In this document: positions 1 to 64,000 of the stretch, piece after piece
How the letters are laid out: each line of letters begins with the position of its first letter
Numbering within the stretch: position 1 is the stretch's first letter
NCBI RefSeq assembly: GCF_000320405.1
Contig: NZ_KB291618.1
Span: 1-64,000, forward strand
Length of the DNA: 64,000 nt
Reading direction: 5' to 3'
Source: Clostridium celatum DSM 1785
GTDB lineage: Bacteria > Bacillota > Clostridia > Clostridiales > Clostridiaceae
Notes under the pieces: model-generated
The model's database searches: none
The model's input: the letters and a program-made list of their open reading frames with translations, nothing else
What the model was told of the DNA's origin: nothing
Made by a program: the position numbers and the translations under genes

Positions 1-24
1 AATGTGTCCACTACTTTATACTAA
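1..24 (-). mobile_element. Possible insertion-sequence end interrupting the sensor kinase
   Basis: Read on the minus strand, the kinase coding sequence runs into TGTTAGTATAAAGTAGTGG followed by ACA. It starts TGT and ends ACA, like the terminal sequence of IS3-family elements, and the stop codon lies inside it. Only the first bases of the putative element are in the window, so no transposase can be seen. This is an inference from end shape and from the abrupt loss of the kinase domain. Confidence 0.35.
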
Positions 25-2631
25 CACCATTGATCCTATAACATTTATTGGTGTTCTAAGCTCATGAGATAAATTTACAAAATAATTATTTTTAAATTTT
101 TCTTTATTTATTATTTCTTTACTTAATCTTTTATTTTCTTCTAATTGTTTATTTAACTTAATAGTTTTTTGATTAACCAAATGACGTAGTATCTTAACAT
201 AATTAAATATACAAATGAACAATGCTATTATTATAGATATATATATAATATATGCTAACTGGGTTTTCCATATTGGATTTTTTACTCTTATTTTAATACT
301 TGTTTCCTTTGTCTTTTTACCTTGTCCATCTCTAGCTCGTATTTTTAAAGTATAAGTTCCTGATTCTAGATATTTAAAATCTAACTGATTTCTTGAATCA
401 ATATATATCCAATCTGAATCGAACCCTTCAAGCATATATTCATAAGTTATACTATTTATCCTTTCATAGTTGGGTAAAAAATAACTAATATACAAATTTT
501 TGTAGTTATGCTCTAAAACTAATTCATCTCCATCATATACAACTTTATTTTTACCAACATATATATCTCCAATTACAACTTCATTATTATATGTTTTATA
601 ATCTTTTAATTCGCTTGGATTAAAATATGTAATTCCTTCTGTACTAGCAAACATTATATATCCACAATCAAGTTTTAAGCTTGAATTTAAATTGAATTGA
701 TATGCATGTAAACCATCCATTTTTGTGAAATTTGTAAAAACTTCTTCTTCTATATCAAATTTATTTAATCCTTTATTAGTACTTATCCAAATATCACCAT
801 TATCATCAACTAAAATAGAATTAATAAAGTTATTAGTTAATCCATCAGCTGTAGTATACGAAGTAAATTCATTTGTTTTTAAATTAAATTTGCTTAATCC
901 TATATTGGTGCCTATCCATAAGTTATCACTAGAATCAAATACCATACAATTTATATAATCATTTATTAACGAATTCTCATTTAAAGTTTCTCTTACATAT
1001 TTGTCCATAACACCATTTTGTTTATGGTATTTTATTAATCCAATATTAACTCCACCTAACCAAATAATATCTTCATCTTTATTATCTTGAAGTATATATT
1101 TTATGTTTCCTGGATTTATCCCAAACTCTTTCATATTTTCGCTATAATATGTCTTTTCTCCAGAACTTATATTGTAAGAGTAAAAATCCGTTGTTGTTGC
1201 TATCCAGATATTCTCCCAATCACTATACATATAGCTCAATTCTGAATAATAATCATCTCCAATAAGTATTTCACTATAAGAATTATCCTCGGTATCAAAG
1301 TATATTAACTCTTTATTGGTAACAGCAATAATATATTTATTATTAATTTCAAACATAGATCTTATATATCTATCCTTTAAATTAAAATTTTCTTCTTCAT
1401 ATAAAACATCTACTAGCTCACTAGTCTTATAATCATAGATATATATACCATAAAATTTAGTACCTATCCATATATAATCATTATGATTTAATATAGCTAC
1501 TGCATTGTTGTCATATTTATTAATACTTTTAAATATAATATTTTCATTTAATATATTAATCCCCTTATCCGTTCCAATCCACATTGTACCATTAAAATCT
1601 TCATAAAAGCAGGTTATAATATTACTACTAATTGAATTTTTAGATAGTTCATCTTTTTTTAATATATCAAATTTCTCGTTCTCACTTGAATATCTTATCA
1701 CACCATTACTACTAGATATCCATATGTTATTATTACTATCATTAAAAACATAGTTATTATAGAATTTAACTTTTTTACCATTAAATTCGTAAATGCTATT
1801 TATACTATTTTTAGTGATATTGTATTCTTTAATACTCTCACTATCAATTATATATATATAATCTCTTCTCTCTTCTTTTATGTTATAAATAAAAATACCT
1901 TCTTTAGTAGATATCCACAAATTACCATTTTCATCCATGGTCATATTTGAAATAAATAATTTATCTGTACTACTATCACTTCTGTTACTGCTTACTTTTA
2001 AATCTTTATCTATTATATTTAACCCTTGTTTAGTTCCAACCCATAAAATATCCTCCCCCTCTTCTAAACAAGTTATTGATGAATTTGTTAATGAGTTTAA
2101 ATCACTTGGATCATGATAAAAAGTTTGAATTGAGTTATTTCTAACATCTATTTTCATTAATCCATTTTCCGTTCCTACCCACATAATATTTTCGTCATAT
2201 TTACTCTTTATTAGTGATGTTATACTTAACTCCCCTAAGTTATACTTATCTTTTCTATCCTTCATTCTTACAATGACACCTGTATCGGCCATCAAAAAAT
2301 CCAATCCATTATCAGTAGCTATCCACATATTCCCATAAACATCTTCTTCTATATCCATTATGTAAGTGGAACTCAAAGTATTTTCACTCTTAACATTACA
2401 GTTATATATTTTTATTATTTGCCCATCATATTTATTAAGTCCATCTTTTGTTCCTATCCACATATAACCTCTACTATCTTGAAATATTGAAGTTACATTT
2501 TCATTTGAAAGCCCTTCATCAATAGATATATTTTCAAATTTCGCCTCATTTAATATTGCCCCAACTGAGTTTATAGGCATGAAAATATTTAATAAAATAA
2601 ATATAATGAACATTCTTAATATCGTATACAT
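16..2631 (-). pseudogene. Propeller-type sensor histidine kinase, truncated after the H-box
   Basis: An 871-residue protein with a signal peptide (about residues 1-25), a long extracytoplasmic beta-propeller of repeated W-I-G-T/S-x-x-G-L motifs (Reg_prop type, about 30-680), a Y_Y_Y domain (about 700-765), one membrane helix (about 780-800) and a short coil leading to the histidine phosphoacceptor motif SHELRTP (His856). The frame stops 15 residues after that histidine, so the rest of HisKA, the HATPase domain and any receiver are missing. Family members normally continue for several hundred residues, and often carry a receiver and AraC domain. GAGAGG supports the ATG start. Intact relatives sense extracellular carbohydrate; this copy cannot phosphorylate. 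The sequence after the break looks like the end of an insertion sequence, so interruption rather than frameshift is likely. Confidence 0.8.
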
Positions 2632-2840
2632 TAAAACCTCTCACTGTTAAATCTACTTTGATGTAAATTAATATTTTAATTAATATATTAAATAAACTTA
2701 TATATTTTTTTCTATACATTAATTTTTCATGCAAAATATTGTTATATTAATCATTTTACTTTATTTATTTTAATTTATTTTCAATTTGTCGCTAAATGAC
2801 TATTTTTGTACCTAAATTGCATTATTAAATAATTTAAACA

Positions 2841-2877
2841 TAAAAAAATAAAGGGATACTGTTTAAAATCAGTATCC
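2841..2877 (-). terminator. Rho-independent terminator of the AgrC/AgrA-like operon
   Basis: Perfect 8-bp stem GGATACTG/CAGTATCC (2854-2861 and 2870-2877). On the minus strand it is followed by CTTTATTTTTTTATG, just downstream of the kinase stop codon. Confidence 0.85.
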
Positions 2878-2904
2878 TTCAATATGTTATAATTAAATTT
2901 TATA

Positions 2905-4200
2905 TTAAACCATTAGATATGTAGTAAATATATTATTTTCATGTTTTCTATTAATATATCCATTATATTTTTTAACAACTTTATCAACTTGAATTAGCCC
3001 AATACCATGCATATTACTATGCTTCGTAGTTAAGAATTTACCATTTACTTCATTGACATATCCATTAGTATTATTACTTATCTTAACTACTAATCTATTC
3101 ATTTCAGAAGCTATTTTTAAATCTATAAATTTATCTTCCTCAATAACATCACAGGCTTCTATGGAATTATCCAACAGATTACCTATAATAATACATATAT
3201 CTACATTAGAAATTTTTATTTCTGAATCTATTTTCAGATTTAAATTTACCTTTATATTTTTTTCTTCTGCCATTTTCATTTTACTCATTAATATAGAATT
3301 TATAGCTATATTATTTGAATACATATTTTTATCAAGCTTAATAATATTACTAGTTATTTCATTTATATATGAAATAACTTCTTCCTTTGTACCTGCTTCT
3401 AATAATCCTAAAATCATACTTATATGATTTCTAACATCATGCTTCCATCTTATCATTCTTGTGTACATATTTATAATTTCTTCATCATGCATTTTACGGT
3501 CCAATTCCATTTTTAACAAAAACTTCTCTTCAGTTTCTTTTGAGAATGTATTTAAAACATATATTAATAATATTTGAATTATACATAAACTAGACACTAT
3601 TATTATAATATTTATATTTATTCTATCTAATCTTTCAACTAAGTCTCTTTCCATTATAAATATTAATATATGGTGTAAAACTAAAATAGTTCCTCCTACA
3701 TATAAAGTTTTATTTTTTATATATTTTATAAAACCTATATTATTTGCCAATATACTAATACATATAAATTGAATAAATCTATTAATAAGCATTGCTACAC
3801 TTTTCTTATAATTACCGTAAAAAGCTATTTCAGCTATAGTTGTATTGAATATTTCTGCAACTACTATTAATACTATAAAAGAAATTATTAACATAATAGT
3901 AAGATAAACTGATGATAAAAAAAATTTTTCTGACATTCTCCCTCTCCTAAATACAATAGGGTATATTAATAATAAAATATAATAACCAAAAATAAATAAA
4001 ATTATTCCATTTCCTTGTATATTAAAAATTACGTTATTGGTGTAATCGGATGGTATTAATGTATAAATAATTATCATAATTATTGTACATACTTGACTAT
4101 ATCTTTTATTTTTAGGTGGCATAACCTTATTAAAAAAATACATCATAATAAGAACATTTATAAATTCACCAATTACTTCCATCACAAATAAATCAATCAT
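2905..4200 (-). CDS. AgrC-like GHKL sensor histidine kinase
   Basis: A 431-residue membrane sensor. About six hydrophobic helices fill residues 1-215, then a cytoplasmic helix carries the phosphoacceptor box with HDVRNH, then a GHKL-type ATPase (HATPase_c_5) with N-box NLLDNSIEACD and glycine motif HGIGL. The architecture is that of AgrC/VirS-type kinases that detect peptide or other extracellular signals and phosphorylate a LytTR regulator. It lies 16 bases downstream of such a regulator, in the same operon, and is followed by a strong terminator. GAGG eight bases before ATG supports the start. No AgrB/AgrD pheromone genes are nearby, so the signal is unknown. Confidence 0.85.
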   Translation of the reverse strand: MIDLFVMEVIGEFINVLIMMYFFNKVMPPKNKRYSQVCTIIMIIIYTLIPSDYTNNVIFNIQGNGIILFIFGYYILLLIYPIVFRRGRMSEKFFLSSVYLTIMLIISFIVLIVVAEIFNTTIAEIAFYGNYKKSVAMLINRFIQFICISILANNIGFIKYIKNKTLYVGGTILVLHHILIFIMERDLVERLDRININIIIIVSSLCIIQILLIYVLNTFSKETEEKFLLKMELDRKMHDEEIINMYTRMIRWKHDVRNHISMILGLLEAGTKEEVISYINEITSNIIKLDKNMYSNNIAINSILMSKMKMAEEKNIKVNLNLKIDSEIKISNVDICIIIGNLLDNSIEACDVIEEDKFIDLKIASEMNRLVVKISNNTNGYVNEVNGKFLTTKHSNMHGIGLIQVDKVVKKYNGYINRKHENNIFTTYLMV

Positions 4201-4216
4201 ATAATTACCTCAAGCT

Positions 4217-4927
4217 TTATTGACATATATAATTTATAAAAGCGTCATTTACTTCTTTATACCTTCCTCTACTTATTGGTATTTTTAAACCACTTACTAG
4301 CAATACGTTATTTTTTATTATCGCTTTTATATACTTTACATTTACTATGTACGATCTATGGCATCTTATAAAATATTCACTAGGTAATACTTCTTCTATT
4401 TCACTTATTTTCTTTCTTAGTGTTATTTTCCCTGAATTTGTATGAATATCTATATAAGGTGAAAACATTATACAATAATTTATATCATTATAATCTAATT
4501 TAATAGTTTTTTTAGTTGTCTCTAAAATAAGTATAGATTCTTTAAATTCATTAGTTATTCTATTTAAGGACTTGTCCAAACAGAAATATAAATCAGAACT
4601 TTCTATAGGCTTTATTAGATATTGTAATGCCCCCACCCTATATCCATGTAATGCATATTTAAAAAATCCTGTTACAAATACAATATCAACCTTATTATTT
4701 TTTTCTCTTATTATATTTGATAACTCGATTCCTGACATCTTACTTAATTTTATATCTAAAAATATTATGTCATATTTATCATAATCAGACCATTCAAACA
4801 AAAATAATTCTGCTGTTGTAAAGTTATCAATTGATACATCAATATTTTTTTCTTTTGCCCATTTTTTAATTTTAACATTAAGAAAATCAATTTCTTTAGC
4901 TTCATCCTCACATACTGCTATCTTCAT
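4217..4927 (-). CDS. LytTR-family response regulator (AgrA/VirR-like)
   Basis: A 236-residue regulator. The N-terminal receiver begins MKIAVCEDE (acidic pocket) with the phosphorylated Asp in FLDIKLSKMSG and conserved Lys in YLIKP. The C-terminal LytTR DNA-binding domain includes CHRSYIVNVKYI and ISRGRY. An upstream ATG (4939) abuts GGAGG with no spacer, while ATG at 4927 has GGAGG 11 bases away and begins with the canonical receiver start, so the shorter form is preferred. Expected partner is the AgrC-like kinase directly downstream; LytTR proteins bind paired direct repeats to activate toxins, bacteriocins or surface proteins. Targets are not identifiable here. Confidence 0.88.
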   Translation of the reverse strand: MKIAVCEDEAKEIDFLNVKIKKWAKEKNIDVSIDNFTTAELFLFEWSDYDKYDIIFLDIKLSKMSGIELSNIIREKNNKVDIVFVTGFFKYALHGYRVGALQYLIKPIESSDLYFCLDKSLNRITNEFKESILILETTKKTIKLDYNDINYCIMFSPYIDIHTNSGKITLRKKISEIEEVLPSEYFIRCHRSYIVNVKYIKAIIKNNVLLVSGLKIPISRGRYKEVNDAFINYICQ

Positions 4928-5015
4928 CTCTATGACCATCCTCCAATGTCTTTAGATATTATAATAGTTATATCTTCTTGATTTTTTGTCAATACTTTAT
5001 CTTTATTCCAATCGC

Positions 5016-5082
5016 TTAGTTATTTTTCTAAATAACTAAATAATCGGCTTTTATTATAACTTACTTTTACATACATTGTAAA
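5016..5082 (-). promoter_or_regulatory. Promoter and leader hairpin of the LytTR/AgrC operon
   Basis: On the minus strand TTTACA (5077-5082), an 18-bp spacer, then TATAAT (5053-5058). Downstream, in the leader, lies a perfect 10-bp inverted repeat TTAGTTATTT/AAATAACTAA (5016-5025 and 5030-5039), which may be a stem-loop or an operator. Confidence 0.5.
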
Positions 5083-5227
5083 TTTTATTTTGTAATAGCT
5101 ATAATAGATGTTATTAATGCATGATCACTTCCCGCTAATATTGACTCCTCATATAAATACTTTGTTTCCATAATTTCACTAACGGCTTACTTACCCTTTG
5201 GTAACTACCTTACTAAAAAGTACATTA

Positions 5228-5256
5228 TTGTTAATATTTCACCTGTTTGATATAGT
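5228..5256 (+). promoter_or_regulatory. Promoter of the flavodoxin/ferredoxin gene
   Basis: TTGTTA (5228-5233), a 17-bp spacer, then TATAGT (5251-5256) with an extended TG one base upstream of the -10, about 30 bases before the start codon. Confidence 0.6.
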
Positions 5257-5286
5257 AATTTTATCAAAATAGAAGGAATGATTTAT

Positions 5287-6078
5287 ATGAATAAAAATTT
5301 AAAAATATTATATTTTAGCCCTACTAGTGGAACTAAAAAAATTGTTAAAGCTATAGCCGAATCTATTGATTCAAACTATGAAGAATTTGATATAACATTG
5401 CCACAAAACAGAACTAATAACATAACTTTTTCTAGTGATGATTTAGTTATAGTAGGTATGCCAACTTATGCTGGAAGATTTCCAAGATTACTACATAATT
5501 TTCTAGATAAGATTACTGCTAACAATACACTTGGGGTATTTATAACTACTTATGGTAATAGAGATTATGAAGATGCCTTATTAGAGCAATATGATATTTT
5601 TACCTCAAAAGGATTTATAGGATTAGGTGCTGCTACCTTTATTACAGAACATTCATCAACAAGTAAATTAGCTACTGGAAGACCACATGCTGAAGATTTA
5701 AAAACTGCTTCTGATTTTGGATGTAAAATTATAAAAAGATTAAAAGAAATTAACTCATTATCAGATTTAAATTCTTTAACCCTACCCGGAAGCATGCCAT
5801 ATGTAGAAAAGAATATTCCATCTATGCCATTTGCTCCTGAAACTAATGAAAAATGTGTTACTTGTGGAATATGTGCAAAACACTGTCCAACTAGTGCTAT
5901 AGACTTTTTAGACTACAGAACTATTGATATTTCTAAATGCATAAAGTGTAATAGCTGTGTTAAGAGATGTCCCTTAAATGCTAAAGCAATGACTTCAGAA
6001 CCTTATAAAAATATGCAGAATATGCTTATTGCTAATTTTGCACACAATGAAAAGGTTCCTGAAACATTCTTAGCTTAA
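5287..6078 (+). CDS. EFR1-family flavodoxin plus 2x[4Fe-4S] ferredoxin protein
   Basis: A 263-residue cytoplasmic electron carrier. Residues 1-150 form a flavodoxin-like FMN fold (phosphate-binding SPTSGTKK near the N-terminus, then MPTYAGRFP). Residues about 185-240 hold two ferredoxin motifs, CVTCGICAKHCP and CIKCNSCVKRCP, each able to bind a [4Fe-4S] cluster. This arrangement is typical of EFR1-family proteins in anaerobes, which presumably pass electrons to unidentified partners. ATG at 5278 directly abuts AAGGA; ATG at 5287 has nine bases of spacing and is preferred. The gene is monocistronic and convergent with an HxlR regulator, with a shared terminator between them. Confidence 0.85.
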   Translation: MNKNLKILYFSPTSGTKKIVKAIAESIDSNYEEFDITLPQNRTNNITFSSDDLVIVGMPTYAGRFPRLLHNFLDKITANNTLGVFITTYGNRDYEDALLEQYDIFTSKGFIGLGAATFITEHSSTSKLATGRPHAEDLKTASDFGCKIIKRLKEINSLSDLNSLTLPGSMPYVEKNIPSMPFAPETNEKCVTCGICAKHCPTSAIDFLDYRTIDISKCIKCNSCVKRCPLNAKAMTSEPYKNMQNMLIANFAHNEKVPETFLA

Positions 6079-6083
6079 AAATT

Positions 6084-6114
6084 AATCCGTATCAAATTTT
6101 TAATGATACGGATT
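6084..6114. terminator. Bidirectional terminator between convergent genes
   Basis: Perfect 11-bp inverted repeat AATCCGTATCA/TGATACGGATT (6084-6094 and 6104-6114) with T-rich sequence on both sides, serving the flavodoxin gene (+) and the HxlR gene (-). Confidence 0.85.
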
Positions 6115-6123
6115 GATTTGTTA

Positions 6124-6492
6124 TTACTTTGAAAATTTCAAATTTTCATCAATAATAATATTATATTCTTCTGTAAATTTATCTTTATTTTTCATTCCCC
6201 AATCAAACATAGATTCCATTATTGGATATAAGCTTTGACCTAATTCTGTTAACGAATATTCCACTTTTATTGGTACTTCTTCTGAGTAAACTTCTCTTTT
6301 TATAAATCCATTCCTTTCCAATTCCTTTAGTTGTGCTGTTAAAACTTTTGCACTTATATTTCCAATTTCATTTTGAAGCTCACCAAACCTCTTTGTACCT
6401 TTTCTTAACTTACACAATATTATAAATTTCCATTTATCACACAATAATGAAACTACTAATTCTATTGGATACTTTATTTCACGTTTCTTCAT
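6124..6492 (-). CDS. HxlR-family winged-helix transcriptional regulator
   Basis: A 122-residue MarR-like winged helix. The family core is clear: LVVSLLCDKWKFIILCKL, RFGELQNEIGNISAKVLTAQL (recognition helix) and the wing, ending SLTELGQSLYPIMESMFDWG. Family members often sense thiol or carbonyl stress through an N-terminal Cys in a CPV motif; here that position reads YPIE, so the classic Cys switch is absent, although Cys18 (LLCDKW) is nearby. It faces the flavodoxin gene across a shared terminator, and a role in controlling that gene is only a guess. Confidence 0.85.
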   Translation of the reverse strand: MKKREIKYPIELVVSLLCDKWKFIILCKLRKGTKRFGELQNEIGNISAKVLTAQLKELERNGFIKREVYSEEVPIKVEYSLTELGQSLYPIMESMFDWGMKNKDKFTEEYNIIIDENLKFSK

Positions 6493-6559
6493 AAGTTTCT
6501 CATACTTCCTTATTAGCTTTATGCTTTAATTATATATTACTATATCTAAATCTCAAAAT

Positions 6560-6599
6560 AATATAAATAAACACACTAAAATCAATTTAGATTTTAGTG
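6560..6599 (-). terminator. Terminator of the STAS/ATPase operon
   Basis: Perfect 10-bp stem CACTAAAATC/GATTTTAGTG (6574-6583 and 6590-6599), followed on the minus strand by TGTTTATTTATATTATTTTG. It lies about 90 bases past the last stop codon of the upstream operon. Confidence 0.7.
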
Positions 6600-6685
6600 G
6601 GTTTCATGTCTAATGACTAAAGCTTGGATACATTTTAATGTTATTTTTACAATTACACTAAACTGTATTCTGCTAAAAAGTATAA

Positions 6686-6982
6686 CTAAGATTCTTTGTT
6701 AATTTTTTTCATTCTATCTTTAAATGCTTTTAAAATAATAGTATTATTACTATTATTACCATTAATAAAAGACGTATTTTTCTTTATTGTATCGAAATCA
6801 AACTTTAATAATAGTTTAGCAAAACATTCATCTGCAAATGAATTTGATAATATTTCAATATTATCTAGATCAAAAATAACCTTGTCATTATTCTCAATAG
6901 ACTCTTCAATTTTCTCTCTTAATTTATTTCCTAAATCTCTTGTTCCTAAAGAAATTCCTAATTCACAAAATCTTATAATCAT
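6686..6982 (-). CDS. STAS-like DUF4325 protein
   Basis: A 98-residue protein with the fold pattern of the STAS-like DUF4325 family: an N-terminal beta strand, LGTRDLGNKLREKIEESI, then the conserved VIFDLDNIEILSNSFADEC strand-helix that resembles anti-sigma-factor antagonists. AAAGGAG seven bases before ATG at 6982 supports this start over an upstream GTG. It follows an ATPase gene by 11 bases, and the pair is probably translated together. By analogy with SpoIIAA/SpoIIAB and Rsb pairs it may be a partner-switch module, but no sigma factor is adjacent. Function unproven. Confidence 0.75.
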   Translation of the reverse strand: MIIRFCELGISLGTRDLGNKLREKIEESIENNDKVIFDLDNIEILSNSFADECFAKLLLKFDFDTIKKNTSFINGNNSNNTIILKAFKDRMKKINKES

Positions 6983-6993
6983 ATTATTCTCCT

Positions 6994-7890
6994 TTACCAC
7001 AAATCAAAAACCATGTCTTCTGCTTCATCAACACTTACTGGAATATTTTCTCCAAATATATCTTCTAGCCTAACCTCATTATCCATCTCTATTTGAAGTG
7101 ATACTATCGTACCATTAAAATATGGTATATCCCTTATTTCCTTTTCATTATTTTCTATTATCAGCTTTTTATTTCCTGAGTATATCATTAATTTCCCATC
7201 ATTTAACTCAATAAACCTAGTAGTATGATAAAGCCCATTCCCCATACCTTTTCCATTAGTAACCGATTCTCTTATACAATAAGAAATAGCCTCTTCTTCT
7301 GTTAGATTGCTATACTCGCTTTTATCATTTTCTGTTAAACTTCTATATATTCCCTTACCACAATCAATTATTGAGATACATAATTTACGTCCTGTCGGAT
7401 ATCGTTGTGCAACTAAAAATCCACCAATATTAGAATCAGCATGATTTTGAACATTATCTACAACTTCAAAAAAACAATAATTTAACATCTTAAAAACTGA
7501 TTCTTCTAACTCAAGATTATTTCTAAAAATTTTCATTACCTCATTAACTAATTCTATACTATTAGTATTATCAAAGTTTGTAATCTCAACAAATCTTCCC
7601 TCACTACTATATCTATAGTTATTAACTACCGTTTCTTTATTTAAATGCTTATAAAAATCTAGCCTTTCTGCATAACTATTAGAATTTTTTATAATTATAG
7701 AAATTGTGTATTCTTCTGATATTTTATATTTGTATAGTGATACTATAACAGCTAAAGTCTCGGGTTGTACAAATTTATATAATACTAAATTAAGCGTGTA
7801 TTCTTCTCTTTTATTATTAATTTTGTTAAATTCATTCGTAATTTGTTCGATTGTTATGTAATCTGTAATATTAATAGTAATATCTATCAT
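6994..7890 (-). CDS. GHKL ATP-binding protein paired with a STAS-like protein
   Basis: A 298-residue soluble protein. Residues about 1-120 are of unknown fold. The C-terminal half is a HATPase_c domain with N-box FFEVVDNVQNHA, G1 box IIDCGKGI and G2 motif GKGMGNGLYHTT. There is no H-box, so it is not a classical sensor kinase; it resembles anti-sigma-type kinases or GHKL ATPases. AGGAGG eight bases before the ATG supports the start. It shares an operon with the DUF4325 gene just downstream. It lies immediately outside the recombinase end of the prophage, and could be host or element cargo. Confidence 0.7.
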   Translation of the reverse strand: MIDITINITDYITIEQITNEFNKINNKREEYTLNLVLYKFVQPETLAVIVSLYKYKISEEYTISIIIKNSNSYAERLDFYKHLNKETVVNNYRYSSEGRFVEITNFDNTNSIELVNEVMKIFRNNLELEESVFKMLNYCFFEVVDNVQNHADSNIGGFLVAQRYPTGRKLCISIIDCGKGIYRSLTENDKSEYSNLTEEEAISYCIRESVTNGKGMGNGLYHTTRFIELNDGKLMIYSGNKKLIIENNEKEIRDIPYFNGTIVSLQIEMDNEVRLEDIFGENIPVSVDEAEDMVFDLW

Positions 7891-7910
7891 CCTCTGTGCC
7901 TCCTAGCTAG

Positions 7911-7955
7911 TTACTTGAAAATTTTCTATTAATTTAAAATTTTAAGTAAATTATA
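7911..7955 (-). promoter_or_regulatory. Extended -10 promoter with inverted repeat ahead of the ATPase gene
   Basis: TGATATAAT on the minus strand (-10 at 7950-7955) with no good -35. Immediately downstream is an inverted repeat TTACTTGAAAATTTT/AAAATTTTAAGTAA (7911-7925 and 7936-7949, one bulged G), a candidate operator. The prophage left end should lie between here and the recombinase stop at 8032. Confidence 0.5.
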
Positions 7956-8031
7956 TCACAAATTACAATATTAACCTATTATCATTTCTTTATTGTTCCC
8001 AATTCTATTGCTTTTATTCCTTTATAGATAT

Positions 8032-9630
8032 TCAAATAAAGCCATCCCCTGTAGAATATACATTACCATTCTTAAATTCAAATACTATTTCATCTTTGGA
8101 ATTTACTTCAATTTTATTAATAACACTATTCCATATTCCTTCATCAAACCCTGTAATTAACTCATTACACTTTTCTAATCTTCCTATAAACTCTTTTATA
8201 TTTTCAAACTTAATCTTTTGCTTAAATACATTTTTCTCTGCCTCTTCTACTCTATTCTTTACTTCCTCATACTTAGTAACTAATTCATTATATTTTTCTT
8301 CATACTCTTCTTGATTTAATGCTGCATGTGCATTTCTTTCTACTTGTTTTTTAAGTAACTCTATCAAAATTTCAGCTTCATTTTCTAATTGCAACTTCTC
8401 TTTTTCTAGTTTTGAAGTATCACCTAACCTATCAATTATTTCTTTATAATCTCTCAATATCTCATCTTTATTTTCTATCATCTCATTAAAAGCTTTAACA
8501 AATAATTCTTTAAGCTTGTCTTCATATATATGTGGTGTTTTACACCTTTCATTGTTATCATACTTATGGTTGCATCTCCATACAACCTTTCTATATTTAC
8601 TATTAGAGTGCCAAGTCTTACTCCCATAAAATCCACCACACTCACCACATATTATCTTCCCAGAAAAGCAAGAATTACTTCTTCTCAATCCTCTATCACT
8701 TCTTCGCCTTTCAAATTCAGCTTGTGCTAAATCAAATACTTCTGCACTTATTATTGCTGGATGACTATTCTCAACATAGTACTGTGGAACTTCTCCCTCA
8801 TTAACTTTCTTCTTTTTAGTAAGAAAATCTACAGTAAAGCTCTTTTGAAGAATTGCATCTCCCTTATATTTTTCATTATGAAGAATACTTCTAATAGTAC
8901 TTTCACTCCACACTTTTTTTCCTGCTGGTGATGGAATGTTATTTTCACTTAAGTACTTAGCTATTGTTGTTCCTGCTGTTCCCTCTAAAAACATTTTATA
9001 TATTAATCTTACTGTCTTAGCTTCTGATTCTACTATCTTAGGTAATCCATCTTCACCTTTTTCATATCCTAGGAATTGCTTATAGGGTAAGCTTACTTTT
9101 CCATCTGCAAATCTCTTTCTTTGTCCCCATGTAACATTTTCTGAAATTGACCTACTTTCCTCTTGAGCCAAGCTGGACATTATCGTGATCAGCAATTCTC
9201 CTTTACTATCTAATGTGTAGATATTCTCCTTTTCAAAATATACCTCTACCCCTTTATCCTTTAGCTTTCTAACTGTAGTTAATGTATCTACTGTATTTCT
9301 TGCAAACCTTGATACTGATTTAGTTATTATTAAATCTATTTTTCCTGCTAAAGCATCTTTAATCATTCTATTAAATCCATCACGCTTTTTGGTGCTTGTT
9401 GCTGATATACCTTCATCAGCATAGACCTCTACAAACTTCCATTGATTATTACTTTGAATATATCCTGTGTAATGATCTACCTGTGCTTCATAACTTGAAA
9501 GCTGCTCTTCATTATCAGTAGAAACTCTTGCATAAGCTGCTACCCTTTTTAATCTTAAACTACCTTCACTAGATACTGTAGCAAAAGTTTCTACTGCTGG
9601 TATCATTGTTACCCTTCTTGCCGTTGTCAT
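8032..9630 (-). CDS. Large serine recombinase 1 (phage integrase)
   Basis: A 532-residue large serine recombinase. The catalytic resolvase domain (about 28-175) has the nucleophile Ser37 in AAYARVSTDNEE and the conserved Arg-containing stretch KSVSRFARN. A Recombinase domain (about 195-300), a zinc ribbon (CGECGGFYGSKTW...CNH) and a long coiled coil (about 385-470) follow, as in phage and Tn4451-type integrases. The coiled coil is typically the part that controls integration versus excision. The ATG follows the stop codon of the second recombinase directly (TAAATG), so the two are translationally coupled. Its position at the prophage edge fits a role in site-specific integration and excision. 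Confidence 0.9.
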   Translation of the reverse strand: MTTARRVTMIPAVETFATVSSEGSLRLKRVAAYARVSTDNEEQLSSYEAQVDHYTGYIQSNNQWKFVEVYADEGISATSTKKRDGFNRMIKDALAGKIDLIITKSVSRFARNTVDTLTTVRKLKDKGVEVYFEKENIYTLDSKGELLITIMSSLAQEESRSISENVTWGQRKRFADGKVSLPYKQFLGYEKGEDGLPKIVESEAKTVRLIYKMFLEGTAGTTIAKYLSENNIPSPAGKKVWSESTIRSILHNEKYKGDAILQKSFTVDFLTKKKKVNEGEVPQYYVENSHPAIISAEVFDLAQAEFERRRSDRGLRRSNSCFSGKIICGECGGFYGSKTWHSNSKYRKVVWRCNHKYDNNERCKTPHIYEDKLKELFVKAFNEMIENKDEILRDYKEIIDRLGDTSKLEKEKLQLENEAEILIELLKKQVERNAHAALNQEEYEEKYNELVTKYEEVKNRVEEAEKNVFKQKIKFENIKEFIGRLEKCNELITGFDEGIWNSVINKIEVNSKDEIVFEFKNGNVYSTGDGFI

Positions 9631-10851
9631 TTAAACCATTCCTTTCTTTATTACCTTTCCATTTTTTAAAATCACAATTACTGTTCTGCTTTCTTCAATC
9701 TTTATTTTCTCTATAGTCTCATTAAATATATCTTCATCAAACTCTTTTATCTGTAATACTACACTAAGTATCTTTATTAATTGTTCTTCACATATTGGCT
9801 TTGCTATACACCCTTCATCTCCATACTTATGATGATTTGAACAAACCCAAGTGCTTCTTCCATTTCTATCTTTATGCTTATAGTTTTTACCACAAATTCC
9901 ACATTGTATTTTAGAAGTAAATATATAATTTTTCTTTCCTGGCTCACATTTATATTTAATCCTATTAACTTTCATTATTTCTTGAGCTCTTTTAAATGTT
10001 TCAATATCTATAATTGCAGGATGTGTTTCTTCTGCATAATACTGTGGTATTGTTCCTTTATTTTTAATTAGCTTCTTAGTCAAGTGGTCCTTAACGTATT
10101 TCTTTTGCAGTAACGCATTACCTATATATTTTTCATTTTTAATAATGTCTGCTACCCTTTCAGAATTCCATTTTCCACCCCTTAATTTTTTCACCTTCAT
10201 TTCTCTTAACTTTTTAGCTATTACTGTACACCCATATCCATCTAAATAATCCTGAAAAATCATTCTAACTATTTGAGCCTCTTCCTCATAAATCTCAATT
10301 TTCCCTTTGTCTATCCTATAACCATAAATAAATCTTAAGTTTATAAGCTCTCCCTGCTCAAATCCTTTTCTTATTCTCCATTTACAATTTTCACTTACTG
10401 ATCTACTTTCCTCTTGCGAAAAAGAAGCGAGGATAGTAAGCATTAACTCACCATCCCCGCTCATACTATGAATATTCTCTTTTTCAAAAAATACATCTAC
10501 ATTTAACTCTTTTAATTCTCTTACAGTTTCCAACATCTTTACTGTATTTCTTGCAAATCTAGAAATTGATTTTGTTATAATCATATCTACCTTTCTATTT
10601 CTGCATTCATCCAATAACTTATTAAATTCTTCTCTATTGTCCTTAGTTCCAGTTACAGCTTCATCTGCATAAACACCCACATAGCTCCATTCATTATTAT
10701 TTTGAATAAGATTACTATAATAACTTACCTGTGCTGAAAGTGAATGAAGCATTGCATCCTTACCATTTGATACTCTTGCATAAGCAACTACACGTTTTTT
10801 ACTTGGAATTTTTGAAATTCCTTTTTGTATCACTTTAATAGTTCTTTCCAT
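9631..10851 (-). CDS. Large serine recombinase 2, short form
   Basis: A 406-residue paralogue of the adjacent recombinase, with catalytic Ser28 in VAYARVSNGKD, KSISRFARN, a Recombinase domain (about 185-290) and a zinc ribbon CGICGKNYKHK...CSNHH. It lacks the long coiled coil between zinc ribbon and C-terminus, about 125 residues shorter than its partner, yet keeps a similar C-terminal strand (ILKNGKVI versus FKNGNVY). Tandem serine recombinases acting together are known from CcrA/CcrB of SCCmec and from clostridial elements; whether this one is the second subunit, or aids excision, cannot be told from sequence. Confidence 0.88.
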   Translation of the reverse strand: MERTIKVIQKGISKIPSKKRVVAYARVSNGKDAMLHSLSAQVSYYSNLIQNNNEWSYVGVYADEAVTGTKDNREEFNKLLDECRNRKVDMIITKSISRFARNTVKMLETVRELKELNVDVFFEKENIHSMSGDGELMLTILASFSQEESRSVSENCKWRIRKGFEQGELINLRFIYGYRIDKGKIEIYEEEAQIVRMIFQDYLDGYGCTVIAKKLREMKVKKLRGGKWNSERVADIIKNEKYIGNALLQKKYVKDHLTKKLIKNKGTIPQYYAEETHPAIIDIETFKRAQEIMKVNRIKYKCEPGKKNYIFTSKIQCGICGKNYKHKDRNGRSTWVCSNHHKYGDEGCIAKPICEEQLIKILSVVLQIKEFDEDIFNETIEKIKIEESRTVIVILKNGKVIKKGMV

Positions 10852-10905
10852 TAAATCACTTCCTTCCAGGTATCAATGTTAGCTCTACTAAATATATAAA
10901 TCAAG

Positions 10906-11061
10906 TTATAAAGCCCCAACTACAGGATTATATTTTTTAACTAATAACTTATTTATTTTCTTATAATCCTTTTTATCTATTATTTCTTTTACTAGCATTG
11001 ATTTTGCTATAGCTATTGCTACTCTATAATTCTTTTCACGATTAAATTGTTCTTCATTCAT
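10906..11061 (-). CDS. Small SHOCT-like protein next to the recombinases
   Basis: The 51-residue product begins MNEEQFNREKNYRVAIAIAK and ends with a SHOCT-like helical motif, KKDYKKINKLLVKKYNPVVGAL. The open frame extends further upstream but overlaps the preceding gene, and the ATG at 11061 sits in an ATGAATGA overlap with that gene's stop, typical of translational coupling; AGGG precedes it. Similar tiny proteins commonly sit beside serine recombinases in clostridial elements. A helper role in recombination is plausible but unproven. Confidence 0.6.
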   Translation of the reverse strand: MNEEQFNREKNYRVAIAIAKSMLVKEIIDKKDYKKINKLLVKKYNPVVGAL

Positions 11062-11479
11062 TTTCCCTATCCCCTTTACCAAAACGTTTCTTAATATAAC
11101 AATTATGACTACAATACTTCCTATTCTTATTTCCATAGCTTTTAAACTTATTACCACACTCAGAACAAGTTAATGTATAATATGCTTTTCTATCAATACA
11201 ATAATCATGTTCTTTCCACCATTGTCTCCTACATTTATCAGAACAGAACTTTTTTCTTTTACCTTTCTCACTTTGCTCTAATTCCTTTTCACACTGCTTA
11301 CATTTAATATGTTCCTCTATCTTAGTATTAACTCTACTTGCTCTTACTCCACCTAAATTATTTCGTCTACAAAAAGCCTTTACCGTATTCTCTGATATCT
11401 CTAAAGCTACTGCTATTTTAGAATAACTATATCCTTTTTCCCTGAAAACCTTTATTTTTTCTTTTTCATTATTAGTCAT
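11054..11479 (-). CDS. HTH plus double zinc-ribbon regulator (paralogue of 32420-32857)
   Basis: A 141-residue predicted DNA-binding protein. Residues 1-40 form a helix-turn-helix (FREKGYSYSKIAVALEISENTVKAFCRR pattern, often labelled sigma-70-like). Two zinc-binding segments follow: CKQCEKEL...FCSDKCRRQWW and CSECGNKF...YCSHNCYIKKR. A second copy of this architecture lies beside the phage methyltransferase. GGAGG precedes the ATG. It heads a gene block with the SHOCT-like protein and both recombinases and is preceded by a perfect 15-bp inverted repeat, so it may regulate the recombinase block. Partner and operator are inferred. Confidence 0.65.
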   Translation of the reverse strand: MTNNEKEKIKVFREKGYSYSKIAVALEISENTVKAFCRRNNLGGVRASRVNTKIEEHIKCKQCEKELEQSEKGKRKKFCSDKCRRQWWKEHDYCIDRKAYYTLTCSECGNKFKSYGNKNRKYCSHNCYIKKRFGKGDRENE

Positions 11480-11496
11480 ATGAATCCTCCTAAATC

Positions 11497-11545
11497 GACT
11501 TATATAAATTTATTACTACATATCACTCTGAAATTTATATAAGTC
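11497..11545. repeat. Perfect 15-bp inverted repeat upstream of the recombinase block
   Basis: GACTTATATAAATTT (11497-11511) and AAATTTATATAAGTC (11531-11545) separated by 19 bases, in the short gap between the endolysin and the HTH/zinc gene. No T-tract follows, so it does not look like a terminator. Likely an operator for the adjacent regulator; an att-like site is an alternative. Confidence 0.6.
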
Positions 11546-11564
11546 AACATTATCCATATTAATT

Positions 11565-12245
11565 CTATTTATTAAAAATCATAACAGTTGCATCAAATCC
11601 ACCGGCTTTAAGCTTTTGAACCTGCTTATCTGCATTTTCTCTAATAGAAAAAGAACCTGCCATAACTCTATATAATGTTTTACCATTACTAGAATTGCTA
11701 ACAGATTCTTCTTTATAAGTTATTCCTAATTGAGATAATATAGCTTTTGAAACAGCTTTAATTATTTCTTTTTGCTTACTATCAAATAAACTATTATCCC
11801 TTGAATTATCTAAAAATCCTAATTCAATTAATACCGCTGGGGCTTTTGTTTCTCTTAAAACATGAAAATTTTCTTTCTTAACACCTCTATTTACAAATCC
11901 AATATTAACAATAGCTGCTTGTATTTTATCAGCCATAGCCTTAGATCTAGCATCTTGATTTAAATAGGTATAAGTTTCTACACCAGTTGCAGCTTCAGGC
12001 TTAAATGCATTTCTATGAAATGATATAAAGTAATCATAATTACTTTTATTCTCATAATTACTTCTTTGTTGCAATGTTAAAGTAGTATCAGTAGTTCTTA
12101 TCTCATCAACAATTACTCCATGTCTTCTTACTTCCTTAGATACCTCTTTTCCTATTGCTAAAACATCATTACTTTCTTTTCTTCCATTATAACAAGCTCC
12201 TGGATCATTTCCTCCATGTCCATAATCAAAACATAATCTACTCAT
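11565..12245 (-). CDS. Phage endolysin: N-acetylmuramoyl-L-alanine amidase with SPOR domain
   Basis: A 226-residue endolysin. Residues about 1-170 are an Amidase_3 zinc amidase: the first zinc ligand is in CFDYGHGGNDPG, the Glu in GRKESND, a second His in SFHRNAF, and the catalytic Glu in APAVLIELGFLDN. It cleaves the MurNAc-L-Ala bond of peptidoglycan. The C-terminal 50 residues (TLYRVMAGSF...FDATVMIF) form a SPOR-like peptidoglycan-binding domain. ATG at 12245 is eight bases from AGGAGG, whereas the ATG at 12254 abuts it, so the shorter form is chosen. The ribosome binding site lies inside the holin gene, coupling the lysis proteins. Confidence 0.92.
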   Translation of the reverse strand: MSRLCFDYGHGGNDPGACYNGRKESNDVLAIGKEVSKEVRRHGVIVDEIRTTDTTLTLQQRSNYENKSNYDYFISFHRNAFKPEAATGVETYTYLNQDARSKAMADKIQAAIVNIGFVNRGVKKENFHVLRETKAPAVLIELGFLDNSRDNSLFDSKQKEIIKAVSKAILSQLGITYKEESVSNSSNGKTLYRVMAGSFSIRENADKQVQKLKAGGFDATVMIFNK

Positions 12246-12648
12246 TAATATCATCCTCCTTATTTAATTGATGTAATATATCTATAAGTTTCTTTGGGAT
12301 AGGTAACCCTACCCTACCTGCATTTTCTAAAATACTAATACCTTCATTAGAAATGTAGAAAAAAATAACGGCTGTACGAATTGCACTACCGTTCCCTAAT
12401 ATTTTTGAATCAATTATATGAGCTATTGATACTAATATAAAAATTACTACTTTTCTAAATATACCTTTAAACCCAACTTCACTTGAAATTCTCTTTTCAA
12501 CTATTCCAGCCATAATTCCAGTAATATAATCTACTGCCACAAATAATACTAACGCATACGCTAAACCGTCTAAACCTCCTAACAACCACCCAAAGAACCC
12601 ACCTAAAACTGTAATGAAAAATTGTCCTACATTAATAAATTCTTTCAT
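12238..12648 (-). CDS. Phage holin (TcdE/holin_4_1 family)
   Basis: A 136-residue membrane protein with three or four hydrophobic helices (FFITVLGGFFGWLLGG, ALVLFVAVDYITGIMAGI, VVIFILVSIAHIID, TAVIFFYISNEGISIL) and a charged tail. This is the pattern of the phage holin family that includes clostridial TcdE. It forms membrane lesions that let the downstream amidase reach the wall. A GTG at 12660 is also possible, but ATG at 12648 is better spaced from GAGAGG. The stop overlaps the endolysin start. Confidence 0.9.
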   Translation of the reverse strand: MKEFINVGQFFITVLGGFFGWLLGGLDGLAYALVLFVAVDYITGIMAGIVEKRISSEVGFKGIFRKVVIFILVSIAHIIDSKILGNGSAIRTAVIFFYISNEGISILENAGRVGLPIPKKLIDILHQLNKEDDINE

Positions 12649-12671
12649 CCTTTTATACACCTCTCTTTTAA

Positions 12672-14024
12672 TTACAATATTTTTTGTATCTGAAAATCAT
12701 ATTGTATTTTCATTGTATTAGTAGGAGTTTTTGTTACCGGTGCTGCTAATAAAGTTTGTGCTCCTACATGTGTTCCAATAGAATATTTTCCTATTGTCAA
12801 AGTTACATTTGCTCCATCTTGTTTAATTTGTTCTAAGGTATATCCTATTTCGTTATCATCTACTCTATACTTTAAATGCCTTTGAGTTGATGATGTATCT
12901 ATTATTATAGGAGTTGCTTTCACTGCATTATTATTTAAATAGCATATCTTTTTATCCTCACTTAAAAAAGCTACACTATCATTAAAATCACTAAAAAAAT
13001 ATGATGTTGCTTTACCATAGTCTCTTACTAATGTTAATGTCCCTCCATTTATAACGTACTCACTGAATTTACTTCCACTTACATAAACCTTATTTGCTCT
13101 AATATTCACATTTACATATTGGCTACCTATATTACTTGTATCAAGGCTTAATGTTTGTACTTGCCCTGTATCTATATCTATAATTGCTAAGTTATTAGTT
13201 TTACTGTAGGCATTTATAATAATTACTCCATTATCACTAGCTCCCCATCCACAAAAAGTATTAGTTATACTGCTGCTTAATTTTCCTGAAATATCTATAT
13301 ATTTATAAAAGGTAAAATCATCATTTAAAATTAATGCATATTTAGGATAAAATATTGATGTATAACTACTTGTACTTTTCTCTCCTAATATACAAACCCA
13401 TTTATCTGATGATCTAGTCATGGCTTTTCCAACATAATAATTACTTCCACCTGCTATAGCATCTGTTCTAGTACATGGACATACTACTGTGATTTCTTCT
13501 TTTTTAGTTGGTAAAGTAGTCATATCTCCAATCCACCATATACTTTGGAAAGTTCCATTAGCAGCATGTGTAGGAAAATCAAAAACAAAATGTAATAATC
13601 CATTTCCCTCTGTGTCTAATTTGGTTTCAGCCGTATTTATTGTTCCCTTTAAAATATCACTTCCAGAATATGAAGTTGCTTTATCAGCATAAGCAACTAA
13701 CTCACCTTTATAATAAGGAGTATCAGCACTTTCCTCTCCACTATAACTAGTTAAAACTATGTTTTGAAATGGAGCCGAATAATAATTACTATTTCTATTT
13801 CCCTTTATCTTTGAATAAAAATAATCCATATATGCTATTTTGCTAACATAATTATTAATAATATTTTCAGTTTTAGCTTCATATATTTTTTCTCCATTTT
13901 CACTATCAAATAACTCAACTGTTGCAATTCCCCTAGTTGGAACTTTTGGTTTTTGTTTTAACAACTCTTTTCTATCTTCATTTATTAAGTCTATATTGTA
14001 AGCAATACTTTCTCTAAATTCCAA
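12672..14024 (-). CDS. Probable tail-tip or baseplate protein
   Basis: A 450-residue protein with no family I recognise. It lies between the prophage endopeptidase-type tail protein and the holin, where siphoviruses encode tail fibre, baseplate or receptor-binding proteins. The sequence is rich in Ser/Thr/Asn/Tyr and short beta-strand patterns with no cysteine cluster or transmembrane segment, which fits a virion fibre. An N-terminal stretch with paired charges (DLINEDRKELLKQK) may be a helical docking region. The start is TTG after GGGGG. Receptor binding is inferred from position only. Confidence 0.55.
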   Translation of the reverse strand: MEFRESIAYNIDLINEDRKELLKQKPKVPTRGIATVELFDSENGEKIYEAKTENIINNYVSKIAYMDYFYSKIKGNRNSNYYSAPFQNIVLTSYSGEESADTPYYKGELVAYADKATSYSGSDILKGTINTAETKLDTEGNGLLHFVFDFPTHAANGTFQSIWWIGDMTTLPTKKEEITVVCPCTRTDAIAGGSNYYVGKAMTRSSDKWVCILGEKSTSSYTSIFYPKYALILNDDFTFYKYIDISGKLSSSITNTFCGWGASDNGVIIINAYSKTNNLAIIDIDTGQVQTLSLDTSNIGSQYVNVNIRANKVYVSGSKFSEYVINGGTLTLVRDYGKATSYFFSDFNDSVAFLSEDKKICYLNNNAVKATPIIIDTSSTQRHLKYRVDDNEIGYTLEQIKQDGANVTLTIGKYSIGTHVGAQTLLAAPVTKTPTNTMKIQYDFQIQKIL

Positions 14025-14039
14025 AACCCTTACCCCCTT

Positions 14040-15671
14040 TTAATTTAACTCTACAATACAACTATCACTTGCCTTCTCTCCATTAATACTGAAATAATTT
14101 ATTTCCTCAGTGATTATTTTATTTACTAAATCATTAAATAAAATATCTACGGCACTTCCTATATTTAAATTCGTGTCTACTCTTACAAATTGAATTTCTT
14201 GTTTCACTTCTGCATGTGGAAGCTCTGAACTTAATCCTCCTTGAAGATTCCTACCATCTATCATACATTGCATATTATATATAGGTATTTTTACTGTACC
14301 TGTGTCCGTTTTTAAATATATTCCTACATAATGTGCACCTGAACTAACCTGTGGTATTCCTAAAGGTATACCTATAACATTATCTCCTTGATGAAGTTTT
14401 TGCTTTGGCTTAAATGGTATTTCAACATTATCTAGTTCTATTTTAATTGTTAATGTACACTCTGAACTTGCTATGCAGCTTATTGCTACATTTAAAGCTA
14501 AATTAGTATTTGAAACAGCACTTACTCCTAAATACATTGGCTGAATTTCAGTAGTACTTACTGTTAACTCTAATGGATTTCCATAGTAAAGCATTGAGGT
14601 TAATGCCTGAGCAACTTGATTGCCTAATTCATCTGTAGCACTTTTTATCAATGCTGCTGGGTCCATTGATTTAAGAAAATCTCCTAATGGTTGTCCTAAT
14701 TCAACTTTTGTGTTTATACCTGTAAGTAAATCCTTTTTTATCTTAATAACTTTAACCTTAACGTCAATATCAAATTCACTGTGTCTAACAGTTACAATAT
14801 CTCCAACATTAACTTTTTCTAAATCCTTAAATCTTAAATATTCTCTACTCTTACTTAACTCTATAAAATCAACTTGTATATTAATTGAGCTTAACCCTAT
14901 GGTTTTTGCTAATTCAGTTGCTACCTTTCTTAGAGTAACTTCATCTTCTGCTTCCTTAATTTCAACTTTCTTTATAATAGGAAATGGTGGATATAAATCA
15001 CTATCCCAATTTGGAACATTAATGTATTTCTCATAAAGTCTTATTCCATTAGCTCCTTTGGGATATATTTTTGTGACAACATCAGTAGTGTCTATTGTTA
15101 TTTTTAACCCACTAATATTTTTCCCATACTTTATAAGTACACCATTATCTTCCCCTCTTTGCTTTAGTATTTTTATATCATAATTATCTCTAACTAATTC
15201 TCCTTGACCCCATCTATCAATTATCTTAAACATAGCTTCAGCTGGACTAAGTTCTACCATATATAAAGTATTAGGAATAATAATATCACTATCTACACTA
15301 TATATTGTAGATAAATCACTTATCATAGCTTTTTGCATTGCTGTTTTTACTGAAGCATTAGTTGGTCTTTCATCTTCAATAAAATAATTAGCTAGATCAT
15401 AATATATATGATTAGCATATGCTTTTACTCTTTTATCAGCAGATTGGACTTTTTCAACTTTATAAATTCTAAATAACTGATTATCAGCTTTTATTATATT
15501 AAATTCTTTAAGATATATTGCCTTCTTTGAATTGGCTGGATATTCTATTTCTAAATAATATTGTCCATTTAACTCTTCTGTTACTTCTGCTAATATTGGT
15601 TCATTTAAAACTCCAAGTCCATTATTATCAAAATTACCTTTAATAGTTTTTTTATCATATATGCATAACAC
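14040..15671 (-). CDS. Tail-associated protein (prophage endopeptidase tail, Tal N-terminal type)
   Basis: A 543-residue minor structural protein. The first 340 residues match the phage minor structural/Prophage_tail pattern: an N-terminal MLCIYDKKTIKGNFDNNGLG strand, YLEIEYP, VKAYANHIYYDLANYF, and the later segment VNVGDIVTVRH. This corresponds to the gp27/Tal hub at the tail tip. The remaining residues are beta-rich and probably attach fibres or other tip proteins. GTG start eight bases after GGAGG, immediately following the Dit stop (TAAGTG). It is about the usual length for versions lacking a lytic extension. Confidence 0.85.
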   Translation of the reverse strand: MLCIYDKKTIKGNFDNNGLGVLNEPILAEVTEELNGQYYLEIEYPANSKKAIYLKEFNIIKADNQLFRIYKVEKVQSADKRVKAYANHIYYDLANYFIEDERPTNASVKTAMQKAMISDLSTIYSVDSDIIIPNTLYMVELSPAEAMFKIIDRWGQGELVRDNYDIKILKQRGEDNGVLIKYGKNISGLKITIDTTDVVTKIYPKGANGIRLYEKYINVPNWDSDLYPPFPIIKKVEIKEAEDEVTLRKVATELAKTIGLSSINIQVDFIELSKSREYLRFKDLEKVNVGDIVTVRHSEFDIDVKVKVIKIKKDLLTGINTKVELGQPLGDFLKSMDPAALIKSATDELGNQVAQALTSMLYYGNPLELTVSTTEIQPMYLGVSAVSNTNLALNVAISCIASSECTLTIKIELDNVEIPFKPKQKLHQGDNVIGIPLGIPQVSSGAHYVGIYLKTDTGTVKIPIYNMQCMIDGRNLQGGLSSELPHAEVKQEIQFVRVDTNLNIGSAVDILFNDLVNKIITEEINYFSINGEKASDSCIVELN

Positions 15672-16373
15672 TTATAGCCACCTCCAATTTGGAATAACCT
15701 CCACTTTGGAAACACTACCTGTCCATGATATATTGTTTTCTCCTATTTCAAACTTAGGAAATTCACCAGTCATTTTATTATTCAAATTATCTGTAGCTTC
15801 GTTATAGCAATTTTGCTGAACACTATCTAAAATAATATGATTTGTAACTTCTTTTAACTTTATAACTTCTGAATTAATAGTTAAATTAATATCTCCACTA
15901 CCAAATATCTTAATTATTGGCTCTGAATATATACTTCCTGGATTTGTTACACTTCCTTCTGCTGTCATTTCAATAACATCACTTTCTACTTCATACTTAA
16001 AAGGTCTGCAATTAAAAACTATAACAAACTTTGAAATATACTTTAGTACCTGTGTAAAATCTATTACATTAACTACTTGAGCTATATACTTTTTATTATC
16101 TTGATTGCTAAAAATTAAATTACTTTCTCCATATGACAATAGCCATTCTTTTATTTCATCTATTTTATTTGGTAATACTTTATCTTTAATTGAAGATTCC
16201 ACAGCAATAGTAATATCTTCATAAGTATTCTCATCAAACCTCAAGCTTGAACTTTTTCCTGGAATAACTACGTTAGTAATTCTTCTTTTAGGAGATGGTA
16301 TAGCTGGTCTTTTAGAAATATATACTCCATAATCTGAAAAGCTGTTTTTACCTCTAAAATTAAAACTAAACAT
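15672..16373 (-). CDS. Distal tail protein (Dit, siphovirus tail component)
   Basis: A 233-residue Dit-like protein with the N-terminal FRGKNSFSDYGVYISKRP and RITNVVIPGKSSSLRF patterns, and the C-terminal galectin-like beta domain of this family (GSVTNPGSIYSEPIIKIFGSG). It forms the hexameric hub between tail tube and tip. The ATG immediately follows the tape measure stop (TAGATG), so translation is coupled. Confidence 0.88.
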   Translation of the reverse strand: MFSFNFRGKNSFSDYGVYISKRPAIPSPKRRITNVVIPGKSSSLRFDENTYEDITIAVESSIKDKVLPNKIDEIKEWLLSYGESNLIFSNQDNKKYIAQVVNVIDFTQVLKYISKFVIVFNCRPFKYEVESDVIEMTAEGSVTNPGSIYSEPIIKIFGSGDINLTINSEVIKLKEVTNHIILDSVQQNCYNEATDNLNNKMTGEFPKFEIGENNISWTGSVSKVEVIPNWRWL

Positions 16374-19283
16374 CTATTTACCACCTCTTCCCATAGTTAT
16401 TCTTTGTCTATAGAACTCTAACTCATAAGCTAATTGTTCTATATCTTTTTCAGTATTATTTATGAAGTTTTCAATATACAGCGTAAATGTACTATTACTA
16501 TTTTCATTTGATGTTCCATTTACTTTTTGCAATGCCTTAGCTAATAAATCATCTAATCTATCTATAGGCAATACTGCTTCTGTACCAGCTTCACCAACAC
16601 CTATAACACTTGGAGAATTAAAAATACCACCTTTGGCATACCAACTAACTGATAGTTTTGGTACACTTGGTGGTACTAAGCTAAACTCTCCACTTAAACT
16701 AAAGTGAGGTAATTTAATTTTAGGTATTTTTATTTCTGGCAATCTTAAATTTCTAAAGAAACTAGCTATTGAATCTAACGCTCCTTTAACCGTATTCTTT
16801 GCTGCATCTATTGGTGTAGTAATTGCAGTTTTAATTCCATTCCAAACACTTGTGGTAGTATTTTTAATGCCGTTCCAAATTCCTGATATCGTTGAGCTAA
16901 TAGAATTAAACACCGTTGATATTACATTTTTAACCCCATTTACAACATTAGAAATTACACTTTTAATTCCTTCCCATATAGTTGATGTCGTACTCTTTAT
17001 ACTATTCCAAGTATTTGTCGTTATAGTTTTAATTCCATTCCATATACTAGTTACCACTGAATTAATAGCATTAAATACAGTTGTTATTGTATTTTTCATT
17101 GAATCTATTATTGTAGAAATACTATTTTTTATAGATTCCCAAACACTTGATGTTGTAGCTTTTATGCTATTCCACACAGCTGTGGTTATCCCTTTAATAG
17201 CTTCCCACACTGTTGATATTATTGCTTTTATTAGTTCTAATGTAGTGTTAATTATTCCCTTTATCAAATCTAGTGTAGTAGATATTATGGTCTTCATATT
17301 TTCCCATACAGTTGATGTTAGATTTTTAATAGCTTCCCATGCACCTTGCGAATCACCTTTAAAAATATTCACTGCTATGTTAATAACACCTTTTATAACT
17401 TCAAGTGTGTTTTTTATAACAGTAGATATTAATGTAAAAGCACTGGTTATTACATTTACAATACTATCTCCGCATTGACTCCATATTTGTTTTGCAAATT
17501 CAATAAAGACTTTAAATAATTCTTTTAGTCCATCTATAATTCCACCTATTATATTTTTGACTTCATTCCAAGTAGCGTTAACTACATTTTTAAACTCTTC
17601 ATTGCTATTATATAAAGTAACAAATATAGCAATAAGACCTGCTATTACTCCAATAACTATTCCTATTGGTCCTGTTAACGCTGTAAGGACAGTTCCTAAA
17701 GCCCCTGTTGCTCCACTTGCTGCTCCTATAGCTGTGGATATCGATCCAAAAGTTGTGAATAATGAACCCCCAACACTAATAACTTTTCCAATAATACTTA
17801 CTACGGGACCTATAGCTGCAGCTATCATTGCAAACTTTATTATCAAATCTTGTTGTGCTGGACTTAGTGATGTGAACTTTTCAATAATACCTGTAACTGC
17901 TTGAATTAATCTTTCTATAGATGGCATAGCTCCCTCTACAGCTTCAATTAACTTTTTGCCTAAAGGTTCTAAAGCTACAGCCATTTGGTTTTTTAATATT
18001 ACAAACTTATCACTTATAGTTTCCGTATCCTTTGCAGCTTTTTCTATTGTTTCTGGACTACTTTCTATACTACTTATTAATTCATCAAGGTTTAATCTAC
18101 CTTCTCTAATAGCAGCTGCCATATCTGGTCCTGCTTTTGCTCCAAACATCTCCATAGCTAAAGTATTTGCTTCACCAGCTGTACCAGCTTCTTTAATTCT
18201 TTCTATCATTTCTGCAAGTGCTTTATTAGGTTCACTTATTCCTTCCTTAGCCATCTTTCCAAGTGCAATTCTTAAACTTCCAAGTACAAGTTCTGTATTT
18301 ACACCTTCCTTTTCAAACTTACCAAGCATAGCTGCTGAAGTCTGCCAATCAAATCCCATTTGTCTAAGTGGCCCACCAAACTTAGTCATTAACTCTTGAA
18401 GTCTTGAAACTCCTATTCCTGTACTTTGGCTAACCTTAAAGGTATAGTCTAATGCCTCTGCATAATCTTCTGTACTTATCCCTGCATCCTGAAACATTCT
18501 TGTAGCAGCTGGAATAAGTGTGTTTATATCCTCACCTGTTATCTTTGCTAGTCTTAACATTTGTGTAGATAATTCTTGTAGTGATTCTCCACTTAATCCT
18601 GTTCTTGTGTTTAAATCTGCTATTACTTGGCTAGCATCACTCATTGTAGTATTCACTGTAGTGTACACTGCCTTGAAGTCATTTTCTAATCCTTTAAGAG
18701 ATTCTCCTGTAGCACCTGTTCCAATTCTTATAGTATTATTAGCTTTTTCAAAATCTGTAGCTAATTTATAAAGACCTGTACCAGCTGCAACTATAGGTGC
18801 AGTTACAGACATAGAAAGTGTTTTACCTACACTAGAAAACCCTTCACCTACAGTTTTCATTTTGTTGCCAATCCCCTCAAAAGTTTTACCCATTTGAGTC
18901 CAGCCGCTACTTTGAACTTTAAGCTCCTGATTAACACTTTTAAGTTCATTTTCCATCTTATTAAGCTCTGCTTGAGCATAATCTAATTTAATCTTTAAGT
19001 TTTCAGTAGCTTTAGCATCTTCACCTTTTGTCTCTGCACTTTCTTGATAACTTTTGGATAGTGCTGCTACCTTTTGCTTTTGAAGTTCCATCTGCTTGTT
19101 TAATGTATCTTGCTTTAGTTTCAAGGTTTCTGTTACTTTACCATAGACACCCATCTTAGTGCTTGCAGCAGCAAACTCACTTTGGACAAGTTTTAAACTT
19201 CTTTGAACTTTACTTATACCATCTTGAAATCCTTTATCATCAAGACCAATTTTAGCAACTACTGTATTACCTCCACTTGCCAT
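16374..19283 (-). CDS. Tail tape measure protein
   Basis: A 969-residue tape measure protein. The N-terminal coiled coil (about 25-120) leads into the TP901-type core domain (about 165-430: TGESLQELSTQMLRLAKITG, GLSGESLQ, and VSRLQELMTKFGGPLRQMGF). A hydrophobic stretch lies at about 500-560, where membrane segments usually occur. Residues about 640-860 are tandem imperfect repeats with regularly spaced Trp (VWNGIKT, IWEGIKS, VFNSISS), the length-setting module. The C-terminus is a YAKGGIFNSPSVIGVGEAG module common in this family. Large open frames on the opposite strand here are shadows of the repeats. Confidence 0.92.
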   Translation of the reverse strand: MASGGNTVVAKIGLDDKGFQDGISKVQRSLKLVQSEFAAASTKMGVYGKVTETLKLKQDTLNKQMELQKQKVAALSKSYQESAETKGEDAKATENLKIKLDYAQAELNKMENELKSVNQELKVQSSGWTQMGKTFEGIGNKMKTVGEGFSSVGKTLSMSVTAPIVAAGTGLYKLATDFEKANNTIRIGTGATGESLKGLENDFKAVYTTVNTTMSDASQVIADLNTRTGLSGESLQELSTQMLRLAKITGEDINTLIPAATRMFQDAGISTEDYAEALDYTFKVSQSTGIGVSRLQELMTKFGGPLRQMGFDWQTSAAMLGKFEKEGVNTELVLGSLRIALGKMAKEGISEPNKALAEMIERIKEAGTAGEANTLAMEMFGAKAGPDMAAAIREGRLNLDELISSIESSPETIEKAAKDTETISDKFVILKNQMAVALEPLGKKLIEAVEGAMPSIERLIQAVTGIIEKFTSLSPAQQDLIIKFAMIAAAIGPVVSIIGKVISVGGSLFTTFGSISTAIGAASGATGALGTVLTALTGPIGIVIGVIAGLIAIFVTLYNSNEEFKNVVNATWNEVKNIIGGIIDGLKELFKVFIEFAKQIWSQCGDSIVNVITSAFTLISTVIKNTLEVIKGVINIAVNIFKGDSQGAWEAIKNLTSTVWENMKTIISTTLDLIKGIINTTLELIKAIISTVWEAIKGITTAVWNSIKATTSSVWESIKNSISTIIDSMKNTITTVFNAINSVVTSIWNGIKTITTNTWNSIKSTTSTIWEGIKSVISNVVNGVKNVISTVFNSISSTISGIWNGIKNTTTSVWNGIKTAITTPIDAAKNTVKGALDSIASFFRNLRLPEIKIPKIKLPHFSLSGEFSLVPPSVPKLSVSWYAKGGIFNSPSVIGVGEAGTEAVLPIDRLDDLLAKALQKVNGTSNENSNSTFTLYIENFINNTEKDIEQLAYELEFYRQRITMGRGGK

Positions 19284-19301
19284 ATCTGTATCTCACCTCC
19301 C

Positions 19302-19502
19302 TTAGAAAAGAACATTATCTATATAATCAAATTCTTCTTTTTCTTCTATTCCATTAACTTTTTTATAAACACTAAAAAGAGCAGTTAATTTCTTAGGAGT
19401 ACTTCTCCAAAACTGCTCTTCACTCATACCTAATAAATTTGTCCCCAAATAATAAAGCCACTCCCAATTCCATGTATCCGAATCGGTGTGGCTTTCTATT
19501 CC
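19302..19502 (-). CDS. Tail assembly chaperone extension (gpGT part) reached by -1 frameshift
   Basis: This frame has no start codon of its own near its 5' end. It opens at GGA (19502-19500) and runs 66 codons to TAA at 19304-19302, immediately before the tape measure gene. Its product contains TWNWEWLYYLGTNLLGMSEE followed by QFWRSTPKKLTALFSVYKK, which matches the second tail chaperone domain of many Gram-positive siphoviruses. The upstream chaperone frame ends ATG GGG GAA TAG, and a -1 slip on the GGGGG run (19501-19505) joins the two in frame. Together they give a gpG/gpGT pair that loads the tape measure protein. An internal ATG exists but lacks a convincing ribosome binding site. Confidence 0.75.
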   Translation of the reverse strand, partial: GIESHTDSDTWNWEWLYYLGTNLLGMSEEQFWRSTPKKLTALFSVYKKVNGIEEKEEFDYIDNVLF

Positions 19503-19819
19503 CCCATATTTTCTTCTATTTCAGGCATTGACTCACTTAATGCCTCATTAATTACTGTTCCTAATCTTTCCAAATCACCAAGCTGTAATAGATCTCCTAC
19601 TGATTTTAAAGTTACAGTATCATCTTCAACTTTAATTGCTGCATATAAAAGAGCTCTTATAGCTTTAATTTTCATAAGCTGCAAATCTTCAAAGGCTTTA
19701 TTAATATCACCATAAACCTCTTCTAATTCACAAAATGTATTCATATTAAACTTTAATTCATATTCTTTATTTCCTAAGGTAAATTTAATACCTTTATTTC
19801 TTAATTCTGCTGCTTTCAA
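19496..19819 (-). CDS. Tail assembly chaperone (gpG-like)
   Basis: A 107-residue protein with the typical KFTLGNKEYELKFNMNTFCE start of siphoviral tail chaperones, then an acidic helical region ending EIEENMGE. It lies directly before the tape measure gene, which such chaperones bind and keep soluble during tail assembly. The frame allows a start at 19828, but TTG at 19819 has nine bases of spacing from AAAGGAG. Its end carries the GGGGG slip site used to make the longer gpGT form. Confidence 0.8.
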   Translation of the reverse strand: MKAAELRNKGIKFTLGNKEYELKFNMNTFCELEEVYGDINKAFEDLQLMKIKAIRALLYAAIKVEDDTVTLKSVGDLLQLGDLERLGTVINEALSESMPEIEENMGE

Positions 19820-19847
19820 AATTATCAACTCCTTTCTAAATTTTTAA

Positions 19848-19878
19848 TCAAAAAAAACAGGGCTTATTTTTCCCTGTT
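19848..19878 (-). terminator. Terminator closing the three-gene cassette in the tail operon
   Basis: Stem AACAGGG/CCCTGTT (19856-19862 and 19872-19878), followed on the minus strand by eight T. A strong terminator in the middle of the tail operon is unusual and marks the end of an inserted transcription unit. Confidence 0.85.
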
Positions 19879-19953
19879 AATCTATAATGGTAAAATTATC
19901 TGGACTAATTATACTATACGTTACTCTACCTTAAATTTAGAACTACTCATTAT

Positions 19954-20289
19954 TCACTCAAATGATCCTTCATCTCTATTCGGTACCACTCCCGCTGTTT
20001 CTTCATCTTCAGTATTTTTTATTTCGTCAATTAACTTTTCTTCAGCTGCTTTAGCCTCTTCACTAGTTACTTCCTTTGATTTATTTTTGAAATATCGAAT
20101 AGCTTTTGGTATTTGACAAAGCAGTATTCCCCCAGCAAGTCCCACTAAGGCTATTGAAAACTGTTCATCCTTTCTTAAGTTTGCCCCCTCTTGAAAGCTA
20201 TGCTTCTTAACAGTCTCTATATACTTCTCAGGACCACCATTTTCTTTTGCTTTACGTGATAAATTCGCATAACTCCAGCCTTCAGACAT
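19954..20289 (-). CDS. Single-membrane-span protein of the tail-operon cassette
   Basis: A 111-residue protein of unknown function. Residues 1-45 are charged and helical (WSYANLSRKAKENGGPEKYI), one hydrophobic segment spans about 46-62 (FSIALVGLAGGILLCQI), and the C-terminus is an acidic, alanine-rich tail (SEEAKAAEEKLIDEIKNTED). GGGAGG precedes the ATG. It is the last gene of a three-gene unit with its own promoter and terminator, located between major tail protein and tail chaperone where virion genes are not expected. A lysogeny-expressed function such as exclusion is an inference. Confidence 0.6.
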   Translation of the reverse strand: MSEGWSYANLSRKAKENGGPEKYIETVKKHSFQEGANLRKDEQFSIALVGLAGGILLCQIPKAIRYFKNKSKEVTSEEAKAAEEKLIDEIKNTEDEETAGVVPNRDEGSFE

Positions 20290-20314
20290 ATTTCGCGCCT
20301 CCCTAATGTTTTAC

Positions 20315-20695
20315 TTATATAAAAGCAATTACTACTCCAATCAGTATACATAATATAACACTTGTTAATATCCAAACTTTAACTTTTTCTCCAAATGATC
20401 TAGTTGAACTTTTATCATTTCTAAAATGCCATATATTCCATAATCTCATTGATCTTCTTGTATCCATATTAAACATAGAAACATCATCCATAAGAATATA
20501 TTCAATAAGTGTAGATTTATAATTAGGATATTTTTTGTGCAACACTTTATAATACAGCCATGATAAAAACAGTATAGATGGATAGCTTATCGCCAACCCT
20601 ATTGATAATTCTATACTAAATACATATTTACAAATTAGAAAAATTATCAATGCCACAAAAGATGCTATACGTAAAATACTAAACAATCTTCTCAT
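20315..20695 (-). CDS. Small polytopic membrane protein of the tail-operon cassette
   Basis: A 126-residue membrane protein with hydrophobic segments at about 8-25 (IASFVALIIFLICKYVF), 30-48 (GLAISYPSILFLSWLYY) and 104-124 (VWILTSVILCILIGVVIAF). Between the second and third is a charged cytosolic or external loop rich in Arg, Trp and Asp. ATG at 20695 is nine bases from AGGAGG, better than the ATG at 20701. No family recognised. It lies between the zinc-ribbon and the single-span genes of the same cassette. Confidence 0.6.
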   Translation of the reverse strand: MRRLFSILRIASFVALIIFLICKYVFSIELSIGLAISYPSILFLSWLYYKVLHKKYPNYKSTLIEYILMDDVSMFNMDTRRSMRLWNIWHFRNDKSSTRSFGEKVKVWILTSVILCILIGVVIAFI

Positions 20696-20728
20696 TACCA
20701 TTTTCCTCCTACATATATAAATGAACCT

Positions 20729-20911
20729 CTAGTTATTACCACTTCTAAACGCCTCTTCGGATTCATAAATATTTGATTCTGAAATACTGTTTTTATGACC
20801 ACATTCTGTACATTTCCAAATATATCTATGATCATCAAACCCTAGCTGTTGATTTAAATATGCATTGCAACGGTCACAATACCAATCGATATCATTAAAT
20901 CTATTACTCAT
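20729..20911 (-). CDS. Zinc-ribbon protein (Sec23/Sec24-type finger), first gene of cassette
   Basis: A 60-residue zinc ribbon with CDRCNAYLNQQ and CTECGHKNSI providing four cysteines; the intervening GFDDHRYIWK is typical of small firmicute proteins labelled Sec23/Sec24 zinc finger. GGGGG nine bases before ATG gives a clear start. It is transcribed from a consensus-like promoter about 120 bases upstream and followed by two membrane protein genes. The combination of a zinc ribbon with membrane proteins suggests a membrane-associated complex; function unknown. Confidence 0.65.
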   Translation of the reverse strand: MSNRFNDIDWYCDRCNAYLNQQLGFDDHRYIWKCTECGHKNSISESNIYESEEAFRSGNN

Positions 20912-21028
20912 TAATTTCTATCCCCCTTTCTTTTCTCTTGTTCCATCTAACAATTCATTGAGTAATCATAATTTTCTTACACCTTTCCCAATACCCATAG
21001 ATATTAGAAGAAACATCATAATACACTT

Positions 21029-21056
21029 ATTATACTAAACTTTCCATTTAATTCAA
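21029..21056 (-). promoter_or_regulatory. Promoter of the three-gene cassette inside the tail operon
   Basis: On the minus strand TTGAAT (21051-21056), a 16-bp spacer, then a perfect TATAAT (21029-21034), between the major tail gene and the zinc-ribbon gene. It would allow expression independent of late phage transcription. Confidence 0.75.
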
Positions 21057-21075
21057 ATAACTTTAATGAAATAGC

Positions 21076-21648
21076 TTATAAAGTCACAGCTGGCTCATCT
21101 GGAACTTCTGTAAACCAACCACTAACTATTGAAGTATCAACCCCAGTTCCATCTTCATCAACTATAAATCTATAATTGCCATCAAAATCTCTAGCATAGA
21201 ACTTTCCTGATAGTTTCGCACTTTTAGGATTTGGTTTTTCTGCTTCAGTATCATATTCATCACTTGAAAGTTCAAACTTCCCTTTTAATAACCACACATA
21301 TCTATACTTTCCATTAGTCTTTTTAGATTTAAACCCAAGAGCTATTGTTGGTGGTATATCATCTTTATTTTCTATAAGTACGCCTTTTACAACTTTTGCT
21401 CCTTGAAGTTTTGCTCTACTTGCTAAAGATAATTGATTAACTTCTATCTCAACATCTACTCCTTCAAATGCAGCAATAACATCTTCTACTGAATCATCTG
21501 AATATATATTTTCAGTATTTGATTTTGGTGATAGCTTTGCACTTATAGCTCTTTCTAATTTTTCTGGTGTTTCATAAGTTGCTCCACTTGCAGTATCTTC
21601 TGTTAAAATTGCTATATGAATATCTTTTAATCCCATTTGTCTAGCCAT
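21076..21648 (-). CDS. Major tail protein (phi13 family)
   Basis: A 190-residue tail tube protein. The N-terminus MARQMGLKDIHIAILTED and the core (FEGVDVEIEVNQLSLASRAK, then PPTIALGFKSKKTNGKYRYV and LKGKFELSSDEYDTEAEKPN) are characteristic of phi13-family tubes. The gene is preceded by connector, closure and terminator genes in standard order. GGGGGAAGG gives a good start. It polymerises around the tape measure protein. Confidence 0.9.
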   Translation of the reverse strand: MARQMGLKDIHIAILTEDTASGATYETPEKLERAISAKLSPKSNTENIYSDDSVEDVIAAFEGVDVEIEVNQLSLASRAKLQGAKVVKGVLIENKDDIPPTIALGFKSKKTNGKYRYVWLLKGKFELSSDEYDTEAEKPNPKSAKLSGKFYARDFDGNYRFIVDEDGTGVDTSIVSGWFTEVPDEPAVTL

Positions 21649-21649
21649 T

Positions 21650-21991
21650 CTATCCTTCCCCCTTTTCTTCTAAAAAATAAAATCTAATTCCCTTGTGATA
21701 TATTGCTGTATCACTTTCATATAAATCTTCTTCATTAAGCCTCTTAAATCCACAACTAATTAATAACTCTTTTACATTACTTACTAACTGTGTATAATCT
21801 TCTTTACTCCATATATCCACTTGTATATAATGTCCTGTCATAGCTTCAATATCATCTTCATATTCTTGTCCATTAACTGAATACTCATGAAATGTTATAT
21901 ATACTTTAGCTTTTCCACTATACTTTTGAAAGGATACTGGCATTTTTAAAGGCTTTAAAGCATCAATAATTAATTTATTTATCAAACTCAT
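21650..21991 (-). CDS. Tail terminator/completion protein (DUF3168-like)
   Basis: A 113-residue protein of the small tail-completion class: helix LINKLIIDALKPL, then VYITFHEYSVNGQ, and a central strand HYIQVDIWSKEDYTQLVSNV. Position directly before the major tail gene fits the tail terminator that caps the tube at the head end. ATG at 21991 is preferred over TTG three bases upstream because of spacing from GGGGG. It overlaps the gp10-like gene by 17 bases. Confidence 0.75.
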   Translation of the reverse strand: MSLINKLIIDALKPLKMPVSFQKYSGKAKVYITFHEYSVNGQEYEDDIEAMTGHYIQVDIWSKEDYTQLVSNVKELLISCGFKRLNEEDLYESDTAIYHKGIRFYFLEEKGEG

Positions 21992-22376
21992 CAAGCCCCC
22001 TTTGAAGTTCTTCTTTTATTACATTATTTATTCCTTTTTCATTTTCAATTACTGATTTTTCTGCCCAATGTTGAGCTGGTATTTTACTTGTACCCCATTC
22101 AGTAAACTTACTATAAAAGAACTCTGTATTATCTCCTTTATTAGGACCTATCATTACAAAATCTACTCCATTATCTTTGTTTATTTCTGAAACTTTAATA
22201 TTATCAGCCATATGTTTTTTTATATCACTAGATCTTGGAGCTTTCTTTTCCATACTATCTTTTACAAGTTCACCTGCTTTATCTAACGCTTTCTTTTTAA
22301 TTTCTTCTGACTTCTCACCTAACTTATTTACCTTATCAATAAGTTCAGCCATTCCTTCAAGTTGAATCTTCGCCAT
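21975..22376 (-). CDS. HK97 gp10-like head-tail connection protein
   Basis: A 133-residue protein of the HK97-gp10 family: GMAELIDKVNKLGEKSEEI, KAGELVKDSMEKKAPRSS and the conserved HWAEKSVIENE near the C-terminus. It acts at the head-tail junction during assembly. GGAGG before the ATG is embedded in the closure gene, with which it overlaps by 20 bases. Confidence 0.8.
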   Translation of the reverse strand: MAKIQLEGMAELIDKVNKLGEKSEEIKKKALDKAGELVKDSMEKKAPRSSDIKKHMADNIKVSEINKDNGVDFVMIGPNKGDNTEFFYSKFTEWGTSKIPAQHWAEKSVIENEKGINNVIKEELQRGLDEFDK

Positions 22377-22692
22377 TAGAGTCCACCTCCATAGCTTTTA
22401 TTTCACAATATTTATTTTCATATCTTATGTTATTTATATCTGTTATGTTGTACTTCCTACCTTCAAAATTAATTATCATACTTTCATCTATATCCTTTAT
22501 AAACCTTATAATAAACTTAACTGTCTTTTCTTTATTTATAGTTGCAGCTTCAAAGTATTCTTTACCACTTAAATTTAAAACCTTAGCCCATACAGTTTTA
22601 TAATCTTTCCATTCACTAACTTCAAATCCATTTTCATTAATAGCTGTAACTAATATCTGAAAAGTAATTCTATGTTTTAAACTTCCTATCAT
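22357..22692 (-). CDS. Phage head closure protein
   Basis: A 111-residue protein of the head-tail joining (SPP1 gp16-like) family: IGSLKHRITFQI at the N-terminus, then EWKDYKTVWAKVLNLSGKE and a C-terminal strand region. It seals the portal channel after DNA packaging. ATG at 22692 overlaps the preceding stop (TGATG) and has better spacing from AGGAAGG than the ATG at 22698. Confidence 0.8.
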   Translation of the reverse strand: MIGSLKHRITFQILVTAINENGFEVSEWKDYKTVWAKVLNLSGKEYFEAATINKEKTVKFIIRFIKDIDESMIINFEGRKYNITDINNIRYENKYCEIKAMEVDSNGEDST

Positions 22693-22967
22693 CACCATTC
22701 ATCCTTCCTGTATGAAAATAAAAGCTTAGTCATAATATCTATAACTTCTTTAGCATCATAATCTTCTCTTTTTTCATACATATTAGCTACAGAATACATT
22801 ACTGCTTGTTTAACAATCTCTGGCACTACTTCAAACTCTGATACAGAATATCTAAGAATACCTTCTACTAAATCTTCTGATACGTTAATAAAAGTTGAGA
22901 TGAGTGTATCTTCCTCCTCACCATCAACTCTTAAATATAATTTAATTTCTTCTAATGAAACTACCAT
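22692..22967 (-). CDS. Head-tail connector protein (gp6-like)
   Basis: A 91-residue helical connector: VSLEEIKLYLRVDGEEEDTL and LISTFINVSEDLVEGILRY, then PEIVKQAVMYSVANMYEKRE, the usual pattern of Phage_connect_1 proteins that form a ring under the portal. GGAGG supports the start. It sits 21 bases after the capsid gene in the standard order. Confidence 0.85.
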   Translation of the reverse strand: MVVSLEEIKLYLRVDGEEEDTLISTFINVSEDLVEGILRYSVSEFEVVPEIVKQAVMYSVANMYEKREDYDAKEVIDIMTKLLFSYRKDEW

Positions 22968-22988
22968 ACACTCACCTCCACTAAATTA

Positions 22989-24188
22989 TTATGATGTTTT
23001 CATTTGTATTACTTTTATAGCTTCAGGTAATATCAACTTACCATCAACTCTTTGTGTTGCTTTAAATCCAACTTGTCCATTAGCCGCATATAATTCATTC
23101 AATCTTTGGAATGACCTACCTTGTCTATCTGCTACCCAATAATACTTAAAGTCACCAAAAGCAATAGATTTTGCTCCTGCTCCTAAAGTTGGTATATATG
23201 CTGATGTTTTAACTGGCCTATTTAAAATAGTATCTGGTGCTCCTGCTGTAATTGATGGTTGCCAGATATATTGTCCATTTCCATCTTTAAGCTTTCTAAT
23301 AGCTTTTACTGTAGCATCATTCATTGTGAATATTGCATTTTTTCTATATGGAGATTTTAAAGAATAAAATAAATCCATTATTTCATCTAATGTTATAGCT
23401 GTTGCACCTGCAGCTGTAACTCCAACTTCTGCTCCACCAGTATTTGCAAATATTCCTGTAGGCTTTCCTGTCCCGTCTCCGATAAAGAATGCTTCCTCTT
23501 CTTTAGCTCCAATTCTTCTAGCAAACTCTTTTGCTATATATTGCTCTAAATTAAAAACACTATCATTAAGAAGTTCTTCTGAAACTTTAATGATAGTGGC
23601 TAATTTATATGCTCCTATTGATACTTGCCCGAATGCATCATCTGACTCTGTAATTAAACCTTCTTCATCAACCCATGAAGCAGTTCCTTTAGTTGAAACT
23701 ACAGGTATCTTCCTATCTCCAGAAGAAGTCTTTATTACATTAGCAAGCTGTCTAAATATATTCTGCTCTTCCAAGCTTTCAATTAATGTTCTTTCAAATT
23801 CATCTGGTGCAAGAAACCCTCCCTCACTGTCAGTACCAACTTGAAGTGCATTTTGAATTTCAAAACTGTTTTTATTTCTCATAGTATTCCAGAAAGCATT
23901 ATTATACTCATCTGTTGCTCTTCCTGTCTTTTCTCCTTGAATACTTGCTTTTGGATTATTTCTTATTGCATTTGACGTAGCCTTTGATAACTCTAAATCT
24001 AATGCTGCTTGTCTATCCAATCTATCAATTTCTTTTCCTAAGTTAACAACATCAGCTTCCATCTTCTCATAAGTTTCTGTATCCTCTGCTGATAATAAAC
24101 CTTTATCATTTCTTCTACTATCTAAAAATGATTTTGCACTATCCCATAGCTTTGCTCTTTTTTCTCTTAATTCTAATATTTTATTCAT
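22989..24188 (-). CDS. Major capsid protein (HK97 fold)
   Basis: A 399-residue HK97-type capsid precursor. Residues about 1-95 are a charged coiled-coil scaffold (delta) domain (KILELREKRAKLWDSAKSFL and IDRLDRQAALDLELSK) that the protease should remove. The shell domain follows, with QVGTDSEGGFLAPDEFERTL, the E-loop region and a P-domain; the C-terminal part contains FGDFKYYWVADRQGRSFQRL. ATG at 24188 is seven bases from GGAGG, while the ATG at 24194 abuts it. It lies next to the ClpP-like maturation protease. Confidence 0.92.
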   Translation of the reverse strand: MNKILELREKRAKLWDSAKSFLDSRRNDKGLLSAEDTETYEKMEADVVNLGKEIDRLDRQAALDLELSKATSNAIRNNPKASIQGEKTGRATDEYNNAFWNTMRNKNSFEIQNALQVGTDSEGGFLAPDEFERTLIESLEEQNIFRQLANVIKTSSGDRKIPVVSTKGTASWVDEEGLITESDDAFGQVSIGAYKLATIIKVSEELLNDSVFNLEQYIAKEFARRIGAKEEEAFFIGDGTGKPTGIFANTGGAEVGVTAAGATAITLDEIMDLFYSLKSPYRKNAIFTMNDATVKAIRKLKDGNGQYIWQPSITAGAPDTILNRPVKTSAYIPTLGAGAKSIAFGDFKYYWVADRQGRSFQRLNELYAANGQVGFKATQRVDGKLILPEAIKVIQMKTS

Positions 24189-24204
24189 ACACATTCCTCC
24201 AAAT

Positions 24205-24900
24205 TTAATATTTTAATAACTCTAATCTTTTTAATAATTGATCATGTGGTGTTCCTATATTTTCTACAGGCTGTGTTTCTTTTACCTTTGGTATCTTTCT
24301 CATCAAAGCATTAGTAACTGTTACTTTGTCAAAAATAAATCCATCGGTAATTTCCTCACTATCTTCATATAAAACCGTATCTGCAAATCCTAGCTCCACT
24401 GCCTTTTGTGCACTGAACCAAGTTTCTGCATCCATCATTTTAGATATCTTCTTTCTTGGAAGTGATGTCTTTTTCTCATAAGCATTAATAATACTTTCTT
24501 TTACTTCTGAAAGCATATCAATTCCACTTTGTAGGTCTGAAGCTTCTCCAAATATAACTGTAGCTGGATTATGAATCATCATCATTGCAACTGGTGACAT
24601 TAATATTTCACTACCTGCCATAGCAATAACTGAAGCTGCACTGGCTGCAATTCCATCAATTTTCACAGTTACTTTTCCATCATACTCCTTCAACATATTA
24701 TAAATTTGGCTTGCTGCAAAAACATCTCCACCTGGTGAGTTTAACCATACTACAATATCTCCACCTGAATTAGTTAATTCTGATTTAAACTGCTTTGGTG
24801 TAATATCATCATCAAACCAACTATCTTGAGCTATATATCCATCAAAATATAAAGTTCTTCCTTCTTCATTTTTAACCCAATTCCAAAACTTTTTATTCAT
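24205..24900 (-). CDS. ClpP-like head maturation protease
   Basis: A 231-residue S14-family protease. The catalytic Ser lies in IDGIAASAASVIAMAG and the His in MMMIHNPATVIFG, with an oxyanion-type NSPGGDVFAAS motif upstream. It cleaves the capsid delta domain during prohead maturation. The frame opens at 24936, but ATG at 24900 follows GGAGGGCAGTA and overlaps the portal stop by eight bases, so this start is chosen. Confidence 0.9.
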   Translation of the reverse strand: MNKKFWNWVKNEEGRTLYFDGYIAQDSWFDDDITPKQFKSELTNSGGDIVVWLNSPGGDVFAASQIYNMLKEYDGKVTVKIDGIAASAASVIAMAGSEILMSPVAMMMIHNPATVIFGEASDLQSGIDMLSEVKESIINAYEKKTSLPRKKISKMMDAETWFSAQKAVELGFADTVLYEDSEEITDGFIFDKVTVTNALMRKIPKVKETQPVENIGTPHDQLLKRLELLKY

Positions 24901-26134
24901 TACTGCCCTCCAATTTTGTATTATTTTTATTAGCAAATGCTCCCGCTTCTGAAAGCTTTGTCATGTTACCATTTACTAAATATAAATCTCCACCTAAGTC
25001 ATCTGATATTCTATTCAAATTCTCTAGTTCCCTTATGTCATTAGCTGATAACCAACCATTTTGTCTTCCAACTGCATAACCATTCATACGACTTTGATAA
25101 TCTCCTCTTAATAATCCATCTACATTAAACTTAACAAAGTATTCTTTCTTTTCACTTTCTGAAAACAATGCTCTTTTAATAGCTTGCTCCCATCTAACTA
25201 CCCATGGATCTAAGGTGTACATTACAAACTCAAGACTTTGTTGCTCTATATTTGAAAAACTTGATTTATCTAAATCTCCAATCATATGAGGTGGTATTCT
25301 AAATATCCTTGCTATCTCATTAAGTTGAAACTTTCTTGTCTGTAAGAACTGTGCTTGTTCTGGTGGAATACCTATGCTTTGAAACTTCATTCCCTCTTCT
25401 AATACAGCAACCCTATGTGCATTTTTAGTACCTTGATAAACACTATTCCAGCTTTCCCTTACTCTTGCTGGGTCCTTAACTACACCTGGATGTTCAAGAA
25501 CTCCTCCTGGATTTGCTCCATTTGCAAAGAAACTAGCGCCATATTCTTCTGTTGCTATTGCCATGCCTATTGCATTTTTAGCCATAGCTATTGGAGAATA
25601 GCCTATTAATCCATCAAAACCAAGTCCAGGTATATGCAATACTTCATAATTTCTAAGATAATATTGCTTACCTTCTTTGTTATAAATGTAATAAATCTCT
25701 CCACTATCAGCTCTATCCACAGTCATTCTATCTGGCATAAGAGGGTATAAGGCTATAATATTTCCTCTTCCATCTCTAATTATCTGTGCATATGCATTTC
25801 CCCATAATAAAAGATGACCCATAAGTGTTTCTCTAAACACAAATGAAGTCATCTCTGGATTTGGCTCATCTGCAAGCAAATGATATATTGAATGTTCTGT
25901 AGCTTTTTCTTTACCGCCTTCAGTATGCTTAAAAGTATGAAGTGGTAATGAAGATACTGTTTCTGCAAGTATTCTAACACAAGAATAAACAGCAGTAGTC
26001 TGCATGGCAGTTCTTTCATTTACAGTCTTTCCACTAGAAGTTCCTCCAAAGAAAAAGCTATAACTACTTCCTATTAAACTATTCTTTGGGCCTGCTCTAG
26101 GTTCCCATAACTTTGATATTATTGGTATTTTCAT
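24893..26134 (-). CDS. Phage portal protein (HK97 family)
   Basis: A 413-residue portal of the HK97 class: AVYSCVRILAETVSSLPLH near residue 45, YHLLADEPNPEMTSFVFRET, LLWGNAYAQIIRD, then FQLNEIARIFRIPPHMIGD with SFSNIEQQSLEFVMYTLDPW. It forms the dodecameric DNA entry ring. In most related phages terminase lies just upstream; here a two-gene cassette intervenes. Confidence 0.92.
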   Translation of the reverse strand: MKIPIISKLWEPRAGPKNSLIGSSYSFFFGGTSSGKTVNERTAMQTTAVYSCVRILAETVSSLPLHTFKHTEGGKEKATEHSIYHLLADEPNPEMTSFVFRETLMGHLLLWGNAYAQIIRDGRGNIIALYPLMPDRMTVDRADSGEIYYIYNKEGKQYYLRNYEVLHIPGLGFDGLIGYSPIAMAKNAIGMAIATEEYGASFFANGANPGGVLEHPGVVKDPARVRESWNSVYQGTKNAHRVAVLEEGMKFQSIGIPPEQAQFLQTRKFQLNEIARIFRIPPHMIGDLDKSSFSNIEQQSLEFVMYTLDPWVVRWEQAIKRALFSESEKKEYFVKFNVDGLLRGDYQSRMNGYAVGRQNGWLSANDIRELENLNRISDDLGGDLYLVNGNMTKLSEAGAFANKNNTKLEGSNE

Positions 26135-26157
26135 TTTACTTTCCTCCTAAAAATGCA

Positions 26158-26186
26158 TAAAAAAAGTTCTCTTTTTATAGAGAACT
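26158..26186 (-). terminator. Terminator closing the cassette upstream of the portal gene
   Basis: Perfect 8-bp stem AGTTCTCT/AGAGAACT (26165-26172 and 26179-26186), followed on the minus strand by a seven-T tract, just before the portal ribosome binding site. Confidence 0.85.
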
Positions 26187-26217
26187 AAATTTATATATTA
26201 ATTTTTATGTATGTTAG

Positions 26218-26406
26218 CTAAGATTTTGTTTTAAATTTTCCCTTTGCCATTACTAAAGATACTATTGATCCCACAACTGGAATAGCTTTAATTGCAACTT
26301 CCCCGCCTGTCTTCATAGCGTTTCCCGTTTTAGCTGCACCTTTCGTTAAACAGTGCTTGCATATAGTTCCATCATTCTCTTTTTTACAAAAAATACATTT
26401 ACTCAT
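26218..26406 (-). CDS. Small zinc-ribbon/hydrophobic protein of the portal-terminase cassette
   Basis: A 62-residue protein. It begins with a four-Cys ribbon (CIFCKKENDGTICKHC) and continues with a glycine-rich hydrophobic segment (AIKAIPVVGSIVSLVMA) that could insert in a membrane. It overlaps the preceding 349-residue gene by eight bases, so the two are probably coexpressed. No family recognised. It follows a pattern seen elsewhere in this prophage of a zinc ribbon encoded beside hydrophobic proteins in an inserted cassette. Confidence 0.6.
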   Translation of the reverse strand: MSKCIFCKKENDGTICKHCLTKGAAKTGNAMKTGGEVAIKAIPVVGSIVSLVMAKGKFKTKS

Positions 26407-27448
26407 TAGCTCTCCCCCTTAATAAATCTTTTCCTTTAAACTCTATACAAATATATTTCTTTTCTTGTAGTAATTTTAAGTTGCTATAATTATCTATTTC
26501 TGATAATATCTTTTCTTCATTATCATACCAAGCCAAGCTGCTTACTTCTCCATTTAAAACGACTTTTGATAATGCTTTCATTTTATAAGCAGAATCCTGT
26601 ATTAACCTCTTAGCTGGTTTGAAAACCTCTTCTATAGCCTCTCTATTATTAGTTACTTCATATGAGATTGCCAATAAATTAGTTGCTTCAAAGTATGCAT
26701 TTATTCCTTCTTCTAACTCTGCAAAATTACTTTCAATATCATCATAATAACTATTATTAAATAGAGATTTAAACATTAAAATTAATTTATTCTCTGGTAT
26801 TTTTATATCTTTTTCCATTTCGTCTCTTATATATAATTCTAGTTTAGCCCTTCCATCATTTAAACCACTAATAGCATTAATTATTAGTTGCTTTTTATCT
26901 TCATTGCTATCACTTAACTTCATTGCTTGCTCTAACTTTTCTCTTCCCGATTTAACTAACGCTATTCTATCTAATACTTGCCCTCTTTTTACATCAATAA
27001 GAGTTTTCTGTATTTGATTTAACATTTGTGCTAAATCAGCTAACTGTTGCTGTAAAACCATATTAGATATATTAGCCGATAAATCTTTTAATTTTTCCTC
27101 TACTCCAATACTCACTTCCTCAAGTCTTATCTGATGAACTATATTTTTATTTTTAGGTAATGTTTTATCTATAATAGTGGACAATAACTCTCCATCTTTA
27201 CACTTCATTATATCATACTGTCCACTATTCATTTTTTCAAGTATATCTGTTGGAAACTTAGCCATGTAAGCTTTTTCTGGATTTATTATATCTTTTATTT
27301 TTCCTGCCCCAGAGACCATCTCAGATATTTCATTTAATAAATTTTCCTTAATATTAATATAACGATTACTAAACTTACTCTTTAAAATTTCTGAACCATT
27401 AACTAAATCTATTGAAGTGTAATCATCAATCACTAATAAATCATCCAT
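26399..27448 (-). CDS. Coiled-coil protein of unknown function in the portal-terminase cassette
   Basis: A 349-residue protein I do not recognise. Residues about 30-110 are mixed. From about 120 it is strongly helical (MVLQQQLADLAQMLNQIQKT, AELEEGINAYFEATNLLAIS) with a long amphipathic region, and the C-terminal 50 residues look like a small alpha/beta domain. No signal peptide or clear membrane span. It is transcribed from its own extended -10 promoter and followed by a zinc-ribbon/hydrophobic protein and a terminator, between large terminase and portal where no virion gene is expected. A lysogenic conversion or anti-phage role is inferred from context. Confidence 0.6.
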   Translation of the reverse strand: MDDLLVIDDYTSIDLVNGSEILKSKFSNRYINIKENLLNEISEMVSGAGKIKDIINPEKAYMAKFPTDILEKMNSGQYDIMKCKDGELLSTIIDKTLPKNKNIVHQIRLEEVSIGVEEKLKDLSANISNMVLQQQLADLAQMLNQIQKTLIDVKRGQVLDRIALVKSGREKLEQAMKLSDSNEDKKQLIINAISGLNDGRAKLELYIRDEMEKDIKIPENKLILMFKSLFNNSYYDDIESNFAELEEGINAYFEATNLLAISYEVTNNREAIEEVFKPAKRLIQDSAYKMKALSKVVLNGEVSSLAWYDNEEKILSEIDNYSNLKLLQEKKYICIEFKGKDLLRGRANE

Positions 27449-27478
27449 AAAAATTCTCCTCTTATATTTCCTAAAATT

Positions 27479-27487
27479 AGTATATCA
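27479..27487 (-). promoter_or_regulatory. Extended -10 promoter of the portal-terminase cassette
   Basis: TGATATACT on the minus strand (-10 TATACT at 27479-27484, TG at 27486-27487) between the large terminase stop and the 349-residue gene, with only a weak -35 (TTTCAA). AGAGGAG precedes that gene's ATG. Confidence 0.5.
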
Positions 27488-27522
27488 TTTAACTTACTCT
27501 CTTGAAATATATTATGCAATTT

Positions 27523-29070
27523 TTATAGAATCAATATTCCCCTATCATCATATACACTTCCACAACTTCCTTGATTCCTTATAGCTCTATCTAAAGCCAT
27601 TATTAATGCAACAGCTCCATCAATCTTTTCTGTACTTTTCTCTTTGTCTGGTTTAATGTTTCCTGCCGGGTCTGTCTTAACATAAATATTATCCATCATC
27701 CATCTTAGTACAGGATTTCCTCCATGAGCTATTTTCTTTTCAAGCGTTATCTTCATTAACTCCTTTGATGGTGGTGACATATCTTTATAACCTTGACCAA
27801 ATGCAACTACTGTAAAGCCCATGCCGTCAAGATTTTGTACCATTTGTACTGCTCCCCATCTATCAAAGGCAATTTCTTTTATATTATATTTAGTTCCTAA
27901 CTCTTCAATAAAAGTTTCAATGAATCCATAATGAACAACATTTCCTTCTGTAGTTTTTATAAATCCTTGCTTTTCCCAAACATCATAAGGTACATGGTCT
28001 CTTCTTACTCTAAGTTTTAAATTATCTTCTGGTATCCAAAAGTAAGGTAATACTATATAACTTTCTTCTGAATTCTTTGGTGGAAAAACTAAAACAAAAG
28101 CAGTAATATCTGTTGTACTTGAAAGGTCAAGGCCGCCATAACATTCTCTGCCTCTTAAAGAATCTATATCAATATTAAAATCACATTCATCCCATCTGTC
28201 CATTTGCATCCAACGTGTAGATTGCTTCACCCATTGATTTAATCTAAGCTGTCTAAATATATTCTCTTCAGCTGGATTTTCCTTTGCACTATTATAAGCA
28301 TTTCTAACTTTCTCAATATCGATTGTATGTCCAAGTGATGGATTTGCCTTATACCAATTCTTTTCTTCTCCCCAGTCATCATTATCTTCAATACCATAAA
28401 TAACAGGATAAAAAGTTTTATCTATTTTTCTCCCTTCAATAATATCCACAGCTTTTTGATGCTGTTCAAAACATATTGAATTTCTATCAGTTCCAGCTGT
28501 AGTTATTAAAAAGAATAATGGTTGAAGTCTAGCATCCCCTGAACCTTTTGTCATAACATCAAATAACTCTCTATTAGGCTGTGCATGAAGTTCATCAAAA
28601 ATTACTGAATGAGCATTGAGGCCATGCTTTGTATAAGCTTCAGCAGATAAAACTTGATAGAAACTATTAGTAGGTTTATATACTAATCTCTTCATAGACA
28701 TTATAGGTTTAATTCTTTTCTTTAACGCTGGGCACTGCTCCACCATTTCTACAGCAACATCAAAAACTATTGAAGCTTGTTGTCTATCTGATGCACATCC
28801 ATAAACTTCTGCTCCCCATTCACTATCACCACAAGTCATAAGTAATGCTATTGCAGCTGCAAGTTCTGACTTACCATTTTTCTTTGGAATTTCTACATAT
28901 GCAGTGTTGTATTGCCTATATCCATTTTCTTTAACTGTTCCAAATATATCTTTGATTATTTTATCCTGCCATGGTAGTAAATCAAAAGGGATACCTCTCC
29001 ATTGGCCCTTGGTGTGCTTTAAACAATTAATAAAGTTAACTGCTCTTTGTGCTTTTGCTTCATCAAACAT
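27523..29070 (-). CDS. Terminase large subunit
   Basis: A 515-residue packaging motor. The ATPase half has the lysine-rich Walker A variant YVEIPKKNGKSELAAAI (about 55-70) and Walker B SVIFDELHAQP (about 135-145). The nuclease half has CYGGLDLSSTTDITAFVLVF (first acidic residue of the RNase H-like site), IAFDRWGAVQM, and a C-terminal KIDGAVALIMALDRA. This is the Terminase_1 class used with HK97-type heads. Its ATG overlaps the small subunit stop (TAATG). Confidence 0.93.
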   Translation of the reverse strand: MFDEAKAQRAVNFINCLKHTKGQWRGIPFDLLPWQDKIIKDIFGTVKENGYRQYNTAYVEIPKKNGKSELAAAIALLMTCGDSEWGAEVYGCASDRQQASIVFDVAVEMVEQCPALKKRIKPIMSMKRLVYKPTNSFYQVLSAEAYTKHGLNAHSVIFDELHAQPNRELFDVMTKGSGDARLQPLFFLITTAGTDRNSICFEQHQKAVDIIEGRKIDKTFYPVIYGIEDNDDWGEEKNWYKANPSLGHTIDIEKVRNAYNSAKENPAEENIFRQLRLNQWVKQSTRWMQMDRWDECDFNIDIDSLRGRECYGGLDLSSTTDITAFVLVFPPKNSEESYIVLPYFWIPEDNLKLRVRRDHVPYDVWEKQGFIKTTEGNVVHYGFIETFIEELGTKYNIKEIAFDRWGAVQMVQNLDGMGFTVVAFGQGYKDMSPPSKELMKITLEKKIAHGGNPVLRWMMDNIYVKTDPAGNIKPDKEKSTEKIDGAVALIMALDRAIRNQGSCGSVYDDRGILIL

Positions 29071-29546
29071 TATTTAAGCTCACCCCTTAACATCAATTCC
29101 ATAGGATCTACTACATCATTATTACCTTTATCTGCAACAATTCTACTCCTTGAAGATGGAGTAAGACCAAACTGTTCACAAAATTTAATCATAATTTTAA
29201 GGTACGTTTGAGCAATGGATACCTGTGGCACCTGTTGCCAATAACCACTAGGTGTTTTTACAATAGTTCCATGTTTTGAAATAAACTCTTCTGCTTCCTT
29301 CCATCTAGAATAAGCTTCACAATATCCAGCAAAAGCAGCCATATCAACTTCTGTTAATATCCCAAGGTCCTCTAATTGCTTAGATATTCTTCTCCATTCT
29401 TTTTTAGCTTCTTTATCTAGCCATGCTGGACATTTAGGTGCTTTCTTTTCAGGTTTAGGTTCTAATTCATTTAGCTGTCTTTTACCTGGATTACCCTCCA
29501 GTACTTTAACTGCTGTTGGCTTTGGTTTTCTTCCTCTTTGTGCCAT
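29070..29546 (-). CDS. Terminase small subunit (P27 family)
   Basis: A 158-residue P27-type small terminase: AQRGRKPKPTAVKVLEGNPG at the N-terminus, then PAWLDKEAKKEWRRISKQLE and AFAGYCEAYSRWKEAEEFI, then the helical oligomerisation region. It recognises the phage packaging site and delivers DNA to the large subunit. A TTG start at 29561 is possible, but ATG at 29546 is well spaced from GGGGG. Confidence 0.88.
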   Translation of the reverse strand: MAQRGRKPKPTAVKVLEGNPGKRQLNELEPKPEKKAPKCPAWLDKEAKKEWRRISKQLEDLGILTEVDMAAFAGYCEAYSRWKEAEEFISKHGTIVKTPSGYWQQVPQVSIAQTYLKIMIKFCEQFGLTPSSRSRIVADKGNNDVVDPMELMLRGELK

Positions 29547-29575
29547 AGGTTTCACCCCCAATCTTTTAAAATTTT

Positions 29576-29608
29576 ATATAATAAAAGAGCCTATATTTCT
29601 ATAGACCC
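29576..29608 (-). terminator. Terminator after the amidoligase/cyclotransferase pair
   Basis: On the minus strand GGGTCTATA/TATAGGCTC (29600-29608 and 29587-29595) with a GAAA loop, followed by TTTTATTAT. It separates the pair from the terminase genes. Confidence 0.75.
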
Positions 29609-29622
29609 TAATCTAAACTTTC

Positions 29623-30075
29623 TTACTTTTTAAGTTCCTCTAAACATTCCTCATATGCAATTTGCAATGGCTTTAAATCTAAAGCATTATCTGAATACCC
29701 TGTCACTATCACATTGAAATAATATTCAGTAGGTGCTGCAACCATATCTGTATATTCTTTAGCCATTATATAAACCATAGTTTTTACTGGCTTATCATCT
29801 ACTATTACCTTAACTTCTTTTTTTACATATAGACTTGGAAAACCTTCATATACATCAAGTGCGCTTTCACAGTCATCAGTTATTTCCCATAGTACTATTG
29901 GCACCTCTTTATCTTTGCAAGGTTCAATATTAGCAACACCTTTATACCTGCCTCTAAAGGTTAATTTATAATCTTGAAGTATTCCACTTCCTATAACCTT
30001 AGCTTTGGGACATCTATGTGCCATTTGCTCTAGATTCATATTAGAACCATAAGCACCATATATTTTTCTTTTCAT
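29623..30075 (-). CDS. Gamma-glutamylcyclotransferase-like (AIG2 family) protein
   Basis: A 150-residue GGCT/AIG2-fold protein. It starts KRKIYGAYGSNMNLEQMAHR, with the YGSN substrate loop near the N-terminus, and carries the conserved acidic residue in ALDVYEGFPSLYVKKEV. Family enzymes release 5-oxoproline from gamma-glutamyl amines. ATG at 30075 is nine bases from AAGGAG; the longer open frame overlaps the amidoligase gene. It follows the amidoligase by about 60 bases. In comparative work on amidoligases (Iyer and Aravind) this pairing is recorded in phages and bacteria, with the cyclotransferase predicted to undo or process amide-linked products. Confidence 0.85.
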   Translation of the reverse strand: MKRKIYGAYGSNMNLEQMAHRCPKAKVIGSGILQDYKLTFRGRYKGVANIEPCKDKEVPIVLWEITDDCESALDVYEGFPSLYVKKEVKVIVDDKPVKTMVYIMAKEYTDMVAAPTEYYFNVIVTGYSDNALDLKPLQIAYEECLEELKK

Positions 30076-30105
30076 TCTCAACTTCTCCTTTTTTAATTTT
30101 TCAAA

Positions 30106-30119
30106 GGGGATTGCTCCCC
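30106..30119 (-). other. Short G/C hairpin between amidoligase and cyclotransferase genes
   Basis: GGGGA/TCCCC (30106-30110 and 30115-30119) with a four-base loop, followed on the minus strand by TTTGAAAAATT. It may attenuate transcription between the two genes; too weak to call a definite terminator. Confidence 0.35.
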
Positions 30120-30136
30120 CTTGCTTTATTTTAATC

Positions 30137-31045
30137 TCATGCTGCATTTGGATTTCTCCATGCTGAGTTTCCATCAAGTGCTTTCATAAGGTGCATTCTG
30201 CAATTCTTGAACTCTTCACCGATAAGCCCTAGTCTTAAAAGCCAACATCTGAAGGTGTACTTTTCATTATCTGTATGCGTTCTTCTTGCGCTTGCACTCT
30301 TTTGTGTTAATGCTTGGTGGCTTATTGCTAGGCATAAAACAATGTAGCTTCTTATTTTTCCTGCATGTAATGTTCCGTTGAAAAGTCTAAATTCAATAGT
30401 TCCTTTTGTAAAAGTACTATGTAAGTTTAATCCATGATATCTGCTTGTGTGGTAATGCCTGTCTCTGCTTTCAAATCCATATCCGCTGTACCAAAGGTCT
30501 GCAAGTTGTTCTAATGTCTTCGGCTTTTTCTTATTTATGGCTTGTATCAAATCTTCATTTACTTTTTTGCACCATCTTACTCTTGCTGGATCTATTTCTA
30601 AGCTTTTGTAAATCAAATCCTCTTTTGCAGCCATTAGGTTTACCAAGTTCTTCAAAGTATTTGGTGTATGGTCTTTTGCTCCTATGTGTATGTGTATTCC
30701 ACATTGTAGCTCGCTATCACTAACTGCTCCTGCTTTTCTTAACCTTCTTATTAATTCTTGTAAGGTTTCAATGTCCTCATATCTCAAAATCGGTGTTACT
30801 AGCTCCACACTGTAATCCTTGTTGTTTACCGCCTTAAGTTTTCCTTTTGTATTTTTCATTGTCTTTATGCTTGCATCATTCATTATCTTCCAAACCCTTT
30901 GGTCTGGTGCTATTATGTTGTAAGTATCATATCCATCATATTCCCTTGTGATTCTTCCTCCTAAAAAGTTTACCGCAACCGCTGCTGCTTCTGCCTTTGT
31001 TATTCCTGTCATTTCAATCTCTACACCTATTGTTTGGTTTTTCAT
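30137..31045 (-). CDS. Amidoligase-family protein (COOH-NH2 ligase, PF12224-like)
   Basis: A 302-residue member of the glutamine-synthetase-fold amidoligases. Diagnostic elements are the N-terminal TIGVEIEMTGITKAEA (metal-binding acidic pair), ELVTPILRYEDI, CGIHIHIGAKDH and EFRLFNGTLHAGKIRSY. Such enzymes are predicted to form amide bonds between amino acids, peptides or amines using ATP. GGAGG precedes the ATG. It shares a unit with a gamma-glutamylcyclotransferase-like gene, between the methyltransferase and the terminase genes. Its base composition looks higher in G+C than its neighbours, consistent with separate acquisition. Substrate is unknown; modification of a peptide or of cell wall is a guess. 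Confidence 0.85.
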   Translation of the reverse strand: MKNQTIGVEIEMTGITKAEAAAVAVNFLGGRITREYDGYDTYNIIAPDQRVWKIMNDASIKTMKNTKGKLKAVNNKDYSVELVTPILRYEDIETLQELIRRLRKAGAVSDSELQCGIHIHIGAKDHTPNTLKNLVNLMAAKEDLIYKSLEIDPARVRWCKKVNEDLIQAINKKKPKTLEQLADLWYSGYGFESRDRHYHTSRYHGLNLHSTFTKGTIEFRLFNGTLHAGKIRSYIVLCLAISHQALTQKSASARRTHTDNEKYTFRCWLLRLGLIGEEFKNCRMHLMKALDGNSAWRNPNAA

Positions 31046-31194
31046 TTTTGCTTACCTCCTAAATGGTATTCAATACCCTTTTGCTAGTGTACATATTACC
31101 TCTGACAGGTGTACTTATCCAGTTATATTTAAAGAAAAAACACAGGTTTTTAACGACATTATTTATACATTAATGACAACAGAAAAGACACTAT

Positions 31195-32430
31195 TTAAAG
31201 TGCCTCTTCTACAGTTTTAACTACATCTTTATACTTAATCTTTTCACCATTTCTTAATAGATACACACCTTCATCATTACCAACTTGCTCAATATATCTA
31301 CTAACAATAACATCAGCATACTTTTCATCAAGCTCAATAGTGTAGCAAATTCTATCTGTTTGCTCACAAGCAATAAGCGTTGAACCACTTCCTCCGAATG
31401 GGTCAAGTACAATAGAGTTTATTAAACTTGAATTAGTAATTGGATAAGCTACTAATGCTATTGGCTTCATTGTTGGATGATATTTAGATTTTGTGGGCCT
31501 ATCAAAATTCCAAGTAGTTCTTTGCTTTCTATCTGCATAGAATTTATGTCCTGCTGTAGGCTTCCACCCTACAAGTACTGGCTCATGATTATATTGATAA
31601 TCACATCTCCCTAATACCGGTGAATTCTTTACCCATATACAAGTTTGGTGACAAAAGAAACCTGCATCTTTAAAGGCAGTTCTAAAGTTAACAGTTTCCT
31701 TATCAGCATGAAACACATAGATTGAACCTCCATCTGTAAGACTTTCATACATTCCTTTATAGGCAGCTAACAAAAATTCATAAAACTTTTTATCATCCAT
31801 ATCATCATTTTGAATCTTCCCTGCTGTACCCTCATAAGCAACATTGTAAGGAGGATCTGTTACCGTTAGATTAGCTTTCTTCCCATCCATTAACCTTTCA
31901 TAAGTTTCAAGCTTTGTACTATCTCCACAAATTAATCTATGTCTTCCTAGTAACCAAATATCTCCGCTTTGTGTTACTGGATTTTCTGGTGGAACCTCAT
32001 CAAAGTTATCTTCCTTTACACCTTTAGGATGTAACTCATTAAATAATGCATCAATCTCTGGTGGTTCAAATCCTGTAAAAGATGTATCATAATCTAAGTC
32101 TTGTAAATCCTTAATTAAATCAGCAAGTAATTCTTTATTCCACTCACCTGTAATTTTATTAAGAGCTATATTTAAAGCCTTTTCTTTAGTCTTATCGACT
32201 TCAATAACTACACAATCTATTTCCTCATAACCTAATGTTTTTAAAACTGATACTCTTTGATGCCCTCCAATTACAGTTAAATCTTTATTTACTATAACAG
32301 GGTCCACATATCCAAACTCATTAATGCTATTTTTTATTTTTTCAAATTCAGCATCACCAGGTTTTAATTTTTTTCTTGGATTATAATCAGCTGGTACTAA
32401 TGAATCTATTTTTAACTTTTTAAACTCCAT
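31195..32430 (-). CDS. ParB-domain / DNA methyltransferase fusion
   Basis: A 411-residue protein. Residues 1-95 are a ParB/Srx-type nuclease-like domain (LVPADYNPRKKLKPG, TVIGGHQRVSVLKTLGYEEI). The rest is a beta-class N6-adenine/N4-cytosine methyltransferase with catalytic motif IV TDPPYNVAYEG before the SAM-binding motif I VLDPFGGSGSTL. Such fusions are common near phage terminases, where methylation may protect phage DNA from host restriction or mark packaging. The ATG lies 11 bases inside the upstream HTH/zinc gene, next to GGAGGG. Recognition sequence unknown. Confidence 0.9.
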   Translation of the reverse strand: MEFKKLKIDSLVPADYNPRKKLKPGDAEFEKIKNSINEFGYVDPVIVNKDLTVIGGHQRVSVLKTLGYEEIDCVVIEVDKTKEKALNIALNKITGEWNKELLADLIKDLQDLDYDTSFTGFEPPEIDALFNELHPKGVKEDNFDEVPPENPVTQSGDIWLLGRHRLICGDSTKLETYERLMDGKKANLTVTDPPYNVAYEGTAGKIQNDDMDDKKFYEFLLAAYKGMYESLTDGGSIYVFHADKETVNFRTAFKDAGFFCHQTCIWVKNSPVLGRCDYQYNHEPVLVGWKPTAGHKFYADRKQRTTWNFDRPTKSKYHPTMKPIALVAYPITNSSLINSIVLDPFGGSGSTLIACEQTDRICYTIELDEKYADVIVSRYIEQVGNDEGVYLLRNGEKIKYKDVVKTVEEAL

Positions 32431-32857
32431 CCTCTTCCCTCCAAAATCTATCTTTTATATAACAATCATGGCTGCAGTATTTTCTTTTCTTATTTCCATA
32501 GGCAGTAAACTTTTTATTACAATAAGGACAAGTGTATTTATAAATTGCTTCCTCACTTTTATTTCTTTTATCTAAGTTTTCATTCCACCATTTATATCTA
32601 CATTCATCAGCACAAAACTTTCTGGCCCTACCTTGCAGTTTTTGTTTAATAGGTTTTTCACAATAAATACAAAGTTCATTTTTCTTTATTTTTTCTTCTA
32701 AATTTAGAGCAACTACAGCTGAAACACCTATAAGACCATTTCTTCTACAGAACCCTCTTACAGAATCTCTTGATAATCCTGTAATACTAGCAATAGCCTT
32801 ATATCCCATACCTTTTAATCTTAATTCTTTTATTCTTTCCTTTTCCTCAGTGGTCAT
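32420..32857 (-). CDS. HTH plus zinc-ribbon regulator (paralogue of 11054-11479)
   Basis: A 145-residue protein with N-terminal HTH (LRLKGMGYKAIASITGLSRD) and two Cys clusters, CIYCEKPI...FCADECRYKWW and CPYCNKKF...YCSHDCYIKDR. It shares domain order and many residues with the protein that heads the recombinase block. ATG at 32857 is eight bases from AAAGGAG, better than the upstream ATG at 32890. It overlaps the methyltransferase start. Predicted to bind DNA and perhaps regulate the methyltransferase or late genes. Confidence 0.65.
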   Translation of the reverse strand: MTTEEKERIKELRLKGMGYKAIASITGLSRDSVRGFCRRNGLIGVSAVVALNLEEKIKKNELCIYCEKPIKQKLQGRARKFCADECRYKWWNENLDKRNKSEEAIYKYTCPYCNKKFTAYGNKKRKYCSHDCYIKDRFWREEDGV

Positions 32858-32889
32858 GTTAATTGCTCCTTTCATTAAACTTTTTTGCA

Positions 32890-32924
32890 ATAAAAAAAGT
32901 AACTGCTATCCCTTACAGTTACTT
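32890..32924 (-). terminator. Terminator upstream of the methyltransferase unit
   Basis: Perfect 9-bp stem AAGTAACTG/CAGTTACTT (32897-32905 and 32916-32924), followed on the minus strand by TTTTTTTATTG. It ends transcription arriving from the HNH side. Confidence 0.8.
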
Positions 32925-32954
32925 AATTACAACTTTATATTTTGCGATTTTTTA

Positions 32955-33030
32955 GTACCCCCCTTGTGTAATTATGCGAAATTTCACGTGAGAGGGGGCG
33001 GCGGTCGTTGGCTTGTCCTTCTTTTAAGAT
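32955..33030. other. Candidate cos (packaging) site
   Basis: A G/C-rich island in otherwise AT-rich, non-coding DNA: TACCCCCCTTGTG, then CACGTGAGAGGGGGCGGCGG, then TCGTTGGC. C-rich and G-rich runs face each other across about 30 bases. It sits beside the HNH endonuclease gene, where cos phages of Gram-positive bacteria place their cohesive-end site. Here the terminase genes are 3 kb away, so the assignment is tentative. Confidence 0.45.
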
Positions 33031-33141
33031 TAGATATCCCCCTACCCAACCTTAACCCCAACCATTAAATCAATTTCTTTATCTCTATTATAATAATATC
33101 AGAAATTCATACTCTACTTCTATCAACTTTACTCTACTCTT

Positions 33142-33495
33142 TTAATATTCATACTCTTTGTATCTATCTTCAGTCATAGTTTTCTTATCATGACACTTCT
33201 TACAAAGAGCTTGCCAGTTACTTTCATCCCAGAACAACTTCTTATCTCCTCTATGAGGTTTAATATGATCAACTACAGTAGCTTTAACTAATCTACCTTC
33301 CTCTTTACATCTAACACATAAAGGATTAACTTTTAAGAATATATTCCTAGCAGTTCTCCACTTACTATCATAACCACGTTCAGTAGCAGTAGCTCTTTCT
33401 TTTACCCTAAAATCTTTATGTTCATCACAATAATTATCTTCTGTTAACTTAGCACACCCCAAATATTTACACGGTTTCAATGGTTTCTTGGGCAT
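33142..33495 (-). CDS. Phage HNH endonuclease
   Basis: A 117-residue HNH nuclease. CVRCKEEGRLVKATVVDHIK contains the first zinc Cys pair and the catalytic DH, followed by NWQALCKKCHDKKT with the conserved Asn, second Cys pair and His. In cos phages such nucleases work with terminase to cut genome ends. ATG at 33495 follows GAGGTGATTTTA. It lies next to the candidate cos island. Confidence 0.88.
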   Translation of the reverse strand: MPKKPLKPCKYLGCAKLTEDNYCDEHKDFRVKERATATERGYDSKWRTARNIFLKVNPLCVRCKEEGRLVKATVVDHIKPHRGDKKLFWDESNWQALCKKCHDKKTMTEDRYKEYEY

Positions 33496-33635
33496 TAAAA
33501 TCACCTCATTAAAGAAAAAAGCCACTACAACTTTTGCTGTAATGACTCTTAATTTATTTTCTCTATTATAATAATATCAGAAGTTTGTACTCTACTTCTA
33601 TCAACTTTACTCTACTTTTTAAGTTATTAATAAAT

Positions 33636-33702
33636 TTTAACCTTGGATTGCTCCAAGGTCTGGCCTGCATTGTTACGCTTCTTTGATAGGCTTTGCAGGA
33701 TC
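33636..33702 (-). ncRNA. Structured RNA copy A, downstream of abiF (abiF-RNA-like), with terminator
   Basis: On the minus strand the element reads GATCC-TGCA-AAGCCTAT...GCGTAACA-A-TGCA-GGCC, with a 6-bp stem CCTGCA/TGCAGG (33694-33699 and 33664-33669). A second hairpin CCTTGGA/TCCAAGG (33641-33647 and 33652-33658) then leads to TTAAAATTTATT and may end the transcript. It shares GATCC, AAGCCTAT, GCGTAACA and GGCC with copy B, but the stem bases differ in a compensatory way. A -10-like TATACT lies at 33707-33712. I recall a published abiF RNA motif beside Abi_2 genes; exact identity needs a covariance search. Confidence 0.65.
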
Positions 33703-33743
33703 TATTAGTATATAGTATGTTCTTAATTTAATTTTAAATACAC

Positions 33744-34625
33744 TTATTTTAAAATTTCTCTCCACGTTTCTGGAAATCCATAATGCTTTAAATTAACAAA
33801 TGAGTATTTACTAATTAATGTTTCTAACCTATTAATAAAGTTCTCTTTAACATTAATATCATCTATTAATTTATTCATGATATAAATATACGCAAATACT
33901 TGTTTTGTATTTTTATTTAAATCTAAAGAATTATTTTTAAATAAATTCTTATCTTTTTTTGACAGCTTAGGTGCAAATGTTATGTACCTGTTATATAATC
34001 TTCCTCTATGAGCACATATATTACGAAGTATAACAAAACCTTGCAACCAGTTTTCTATATAATTATATGGTATAGATGCATAATGATCTTTACAAATTTC
34101 TTCTTTAATTTCAGCATGTAAATTTTTAAATCCTCTTGATAAACAACCAAAGGACATTAACTCTACTACTACCCAACATGGAAACTCTCCATCATATTTT
34201 TCATTATGATGTTTAACGAATATTTCATTCTTTTCATTTTCTTCTATAAGTTGAGTTATGTTTTTCATGAATTTTTCATATCTCCACTCATCATCAAAGC
34301 TTTCTTTATCTAAATATCCTAACGGCCCATATTCTTTTGAATGATAATATCCAAAATGAGTTCTAAACTCCACCTCAATATATTCTAGTAAATATAATAA
34401 TGCAACTCTTAACTCTGCATCAAAATTATATATTTCCATTACTTGTTCTAACTTTACATTATTATAAAAAACATTATCTCTCCTTAATGTTAATGTATAC
34501 CCACTTAATCTGTAATAATTAACATGAGATAAAACTCTAGAAGCATAGTCATTATCTTTAATTACCATACCTCGCTCTTTCAAAATTTCTATTTGTTCTT
34601 CTATACTTTTAAAAGGTTTTCCCAT
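33744..34625 (-). CDS. AbiF/AbiD-family abortive infection protein (Abi_2, HEPN)
   Basis: A 293-residue Abi_2 (PF07751-type) protein. The N-terminus KPFKSIEEQIEILKERGM and YASRVLSHVNYYRLSGYTL are hallmarks. The predicted HEPN RNase motif R-x4-H is at Arg201-His206 (RNICAHRGRLYN), with supporting residues in ELRVALLYLLEYIEVEFR. Family members were described as abortive infection proteins against phages. AGGAGAAATTT precedes the ATG. It lies alone between the HNH and late-regulator genes and is bracketed by two copies of a structured RNA on the same strand; the upstream copy has its own promoter and a terminator-like tail directly before this ribosome binding site. RNA cleavage restrained by the RNA is an attractive inference. 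Confidence 0.88.
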   Translation of the reverse strand: MGKPFKSIEEQIEILKERGMVIKDNDYASRVLSHVNYYRLSGYTLTLRRDNVFYNNVKLEQVMEIYNFDAELRVALLYLLEYIEVEFRTHFGYYHSKEYGPLGYLDKESFDDEWRYEKFMKNITQLIEENEKNEIFVKHHNEKYDGEFPCWVVVELMSFGCLSRGFKNLHAEIKEEICKDHYASIPYNYIENWLQGFVILRNICAHRGRLYNRYITFAPKLSKKDKNLFKNNSLDLNKNTKQVFAYIYIMNKLIDDINVKENFINRLETLISKYSFVNLKHYGFPETWREILK

Positions 34626-34633
34626 AAATTTCT

Positions 34634-34705
34634 CCTAAAACAAAAGGCCCACCATGTTACGCATGTGATATAAAAAAATATCACATAGGCTTGGTGGGAT
34701 CGATT
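34634..34705 (-). ncRNA. Structured RNA copy B, upstream of abiF (abiF-RNA-like)
   Basis: On the minus strand: GATCC-CACC-AAGCCTAT, an inner hairpin ATGTGATAT/ATATCACAT (34678-34686 and 34663-34671), GCGTAACA, then GGTGGGCC. The outer stem CCCACCA/TGGTGGG (34692-34698 and 34648-34654) is followed by CCTTTTGTTTT, which looks like an intrinsic terminator, then AGGAG of abiF. Promoter -35/-10 elements place the transcription start at about 34705, right at the 5' end of the element. This is the layout expected for a small RNA with read-through into the toxin gene. Confidence 0.7.
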
Positions 34706-34711
34706 GATTAA

Positions 34712-34740
34712 ATTATATCACAAGAATTTTATCTTCTCAA
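34712..34740 (-). promoter_or_regulatory. Promoter of RNA copy B and abiF
   Basis: TTGAGA (34735-34740), a 17-bp spacer ending in an extended TG, and TATAAT (34712-34717) on the minus strand. Predicted start about seven bases downstream, at the beginning of the RNA element. Confidence 0.75.
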
Positions 34741-34748
34741 TAATTAAT

Positions 34749-35177
34749 TTACTTTTTTATTAAAATTTTATCATTTTGAACAATTATATTTTCTAAAGCT
34801 CTATCATGCACCTTATATGCATTTTGAATACTATATCCCATATCAACAGCTATTTGCTCCCAAGTTTTAAAACAAAGGTATCTCAACTCCAACAATGTTT
34901 GCTGTTCTGGATTATTAATCTTTTTTATTATAGACATTATTTCTTTCTTCAAATCTACAAGTACATCTATATCAGCATTAATTTCATTCTCTAATTCCAT
35001 CATCTTTACTATTATTCCTTCCATAGAATGAACATTACGACTTCCACTTGGAGGTGTATCACTTAATGTAGATGTTGCTTTAGTTGCTAATTCTCTTAAA
35101 GACACTATTTGTTCAAGCTTACTATTTATTCTTTGATCTATTCTATAAGCTTGAGCTAAGTACTCTTTAGTTGTCAT
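34749..35177 (-). CDS. Late transcription regulator, sigma-like (DUF1492/ArpU type)
   Basis: A 142-residue protein with a helical N-terminal half (AYRIDQRINSKLEQIVSLRE) and a C-terminal sigma region 4-like HTH (LELRYLCFKTWEQIAVDMGY, then NAYKVHDRALENI). Such regulators switch on late genes in many Gram-positive phages. It lies at the boundary between the replication block and the packaging/structural genes, as expected. Its ATG overlaps the preceding stop (ATGA). GGAGG is present upstream. Confidence 0.8.
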   Translation of the reverse strand: MTTKEYLAQAYRIDQRINSKLEQIVSLRELATKATSTLSDTPPSGSRNVHSMEGIIVKMMELENEINADIDVLVDLKKEIMSIIKKINNPEQQTLLELRYLCFKTWEQIAVDMGYSIQNAYKVHDRALENIIVQNDKILIKK

Positions 35178-35410
35178 ATCCTTCTACCTCCTTTTTGCCA
35201 AGGCATTGAACCATTATAATATTTATCTGATATATAAAGTTGTAATTGTCCATCTAAACTACTTAATCTTTTAAATACACTTCTTTGAGCTTCTTCTTGT
35301 TGTTTACTTGTTTGTTTAAAAGGACATTCATCACCTAAACAAATATCAACTACTAATCTTTTGCATTTATTCTTTCTAACTTTATTTACACATATATCTC
35401 TTAATTCCAT
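35174..35410 (-). CDS. Small phage protein of unknown function
   Basis: A 78-residue basic protein. The N-terminal half has a short Cys pair region, CKRLVVDICLGDECPF, that might bind metal; the second half is helical (QEEAQRSVFKRLSSLDGQLQ) and ends with MPWQKGGRRI. Small proteins like this commonly precede the late sigma-like regulator in clostridial phages. Overlaps that gene by four bases. Function not recognised. Confidence 0.6.
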   Translation of the reverse strand: MELRDICVNKVRKNKCKRLVVDICLGDECPFKQTSKQQEEAQRSVFKRLSSLDGQLQLYISDKYYNGSMPWQKGGRRI

Positions 35411-35430
35411 ACCTTCTATACCTCCTTAAT

Positions 35431-35787
35431 TTAGCATACTTTTTTATTTAAATTAATACTTACAGAAAGTATTTCATTAAGTTTTGTACTGTCTTCTTCT
35501 TTAAGCTGACCTATAACATTTAATATTTGCCCCTTACATATTGTTAAAACCTGCTCTGCTAATATTGTGCTATCATATTTTAAGCAACTATAATCTTTTT
35601 TATATAATTCATGATGTGTAGGAAGTTCCTTTTTATGTTTTCCTGTTATAGGAACTACTATTGTTGTGGTAGAAAACTTATTACCTACATCATTTTGAAT
35701 AACCACTGCTGGCCTTCTTCCACTTTGAACACATCCTTGGTTTTGGCCAAAGTCCACCATTATAATACTATCTCTATAAATCTCCAT
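35431..35787 (-). CDS. PemK/MazF-family toxin-like protein without antitoxin
   Basis: A 118-residue MazF/PemK fold protein: IYRDSIIMVDFGQNQGCVQS, the conserved GRRPAVVIQND, TTIVVPITGKHKKELPTH with the usual Thr-bearing strand, and LAEQVLTICKGQIL. Family members are ribonucleases that cleave mRNA at short sites. No MazE-like gene precedes it: the upstream neighbour is the SNF2 helicase, with which it overlaps by 14 bases. So either the antitoxin lies elsewhere, or this phage-borne protein has lost toxicity or been repurposed. Confidence 0.85.
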   Translation of the reverse strand: MEIYRDSIIMVDFGQNQGCVQSGRRPAVVIQNDVGNKFSTTTIVVPITGKHKKELPTHHELYKKDYSCLKYDSTILAEQVLTICKGQILNVIGQLKEEDSTKLNEILSVSINLNKKVC

Positions 35788-37133
35788 CTTTTATACCCCC
35801 GATTCTTGCTTTAACAGCATTAATTAAATTTTCTTGTCCACATTGTTTTCTTTGAAGAGCTTTCATTACTTCTTCATCTATAGTTCCTTTAGAAACAATG
35901 TGATGAATAACTACTGTATCTTTCTGTCCCTGTCTCCATAGTCTTGCATTAGCTTGTTGGTAAAGCTCTAAACTCCAAGTTAGTCCAAACCATATAATTG
36001 TTGAACCTCCAGCTTGAAGATTTAACCCATGTCCTTTTGCTGCTGGATGTGCTATCGCTATTTGAATTTTTACCTTCATTCCATTTTGATATATCTTTAC
36101 TAGTTGAAATTTCTGTAACCTTAAATTTTTTAGATATTCTTTCTTTATCATGTTTATAAGCATAAAATACTAATACTGGTTTTCCATTAGCTGCCTCAAT
36201 TAAATCTTCTAAACCTTCTAACTTTTTATTATGAATTATCTTTGTTTCCTTCAGCTCATCATAAACTGCTCCATTTGCCATTTGAAGTAATTTATTAGAT
36301 AGTGCTGCTGCATTAACTGCATCTATGTCTCCATCAGCTAACGGTAAAATCATATCTTTTTCTAATCTTTTATAAAGTTTCTTTTCCTCTTCTGACATTT
36401 TCACATGAACTACATTATCTATTCTTTCTGGCATATCTAAATAATCACAAGCCTTCATACTGACACAAATATCAGCTATTCTTTTATAAATTTCTTCTTC
36501 AGCACCTTCTCTAGGTTTATAACTAAATATTACTTGAGCATTTCTTTTATCAGGAATAAAAAAGTCATTTCTATAATTACTAATAAATCTTCCTAACCTT
36601 TGCCCCATATCAATTAAGTTTATTTGACTCCATAAATCCATTAAAGTATTTGGTGCTGGAGTTCCTGTAAGCCCAACTATTCTTTTTACCTTTGGTCTAA
36701 TTTTTCTAAGAGCTTTAAACCTTTTTGAAGAAGAGGATTTAAAACTTGAAAGTTCATCAATGACTATCATGTCAAAATCAAAGTCATAATTATTACAAAG
36801 CCATTCTACATTTTCACGATTTATTATGTAGATATCAGCTTTATCAAATAGAGCCATTCTTCTTTCTTTTTCTGAACCTAAAACTTTTGAAATTTTAAGA
36901 CCTTTAAGATGATCCCATTTTTCACACTCTTTACTCCAAGTATCTTGAGCTACTCTTAATGGAGCTATAACTAATACTTTACTTATTTCAAAATAATCAA
37001 ATAACAAACTCCATAAACTTGTTAAAGTTATTACTGTTTTTCCAAGTCCCATATCTAAAAGTAAGGCACATGCTGAATTATTTATAATAAAATCCTGTGC
37101 ATACTTTTGATATTCATGAGGTACATATTTCAT
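35774..37133 (-). pseudogene. SNF2-family DEAD/DEAH helicase with a single-base frameshift
   Basis: Two overlapping frames together make one phage SNF2 helicase of about 453 residues. The first part has Walker A LLDMGLGKTVITL, DELSS at motif II and VGLTGTPAPNTLMDLW. The second carries KGHGLNLQAGGSTIIWFGLT and the final RLWRQGQKDTVVIHH motif VI. The break is at a run of five T (36067-36071, A on the coding strand): removing one base gives WNEGK-IQIAIAHPAAKGHG in one frame. It may be a true mutation, a homopolymer sequencing error, or programmed slippage. ATG at 37133 is eight bases from GGAGG. It overlaps VRR-NUC upstream and the MazF-like gene downstream. Confidence 0.8.
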
Positions 37134-37395
37134 CAAGTACACCTCCAATCTTTTCTTTACTATCTATGCAATAAACTAAAAATCCTAATGATTCTAATTG
37201 TCTTTTTCTCAATATTTGAAAAGGTCTCATTTCTTTTCCTGGTGCTTTAAGTTCTACAAAAGCAAGTTTTCCATCTTTCATTAAAACTAGCCTATCTGGC
37301 ACACCTGCCATTCCTGGTGATACAAACTTAAATGCTATCCCTCCACGTTTCTTAACTTCCTTAGTTAAAGCTTTTTCAACTTCCCTTTCTCTCAT
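37114..37395 (-). CDS. VRR-NUC domain nuclease
   Basis: A 93-residue stand-alone VRR-NUC (PD-(D/E)XK) nuclease: REREVEKALTKEVKKRGG, GMAGVPDRLVL with the catalytic Asp, and FVELKAPGKEMRPFQ with the E-x-K. Similar small nucleases accompany SNF2 helicases in phage replication blocks and are thought to process branched DNA. ATG at 37395 follows AAAGGGGTATTT. Overlaps the helicase start by about 20 bases. Confidence 0.88.
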   Translation of the reverse strand: MREREVEKALTKEVKKRGGIAFKFVSPGMAGVPDRLVLMKDGKLAFVELKAPGKEMRPFQILRKRQLESLGFLVYCIDSKEKIGGVLDEICTS

Positions 37396-37410
37396 AAATA
37401 CCCCTTTCAT

Positions 37411-37649
37411 ATTAGGTGGAACAATTAAGGGAACAATGGTCTAAAAAACCCTTACGCGTGTATATATACGTAACATGTACTATTATTACTTATATATATA
37501 TTATTTATCTCATAGGAGATTTTCTTGTTCCACTGTTCCTATACCCTTGCTTAACCCTTTAAAATACTAACTTCTTTACTGAAACACTACCTTAGTACAA
37601 GCTAACGCATATACCCACTGTTCCTTTTAATTTTGGAACACAATATTTC
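37411..37649. other. Non-coding region with repeated GGAAC/GTTCC motifs: possible replication origin
   Basis: About 240 bases without a gene, between the helicase-primase and nuclease genes. GGAACA/TGTTCC words recur at 37418-37436, 37524-37540 and 37617-37640 in both orientations. An AT-rich tract with the palindrome GTATATATAC (37460-37469) lies between. Origins of phage replication often sit near the replicative helicase and contain iterons; operator function is an alternative. Confidence 0.35.
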
Positions 37650-40016
37650 TTATTTTCCATTTTCAACTCTCATAAAAGCTCTTTGCTTATTATAAATAGG
37701 AAATCTTGTAGTGCCACTTTTAGTCCCGTTGTATGGTTTCCAATTTTCTAATCTAGACATTATTGATGTTATTTCATAAGAATCTGCTTTCTTTAAACTT
37801 GCAGAATCTTTACCAAAACATTCACACCAAATTTCCATACTACAAACAAGTTCTCTCTTTTTAGTACCTACTAAAGCTGCACCAAAGTCATTAGCACTTA
37901 AGAAATTTCTTCTTTCATAAAGACTCATAGTATCCCAATTATCTGGTAATAACTTTTCAAGATATTCTCTAACTAATCCTTCTCTATCATCACTTTCCAT
38001 AGCATCTGCCTGCTGTGCTATAGCAATTTGAGCTTCATCTCCTTTTAAGAATAAATCCTCGCCTTGCTTATATATAAATAATACTTCTGCCCATACTTGA
38101 TCTACCTCTGTTAAATCCCATGCTTTCTTTGAACTGTCTCCACTTACTCTAACGGGCCAGAACCTTCTATTTCCTGTGATATCTCTTAAGAATCCTGTTT
38201 CACTATTTGTTGTCCCTACAATAACACACTGCCTTGGATGACTTTCCACATTAACTCCATAGCTTGCCCTATATTTATCATCTGTTCTTGAAACAAAAGA
38301 TTTAACTGTTTCAACATCAGTTTTCTTTATACCTGCAAGCTCTCCAAGCTCTAAAAGCCAATAACCCTGTAGCTTTTCTGCTGCTGCCTTATCACGCATA
38401 TCACCTAAAGTTAAACTATCAGAAAACCACCCTTTACCTAACCTTGAAAAGAAAGTACTTTTCCCTATACCTTGTGGTCCATTTAAAATTAATACACTAT
38501 CAAACTTAGTACCTGGCTCATAAATTCTAGCTACAGCTGCCACTAAAGTTTTTCTAATAACAGCTTTAGAGTATTCATTATCATCTGCTCCTAAATACTC
38601 TATTAAAAGCATATCTACTCTTTTAATCCCATCCCACTCTTCTAAATTATTTAGATATTCTTTTACAGGATGATATGCTCTTTCAGCTGCAACTGATATT
38701 AATGCTTCCTTTAATTTAGCAGGTGACCATATACCATAACTTCTATCAAAATATACTTTTAAAGCTGCCATATCAGAATCATTCCAACCTACTTTAATTT
38801 GCTTCCAAGGTAACTCTTCTTTCACATCAATCCCATCTCTATGCTGGTTGTAAGCTATACCCTTTAACATCTCATCATTTTTCATAATAAGTACTAGGTT
38901 CTGTAGCTCTGGTTTTATATTTCCATTCTTGTCTACAGTAAGTTTTTGTTGCCATTGCCCATCTTCTACTACATCAAACTCTGACTTTGCCTTTTCCATT
39001 TTTTCATTTATTAATTGCTTTTTAACCTCTTCATCCTTCATCCAAAACTCCTGCATAGCCTTAAAGGATGGAAGTTTAGTTGGTGTAGTTCCTTCTTCAC
39101 ACTCGCCATCTAAATCGCTAAACTTATGAATTCTAACTAAGTCAAAAGCATTGCATAACTTATTACAAGCTTTATCACTGGCATGATGTGAAAAAGAAAA
39201 TTTATTATCATAAACAACTACACCTGCTGATGAATCTGCTGGAATATAATCATACCTACCTTCTATTAAACTTGGCTTATAAGTATCACTTAAAAATTTA
39301 TCAATAGCTGCTTCAATAGTATATGTCCTACAAAAAGCACCTATCATCCCTTCCTTTTCCAAAGGATCTGCTTGCTTTGAGATATTATTCTTTATGACCT
39401 TATGTTGCCTTGAAGATACTGGCCATTCACTACTATCTCTCCAATCTTTATATCTTGATAGCACCTTGTCTGGGTCTAACAACTCTCCATCTTGGTCTTC
39501 AAAAACAAACTCTCCATCATAAGAAGTTGATGGCCAATACATAAGTCGTGTTGCTTCATAGGTAGTATCATCAAATTGATCTATTCCAATATCTGAAGCT
39601 ATTAACCTAGAAACTGCTGTATACTCATCTGAACTTACATTTCTAGCTAAAGGTATGATTAATCTAAGTCGTGGTTTTTCTGAAGTGTGTTTATGAGTAG
39701 AATATATACAACATCTAAATCCATAAAACATAGTTATTTCGTCCCATAAGCTAGAACTTGCATAATCTAAATCTAAAGTAAGCATGGACCTGTATTCTAC
39801 AAATCCACTTTTACGTTTTCCATCTCTTAACTCTCCTGCTACAAATCCACCTATATCTTTGACTTCATCCTGTTTATTTTTAGGCAGCTTCCTAAACTCA
39901 TCCATAGTTTCAGTAGTTACCTTTGTACTACTTGCCATAACTAAAAAATTGTCCCAGGTAATATCTATGTTCTTCCACACTGTATCTTTTCTTGAATTAG
40001 CTACTGCAATTTTCAT
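37650..40016 (-). CDS. Virulence-associated E (VapE)-family replicative helicase/primase
   Basis: A 788-residue protein. The N-terminal part (about 1-300) resembles the bifunctional primase-like region found with VapE (YRSMLTLDLDYAS, IYSTHKHTSEKPRLRLIIPL). The C-terminal VapE ATPase has Walker A LNGPQGIGKSTFFSRLG, then WLLELGELAGIKKTDVETVK (Walker B region), FVSRTDDKYRASYG and CVIVGTTNSETGFLRDITGN. It should unwind and prime phage DNA. ATG at 40016 has better spacing from AGAGAGG than the GTG at 40028. Confidence 0.88.
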   Translation of the reverse strand: MKIAVANSRKDTVWKNIDITWDNFLVMASSTKVTTETMDEFRKLPKNKQDEVKDIGGFVAGELRDGKRKSGFVEYRSMLTLDLDYASSSLWDEITMFYGFRCCIYSTHKHTSEKPRLRLIIPLARNVSSDEYTAVSRLIASDIGIDQFDDTTYEATRLMYWPSTSYDGEFVFEDQDGELLDPDKVLSRYKDWRDSSEWPVSSRQHKVIKNNISKQADPLEKEGMIGAFCRTYTIEAAIDKFLSDTYKPSLIEGRYDYIPADSSAGVVVYDNKFSFSHHASDKACNKLCNAFDLVRIHKFSDLDGECEEGTTPTKLPSFKAMQEFWMKDEEVKKQLINEKMEKAKSEFDVVEDGQWQQKLTVDKNGNIKPELQNLVLIMKNDEMLKGIAYNQHRDGIDVKEELPWKQIKVGWNDSDMAALKVYFDRSYGIWSPAKLKEALISVAAERAYHPVKEYLNNLEEWDGIKRVDMLLIEYLGADDNEYSKAVIRKTLVAAVARIYEPGTKFDSVLILNGPQGIGKSTFFSRLGKGWFSDSLTLGDMRDKAAAEKLQGYWLLELGELAGIKKTDVETVKSFVSRTDDKYRASYGVNVESHPRQCVIVGTTNSETGFLRDITGNRRFWPVRVSGDSSKKAWDLTEVDQVWAEVLFIYKQGEDLFLKGDEAQIAIAQQADAMESDDREGLVREYLEKLLPDNWDTMSLYERRNFLSANDFGAALVGTKKRELVCSMEIWCECFGKDSASLKKADSYEITSIMSRLENWKPYNGTKSGTTRFPIYNKQRAFMRVENGK

Positions 40017-40173
40017 ATCTACTATCACCTCTCTCTAATCTTAATTTAATTTTCTCCAATCCCTTTTTTGCTCCAACTAAATCTCCTGACAAGGCTTGAC
40101 CTCTTAATGTCTTTATTATCTGTCTAGGTAAGTAACCTCTGTACTTACCTAGTTCTTTTATAAATACCTGCAC
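39997..40173 (-). CDS. Small phage protein (58 residues) between polymerase and VapE
   Basis: An open frame of 58 codons starting at GTG (40171-40173), ten bases after AAAGGA at the polymerase stop, and ending inside the VapE start region (TAA at 39997-39999). The product begins MQVFIKELGKYRGYLPRQII and continues TLRGQALSGDLVGAKKGLEK, a compact basic helical protein. It fills the only gap in a tightly packed replication operon and overlaps VapE by 20 bases, so it is probably real. Function unknown. Confidence 0.65.
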   Translation of the reverse strand: MQVFIKELGKYRGYLPRQIIKTLRGQALSGDLVGAKKGLEKIKLRLERGDSRYENCSS

Positions 40174-40179
40174 CTCTCA

Positions 40180-42120
40180 TCAATCCTTTCTATAATATTC
40201 ACATTCAAATCCATCAGCTCTAAGTGGTAACCCCTTTGCCCATTCTGGAGCTATAGCCATAACATCACAAACTTCCTTTAGTGAACCTTCACCTATTGGT
40301 GTTTCTACTATAATTTCATCATGCACATGCATAACTATTTCATACCCTTTTTTATCTACATTAATCATAGCTTCTGCTAATAAATCTCTTGCAATTGCTT
40401 GAACTATATTCTCTACTAACTTAGGACCATAAGTTTCTATAAGCTCCCACTTCTTAGTTGCACCTATGCCTTCATAGGTAATTCCTTCTCTACCAAACTT
40501 GTTAGTTTCTAGTCTTGGTTTTATATAAGATAAATTTCTTCCTGAAGGTAAAGTAATAAACATTATTCCTCTTTCATAGAAGATTTCAATTTTACCTACT
40601 ACTTCACAGCCTTTTTCCTTTACAACTTTAATTGCAGCTTTGTCTATATCCCACCATAACTTTGTAATATTAGGATTGGCCTGTCTCCATGCAGCAACTA
40701 ATCCTTGAAGCTCATCTTCTTTAACTCCCATATCTAAGGCTCCCATAGCTGTAAGTGCTCCAACAGAACCACCATAACCAAGTGCCAGCTCTGAAATCTT
40801 CCCCTTCTGCCTTAAAGGTGAAGTCTTTGTTATCTCCTCAATAGGTACTCCAAACATCTGACTAGCACTGGCTTCATATATCTTTCCATGAGAATTAAAC
40901 ACATCAAGCCTCCACTTTTCACCTGCAAGCCAAGCTATAACTCTAGCTTCAATAGCACTAAAATCTGCCACTATAAACCTATTGTTTTCCTTTGGTATAA
41001 AAGCTGTTCTGATAAGCTCTGATAAAACCTGTGGTACATTATCAAATAATATTTCTAAAGTCTCAAACTCTCCATCTTTAACTAAATCACGTACTAAAGT
41101 TAAATCCTTCAAATGATTTTGAGGTAAGTTCTGAACCTGAACTAATCTACCAGCCCAACGCCCTGTTCTATTAGCACCATAAAATTGAAGTAATCCTCGT
41201 ACTCTTTTATCTGGACATAATGCTCGTTCTATAGCCTCATACTTTTTAACAGAAGTCTTTGAAAGTTGAGCTCTTAAATTAAGTAATCTTTGCACATCTT
41301 CCTCTGAATCTTTAGCTAAATCTGCTACTGACTTTTTAGATAAAGATTCTACTTCTACTCCATTTTCTAAAAGCCACTGCTTAAGCTGCAATACTGAATT
41401 AGGATTTTCAAGTCCTGTTAACTTTTTAGCTTCTGCATAAGTATCTTCTTTATGGAGATTGTCACACTCTATAGCTTTTTTAACTAACTGTGTATCTATA
41501 AGAACACCTCTATCATTGATTTCTTGATCCAACACATAAATCTCTTGCTCACTATTTATGATTGGATACCTATCAAGCTTTTTACGTATTGCTTTTTCAA
41601 CTTCTACATCTTGTGCACAGTACCGTTTATACGTACACCAGCGTTCAATTGAATGATGTGGATAATTTCTAGTTCTTTCTCCATTAGACTTTGTAGGTTT
41701 ACAAGGCATTGAAAAATACCTAATTAAATCTTTACCTTCCTTCATTTTTTGCTTTTGCAATCCTAAAACTTGTGCAACTCCATCTAAAGATAAAGGTAAT
41801 CCTAAACTTGCAGCTTGCACTGCTGTGCATCTCCATGACTTCGCTGATAATCTTTTATTAAGAAATTTTGATAAACATACTCTTTCAAAATTTGCATTAA
41901 ATGCTGTTTTAATAATATTTTCATCTTCCAGCGCTACAATAATTTCATTAGGTAAAGTTTCTCCTGATGCTAAATCTATAACCTTTACTTCATCGTTATT
42001 AAAAGAGTAAGCAAATAATAATATTTCAAATTTAGGTGAAGTGGTGTATGCATAAACACCACTTCTGATTAAATCTATATCACTATAAGTTTCTATATCT
42101 ATAGCTAATGTTTTCTGCAT
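40180..42120 (-). CDS. Phage DNA polymerase (family A)
   Basis: A 646-residue DNA polymerase I-like enzyme. The 3'-5' exonuclease domain starts at TLAIDIETYSDIDL (D-x-E) and includes a conserved YCAQDVEVE (Exo III). The polymerase domain has motif A FIVADFSAIEARVIAWLAGE, motif B region ISELALGYGGSVGALTAMG and motif C MHVHDEIIVE. There is no 5'-3' exonuclease. GAGG precedes the ATG. It copies phage DNA together with the neighbouring SSB-like and nuclease proteins. Confidence 0.93.
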   Translation of the reverse strand: MQKTLAIDIETYSDIDLIRSGVYAYTTSPKFEILLFAYSFNNDEVKVIDLASGETLPNEIIVALEDENIIKTAFNANFERVCLSKFLNKRLSAKSWRCTAVQAASLGLPLSLDGVAQVLGLQKQKMKEGKDLIRYFSMPCKPTKSNGERTRNYPHHSIERWCTYKRYCAQDVEVEKAIRKKLDRYPIINSEQEIYVLDQEINDRGVLIDTQLVKKAIECDNLHKEDTYAEAKKLTGLENPNSVLQLKQWLLENGVEVESLSKKSVADLAKDSEEDVQRLLNLRAQLSKTSVKKYEAIERALCPDKRVRGLLQFYGANRTGRWAGRLVQVQNLPQNHLKDLTLVRDLVKDGEFETLEILFDNVPQVLSELIRTAFIPKENNRFIVADFSAIEARVIAWLAGEKWRLDVFNSHGKIYEASASQMFGVPIEEITKTSPLRQKGKISELALGYGGSVGALTAMGALDMGVKEDELQGLVAAWRQANPNITKLWWDIDKAAIKVVKEKGCEVVGKIEIFYERGIMFITLPSGRNLSYIKPRLETNKFGREGITYEGIGATKKWELIETYGPKLVENIVQAIARDLLAEAMINVDKKGYEIVMHVHDEIIVETPIGEGSLKEVCDVMAIAPEWAKGLPLRADGFECEYYRKD

Positions 42121-42133
42121 ACACTATACCTCT

Positions 42134-42670
42134 TTAGCTTAAGAAGTCTTCGTCTTCAAAAGTTGAAAACTCATTTTCTGCTTTAGTACGTCCACTTAAT
42201 GACTCTCCATCAGCTAACTTTTGTAGATTACCAAGTCCACAAGCAATTCCTTTATTACCATTTGAATTGAATGCATAAAAAGTTATACTTGCTCTTCCAT
42301 AGCACCCACTATAAACTTCACTCTGGTCTAATATAGGCTTAACATTTTTATCTACTATTTGAGGCTTGTCCTTACTGTTTGCGTTAATAAAATAGCTGTT
42401 CTTATAAGCTTCGTCATCAGGTCTATCGATATCTCCATCCCTTAATGGAGTTTTTAAGTTAGACGGCACTCTTCCACCAAACTTAGCTTTACCTTCTTGC
42501 TTTGCAGCTTCTATAGCAGCTTTAACTTCATTAACTGTCTTTGTATCTGCCTTTGGTATTATTAATGAAACTGAATACTTTTCATCTCCACCATTGATTG
42601 ATTTTGGCTCCCACACATTTGCATATGAGAATCTTGCCTTACCCGTTATAACCTTTGTATTGTTTTCCAT
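42134..42670 (-). CDS. DUF2815 single-stranded DNA-binding-like protein
   Basis: A 178-residue protein of the DUF2815 family: GKARFSYANVWEPKSINGGD, KYSVSLIIPKAD, KTPLRDGDIDRPDDEAYKNS and SGCYGRASITFYAFNSNGNK. It has an OB-fold character like phage T7 gp2.5, with an acidic tail (EFSTFEDEDF) typical of single-strand DNA-binding proteins. It lies between the polymerase and a DUF2800 nuclease, consistent with a replication or recombination role. Confidence 0.85.
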   Translation of the reverse strand: MENNTKVITGKARFSYANVWEPKSINGGDEKYSVSLIIPKADTKTVNEVKAAIEAAKQEGKAKFGGRVPSNLKTPLRDGDIDRPDDEAYKNSYFINANSKDKPQIVDKNVKPILDQSEVYSGCYGRASITFYAFNSNGNKGIACGLGNLQKLADGESLSGRTKAENEFSTFEDEDFLS

Positions 42671-43804
42671 TTATATTTCCTCCTTAAAATCAGCAGCTGC
42701 TGTGTTATTTATTTTTATTTCTTTTCTTTTATCTGAACTAGGAACTAATGTTGGCTTACCTTCTGGTCTTTCTATTAATGTTCCTAGAATTTCATTAAAC
42801 TTCTTTTTGCCTATTAACTTTTCCATAGCTGTTATTCCTAAAAGTGATTTAGAATAAATATCTGTTATTCCGTTATCTTCACAAACTTTTATAACAGTCT
42901 TTTCATCCTTATATTTACGATTAGCTCTACCCTGAACTAACTTAAATCCTGGCCATTGTTTTCCTTCATTAATTGCTAGATGTAACGCAAAATTATGAAT
43001 ATCATTAGCCCATGTTGATAATCTATCAGATATAAATAACACATCTGCTATTTCTTCATCAGTTAATAAATCCGGCTTCTTAAATTCATACTTAGCTGCA
43101 TCTAAAAATTCTTCTGCTCTTGCTCTACAGTTATGTCTAACTCTACAGAATCTACAATGTTCCCCTGAAAGAAACTCACCTTCACCTTTAAAAGCTAAAT
43201 CAGCCCTTGGTTTCAATTCATTCTCTGCCCAACTTAATAAATCTTCTGTTAACATCTCATAGGTAGATATACTTTCAAGTCTAGGTTGTACAATAGTCAT
43301 TCTTACTTTTTTGATGTCATAAAGACTATCAAATAAGTTTAGAGCACCTATAGCATAAAGCTTCATTTGTGGATTATCTTCTGCTGAAACTGCAACACCT
43401 CTTCCATACTTAAGGTCCATTATATCCAAATTTTCATCTGCAACTATTAAAAGGTCTCCTGTACCAAATCCCTCTGTCACATAGCATGAGTAATCTAGCC
43501 TTTGCTCTATTAATATCACTGGATCTTTACAGCTTATCCTAACTTCATCAATAAGTTCAGTTGCAAAGTTCACATAAACATCTGTATATTGCTCTAACTC
43601 TTCACTATCAAATTCACTAACTGGTCTTTCAGTTTTAGTACCAATATAATCTCTTAATTTGTATTCTGATAACTCATGAGCTGCTGTACCTTCTGCTGCA
43701 AATACACTACTTGTATTTTCTTCATGCTCTTCAAGCCTTGCAGATGGTGGACAATGCAACCACTTATGTGAAGCTGAAGCAGATAATAATGCATGCTTGG
43801 CCAT
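42671..43804 (-). CDS. DUF2800 Cas4/RecB-like nuclease
   Basis: A 377-residue DUF2800 protein. The N-terminus SASASHKWLHCPPSARLEE and AAEGTAAHELSEYKLRDYIG are family marks. A PD-(D/E)XK core follows (FGTGDLLIVADENLDIMDLK), then a four-Cys cluster region CRFCRVRHNCRA like Cas4/AddB exonucleases that carry an iron-sulphur cluster. It likely makes recombinogenic ends during phage replication. The ATG overlaps the preceding stop (TAATG). Confidence 0.85.
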   Translation of the reverse strand: MAKHALLSASASHKWLHCPPSARLEEHEENTSSVFAAEGTAAHELSEYKLRDYIGTKTERPVSEFDSEELEQYTDVYVNFATELIDEVRISCKDPVILIEQRLDYSCYVTEGFGTGDLLIVADENLDIMDLKYGRGVAVSAEDNPQMKLYAIGALNLFDSLYDIKKVRMTIVQPRLESISTYEMLTEDLLSWAENELKPRADLAFKGEGEFLSGEHCRFCRVRHNCRARAEEFLDAAKYEFKKPDLLTDEEIADVLFISDRLSTWANDIHNFALHLAINEGKQWPGFKLVQGRANRKYKDEKTVIKVCEDNGITDIYSKSLLGITAMEKLIGKKKFNEILGTLIERPEGKPTLVPSSDKRKEIKINNTAAADFKEEI

Positions 43805-44175
43805 TATAAAACCTCCGCTAATTCAAGAATCTCTTTATAATTCCATGGATGAATATCAGTTAGCTTATTAACTCCATATTTTTTAATAAGCTCCTTAACT
43901 TCTGCCTGCTTTCCATTCTTAGATTTTGTAGCTAATACTTTTCTAACTTCTTCAAGTGTTATAGTTTTTTCAGCTGCTTCTTCTTTATTTTCATTAACTT
44001 CTTTTTCTTTAATAGCTTCCTCTACCTTAGGCTCAATTTCTTTTACTTCAACATTCTCTTCTATAACAGAAGAAAGACTTGCTCCTAAATTCACCTTAGG
44101 TAATGCTTCTGCTAAAGCTAATATTGCAGCCATAATATGTGGCGATTCCACTGTTATTTTCACGTTAATATCCAT
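43804..44175 (-). CDS. Small acidic phage protein with C-terminal repeat domain
   Basis: A 123-residue protein. It begins MDINVKITVESPHIMAAILAL, has a highly charged linker rich in Glu/Lys (about 45-75), and ends with a helical domain (EVRKVLATKSKNGKQAEVKE, then LIKKYGVNKLTDI) related to the adjacent 60-residue protein. ATG at 44175 follows AGAGGAG; the longer frame would overlap that neighbour. Such proteins are common just ahead of DUF2800 genes in clostridial phages. Function unknown. Confidence 0.65.
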   Translation of the reverse strand: MDINVKITVESPHIMAAILALAEALPKVNLGASLSSVIEENVEVKEIEPKVEEAIKEKEVNENKEEAAEKTITLEEVRKVLATKSKNGKQAEVKELIKKYGVNKLTDIHPWNYKEILELAEVL

Positions 44176-44197
44176 AGTATTCACTCCTCTTAAATTT

Positions 44198-44380
44198 TTA
44201 TAGTTTTTTTGCTTCTTGAATAAAATCAAAATAATCTTTCTCATCCAGTTCAATCAGCTTTCCAGCATTATACTTATTCAACAGATTTTTTATCTTATGT
44301 GCTTTTCCTTCTCTGCTTTTTTCATCTAAAATATTACTTATCATATTGATAGTTATTGTTTTAGAATTTAACTCATCCAC
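44198..44380 (-). CDS. Small phage protein, paralogue of the neighbouring C-terminal domain
   Basis: A 60-residue helical protein. Its segment ITINMISNILDEKSREGKAH followed by KIKNLLNKYNAGKLIELD aligns with the C-terminal domain of the next gene (ITLEEVRKVLATKSKNGKQA...LIKKYGVNKLTDI), suggesting tandem duplication. GTG start, eight bases from AGGAGG. Function unknown. Confidence 0.6.
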   Translation of the reverse strand: MDELNSKTITINMISNILDEKSREGKAHKIKNLLNKYNAGKLIELDEKDYFDFIQEAKKL

Positions 44381-44397
44381 TCTTTCTCCTCCTTTCC

Positions 44398-44745
44398 TTA
44401 ATTGGTACTTAGAGCAAAATCTTGTAATATACTATTCATAATCAGTATGTCTTGGCCTGAAAGTTCACCTTTTAACTTTTCAAGTAGGCTCTTTTGTTGT
44501 TGATTAAGATATCTCTTATCTAAATCAAAGTCACCAACAATTCTAATTCCGCCACCATGTCTCCCACGAATAGTTTCTATTGGGTATGAGAGTGATAGAT
44601 GTTCAATATCAGTTCTTATAGTACGTTCAGATACTCCACACTCATTAGCTAAATTTTTAATTTTTTCACTTCTTCTTTTACAAAGAACTTTTAAAATTGC
44701 CATTCTTCTTTCAGTTGGAGTTATCCAATCTGCTAACATTTCCAT
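44398..44745 (-). CDS. HTH_11-type early regulator
   Basis: A 115-residue DNA-binding protein with a DeoR/HTH_11-like winged helix at the N-terminus (RRMAILKVLCKRRSEKIKNL, then ANECGVSERTIRTDIEHLSL) followed by YPIETIRGRHGGGIRI, the usual wing. The C-terminal helices (LLEKLKGELSGQDILIMNSI) may dimerise. ATG at 44745 is favoured over GTG codons upstream by spacing from GGGGG. As first gene of the early operon it may control replication gene expression. Confidence 0.75.
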   Translation of the reverse strand: MEMLADWITPTERRMAILKVLCKRRSEKIKNLANECGVSERTIRTDIEHLSLSYPIETIRGRHGGGIRIVGDFDLDKRYLNQQQKSLLEKLKGELSGQDILIMNSILQDFALSTN

Positions 44746-44771
44746 CACTCTCACCCCCTTTCTCTTGCTCT

Positions 44772-44811
44772 GTAAGTTAATATTAAAAGTTAAACCGGCA
44801 GACTAACTTAC
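44772..44811. repeat. Inverted repeat GTAAGTTA/TAACTTAC ahead of the early operon
   Basis: GTAAGTTA (44772-44779) and TAACTTAC (44804-44811) with a 24-base spacer, between the HTH gene and the terminator upstream. A candidate operator for early transcription. Confidence 0.4.
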
Positions 44812-44832
44812 ACTTTAAAAACTTTTTTAAAA

Positions 44833-44880
44833 TAAAAAATGACCTAGAGTAAGCTATTATTTTTTAGCTTTACTCCGGCC
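44833..44880 (-). terminator. Terminator between the Com-like gene and the early operon
   Basis: On the minus strand an imperfect stem GGAGTAAAGCTA/TAGCTTACTC, followed by a run of T (TTTTTTATTTT). It separates repressor-side transcription from the early replication operon. Confidence 0.7.
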
Positions 44881-44916
44881 ATTTGATAACTCTTATTTGG
44901 TTTCGTTGCTCGGTAG

Positions 44917-45048
44917 TTATTTATTATATTTTATTTCTACTATATTTCTACAATGTGGACATTTCATTTCTATAACCACATTTCCTAGTGCTCTTAATAT
45001 ATCCAACGCTCTTTTATTACAGCATGGACACTTCATTTTTTCTCTCAT
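44917..45048 (-). CDS. Small Com-like zinc-finger protein
   Basis: A 43-residue protein too short for the usual cutoffs. ATG at 45046-45048 follows AGGAGAGGTTATCT. Two CxxC pairs are present, MKCPCCNKRALDI and MKCPHCRNIVEI, the spacing seen in phage Mu Com-type zinc fingers, which act as translational regulators of a modification gene. Here it lies between the ImmA/IrrE protease gene and the early operon. A nucleic-acid-binding role is likely; the target is unknown. Confidence 0.7.
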   Translation of the reverse strand: MREKMKCPCCNKRALDILRALGNVVIEMKCPHCRNIVEIKYNK

Positions 45049-45137
45049 AGATAACCTCTCCTTTTAAATTAACATGTTAGCATTTTTGCTTACACTTTAT
45101 TGTTTTTTATAGCACCCTTTTTAAGGATGCCATTTAT

Positions 45138-45929
45138 TTAAATTGCGTTATTAAATTTTACTGTAGGTGTACATTGATTATTATCATAACTATTCATTAT
45201 TTTTAAGTTATTTAACCTTACCTCTGCAGCTTGTTTTGACACATTAAAAGTTTTTGATATTTTTTGAATTAGTAATTCATTATATCTTTTTTCATTTCCC
45301 CAACTCATAAATTTCAAATTTTCAATATAATCTTCATCATTGCAAATTTTAAATACCATGGATTTAGGCATTAATAATGCTGAAGCGAAATAATTTGCTT
45401 GCCACTCCATGGTATCGTTATCATTCCATTTATTAATTGGCTTAAATTTAGGCTCAACACTTACAGTCCTACATTGAATATTAGACATATCAAGAAAATC
45501 AAATAATGATATTTGAGCCATATCCCTATAATATTTTTTCTTATGAAATATCCAATGTCCTGCCTCATGTATAGCTGTAAATCTATATCTTTGTTCTTGA
45601 CCTTCTTCTAATAAAGTATTATCAATGATAACGGTACCAGATTTCGCACTTATGTATTCAGCTCTTTCTGTATATATATCATATACTTGAACTTTACTTG
45701 TATCATTAAATACTAACATTCCTAGATAACAGCCACAATGAGATAGATATTGAAAATCCTGTTGCAATCCTAGATATTGTGCTAAAAACCTATCTTCATC
45801 TATAGGTTGCGGCGTTACTAAAGTTTCCGGACTAAAATCCATTATAAATTTTTCTGCTATATTGTCTATTTCTTCTTTACTTAATACTGGTACATTATTT
45901 GATTTCATTCTAAAACTAGGATTGTACAT
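45138..45929 (-). CDS. ImmA/IrrE-family metallopeptidase
   Basis: A 263-residue zinc protease. The catalytic motif is HEAGHWIFH (about residue 140), with supporting acidic residues in EWQANYFASALLMPK. The C-terminal helical part includes KISKTFNVSKQAAEVRLNNL. In ICEBs1 and related elements ImmA cleaves the cognate ImmR repressor to trigger induction. Here the XRE repressor gene lies directly upstream, ten bases away, in the same operon, so the pair probably forms the lysis-lysogeny switch. Confidence 0.9.
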   Translation of the reverse strand: MYNPSFRMKSNNVPVLSKEEIDNIAEKFIMDFSPETLVTPQPIDEDRFLAQYLGLQQDFQYLSHCGCYLGMLVFNDTSKVQVYDIYTERAEYISAKSGTVIIDNTLLEEGQEQRYRFTAIHEAGHWIFHKKKYYRDMAQISLFDFLDMSNIQCRTVSVEPKFKPINKWNDNDTMEWQANYFASALLMPKSMVFKICNDEDYIENLKFMSWGNEKRYNELLIQKISKTFNVSKQAAEVRLNNLKIMNSYDNNQCTPTVKFNNAI

Positions 45930-45938
45930 AAATGAAAA

Positions 45939-46316
45939 CTACCCCTTTCTATTCTCGAGTTCTTCTATAAACTTCTTCCACTCTTCCTCTCCAACTTCTA
46001 GATCCATAGCTTTTCTAAGTGCAACACGTACATAATCTCTTTCCATAATATAATCTGGTAGATCCACTGATATAGAATTTCTCTTCTTCCCAGCTAAATC
46101 ATACATATATCTGCATTCATCTTCACTTAAAGATAGTATGTTAGCTAACTCATCAAGCTTGTCCTTATCTGGAGGGTTACGTCTTTCCTTCTCAATGTCA
46201 CTTAAATATGGTGGTGTAATCTTTAGTAATCTGGCCATTTCTCTTAAAGTTATTTTCTTTTCCTCTCTCTTCTTTGCAATAAATTCACCAAAACTCATTT
46301 CATTATACATATTCAT
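45939..46316 (-). CDS. XRE-family phage repressor
   Basis: A 125-residue regulator. The helix-turn-helix covers about 10-65 (FGEFIAKKREEKKITLREMA, then RLLKITPPYLSDIEKERRNP). The C-terminal half (VALRKAMDLEVGEEEWKKFI) resembles the ImmR/phage repressor tail that the partner protease recognises. It shares an operon with ImmA/IrrE. It is unusual that the repressor is on the same strand as the lytic genes; terminators keep the units apart. Confidence 0.85.
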   Translation of the reverse strand: MNMYNEMSFGEFIAKKREEKKITLREMARLLKITPPYLSDIEKERRNPPDKDKLDELANILSLSEDECRYMYDLAGKKRNSISVDLPDYIMERDYVRVALRKAMDLEVGEEEWKKFIEELENRKG

Positions 46317-46717
46317 ATTCTTACATCCCTATCTCTCTATACACATTTACTTTTAAAAATATTTAAAATTAATTACGCGTATTAATTATTATTTACTCTT
46401 ATCTCTATTCTTTAAACACTAATTTTCAAATTATACTCTTTTAAAATCCATACTATCTTCATACTTTTATTAACTCTTACTCTTTGTTTTGGATAGCTTT
46501 ATTAACTATATTTCAGAATTGCTACATACACAAGGCCAATATGCTTGTAAGCTAAACTGCTAATTACATAATATAGCAAATTCCATTTAATTGCAATATA
46601 TTTTCCTAAAAAAGTATTTTTTATTTATTTTATCCAAATAATATGTTATTAAAGAATTTGTGTTCTGTTATAGTTTAAGTACTATATTTATATTTTATAG
46701 GGGTCTTATGAATATTA
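46317..46717. promoter_or_regulatory. Regulatory region between repressor and LexA-like genes
   Basis: About 400 AT-rich bases without a clear gene. A near-palindrome around ACGCGT (46368-46388, ATTAAT arms) is a candidate repressor operator. For the rightward gene TTGTGT (46658-46663), a 16-bp spacer and TACTAT (46680-46685) form a promoter, overlapped by GAATTTGTGTTC (46654-46665), one base from a clostridial LexA-box pattern GAAC-N4-GTTC. An eight-codon frame with AGGGG lies at 46708-46734, just ahead of the gene. Confidence 0.4.
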
Positions 46718-46915
46718 ATGGTATTAATAAATGAAATTTATCAAACAATAGTTAAATATCAAAAAGAAAATAGATTTCTACCATCAGTTGGAAATTTATG
46801 TATTCTTGTTAATCTTAAATCTACAGCCTCTGTTCATAATAATTTAGCTAAGTTAGAGAAAGACGGATTAATTAAGATTCATAATAATACTTCTAGGAGG
46901 ATACAAATATTATAA
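46718..46915 (+). CDS. LexA DNA-binding-domain protein (stand-alone)
   Basis: A 65-residue protein equivalent to only the winged-helix half of LexA: INEIYQTIVKYQKENRFLPS, VGNLCILVNLKSTASVHNNL and AKLEKDGLIKIHN. The autocleavage domain is absent, so it cannot self-cleave like LexA. It is the only rightward gene of the prophage, facing away from the repressor. The ribosome binding site (AGGGG) is rather far, 14 bases, from this ATG, so the true start is uncertain. It may compete at LexA-type sites or control lysogeny. Confidence 0.7.
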   Translation: MVLINEIYQTIVKYQKENRFLPSVGNLCILVNLKSTASVHNNLAKLEKDGLIKIHNNTSRRIQIL

Positions 46916-46960
46916 AGTAAAATACCATCACTCCCCCTATCAAGTGATGGTGTTTTACTT
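46915..46960. terminator. Long bidirectional terminator after the LexA-like gene
   Basis: AAGTAAAA-T-ACCATCACT (46915-46932) pairs with AGTGATGGT-G-TTTTACTT (46943-46960), a 17-bp stem with one wobble. T-rich sequence follows. It separates the convergent LexA-like and membrane protease genes. Confidence 0.85.
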
Positions 46961-46974
46961 TAATTATTTTTCAA

Positions 46975-47490
46975 CTATTTCTCTATAATATCAAATCCGT
47001 ATTCTTTATCTTTAATGTAGCTATTGCAATTACTCTTACATAAATAAATAGCCATAATAATATCTCCTGTACTTCCTAAAAAATTTAATAAAAATATTAA
47101 TGAACCTAAACTACTTGTAAGCAATAATACACTTAATGAAATAATAGTTACTGGAGCTAATAATACTATTACAAATTTAGTCCTATGTAATATTACCCCT
47201 GATATTTCTTGTGTGTATGCATATATCCCCTTAAATCCAAATTTAATCTTACCCCCAAAGATAGTATATGCTATTCCATGTATTATTTCATGCACTAAAG
47301 TAATTGGTATCATTAGTATTAACGTAGTAATTATCATATCTAAGAAATAAAATCCTGTTAAACTAAAAAATTTGTAGTTAATAACTAAGTCTAAAAATAC
47401 ATTACTTATGTTGTCTATTTGAATATAGCAAAAGCTATATGCTAATAAGAAACATAAGATATGAATCTTCCATGAAATTTTAAAAGACAT
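46975..47490 (-). CDS. DUF3267-type membrane zinc metalloprotease
   Basis: A 171-residue membrane protein with four or five hydrophobic spans. HEIIHGIAYTIFGGKIKFG holds the zinc-binding HExxH. The C-terminal LLNFLGSTGDIIMAIYLC has the conserved Asp third ligand typical of DUF3267/M50-like site-2 proteases. ATG at 47490 follows AGAAGGAGG; a longer frame is less likely. It lies at the edge of the prophage and could belong either to it or to the adjacent island. Substrate unknown. Confidence 0.8.
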   Translation of the reverse strand: MSFKISWKIHILCFLLAYSFCYIQIDNISNVFLDLVINYKFFSLTGFYFLDMIITTLILMIPITLVHEIIHGIAYTIFGGKIKFGFKGIYAYTQEISGVILHRTKFVIVLLAPVTIISLSVLLLTSSLGSLIFLLNFLGSTGDIIMAIYLCKSNCNSYIKDKEYGFDIIEK

Positions 47491-47791
47491 GCCAACACCT
47501 CCTTCTAAGAGTATTGACATGTCTTTATATTAACAAACTGTTCTTTAAACAATTTTATTGTTACTTGTTTATAAGCCATAATACACAAGCTTTCATATTA
47601 ACGTAAATATTCTTTGCCACTTAGTCATTATCTTTATAATACCAGCTACAAACAATAAGTATTTTATCGAGTATTCCCCTTTTAAATTACTTTCCTAATA
47701 TATCATTTTAGTTAAATAAAATTATATCATTGCTAAAACGAAAATATTTTATTGCTAGATTTATTTAAACCTGTATAAAGCTAATCTTCTA
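47491..47791. other. Intergenic region between protease and hsdR genes
   Basis: About 300 AT-rich bases. I see no gene, no clear terminator and no convincing promoter. The right end of the prophage could lie here, but no repeat matching the left end was recognised. Confidence 0.4.
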
Positions 47792-50700
47792 TTATATTCT
47801 AAAATACTTTTCAAAGAACTGGCCTAATCTTTCAATAACTTTTTCCTTCTTTTTAGCTCTTGCTCCACCGAATCTAGACATTGGCGGAAGTATTTTATCA
47901 ATATCAGTGCCTATGGTTTTTAGCTCACCATTCCTAAAAGAATTATCTACAAACTTTTTAGTTTCTTCTTCCTTCAATTTATCTTCAGTGATAATACTAT
48001 TTAATTCTTCTTCTTTTTTCATATTAACAAACTGTACCCATTCCTTATTTACATCGAGTTCACCATTTATACTTTCTATAAAGTTCTCTATTAATTCCTT
48101 CTTGCTACGTAGCTCCATACTTGAATTGATTGATTTATCAATAGTTGTAAGTATACTTTTATCCTTACAATTAGATTGATAATACTTGGCTACAAGCATT
48201 AAAATATAATCAATATTTACTTCAACTTGCTTTATAAGATCTATTTCAAATACAATATCATCATTGATTTTTTCTTTCTCTGTATCATCCTTTTTAGAAT
48301 AATCTTGGTATAAATCAATATATCTACTTTGATAATCTTGTAAATCTCTTTGAGTAATTATATCATTACCACAAAATTCATCAAAGGAATTAAGAATATT
48401 TCTAAGCTTTAGCACCTTACCAAATAGCTTTATAAATCCTTTTCTATCCTTCTCTGTAATCAATTCTACTTCAAGTGGATATAAATTCTCTAGATTGCTA
48501 ATAACCTCTTTGTAGCCTTCTACGTGCTTTCCTTTTTCCTCATATCCATTTAGATATTCCTCATAAGTTTTTAGAATTACTATTCCACTAGCATCTTTAT
48601 TTCCAAATAAAGATAATGCCTTTTCAACCTCCTCATTTAAGTTACGGAAACATACTATATTTCCAAATACCTTTATAGAATTTAAGATTCTATTAGTACG
48701 TGAGAACGCCTGTATTAAACCGTGATACTTAAGATTTTTATCTACCCATAATGTGTTTAATGTTGTTGCATCAAACCCTGTTAAGAACATATTTACAACA
48801 ATAAGGATATCTATTTCACGATTTTTCATTCTCAATGATAGGTCCTTATAATAGTTTTGGAACTTGTCTGGACTTGTATCATAACTTGTACCAAACATTC
48901 CATTGTAGTCATCTATTGCTCCATCTAAGAAATCCCTTGAAGTTTGGTCTAACTCATCTGTTTCAAAGTTTTCTTCATAAAGACTATCTTCAGGATCTTC
49001 TTCATTAGGACTGTAACTAAAGATTGTTGCTACCCTTAACCCCTTTCCTGTTTCTGACATTTGATTTTTAAATTCTGTATAATACTTTATAGCCATTGGT
49101 ATAGAAGCTACTGCAAAAATAGAGTTAAAACCATTTATTTTTCTATCCTCCTTTATTTCTGAAGCCGTATTATTCTTAGACTTGGCCATTTCCTCAACAT
49201 TGGTAATAACCTTGTAATTATAGAATGACTTACCTTGGTTCCTATAGGTTTTTTGGTCAAAATGTTCTAATATATATTTAGTTATTTCTGCTATTCTTCG
49301 ATCATCAAGTAAGGCATTTTCCTTATCTATAGCCTTTACCTTCTTATCATTCATAATGTCAGATTTAGCAATAGTATTATTATAATCAATCTTGAAAGGA
49401 AGTACGTTTCCATCACTTATAGCATCAACTATTGTATATGTGTGAAGCCTATCTCCAAAGGCCTGCTCTGTTGTTTTAAGATTTACATTCTTCCCACTTC
49501 CTGAATTTACAGAGAATATAGGTGTTCCAGTAAATCCAAATATATGATAATTCTTAAACGACTTAGTTATTTGAACGTGCATATCTCCAAATTGTGAGCG
49601 GTGGCACTCATCAAAAACAATAACTATATGCTTTTTATAAATTTCATGTTCCTTATTCTTAGATATGAATACCGATAGCTTTTGAATAGTTGTAATAATA
49701 ATCTTTACGTTAGGATCTTCAAGTTGTTTCTGAAGAATTTTCGTCGATTTATTACTATTAGCAGCGCCTTTCTCAAAGCGATCATATTCTCGCATTGTTT
49801 GATAATCTAAATCTTTTCTATCTACTACAAATAACACCTTATCTATACCATCAATACTTGTTGCTAATTGAGCTGTCTTAAAACTAGTTAATGTCTTACC
49901 TGAACCTGTAGTGTGCCATATATATCCTCCGGCTTCTAATGTTCCAGTTTTCTTATATGTTGTAGATATTTTAATACGATTTATAATCTTTTCCGTTGCA
50001 ACAATCTGATAGGGCCTCATAACTAAAAGTGCATCTTCAGATGTAAAAACACAATACCGAGTTAAGATATTTAGTATTGTATGTTTAGCTAAAAATGTCT
50101 TTGTAAAATCCACTAAATCAGTAATGATATTATTAGCTTCATCTGCCCAATAGCTTGTAAATTCAAAGCTGTTACTTGTTTTCTTTTTTTTACTGCTTAT
50201 CTTTTGCTCAAATTCTTTTACATGTCTATCTCTAGTAGTATTAGAATAATACTTAGTATGAGTTCCATTTGAAATTATAAAGATTTGAACATATTCATAT
50301 AAGGCACACCCAGTCCAAAAGCTATCCCTTTGATACCTTTTAATCTGATTAAATGCTTCCCTTATAGCCACTCCCCTACGTTTTAGTTCAACATGAATTA
50401 ACGGTAGCCCATTAACCAAAATAGTTACATCATACCTTGTTTGATGAGCTCCATTATCTTCTTCATATTGATTCAAAACTTGCAAATAATTATTATGAAT
50501 ATTCTTCTTATCAATTAGCTTTATATTCTTAGTTTCTCCATTATCACAAGTAAGATTTTGAATATAATCATCTTGTATTTTACGAGTTTTCTCTAAGATC
50601 CCATCATTACTATTTGAAATTATATTACTATAAAAACTCTTCCATTCATTATCAGAGAACTTATAGTTATTTAATTCTTCCATCCTATGACGAAGATTTG

Positions 50701-50863
50701 CTATAAGTTCCTTCTCATCTTTTATCTTAATATAATCATACCCTTGCTCAGTTAAACTCTTAATAAATTCACGTTCTAACTTATCCTCGTTTTGATATGC
50801 TGTGTCTGTTCTTTTCTCAGGAATATACTCAGCTACAACAGTAGCTTCAGTAGGTTTCTGCAA
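47792..50863 (-). CDS. hsdR: Type I restriction enzyme subunit R (HsdR), with a possible 5' frameshift
   Basis: A 1023-residue HsdR. The N-terminal nuclease has VELKRRGVAIREAFNQIKRY (E-x-K). The motor has Walker A WHTTGSGKTLTSFK, motif II VFDECHRSQFG, motif III FGFTGTPIF, and motif VI region GLIQAFSRTNRI. The C-terminal helical domain docks to the methyltransferase. It cuts unmethylated DNA after translocation. The open frame begins at TTG without a Shine-Dalgarno sequence. Just upstream an ATG (50879) opens MKYKTIAE in another frame, which would join in frame as IAEPTEATVVAEY if one A of the run at 50855-50857 were absent, matching normal HsdR starts. Activity is therefore uncertain. Confidence 0.9.
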   Translation of the reverse strand: MQKPTEATVVAEYIPEKRTDTAYQNEDKLEREFIKSLTEQGYDYIKIKDEKELIANLRHRMEELNNYKFSDNEWKSFYSNIISNSNDGILEKTRKIQDDYIQNLTCDNGETKNIKLIDKKNIHNNYLQVLNQYEEDNGAHQTRYDVTILVNGLPLIHVELKRRGVAIREAFNQIKRYQRDSFWTGCALYEYVQIFIISNGTHTKYYSNTTRDRHVKEFEQKISSKKKKTSNSFEFTSYWADEANNIITDLVDFTKTFLAKHTILNILTRYCVFTSEDALLVMRPYQIVATEKIINRIKISTTYKKTGTLEAGGYIWHTTGSGKTLTSFKTAQLATSIDGIDKVLFVVDRKDLDYQTMREYDRFEKGAANSNKSTKILQKQLEDPNVKIIITTIQKLSVFISKNKEHEIYKKHIVIVFDECHRSQFGDMHVQITKSFKNYHIFGFTGTPIFSVNSGSGKNVNLKTTEQAFGDRLHTYTIVDAISDGNVLPFKIDYNNTIAKSDIMNDKKVKAIDKENALLDDRRIAEITKYILEHFDQKTYRNQGKSFYNYKVITNVEEMAKSKNNTASEIKEDRKINGFNSIFAVASIPMAIKYYTEFKNQMSETGKGLRVATIFSYSPNEEDPEDSLYEENFETDELDQTSRDFLDGAIDDYNGMFGTSYDTSPDKFQNYYKDLSLRMKNREIDILIVVNMFLTGFDATTLNTLWVDKNLKYHGLIQAFSRTNRILNSIKVFGNIVCFRNLNEEVEKALSLFGNKDASGIVILKTYEEYLNGYEEKGKHVEGYKEVISNLENLYPLEVELITEKDRKGFIKLFGKVLKLRNILNSFDEFCGNDIITQRDLQDYQSRYIDLYQDYSKKDDTEKEKINDDIVFEIDLIKQVEVNIDYILMLVAKYYQSNCKDKSILTTIDKSINSSMELRSKKELIENFIESINGELDVNKEWVQFVNMKKEEELNSIITEDKLKEEETKKFVDNSFRNGELKTIGTDIDKILPPMSRFGGARAKKKEKVIERLGQFFEKYFRI

Positions 50864-50928
50864 TAGTTTTATATTTCATAATTATCAATCAATAATGCTA
50901 AATGCATTACATCCCCCTTTTATAATCC

Positions 50929-52125
50929 TTAATTCTTTCCCTTAAAAGTCAAAAGTTTATCTCTATAATAGTCATATTGCTTTTGTATTGCTTCAATTTC
51001 TGCTTGAATCTCTATACTAATGCCTTTGTAAATAACATCATATTTCTCTAAAATATCTACTATACGCTGTTGTTCTTCAAGTGATGGAATTGGAATTAAT
51101 GCTTTTCCAATTCCTTGTGCCGAAATAGAACATATTTTCCCGATTGAAACGTATTTTTTTATTTGCAAATGGTAAATATTAGTTCTTAAATAGTATGAAA
51201 TATATTTCGGATTAATATTATGCTCAAATATATAACAAGCATCATGCACTACAACATCTTCATCTCCCATCCATGCAACACCAATTCCAATATCCATATC
51301 ATTTTCTCCAGCTTGAACAATAACAACATCACCTTTATGTGCAAAACGCATTTTTTTAGATAATTCCTTATCTAAAAAGCACTTAGTTTTTTTGGCACTT
51401 ACACCAAAATAAGTATATAAATCTCCATAATGTATACATGGAACTCCTTCTTCTTTTATATCATTTCTCACAAATCTTTTGCCTCTGGTAAATTTCCCAA
51501 GCTCTTCTAGGGTAATTACTTTGATGTTGTTTTTTAAACATCTATTTATCATTTCATCACAATCTTTTCCAAACAATTCATCCCTATAATATTCATATTG
51601 CTTACGTCTTGCTTCTAGCTCTGATGTTAACTCTGATATTAGCTTAGTTTTAAGTTCTGTGTAACTATCTAAAATACGTACAATTTCTTCTTGTATAGCT
51701 ATCGGCGGAACTGGAATTTTTACTTTATCAATACTTGATATATATACATGTGGAACCCCACTACCTTTTTTTGTACCATATATATACTCTTGAATATTAG
51801 TTAAACAGTAAAATAAATATTTTGTATAATTGTTATCTATTGCCTTTATCGAGAAAGCATCACACACCCAAATAGGCATATTCCAATATTGTACATACCC
51901 TGCACTAGCCCCACTTCCTGCAATAGTTATTGTTTCACCCTCTCTATTGTATTTATCACAATAATAAGCAGGATCCTTCCCTCCAGAAATTACCGGAATA
52001 TCTCCAATTTTTAAATCTTTTTTAGTTACCGCTGTTCCACGTTGCATTATTGATATATCTTTTAACATCTTGTACTCCACACCGTCTGGACACATTGCTT
52101 CTATCAGTTCTTCTAATCTACTCAT
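50929..52125 (-). CDS. hsdS: Type I restriction specificity subunit (HsdS)
   Basis: A 398-residue HsdS with two target recognition domains. TRD1 spans about 15-155 and is followed by a conserved helix (IAIQEEIVRILDSYTELKTK). TRD2 spans about 200-360 with its own helix (LEEQQRIVDILEKYDVIYKG). The two helices set the spacing of a bipartite recognition site. The start lies one base after the hsdM stop. Specificity cannot be read from sequence. Confidence 0.92.
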   Translation of the reverse strand: MSRLEELIEAMCPDGVEYKMLKDISIMQRGTAVTKKDLKIGDIPVISGGKDPAYYCDKYNREGETITIAGSGASAGYVQYWNMPIWVCDAFSIKAIDNNYTKYLFYCLTNIQEYIYGTKKGSGVPHVYISSIDKVKIPVPPIAIQEEIVRILDSYTELKTKLISELTSELEARRKQYEYYRDELFGKDCDEMINRCLKNNIKVITLEELGKFTRGKRFVRNDIKEEGVPCIHYGDLYTYFGVSAKKTKCFLDKELSKKMRFAHKGDVVIVQAGENDMDIGIGVAWMGDEDVVVHDACYIFEHNINPKYISYYLRTNIYHLQIKKYVSIGKICSISAQGIGKALIPIPSLEEQQRIVDILEKYDVIYKGISIEIQAEIEAIQKQYDYYRDKLLTFKGKN

Positions 52126-52126
52126 T

Positions 52127-53683
52127 TTACACCTCTATTTCAGCAATAATTTTATCAATTTCATCACGTAATGAAGCTTCTCTTGATACTATTTCTTTTA
52201 TCTCAGCATTTAAAACATCGATATCTATTATTTCTCTTGTATCTTCTTGCTCTACGTACGTAGATACTGAAAGATTATAATTTTCCTTTTCTATATCCTC
52301 ATTTCTAACAAGCTTTGAGAAATATTCTATCTTATCTTTTTTCTCTACATATGTCTCAACTATTTTCTTTATATTATCTTCAGTTAACTTGTTATTGTTA
52401 GTTACTTTTATAAATTCTTTTGAAGCATCTATAAATAATGTTTTATTTTCTGTTTTTGATTTCTTAAGTACCATAATACAAGTTGCTATTGGTGTTCCAA
52501 AAAATAAGTTTTCTGGTAACTGAATAATACAATCTACGAAATTATTGCTAACTAAGTATTTTCTTATTTTTTGCTCTGCTCCACCTCTATACATTACCCC
52601 TGGGAAACAAACTATAGCTGCTGTTCCATTAGTTGATAGGCTAGATAAGCTATGCATAATAAATGCAAGGTCCGCTTTAGACTTTGGGGCTAATACTCCG
52701 GCATCTGAAAATCTTGGATCATTTATAAGTAATGGATTGTTGTCTCCTTCCCATTTAATTGAATAAGGTGGATTAGATACAATTGCTTCAAATGGTCCAT
52801 CATCTAAGTGTTGTGGGTTTATAAGCGTATCTTCATGTGCAATATCAAACTTATCATAAGGAATATCATGCAAGAACATATTAATCCTACAAAGATTATA
52901 GGTAGAAATATTTACTTCTTGCCCATAAAAACCTTGCCTTACATTATCTTTTCCAAGTATCTTAGCAAAATTTAATAGCAATGATCCACTTCCAACAGCT
53001 GGATCGTATACTTTATCTACTTCTGTTTTTCCTACAATAGTAAGCCTAGTTAAAAGCTCTGATACTTCTTGTGGTGTGTAATACTCCCCACCACTTTTAC
53101 CTGCATTTGAAGCATACATTGCCATTAAATACTCATAAGCATCACCAAATGCATCTATAGTATTATCTTGATAATCTCCTAACTTCATATCTGCAATACC
53201 ATTTATAAGTTTTACTAAATTTTCATTTCTCTTAGCAACTGTAGCTCCTAGCTTATTGCTATTTACATCTATATCATCAAATAAGCCCTTAAAACTTCCT
53301 TCACTTTCTGTTCCTTGTGATGAATTTTCAATGTCTCTAAAAATCTTTTCTAGAGTTATATTAAGATCCTCATCATTCTTAGCTCTTTCTTTTAAATTTT
53401 CAAAAAGCTCACTTGGATAAATGAAGAATCCTTTTAAACTTACTAAGTCATCTTTTATTTCAGCTGCTTCTTCATCTGAAATCTTTGCATAATCAAAATC
53501 AGTATTTCCCGCTTCATGTTCATCTGCATTTATTGTATTAGTTATATTTTCTGAGATATAACGATAAAACAACATTCCTAAAACATATTGCTTAAAATCC
53601 CAACCATCAACACTCCCTCTTAGGTCATTTGCTATCGCCCAAATAGTACGATGTAATTCTGTACGTTCATTATTGTTAGCCAT
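52127..53683 (-). CDS. hsdM: Type I restriction methyltransferase subunit (HsdM)
   Basis: A 518-residue HsdM with the N-terminal helical domain (LHRTIWAIANDLRGSVDGWD, then QYVLGMLFYRYISENI) and an N6-adenine methylase domain: motif I VYDPAVGSGSLLLNFAKILG, motif IV IVSNPPYSIKWEG, and EYYTPQEVSELL just before the domain. First gene of hsdMSR; with HsdS it forms the modification enzyme, and HsdR adds restriction. GGAGG precedes the ATG. The promoter region has unusual repeats. Confidence 0.93.
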   Translation of the reverse strand: MANNNERTELHRTIWAIANDLRGSVDGWDFKQYVLGMLFYRYISENITNTINADEHEAGNTDFDYAKISDEEAAEIKDDLVSLKGFFIYPSELFENLKERAKNDEDLNITLEKIFRDIENSSQGTESEGSFKGLFDDIDVNSNKLGATVAKRNENLVKLINGIADMKLGDYQDNTIDAFGDAYEYLMAMYASNAGKSGGEYYTPQEVSELLTRLTIVGKTEVDKVYDPAVGSGSLLLNFAKILGKDNVRQGFYGQEVNISTYNLCRINMFLHDIPYDKFDIAHEDTLINPQHLDDGPFEAIVSNPPYSIKWEGDNNPLLINDPRFSDAGVLAPKSKADLAFIMHSLSSLSTNGTAAIVCFPGVMYRGGAEQKIRKYLVSNNFVDCIIQLPENLFFGTPIATCIMVLKKSKTENKTLFIDASKEFIKVTNNNKLTEDNIKKIVETYVEKKDKIEYFSKLVRNEDIEKENYNLSVSTYVEQEDTREIIDIDVLNAEIKEIVSREASLRDEIDKIIAEIEV

Positions 53684-53774
53684 TTCATTTCCTCCATTTT
53701 TTATCTAATTTCTTATGATATAATCATCATTATTTTAAAATTTATTTTTTAAATCTATAAATTATTGATTTTCC

Positions 53775-53820
53775 ACTTAATTCTACTTAACCTTACTTAA
53801 CTTACTTATCATTAAGTAAG
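53775..53820. repeat. ACTTAA iterons upstream of hsdM
   Basis: ACTTAA at 53775-53780, 53785-53790 and 53795-53800, exactly 10 bases apart, then ACTTAT at 53804 and inverted TTAAGT at 53812-53817. The last part forms a perfect 8-bp inverted repeat CTTACTTA/TAAGTAAG. One-helical-turn spacing suggests cooperative protein binding ahead of hsdMSR. It could also act as the end of the upstream gene's transcript. Confidence 0.55.
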
Positions 53821-53838
53821 GCTAATATAGATTTTGAC

Positions 53839-55710
53839 TTATATTATTTCAAAAATATCTTTTATATTCATTTTATCATATAAATCAAACTTAAGATTGT
53901 CTATTTTAGCTTGAAGTGCTTCCATCTCTCTTTTTAAACTTTTCTCTTCTTCTATATATTCATTCATAATCCTATTTTGCTCTTCACTACTCATATCTAT
54001 TAAAGGTATCTCCTTTAAATCCTTCGCATTAATCATAGCTACTGCTGTTCCTGTTTTTCTACCTTCAATTAAATATTCACCTATAGGACTTTCTAAAAAT
54101 TCTTTTATATATTGAGGATTATTACCTTGTTTTAATCTTATACCAATAAAGTTTTGTGATATTAAAATATCTCCATCATGTTCTGGAATGATACAAATCT
54201 TAGTTGCACCCTTATTCGATATTATTATATCCCCTGCTTCAACCTTGTAAGTTTCAACTCTAGCATTATTTTCTATAGAATACCTTGGCATAGACTCTAC
54301 ATCTAACTTACCATTTTTAATATCTGCAAGATTTATTATTTTATATTCACCATTAGCATCTTGAACGTTCTTACTAGTAACATTTATTCCTCTAAAAAAG
54401 CTTCCTATATCACCTAATGTTTTCGATGTGTTAAGCTTGTCTAAATGAATCTTAACCTTACCAAATTCAGAAGATTCAAACTCTGTTCTAACAACATTTC
54501 TACTTGGTAGAATATTACTATTTTCTATATTGTTTAACTCTACTATTGAACTAATACCATCAACAACTTTTTTGTTTCTATAGATATCTAAAATTGTATT
54601 GATATTTTCAGCATTTAAAATATTCTTACCCCTTCTTACATTTTCATATATATCATCAGCATTTATGAATTGTATCTTATTCTTCATTTCTTCACTTTTA
54701 TTCATATTAAATACAATCATTGCACAAGGTATAGCAGTATTAGTAAATAATCCACTTGCTAACTCTATAACTGACTCAATATAATCAAATCCTATAATTT
54801 TCTTTCTTAAGCTTTCCTCTGCACCAGCTCTAAATAATGCACCAAGAGTTGTTATTATTACAGCTTTTCCATTTTCTTTTAATGATTTTAATGCACTACA
54901 TATAAATAACCAATCAGCACTTGATACTCCTGGAGTTCCATATATAAATCTTCCATACTTATCATTTAATATTTCATTTTCTCTATCCTTCCACATCATG
55001 CTAAATGGTGGATTCATTATTACAGTGTCAAACTTCTTAATCGTATTTTCCCCTTCTTTAAATACCGGATTTATTAATACATCTCCAACTCTTATATCTG
55101 CTGATTTAATTCCATTAATAAACATTCTTATGCAAGCTATTGAATATGTTTTTAACTCTAATTCTTGACCATAAATTTTAAGCTCATTTCCATAACTTGC
55201 TGCAAACTTATATGCCTCAAAAGCATCTCCACCTATTCCAAAATTTCCATCATAAAACTCTCCATCTTTAGGTTCCACTATTTCAACTGCTAATTTGTTT
55301 ATAAAATTTGGCGTTGATCCCGCAACTCCCATCTTTCCTGATAATTCTGTTGTACTACCTAACATATATTCAAATGCATCTCTATATTGTTCTGCATTAA
55401 AGAATGAACTTTTCAATATCACTAGTATTTTAGCTATTTCTTCACTTGATAATTTTAAATTATTTAAATATGATACAGCACTTCTTATTTCTTGTACTTC
55501 TTCACCTATGTTGTCTAATGCTTCTTTAATAGCAGCTTTAATATCGACACTATTTAAAATCACATCTAAATTTACATTGTCAGAAATATCATTGTTAGAA
55601 CAATAACCTACTAATAACAATATCGCTGTACTTGAATCTAACTCCTCTACACTAATTGCCCCCCTTTGAACCTCTAATACTTCATCAATAACTCTCTTAA
55701 CATTTTTCAT
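53839..55710 (-). CDS. Orphan type I-like methyltransferase-specificity fusion
   Basis: A 623-residue protein combining an N6-adenine methylase (about 100-390) and a single HsdS-type recognition domain (about 430-600, ending in a coiled helix SLKREMEALQAKIDNLKFDL). Motif IV is intact, DTVIMNPPFSMMWKDRENE; motif I is unusual, FYDGNFGIGGDAFEAYKFA, lacking the usual DP. No endonuclease domain is present and no hsdR partner follows directly. It may act as an orphan modification enzyme, perhaps as a dimer giving two half-sites. It lies upstream of hsdMSR but is separated by about 155 bases of iterons. Confidence 0.82.
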   Translation of the reverse strand: MKNVKRVIDEVLEVQRGAISVEELDSSTAILLLVGYCSNNDISDNVNLDVILNSVDIKAAIKEALDNIGEEVQEIRSAVSYLNNLKLSSEEIAKILVILKSSFFNAEQYRDAFEYMLGSTTELSGKMGVAGSTPNFINKLAVEIVEPKDGEFYDGNFGIGGDAFEAYKFAASYGNELKIYGQELELKTYSIACIRMFINGIKSADIRVGDVLINPVFKEGENTIKKFDTVIMNPPFSMMWKDRENEILNDKYGRFIYGTPGVSSADWLFICSALKSLKENGKAVIITTLGALFRAGAEESLRKKIIGFDYIESVIELASGLFTNTAIPCAMIVFNMNKSEEMKNKIQFINADDIYENVRRGKNILNAENINTILDIYRNKKVVDGISSIVELNNIENSNILPSRNVVRTEFESSEFGKVKIHLDKLNTSKTLGDIGSFFRGINVTSKNVQDANGEYKIINLADIKNGKLDVESMPRYSIENNARVETYKVEAGDIIISNKGATKICIIPEHDGDILISQNFIGIRLKQGNNPQYIKEFLESPIGEYLIEGRKTGTAVAMINAKDLKEIPLIDMSSEEQNRIMNEYIEEEKSLKREMEALQAKIDNLKFDLYDKMNIKDIFEII

Positions 55711-55905
55711 TTTAACATCTCCTTACCTCTTTTTAATAATTTAATTACTAACTTGTTTTCTTTAAAATTTTTATCTCTTTGTTTATGTTTTAAGTATACA
55801 TCCACAAAATAACAATGTCAATACTTTATTTTAATAATTTAATTACTAGCTTTTAATATTTAAATTCGCTATTTTAATTTCGTGTAATCGTTAGACCCCC
55901 TAACG

Positions 55906-55936
55906 CAAAAATTCCCCAAGACCGTAGTCTTAGGGA
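55906..55936 (-). terminator. Terminator on the left of the RlmD-like scrap
   Basis: Stem TTCCCCAAGAC/GTCTTAGGGAA (55911-55921 and 55926-55936, one G-T pair) followed on the minus strand by TTTTTGCG. It could have come along with the 3' end of the gene fragment. A smaller hairpin CGTTAG/CTAACG follows at 55888-55904. Confidence 0.75.
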
Positions 55937-55990
55937 ACATAAAACACACTATTAAATTTTCTAAAAACCCGCTAAACCTTTGATACCAGG

Positions 55991-56044
55991 CTATTTCTTA
56001 ATCAGCCTTACAACCGTCTCAGCGTGTGATGTATTAGGGCATAT
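55991..56044 (-). pseudogene. 3' scrap of an RlmD/TrmA-type rRNA methyltransferase gene
   Basis: On the minus strand a short frame encodes CPNTSHAETVVRLIKK followed by a stop. The pattern P-x-T-S-H-x-E-T/C-V-x-x-L at the extreme C-terminus is that of 23S rRNA (uracil-5)-methyltransferases of the RlmD/RlmCD class. Nothing coding continues upstream of it (TAA at 56045-56047). The 3' end of that gene is a known integration hot spot for clostridial and streptococcal elements, which leave such a duplicated scrap at one end. The intact gene is not in the window. Confidence 0.55.
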
Positions 56045-56085
56045 TTATTATCCATTTAAATAATTATTATAACAAACAAATAATA

Positions 56086-56613
56086 CTATTTACCATTTGT
56101 TTTTTCTAGCATATCTATCCTTGTTTCTACTTTTTGTGATAAATCTGCTGCAACCATCTTTAAAAATTCAATATTTTTTTGTGAATTCCAATTATCATTA
56201 TCTATATCGGTTTTATAAGCTTGTACTAATAACGGAAGAATTTCAATGTATATTAATAAGTATAACTTGGCTAGTAATTCTTCTTCATCAAACTCCTCAT
56301 ACTCACCTTGATATCTTTCTAAAGCCGTAGTTACAGTACCATTATTAGTTAATACTAACTCTATGTTTTCATGATTTCTATATTCTAAATCAAGTTTTAT
56401 TTGATTTAGATTTTTACTTTCTAATAAAAATGATAGTGTACTTATTATATTTATAACTGATTCTCCAGTTGCCGAAACTTTATTTAATAAATCTTCTGTA
56501 TCACCTTTAAATCCTTTTATTGTATCAAGCGAAATATTTCCCAACATCTCACTTTCTGTTTCAATAATATTTTCACCAGTATATACTTTACTAATCAACC
56601 ATACAAAAATCAC
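56086..56613 (-). CDS. Unknown protein, last gene of four-gene operon
   Basis: A protein of up to 175 residues with no family I recognise. It is acidic and helical (TIKGFKGDTEDLLNKVSATG, FDEEELLAKLYLLIYIEILP), with a C-terminal helix KMVAADLSQKVETRIDMLEK. No transmembrane span is clear. The start is uncertain: the frame opens at GTG 56613, overlapping the preceding gene by 23 bases with no good Shine-Dalgarno sequence, and an internal ATG lies 22 codons on. Translational coupling seems likely. Confidence 0.55.
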   Translation of the reverse strand: MIFVWLISKVYTGENIIETESEMLGNISLDTIKGFKGDTEDLLNKVSATGESVINIISTLSFLLESKNLNQIKLDLEYRNHENIELVLTNNGTVTTALERYQGEYEEFDEEELLAKLYLLIYIEILPLLVQAYKTDIDNDNWNSQKNIEFLKMVAADLSQKVETRIDMLEKTNGK

Positions 56614-57007
56614 TTTTTATATCAAAACTATTTTTAGAAATTTCATTTCTCCCTGAATATTTTAACATTTTTCTTAACAATTTCATTCCGTCTGAATTTC
56701 TACTAATTATGTAACCAATCCCTACCCCATTAGAATAAACAACTATAAACCCATTTTTAGGTATTGTCCTATCCTCTATCGGTTGATTTCCTGATGATAT
56801 TTGATTATATGAATATTTTATTAGATTATAGCTAATTTCTCTATTGTTAAGCGTAATTTTAGGATTACCATCAAATTTCTTATTAATTTTCCAATCAGCA
56901 TATGCTATAGATTCCCCTATCTCATCATCTTCTGGAATTTGCAATAACCTTTCAATAACATTATCTAAAATGCTATTCTCACTATCTGACCATCTCGTAG
57001 TAACCAT
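56591..57007 (-). CDS. Unknown protein, third gene of four-gene operon
   Basis: A 138-residue protein that I cannot assign. It begins MVTTRWSDSENSILDNVIER and has a central beta-rich stretch (KNGFIVVYSNGVGIGYIISR) and a basic C-terminus. GGAGGTAAA gives a clear start 12 bases after the previous gene. Its end overlaps the last gene of the operon by 23 bases. No signal peptide or membrane segment. Confidence 0.6.
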   Translation of the reverse strand: MVTTRWSDSENSILDNVIERLLQIPEDDEIGESIAYADWKINKKFDGNPKITLNNREISYNLIKYSYNQISSGNQPIEDRTIPKNGFIVVYSNGVGIGYIISRNSDGMKLLRKMLKYSGRNEISKNSFDIKSDFCMVD

Positions 57008-57019
57008 TTTACCTCCATA

Positions 57020-57628
57020 TTAATTTAAATTAAATTTATTATATGTAAACTTATAGCCAAACTTTTTTTCTAAGCTAGGCTGGATAACTGTTGAGTACTC
57101 TTGATTTGAGGAATAATTCTTTATCAATCCGATTTTAAATTTAACACTTGTACTTTCTATAGTATCTCCTCTTAAATTGATAATTTTATCAATTTTAATT
57201 TTACAAACATTATTCTCTATCACAATTAAATCATCACAACTATCTATTTGAATATCTACCCAATTAGGTATTGTTATCAAAACATTATTTTTGCACAGCT
57301 TCTTTACTTTTCCTGAAACATTAATTTTACCATTAATATAAGCAACTTCATTTCTAAATTGAATAGCTGGATTACTTTCAATACTTTCTTGCTGTCCACT
57401 ACAGTAAAATAAACATTCAATCTTAGCTTCATTTTCTTTAATTTTCCATACTAGTCCAGCATATAACCACTCCAGAAAACCTAAATACGCAGCTAGTCCA
57501 AATTCAAATACATAATCATTGGGTATAAAAGTAATACTCTTAAACAAATTCCATTTATCCACCAAAAATACTGCAATTATAGGAGCAAGTACACATTTTA
57601 CAATTATAAAGAATAAAGATGCCTCCAT
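57020..57628 (-). CDS. Membrane protein of unknown function, second gene of four-gene operon
   Basis: A 202-residue protein with two membrane helices in the first 70 residues (LFFIIVKCVLAPIIAVFLV and FGLAAYLGFLEWLYAGLVW) and a 130-residue beta-rich domain (INGKINVSGKVKKLCKNNVL, and IDKIINLRGDTIESTSVKFK). ATG at 57628 overlaps the preceding stop (TAATG) and is 11 bases from GAGAGG. It may anchor the other products at the membrane. No family recognised. Confidence 0.6.
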   Translation of the reverse strand: MEASLFFIIVKCVLAPIIAVFLVDKWNLFKSITFIPNDYVFEFGLAAYLGFLEWLYAGLVWKIKENEAKIECLFYCSGQQESIESNPAIQFRNEVAYINGKINVSGKVKKLCKNNVLITIPNWVDIQIDSCDDLIVIENNVCKIKIDKIINLRGDTIESTSVKFKIGLIKNYSSNQEYSTVIQPSLEKKFGYKFTYNKFNLN

Positions 57629-58116
57629 TAACTTAGACACCTCTCAATCTTTTTAATAAGAATTTCTGACTCTTCTTCAAAACATTTTTTATTTATTCCA
57701 ATTATACCATTAACTTGTAATGAAATATTAACTGCTTCTTTCTTATCATTTCTACCCCTTAGTTCAATACTTCTAATATCAATAGCTGATTCTTCTGATA
57801 AAAAATTAATTTTTTCTAATAATAACCCAAAATATGCTCTCTCTAATCTTAGCTTACTTAAAATTGAATCAATTTCATTTTTTAACGTTACATCATCTTC
57901 CATAAACTCTATAGATGTAATATTATATGAGTTTGTATAAAAATACTCCTCAATAATAGATGTCATAATCTTTGAGGTAATAATTATCTGCCTATAGCCT
58001 TTGGTACAATTTTCTTTTACAATACTATAATAATCATCATGCTCTGGAGAATATTTTACTTTTACAATTTTATTATCTAACTTATTTACAAATAACTTCG
58101 CATAATCATTCCTCAA
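57628..58116 (-). CDS. Unknown protein, first gene of four-gene operon beside ssrA
   Basis: A 162-residue soluble protein of mixed alpha/beta character (YRQIIITSKIMTSIIEEYFY, IDSILSKLRLERAYFGLLLE), not recognised. It starts at TTG, nine bases after AGGAGG. TATAAT-like boxes and a palindrome ATATAG-CA-CTATAT (58148-58161) lie upstream. It is translationally coupled to the membrane protein gene. The operon sits between the restriction island and the 3' end of ssrA, a common place for mobile cargo. Confidence 0.6.
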   Translation of the reverse strand: MRNDYAKLFVNKLDNKIVKVKYSPEHDDYYSIVKENCTKGYRQIIITSKIMTSIIEEYFYTNSYNITSIEFMEDDVTLKNEIDSILSKLRLERAYFGLLLEKINFLSEESAIDIRSIELRGRNDKKEAVNISLQVNGIIGINKKCFEEESEILIKKIERCLS

Positions 58117-58147
58117 AATAACTCTCCTCCTAATTAATATCTTTATA

Positions 58148-58161
58148 ATATAGCACTATAT
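58148..58161. promoter_or_regulatory. Palindrome in the promoter of the four-gene operon
   Basis: ATATAGCACTATAT, arms ATATAG/CTATAT, lies between TATAAT-like boxes (around 58162-58172) and the AGGAGG of the first gene. Candidate operator; no good -35 was seen. Confidence 0.35.
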
Positions 58162-58244
58162 ATTATATTATACTTTTGTATTCTTTTCCATAGCTTTATT
58201 CATATTATTATTTTCTTTAATACTTACCCCTTTATGCGTAAAAA

Positions 58245-58283
58245 TGTACACCCATTAGTGAAAATTCCACTAAGGGGTGTGCA
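58245..58283. terminator. Long hairpin between ssrA terminator and four-gene operon
   Basis: TGTACACCCATTAGTG (58245-58260) pairs with CACTAAGGGGTGTGCA (58268-58283) with two weak positions. On the minus strand it is followed by TTTTTACGC. Probably a second terminator; it might also be part of a small repeat element. Confidence 0.55.
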
Positions 58284-58346
58284 CAAATACTCAAATTACC
58301 TAAAAACGGCTAAAATCTCTATTAAAATCAGTTTTAAATTTATCTT

Positions 58347-58401
58347 TAAAAAGCAAAATACAATGGCCAAGCCTTGATATTTCAAGGTTTTACCATTGTA
58401 T
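58347..58401 (-). terminator. Terminator of ssrA
   Basis: Outer stem ATACAATGG/CCATTGTAT (58393-58401 and 58358-58366) with an inner CCTTG/CAAGG stem, followed on the minus strand by TTTGCTTTTT, 20 bases past the tmRNA CCA end. Confidence 0.8.
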
Positions 58402-58420
58402 CCTTACTTGCGTTCTTATT

Positions 58421-58775
58421 TGGTGGAGGCGAGGGGTATCGAACCCCTGTCCGAAAGCAGACCAGCCTGACTTTCTACGAGCGTAGTTTGTGACTAAAAT
58501 TTCGGTCCTTAGTTCGCTCACAAACAAACTCCTAATTCCCTAGCTTCATAAATACCCCTCTAGCTCAAAGCTTTGCTAGACTTCGTTCCCTACTTCAATG
58601 ACACCAGCTACCCAAGACGTAGGCATCCTGGACTGATGAGCAAGCTATATTAAGCTGCTAATGCAAAATTGTCTTCTGCGTTTATATTTAGTGCATACCT
58701 GATTATCGAGGTCACATGCTTCCCTCGGCCCGCTTATCAAACCCATCACACCCCCGTCGAAGCCAAAACGCCCCC
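58421..58775 (-). ncRNA. ssrA: tmRNA (SsrA)
   Basis: One-piece tmRNA of 355 bases. The 5' end GGGGGCG-TTTTGGCTTCGACG pairs with 3' CGCCTCC before the encoded ACCA, giving the alanine acceptor stem with a G3-U70 pair. The T arm GGTTCGATACC is present. The resume codon opens GCAGAAGACAATTTTGCATT, encoding the degradation tag AEDNFALAA before a TAA stop. It rescues stalled ribosomes with SmpB (gene not in window). Its 3' end points towards the island, as expected at a common integration site, but no duplicated 3' end was found. Confidence 0.97.
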
Positions 58776-58845
58776 ATGTTAAGGTAAATAGGTCATAAAC
58801 GCTTTCCCTATTCAATTTTTAAACGATAATTTATATCGTGTTTTT

Positions 58846-58874
58846 ATTATAGAACATGATTCTCTAACTGTCAA
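58846..58874 (-). promoter_or_regulatory. ssrA promoter
   Basis: Perfect consensus on the minus strand: TTGACA (58869-58874), 17-bp spacer, TATAAT (58846-58851). The roughly 60-base leader before the mature 5' end contains an ACGATA/TATCGT-type hairpin and should be removed by RNase P. Confidence 0.9.
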
Positions 58875-59022
58875 CTTAACTATACCATTAAAGTATTAGC
58901 AAACTCTCAATAATATAGGTAATAAAGAAAAATTTAAGTAAATAGAATTATTTTTCTTTACTATCTAATTGTTATTATTATAAATTTCTAATATTTACTA
59001 TTTATATTTTAAAATAAAGTTC

Positions 59023-59051
59023 TTGCACTATTTGTCGAAAGATGTTATTCT
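59023..59051 (+). promoter_or_regulatory. Promoter of a candidate small RNA
   Basis: TTGCAC (59023-59028), 17-bp spacer, TATTCT (59046-59051) on the plus strand, with no open frame downstream before a strong terminator. Confidence 0.55.
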
Positions 59052-59057
59052 AAATAA

Positions 59058-59137
59058 GCAGTTGGTACGTAAAGTGCTAATTATTTGTAGAGCCTAGTTT
59101 GTCCTTCCCGGAGTCTAGGCTCTACTTTATTTTTAAA
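59058..59137 (+). ncRNA. Candidate intergenic small RNA with terminator
   Basis: From the predicted start (about 59058) the plus strand runs about 30 bases into an 11-bp perfect stem GTAGAGCCTAG/CTAGGCTCTAC (59087-59097 and 59115-59125), then TTTATTTTTAAA, a typical intrinsic terminator. The hairpin loop contains GTCCTTCCCGG, complementary to Shine-Dalgarno-like sequence. No gene on the plus strand uses this terminator: the neighbouring kinase is on the other strand. Size about 80 bases. Confidence 0.5.
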
Positions 59138-59212
59138 ATAAAAATTTATCCACACATACTAAAAAACAATTCACACTTTAATTAACATTTTTCCCAATAA
59201 ATGTTTATAACT

Positions 59213-60643
59213 TTATTTCCTATTTTCTTTAGGTAAAATAATTATAAATTCTGATCCCTCATTTATTTTACTAATAACTTTTATATCCCCACCATGAGCA
59301 TTTATTATAGATTTGGATATTGTAAGTCCAACGCCAATTCCTTTTACACTTCCTCTTGATTTATCTACTCTATAAAATCGTTCAAATATATTACTTATCT
59401 CATCTTGTGGTATACCAATTCCATTATCCTTAATTGATAAATTAACATTATTATCTTTTATAAAAGTTCTAATATGTATTTGACCATTTCCTTTATTATA
59501 TTTGATAGCATTAGATAATATATTTACTATTACCTGTGCAAATTTCTCTTTATCAATTAAAACTTCTAAATCTTCTAATTGATATTTAATTATTATATTC
59601 TTAGCAAGTGCTTTCCCCTCATAATTATAAGTAATATTTCTTATATAATTTTTCAGGTTTACTACTTCTTTTTCTAAAGTATTTCTTCCACTATCAAACT
59701 TTGCTAATTTCCTTAAATCATCAACAAGCTTTGAAATTCTTGTTACTTCTTCATTTATACTAACAAGCCTTTCAGTTGTAGGTTCCCAAATTCCTAAAAT
59801 AATTGCATCTAAATGACCTTTAACACTTGTTAATGGTGTTCTAAGCTCATGTGCTATATCTCCAGTTAATTGTTTCCTTAAATTTTCTTGCTTATTTAAA
59901 GCAGTGGCCAATTTATTTATAGAATCTATAAGATCATCAACTTCTCTTATATTACTTTTGTACTCTAATTCCTTTTTATAATTTCCTTGCTCTATGGTTT
60001 TTGTCATTTTTGCTACTTTAGAAATAGGGTTTGCTATAGATTTAGATATTATTATTGAAATTATTATAATGCTACTTATAGAAATTACTCCTATTATAAA
60101 TATAATTTTATTGATAGCATTAAAAAGTTCCACATCATTTTCCATATAATAAGTTGATGCATAATGACCTATATACGCATATCCAACTAACTTTCCATCT
60201 ATATCGATAATATTAACCTTATACTCTTTAAAATAATCATCCCATTTTCGTTCTATACTTTGCATATTATTACTTATTTTTCTTAAGGTAATATCTGATA
60301 ACACCTTTTCATCTTCAAATACACTCCATATTTTATCATTGCTCTCATCATATATCTCAATTGCAATTCCTTTTCTTATTGCATCTACGCCTAAATTTTC
60401 TATTAACTCAATATCCCAATCATTATTTACATATATATTTTTAATATCAATATCTAATAAGTGATCTACTTCAGTCTTATTACTATCATCAACATACTTC
60501 TCAAACGAAGCCTTAAAGCTTGTATTTACAAAAAATCTTATTGCTATAATAGTTGCAATCATAATAAAAGTGAAAGATATTATAAGCTTACTATTTATTG
60601 ATCTTAATTTACTTTTATAATCCAAATCTATATCCAACTCCAT
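59213..60643 (-). CDS. Sensor histidine kinase (HAMP, HisKA, HATPase)
   Basis: Up to 476 residues. Two membrane helices (about 20-38 and 183-203) flank an extracytoplasmic sensor of about 140 residues. A HAMP domain (SIANPISKVAKMTKTIEQGN) is followed by HisKA with phosphoacceptor DIAHELRTPLTSV, then ATPase boxes NILSNAIKYNKGN, IKDNGIGI and GIGVGLTISKSII. The long frame overlaps the regulator by 29 bases, and no Shine-Dalgarno sequence is well placed for the first ATG, so translation may begin a few codons later (TTG). It forms an operon with the OmpR-type regulator. Signal unknown. Confidence 0.9.
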   Translation of the reverse strand: MELDIDLDYKSKLRSINSKLIISFTFIMIATIIAIRFFVNTSFKASFEKYVDDSNKTEVDHLLDIDIKNIYVNNDWDIELIENLGVDAIRKGIAIEIYDESNDKIWSVFEDEKVLSDITLRKISNNMQSIERKWDDYFKEYKVNIIDIDGKLVGYAYIGHYASTYYMENDVELFNAINKIIFIIGVISISSIIIISIIISKSIANPISKVAKMTKTIEQGNYKKELEYKSNIREVDDLIDSINKLATALNKQENLRKQLTGDIAHELRTPLTSVKGHLDAIILGIWEPTTERLVSINEEVTRISKLVDDLRKLAKFDSGRNTLEKEVVNLKNYIRNITYNYEGKALAKNIIIKYQLEDLEVLIDKEKFAQVIVNILSNAIKYNKGNGQIHIRTFIKDNNVNLSIKDNGIGIPQDEISNIFERFYRVDKSRGSVKGIGVGLTISKSIINAHGGDIKVISKINEGSEFIIILPKENRK

Positions 60644-61292
60644 ATACAGTTTGAATTATTCTTGGATTTCTTGAATCTATCTCTAATTTTTGGCGTAAAT
60701 TTTTTATATGACTATCTATAGCTCTATCACCTTTTTCATAATATCCATCAATAGCATTCTCTAATAATTTATCTCGCGTATATATCTTCTTAGGATTATT
60801 TATTAATGTAAGTAATATCTTATATTCTGTATTAGTTAAACTTACATATTCACCTCTAACCTTAACCTCATGAGAGGACATGTTTATTTCTAATTCATCA
60901 TCATATCTTATAATTTCTTTTTCATTCAAATTATTGCTTCTTTTTAAAATAGCCTTTATTCTTAATATTAATTCATTTATATTGAACGGCTTGCAAATAT
61001 AATCATCACACCCTAATTTAAATCCATCTATTTTATCTTCATCTTCTATTTTTGCTGTCAACATAACTATTGGAACATCAGATCCCCTTCTTATATATTC
61101 ACATATTTTTTCTCCACTTATATCTGGAATCATTCTATCTAATATTATTAAATTATATTTCTTTGAATTAAATTTATCTATAGCACTTTTTCCATCATAA
61201 GCAACTTCTGTATAGTATCCTTCATTATCTAAAAAAGCTTTTATAAATTCACATATTTTCTTTTCATCATCAACTATTAATATGCTTATCAT
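60615..61292 (-). CDS. OmpR/PhoB-family response regulator
   Basis: A 225-residue regulator. The receiver has acidic residues in SILIVDDEKK, the phospho-Asp in LIILDRMIPDISG, Thr in VMLTAKIE and Lys in DDYICKPFN. The C-terminal winged helix (LTNTEYKILLTLINNPKKIY, then AIDSHIKNLRQKLE and TVYGVGYRF) binds DNA. It is controlled by the downstream kinase and transcribed with it. The regulon is not evident. Confidence 0.93.
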   Translation of the reverse strand: MISILIVDDEKKICEFIKAFLDNEGYYTEVAYDGKSAIDKFNSKKYNLIILDRMIPDISGEKICEYIRRGSDVPIVMLTAKIEDEDKIDGFKLGCDDYICKPFNINELILRIKAILKRSNNLNEKEIIRYDDELEINMSSHEVKVRGEYVSLTNTEYKILLTLINNPKKIYTRDKLLENAIDGYYEKGDRAIDSHIKNLRQKLEIDSRNPRIIQTVYGVGYRFGL

Positions 61293-61344
61293 AATATCCT
61301 CCTAAAAATTTATAATTTAATATTACAATAATATTATTCATAAA

Positions 61345-61388
61345 AACACTTAAAGAGTTGCATAAAATATTTTTTATAACAACTCTTT
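61345..61388 (-). terminator. Terminator of mgtE
   Basis: Stem AAAGAGTTG/CAACTCTTT (61352-61360 and 61380-61388) followed on the minus strand by AAGTGTTTTTATG. The loop is long (19 bases). Confidence 0.6.
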
Positions 61389-61395
61389 GTAAATT

Positions 61396-62730
61396 TTATA
61401 TTCCTAAAAATATTTTAGCAAAGCCAAAATATACTATTAATGCAAAAGCATCTACTATTGTTGTAATAAGAGGGCTTGCCATTATTGCCGGATCTAAATT
61501 TAATTTTTTTGATATTATAGGTAAAATTCCCCCTACAACCTTAGCTAATACAACAGTAAAAAATAAACTTATACATACTGTAAATGAAATCATAATATCT
61601 GCACTAGTAAAGATATATAATCTCAGGAAATTTACCACTGCCAAAACTGTTGCTACTACTATACTTACTCTAAATTCTTTAAATATTACTTTAAAAAAGT
61701 CTTTTGTAGTTATTTCACCTAATGCTAGTCCTCTTATAATTAATGTTGATGATTGAGACCCTGAATTACCACCAGTATCCATTAGCATAGGTATAAATGA
61801 TGCCAATATAACTACTGATTGTAGAACTTCTTCAAAACCTTGAATTATTGCTCCAGTAAATGTTGCTGATATCATTAATACAAGCAACCATATTATTCTA
61901 TTTTTTGCTAACTTTAAAATTGGTGTTTTTAAGTATGGCTCTTCATTTGGCTCTATCCCAGCCATTTTTTGAAAATCCTCAGTATTTTCTTGTTCAATAA
62001 TATCTACAATATCATCTACAGTTATAATTCCAACTAATCTATTTTCATTGTCTACTACAGGCATAGATAATAAATCATATGTTTTGAACAAGGCTGCTAC
62101 CTTTTCTTGATCTTCCGATGTTTTAACAGAAACTATATTTGTGTCCATCACCTGCGAAACTAACATTTCTTCATTACTTAAAATTAAATCTTTTAAGGAT
62201 ATAACCCCTTTTAATACTCTTTCTTTATTTATTATAAAACAGTTATCTAACGACTCTTTATTTATACCTATTTTTCTAGTATGATTTATAGCTTCTTTTA
62301 TAGTCATCTGCTCCTTAAAATCTACAAACTCTATAGTCATAATAGCTCCGGCAGAATCCTCTTTGTACTTTAAAAATTGATTTATTAACTGTCTTTTTTC
62401 TAATGAAGTATTTAAAATTACTTTTCCTACTATATTAGCTGGTAATTCTTCTATTATATCTACTGTATCATCTAAGAATAAATTTTCAATTATATCTTTT
62501 AATTCATTATCTGTAATTAATTCTATAATCTTTTGCTGTGATTTTTTATCTAAATATGAAAACACTTCTACAGAAGTATCTTTAGTTAAAAGTCTAAAAA
62601 CTACTAGCAAAGATTTATCATCTAATAATTCCATACTTTTTGCTATATCTACAGGATTCATTTTTTGCAGTTCTTGACTTAATTGCCCCATATTTTTGTA
62701 CTCAATAATTTTTAATAATTCTTTTGTCAT
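61396..62730 (-). CDS. mgtE: Magnesium transporter MgtE
   Basis: A 444-residue MgtE. An N-terminal superhelical domain (about 5-125, with IDIAKSM and IIEELPANIVGKV patterns) is followed by a CBS pair (about 135-255, including DTNIVSVKTSEDQEKVAALF and MPVVDNENRLVGIITVDDI) that senses cytosolic Mg2+. Five membrane helices follow (about 285-444) with the pore signature MDTGGNSGSQSSTLIIRGLA. It forms a Mg2+ channel closed by high internal Mg2+. GGAGG precedes the ATG. A 26-codon frame lies upstream in the leader; no M-box riboswitch was recognised. Confidence 0.95.
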   Translation of the reverse strand: MTKELLKIIEYKNMGQLSQELQKMNPVDIAKSMELLDDKSLLVVFRLLTKDTSVEVFSYLDKKSQQKIIELITDNELKDIIENLFLDDTVDIIEELPANIVGKVILNTSLEKRQLINQFLKYKEDSAGAIMTIEFVDFKEQMTIKEAINHTRKIGINKESLDNCFIINKERVLKGVISLKDLILSNEEMLVSQVMDTNIVSVKTSEDQEKVAALFKTYDLLSMPVVDNENRLVGIITVDDIVDIIEQENTEDFQKMAGIEPNEEPYLKTPILKLAKNRIIWLLVLMISATFTGAIIQGFEEVLQSVVILASFIPMLMDTGGNSGSQSSTLIIRGLALGEITTKDFFKVIFKEFRVSIVVATVLAVVNFLRLYIFTSADIMISFTVCISLFFTVVLAKVVGGILPIISKKLNLDPAIMASPLITTIVDAFALIVYFGFAKIFLGI

Positions 62731-62788
62731 AATTGCCTCCTTATAAAGCTCATATATAACAAAATTACATAATAAAAACTAACGATAA

Positions 62789-62869
62789 TTAACCAATCTC
62801 TGCTATATATGAACTACTTAACCTATTTAATTTATCTATTTTTTTAATTCCTAAGGGTATATCGTCCAT
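62789..62869 (-). CDS. 26-codon upstream ORF in the mgtE leader
   Basis: ATG at 62867-62869 follows TTAGGAGAGTGATTAT, a strong ribosome binding site. The peptide begins MDDIPLGIKKIDKLNRLSS and ends YIAEIG. It stops 58 bases before the mgtE ATG and is the only well-formed frame between the promoter-like TATAAT and mgtE. The acidic-acidic-x-proline N-terminus recalls MgtL-type leader peptides, whose translation responds to Mg2+. It may be a regulatory leader peptide; this is an inference. Confidence 0.5.
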   Translation of the reverse strand: MDDIPLGIKKIDKLNRLSSSYIAEIG

Positions 62870-62901
62870 ATAATCACTCTCCTAAAATAATCTACTTTCA
62901 A

Positions 62902-62907
62902 ATTATA
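62902..62907 (-). promoter_or_regulatory. Likely -10 of the mgtE transcript
   Basis: TATAAT on the minus strand at 62902-62907, about 30 bases before the upstream ORF. The -35 region is weak. Confidence 0.4.
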
Positions 62908-62947
62908 TAAAACAATTATGGAGAGATTATGAGTTTTTATATTAAAC

Positions 62948-62991
62948 CAAAAAAAATGATAAGACCTATGCACTTTCATAAGCCTTACCAT
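62948..62991 (-). terminator. Strong terminator between GH32 gene and mgtE leader
   Basis: A 15-bp stem ATGGTAAGGCTTATG/CATAGGTCTTATCAT (62977-62991 and 62956-62970, with G-T pairs) followed by eight T on the minus strand. It lies about 180 bases past the GH32 stop. Confidence 0.85.
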
Positions 62992-63172
62992 CTCTTTTAC
63001 TTAACTAATATATACTATTCATTTTTGTTGAAAATGATACTGATTTCCCAAATGCTAAACTCCTATTGGTGGTAAAAGTTTAAAACAATTAGAATCCCTT
63101 TATTTTCATTATATATATTAAATTAGTATTATCAATATTTATTTTATGAATATTGATTTTATGAATACTTTT

Positions 63173-64000
63173 TTACAAATTCCACTTTTCTATTAAAGCA
63201 GTTCCTGTTCCTTCAAGCTTTAGGCACTTATCTATTGAATCATTATAAATTCTAGTAGTAAATACCTCTTCTCCATCATTTAGGAATATCTCTAAAATAG
63301 AATTATCAGAGAATATTTTTAAAGAATCTATAGAATTAATTTCCACAGCTCTCATAGCTCTTCCATAACCTGATTTTCCAAGTTCTAATTTGAATACTCC
63401 ATCTTTAAATGAAAGTACACAATCTTCTCTTAATGAAACTCTAAAGTCATTACAATTCTTTAAATCAATATTTAACTCAAAAGTATTGTTTTCGAATATT
63501 TCTAAAGTTTTTCCTTCTTCTAAAGAAACTTCAGCCTTGTAAGCTTCACCTTTTCTTAAAGTTTCTAATTCAATAACTGGTACTTGATATATTTTATCAT
63601 TTTTTAAAATTAATTCTCTTGGAATAGTTAATGCATGTTGCCAAAAGTTATCTATAGTTGGATTCCTATGTATAACTGCATCTGGAACTCCCATCCATCC
63701 TATCATTATTCTTCTATTCTTGCTATCTTCAAATGTTTGTGGTGCATAGAAATCAAATCCTCTATCTATCTCAATGAAGTCTCCAAGTTCTAAATGCTTT
63801 TTACCCTCGTCAAAGTTTCCAACAGCATATCCACTTTGATATACATTATTATACTTATAACCTTCTGCATCTATTCCTTGTGGTGAAAACATAAATACAT
63901 CTTTACCTTCTAGTTTAAATGTATCTGGACATTCCCACATATATCCCATATCATCTCTTTCGCCTGCTGGTATTGAATTAAACTCCCAATTATAAAGGTC
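63173..64000 (-). CDS. Sucrose-6-phosphate hydrolase (GH32), 5' part outside window
   Basis: At least 276 residues of a GH32 beta-fructosidase. The frame is open to the window edge, so the N-terminus with the catalytic NDPNG motif is missing. The visible part has the acid/base Glu in GYMWECPDTFKL, the substrate motif FDFYAPQTFEDSKNRRIMIG and WMGVPD, then the C-terminal beta-sandwich ending SILEIFLNDGEEVFTTRIYN. Family role is cleavage of sucrose-6-phosphate imported by a PTS. No sugar transporter is visible in the window. Confidence 0.93.
   Translation of the reverse strand, partial: DLYNWEFNSIPAGERDDMGYMWECPDTFKLEGKDVFMFSPQGIDAEGYKYNNVYQSGYAVGNFDEGKKHLELGDFIEIDRGFDFYAPQTFEDSKNRRIMIGWMGVPDAVIHRNPTIDNFWQHALTIPRELILKNDKIYQVPVIELETLRKGEAYKAEVSLEEGKTLEIFENNTFELNIDLKNCNDFRVSLREDCVLSFKDGVFKLELGKSGYGRAMRAVEINSIDSLKIFSDNSILEIFLNDGEEVFTTRIYNDSIDKCLKLEGTGTALIEKWNL

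Follow-up and report, generated by a model that had tools for sequence, protein, structure and literature searches.

The window, a 64-kb stretch of DNA from Clostridium celatum DSM 1785, carries on its minus strand an abiF gene with an abiF-type RNA element in front of it (RNA1) and a second such element behind it (RNA2) (Table 1). RNA1 is formed by an outer stem, CCCACC/GGTGGG, an inner GC/GC stem, an extended apical hairpin and a single-stranded GTAACA. RNA2 has the stem CCTGCA/TGCAGG and the same single-stranded GTAACA, and starts 41 nt past the end of abiF. A prior sequence-only reading had proposed that three base pairs change in a compensatory way between the two copies, which is correct, and that the upstream copy begins at a TTGAGA-17-TATAAT promoter, which matches at 11 of 12 positions and has a TG before the -10 box. 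That reading had also placed a hairpin plus U-tract before abiF; the U-tract lies directly in front of the AGGAG as described, but the hairpin before CCTTTTGTTTT is the stem of the abiF-type RNA itself and no separate hairpin is present. The RNA1 stem, with this U-tract, may also serve as a terminator or attenuator. Similarly, the hairpin assigned to the downstream copy is present, but it is followed by AAAATTTATT, only a weak U-tract, and the terminator behind RNA2 in the window is weak. As predicted from sequence, the locus has the arrangement of a type III system, with RNA and toxin genes adjacent, one promoter and a terminator between them; the order of antitoxin before toxin holds for RNA1 and not for RNA2.

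Table 1. Coordinates of the abiF cassette in the window
Feature	Position	Strand	Remarks
Inserted cassette, promoter-RNA1-abiF-RNA2-hairpin (approximate)	33641..34773	-	Missing from related phages
SigA-type promoter, TTGAGA-17-TATAAT, TG before -10	34712..34740	-	11/12 matches; predicted driver of RNA1 and abiF
RNA1, upstream abiF-type RNA	34645..34701	-	R1 41.6 bits, E 3.3e-8; fold z -3.76
U-tract TTTTGTTTT	34637..34645	-	Two bases past RNA1 stem, directly before AGGAG (34632-34636, Shine-Dalgarno-like)
abiF CDS, 293 aa, Abi_2 family HEPN protein (R201, H206)	33744..34625	-	PF07751, PHROG 2158, PDB 8VZ6
RNA2, downstream abiF-type RNA	33661..33702	-	R1 28.4 bits, E 6.8e-5; Rfam RF03085 24.5 bits, sub-threshold
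Terminator-like hairpin behind RNA2	33639..33660	-	Folded jointly with RNA2, z -3.47

The abiF product matched the Abi_2 domain of Pfam (PF07751) over residues 31-212 (1.8e-47), PADLOC AbiD over residues 3-293 (5.2e-97) and PHROG 2158 (5e-73), and is homologous to the PbAbiF chain of PDB 8VZ6 (phmmer 6.7e-31). The HEPN RxxxxH motif, whose Arg201 and His206 had been picked out beforehand, was found in the sequence RNICAH, and both residues are invariant in the protein alignments A1 (3 rows) and A2 (10 rows). On domain and motif the protein is assigned to the AbiF/Abi_2 (AbiD/F) family of HEPN RNases, and the identification of the locus as an AbiF HEPN gene with abiF-type RNAs holds on both protein homology and covariance models.

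A number of other features were observed in passing. A direct repeat of approximately 82 bases (33072-33153 and 33551-33632), containing AGAGTA boxes and TATAATAGA, lies around an HNH gene; it also occurs just past the regulator gene in related phages and for this reason may be a late promoter that responds to the phrog_36 regulator. Upstream of the abiF cassette, at a distance of about 0.7 kb, lies a PemK/MazF-like toxin gene (35431-35787, minus strand; PF02452, 5.7e-23). At another abiF locus a pemK RNA of Rfam (L031:2806-2919, minus strand, 53.6 bits) was found on the same strand as the upstream RNA and about 0.4 kb further out. A helicase gene (phrog_62; 35774-37148, minus strand) seems on visual inspection to be broken into two frames that overlap, 35949-37148 and 35774-36163, and a single protein encoded at 31195-32430 (minus strand) combines a ParB-like domain with a DNA methyltransferase (phrog_498, phrog_620). 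A tmRNA gene is also present (58421-58775, minus strand) in the window; genes of this kind often serve phages as attachment sites.

Covariance models of the abiF-locus RNAs

Other abiF loci were taken from plasmids, phages and viral contigs and from genomes belonging to the same genus, class or phylum as the window, and their flanks were read. A covariance model, R1, was trained on 26 RNAs lying upstream of abiF at these loci (including those of the relatives L013, L014 and L055), with the window and all downstream copies excluded. R1 gave two matches in the window up to E=10, the two flanking elements, and only the same two up to E=10 in the 3.55-Mb genome, in which a looser first pass had picked 130 candidates. 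Both minus-strand elements around abiF are therefore recovered by a model that contains no sequence of the window. A second model, R2, is based on alignment A6, which comprises 11 downstream copies, all of the GCGCAATAC type. A larger downstream alignment of 15 copies (A5) was dropped because it was misregistered between groups; removal of L013, L014, L161 and L033 from its 15 rows gave the 11 of A6 and R2.

The Rfam abiF model (RF03085), which had been suggested as a check on the elements, detected nothing in the window at its 37-bit gathering cut-off. With lax limits the downstream copy was scored, below that cut-off at 24.5 bits, but the upstream copy with its extended inner hairpin was not reported. 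Both window RNAs are relatives found via a model of abiF-locus RNAs and are not formal members of RF03085; R1 and R2 were built because Rfam lacked the sensitivity to detect such copies. The L014 locus, used as a nucleotide query against the phage collection, gave no match, and a regular-expression-plus-stem scan was rejected for counting, as it returned many chance stems downstream, and was kept for reading sequences only.

Distribution of the two-sided layout

R1 matched upstream of the gene at 82 of 92 abiF loci (two of them weakly, E 2.7 and 7.1), 26 of the 92 having supplied training rows. Downstream matches to R1 were found at L004, L006, L013, L014 and L161, and downstream matches to R2 at its 11 training loci, by construction, and at L101, a near-copy of L016. 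A downstream copy was reported by one or other model at 17 of the 92 loci, 11 of which are R2 training rows; that at L033 was seen by eye and reported by neither. Measured from the first base of the stop codon, the downstream stems begin 17-47 nt further on, the decayed locus L161 excepted.

In a tree of 97 non-identical AbiF proteins (which omits L161, L036, L038, L158 and 7 identical proteins) the two-copy label was confined to two groups, the window's (4 of 5 proteins) and a second clade (13 of 14). These labels were taken from the flank reading, and a search of all tree loci with R1 and R2 agreed with them except at L033. The layout is therefore present for 17 of the 19 proteins of the two clades and for none of the 74 other assessable proteins, 4 of the remaining 78 having no downstream sequence. 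The label required 4 changes on the tree as against a shuffle mean of 16.0, although near-copies favour this test. No downstream copy was found at L055 or L059 by flank reading or by the models and, since these two loci and the other 78 tree proteins (4 not assessable) do without one, the downstream copy is not essential. Upstream of the gene at L059, two different abiF RNA types, one of them of the window's type, precede a single gene. At L161 the abiF gene is decayed (L161:2001-2400), being interrupted by stops in all frames and lacking much of its length, and the RNAs flanking it keep good R1 scores of 36.7 and 29.2 bits.

The sample is biased towards the window's kind of AbiF because of the choice of loci: 42 of 80 viral abiF loci were used (3 duplicates of loci already included and 35 that were more distant or incomplete were left out), 4 phage and 6 plasmid records were sampled from 85 and 456 with a match, and two second matches and the partial or broken loci L086 and L089 were unused. 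Comparison of homologous loci for single versus double copies, as had been recommended, nevertheless shows the flanking pair to be kept in two AbiF clades. The sequence-only reading had regarded two copies around one gene inside a prophage as the unusual point. The flanking layout is indeed unusual, and conserved, but the prophage setting is not, because 288 prophages with abiF/abi_2 are known among 2,600 representative abiF-carrying genomes (PMC12373285). As far as searched, the split layout of a leader RNA and an RNA behind the gene is apparently new, the AbiF/abiF-RNA core being already known; none of the open-licence PMC papers found describes, in the text read, abiF RNAs flanking the gene or solo copies acting as inhibitors, and an earlier description is possible.

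Covariation and relatedness of the RNA copies

In the R1 alignment, which is fitted to the model, 91.0% of cells pair. Cells changed on both sides numbered 121, compared with 31.0 in shuffles and no more than 35 in slid controls, a count inflated by near-copies, whereas the number of pairs changed on both sides (8 versus 6.9 shuffled, 100/500) was not above chance. A similar result was obtained for the second-clade downstream copies: 100% of cells pair and both-side cells again exceeded shuffles (10 versus 3.2, likewise inflated by near-copies), but changed pairs (3 versus 2.1, 133/500 shuffles) and pair types (3 versus 5.1) were not above chance. The expectation of covariation across homologous loci was thus borne out at the level of cells and not at that of changed pairs. 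Within the window's clade the downstream stems read CCTGCA/TGCAGG (window), CCTGAC/GTCAGG (L014) and CCTACA/TGTAGG (L161).

The two positions in the second clade differ in their single-stranded motif, GCACACTT in 12 of 13 upstream copies and GCGCAATA in 11 of 13 downstream copies. The upstream-only model R1 did not find the second-clade downstream copies, and R2 was weak on window-type copies, scoring 15.3 bits (E 0.62) on the L161 downstream copy and about 10 bits (E about 2) on upstream ones. As the models cross-match weakly or not at all, a common origin for the whole set of downstream copies is inferred from their structure and the GCGYAAYA motif that they share.

Promoters and transcript ends at two-copy loci

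Promoters and tails were compared in 18 two-copy loci (17 plus the decayed L161), several of which are near-copies. A promoter with 10-12 of 12 matches stands before all 18 upstream copies, and a strong one before only 1 of 18 downstream copies (L033, p 0.015); a full promoter of its own for RNA2 is unsupported in the other 17. In 8 of 13 second-clade downstream copies, TATAAT or TATACT occurs exactly 13 nt before the stem, the same spacing as in the upstream copies of that clade. The 16 nt after the stem contain a mean of 8.5 T upstream versus 3.4 downstream, the upstream value being the higher in 17 of 18 loci, and inspection of the tails by eye shows a hairpin behind every downstream copy.

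Insertion of the cassette as a single unit

Relatives of the regulator gene next to the cassette (34749-35177) occur in 145 viral stretches, the best 80 of which were compared. R1 elements were present in 4 of these 80 loci, three having the window's pair and the fourth, L250, a single element that precedes a different abiF of its own on the opposite strand; in 77 of the best 80 of 145 no R1 element was found at the cassette's place in the stretch examined. In L176-L180 and L185, similarity to the window runs to the end of the regulator and within about 60 nt resumes at window positions 33640-33576. Since the flanks adjoin in these phages, the missing block contains promoter, RNA1, abiF, RNA2 and hairpin, and both RNAs and abiF in the window are one insert.

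Downstream-type RNAs without abiF

When 391 genomes of the window's class, Clostridia, were searched with R2 under strict filters and without reference to AbiF, 9 matches in 8 genomes were obtained (E <=4.5e-8). Three lie behind abiF and are R2 training loci; the other six (L252, L254, L256, L257, L259 and L260) are new, and tblastn with the study's AbiF set found no AbiF within 1.5 kb on either side of them. The matching pattern also occurred in 16 viral contigs, 8 with abiF in front, 5 without (L266, L268, L269, L270 and L273) and 3 taken as chance and rejected (L261, L262 and L267, with R2 scores of 10-14 bits). No Abi_2 match was found in any of the five whole viral records that carry solo RNAs, although these records may be fragments, or in 4 of the 6 genomes; a full abiF lies about 75 kb from the solo RNA in G287 and a partial Abi_2 on another contig in G148.

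The abiF RNA of S-CREM1 (OP535465), a lytic cyanophage, reported earlier in PMC9964418, was confirmed by Rfam at 52.2 bits within a tRNA cluster (L287:2032-2068, between tRNA-Asn and tRNA-Gly). No Abi_2 match was found in its complete genome of 177,957 bases. Solitary RNA units lacking the defence gene, as expected of Racr-like mimics, are represented by the viral records (Abi_2 in 0 of 5) and by this complete genome (0 of 1). The S-CREM1 RNA is of another subtype, scoring 21.9 bits with R1 and unmatched by R2.

The solo RNAs occupy six genomic settings that, on cross-comparison, are dissimilar outside the RNA and a tRNA-like stretch, the exception being contigs L266 and L273, which have some protein similarity. 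The L252 RNA, which has a 12/12 promoter, lies at a chromosomal site behind a gene resembling isoleucyl-tRNA synthetase by eye, the others being in prophage-like regions or viral contigs. L254, L256, L257, L259, L260, L269 and L270 share TTGATT-16-TATRCT, which was not significant by locus-wise shuffling, and L266 has no promoter-like site. At L273 the larger neighbouring ORFs are co-directional with the RNA. In the TTGATT-16-TATRCT group, the abiF carrier L277 and the solo loci L278-L282 have the RNA and stretches on both sides in common, and comparison of L277:4145-5264 with L278:2575-4155, at one prophage-like site, shows RNA1 and abiF swapped for another block with the downstream RNA kept. 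The replacing block in L278 encodes a SocA/Panacea protein with a sub-threshold MqsA match; G287 contains both versions, with abiF and with the replacement block, about 75 kb apart. Rfam matched none of the 8 solo loci searched, of 11, up to E=5, so that RNAs of this kind are easily overlooked and yet can be found by covariance model. A viral pattern search for the window's own RNA type gave 6 stretches: three window-type prophages, the L161 contig with its decayed abiF, and two without AbiF, whose standing as orphans was rejected since both were judged by eye to be chance.

The solo RNAs may be RNA mimics directed against AbiF. It is a plausible though tentative proposal that the downstream-type RNA is an autonomous mobile antitoxin gene, serving as a second antitoxin beside abiF and, when alone, as a Racr-like RNA anti-AbiF; the duller alternative is that solo RNAs are remnants of lost abiF loci. 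Were they to inhibit AbiF, they would form a new set of RNA-based counter-defences, allowing a phage to grow in, or a prophage to coexist with, hosts and rival prophages armed with AbiF. The split antitoxin of the window would then be a snapshot of a prophage arms race fought with one RNA motif, and this race would concern the lineage proposed to have yielded Cas13.

Proposed mechanism and alternatives

Two conserved RNAs, covarying between copies and held in a conserved layout, lie here with a promoter-like site and distinct tails in a block inserted as one unit, which is probably a prophage-borne RNA-protein toxin-antitoxin (abortive-infection) cassette with attenuation at RNA1 and RNA2 carried on the read-through message. 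RNA polymerase would transcribe RNA1 first from the single promoter, and the RNA1 stem and U-tract would end most transcripts, releasing free antitoxin RNA, with some read-through producing abiF mRNA. AbiF would be a dimeric HEPN RNase kept inactive by abiF-type RNAs. The read-through message would bear a second antitoxin unit, RNA2, at its 3' end, and because of this position each dose of toxin message would bring its own antitoxin. RNA2 is predicted to be transcribed, to bind AbiF and to buffer leakage past the presumed RNA1 terminator; it is perhaps also weakly self-promoted, a -10 box being present at some relatives. If the RNA supply failed, through phage takeover of transcription or loss of the cassette, AbiF would be freed and growth would stop. 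Toxicity of AbiF, RNA binding, neutralisation and read-through are known for homologues.

RNA1 might instead act mainly as a cis attenuator or AbiF-sensing leader, leaving RNA2 as the true trans-acting antitoxin. Such a division of labour would fit the restriction of the window's promoter and pre-start-codon U-tract to RNA1, the separate hairpin of RNA2, the position-specific motifs of the second clade and the occurrence of the RNA2 type alone. It is rather unlikely, as most abiF loci read have upstream copies only and the C. difficile leader RNA itself neutralises in trans (PMC12373285). Less likely again, RNA2 could be the relic of a second abiF locus, or mere 3' end or terminator of the abiF mRNA, and no antitoxin. 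The absence of a downstream copy at L055 and L059, the terminator-like hairpin that ends the RNA2 region and the retention of both RNAs beside the decayed gene of L161 would suit this explanation, but the position and structure of the downstream RNA are kept across two clades, by eye the hairpin following RNA2 is separate from it, and RNAs of the RNA2 type persist at sites with no adjoining abiF.

AbiD/F has been proposed as the ancestor of Cas13 (PMC12165695), and abiF RNAs could on this account be guides directing AbiF to target RNAs, as in the proposed Cas13 descendants. This is highly improbable: the aligned elements consist only of a hairpin whose apical loop varies and a short conserved motif in single-stranded form, with no spacer-like variable single-stranded stretch, and the published homologue is an inhibitor complex. 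The guide-RNA reading was rejected because there is no spacer. Under the preferred reading, attenuation at RNA1 with RNA2 on the read-through message, a conserved split antitoxin would alter models of AbiF dose control, since every message made by read-through would come with its own antidote; AbiF is of interest as a widespread phage-defence toxin and proposed Cas13 ancestor.

Comparison with known systems

The solo RNAs resemble the Racr RNA anti-CRISPRs (PMC10651486) and the pseudo-ToxI of PhiTE (PMC12548467) in being defence RNAs without the defence gene. Racr mimics CRISPR repeats and the PhiTE RNA mimics ToxI, both having been tested, whereas the solo abiF-type RNAs are candidate mimics. 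ToxIN, CptIN and TenpIN also have an RNA antitoxin that binds an RNase toxin and the order promoter, antitoxin, terminator, toxin, but differ in toxin structure, in their pseudoknot RNA repeats and, in the portion of PMC5086642 available, in that the antitoxin is described only before the toxin. With Rfam RF03085 the window RNAs have in common the outer stem, inner GC/GC stem and single-stranded linker; both fall below the curated cut-off, and in the upstream copy the apical hairpin is extended.

The closest parallel among characterized loci is C. difficile AbiFCd/RCd22 of prophage phi027, shown to be a type III-like toxin-antitoxin system (PMC12373285, here and below). There, toxicity, inhibition of AbiF by the RNA and read-through were demonstrated, and the mechanism that the sequence-only reading had inferred for the window, in which the RNA restrains the RNase and hairpin read-through sets the toxin level, was shown experimentally for this homologue. 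Both loci have an Abi_2 HEPN toxin, a leader abiF-type RNA, a prophage setting and an R/H catalytic pair (R202 and H207 in AbiFCd), and likewise a SigA promoter and read-through into the toxin gene, both predicted in the window. Two abiF motifs per locus are known in tandem upstream, and in AbiFCd/RCd22 both belong to a single upstream RNA with a separate terminator after it, whereas in the window the stem of the upstream RNA is itself terminator-like and the second copy is behind the gene. For PbAbiF, which is homologous to the window protein (phmmer score as above), no flanking RNA pair is described in the available parts of PMC12373285 or PMC12737573. The PbAbiF-ncRNA structure (PDB 8VZ6; Zilberzwige-Tal et al. 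2025) is a dimer with two abiF ncRNAs, one per protomer (PMC12373285, PMC12737573), and the split pair of the window would be a natural two-RNA substrate for such a dimeric AbiF complex.
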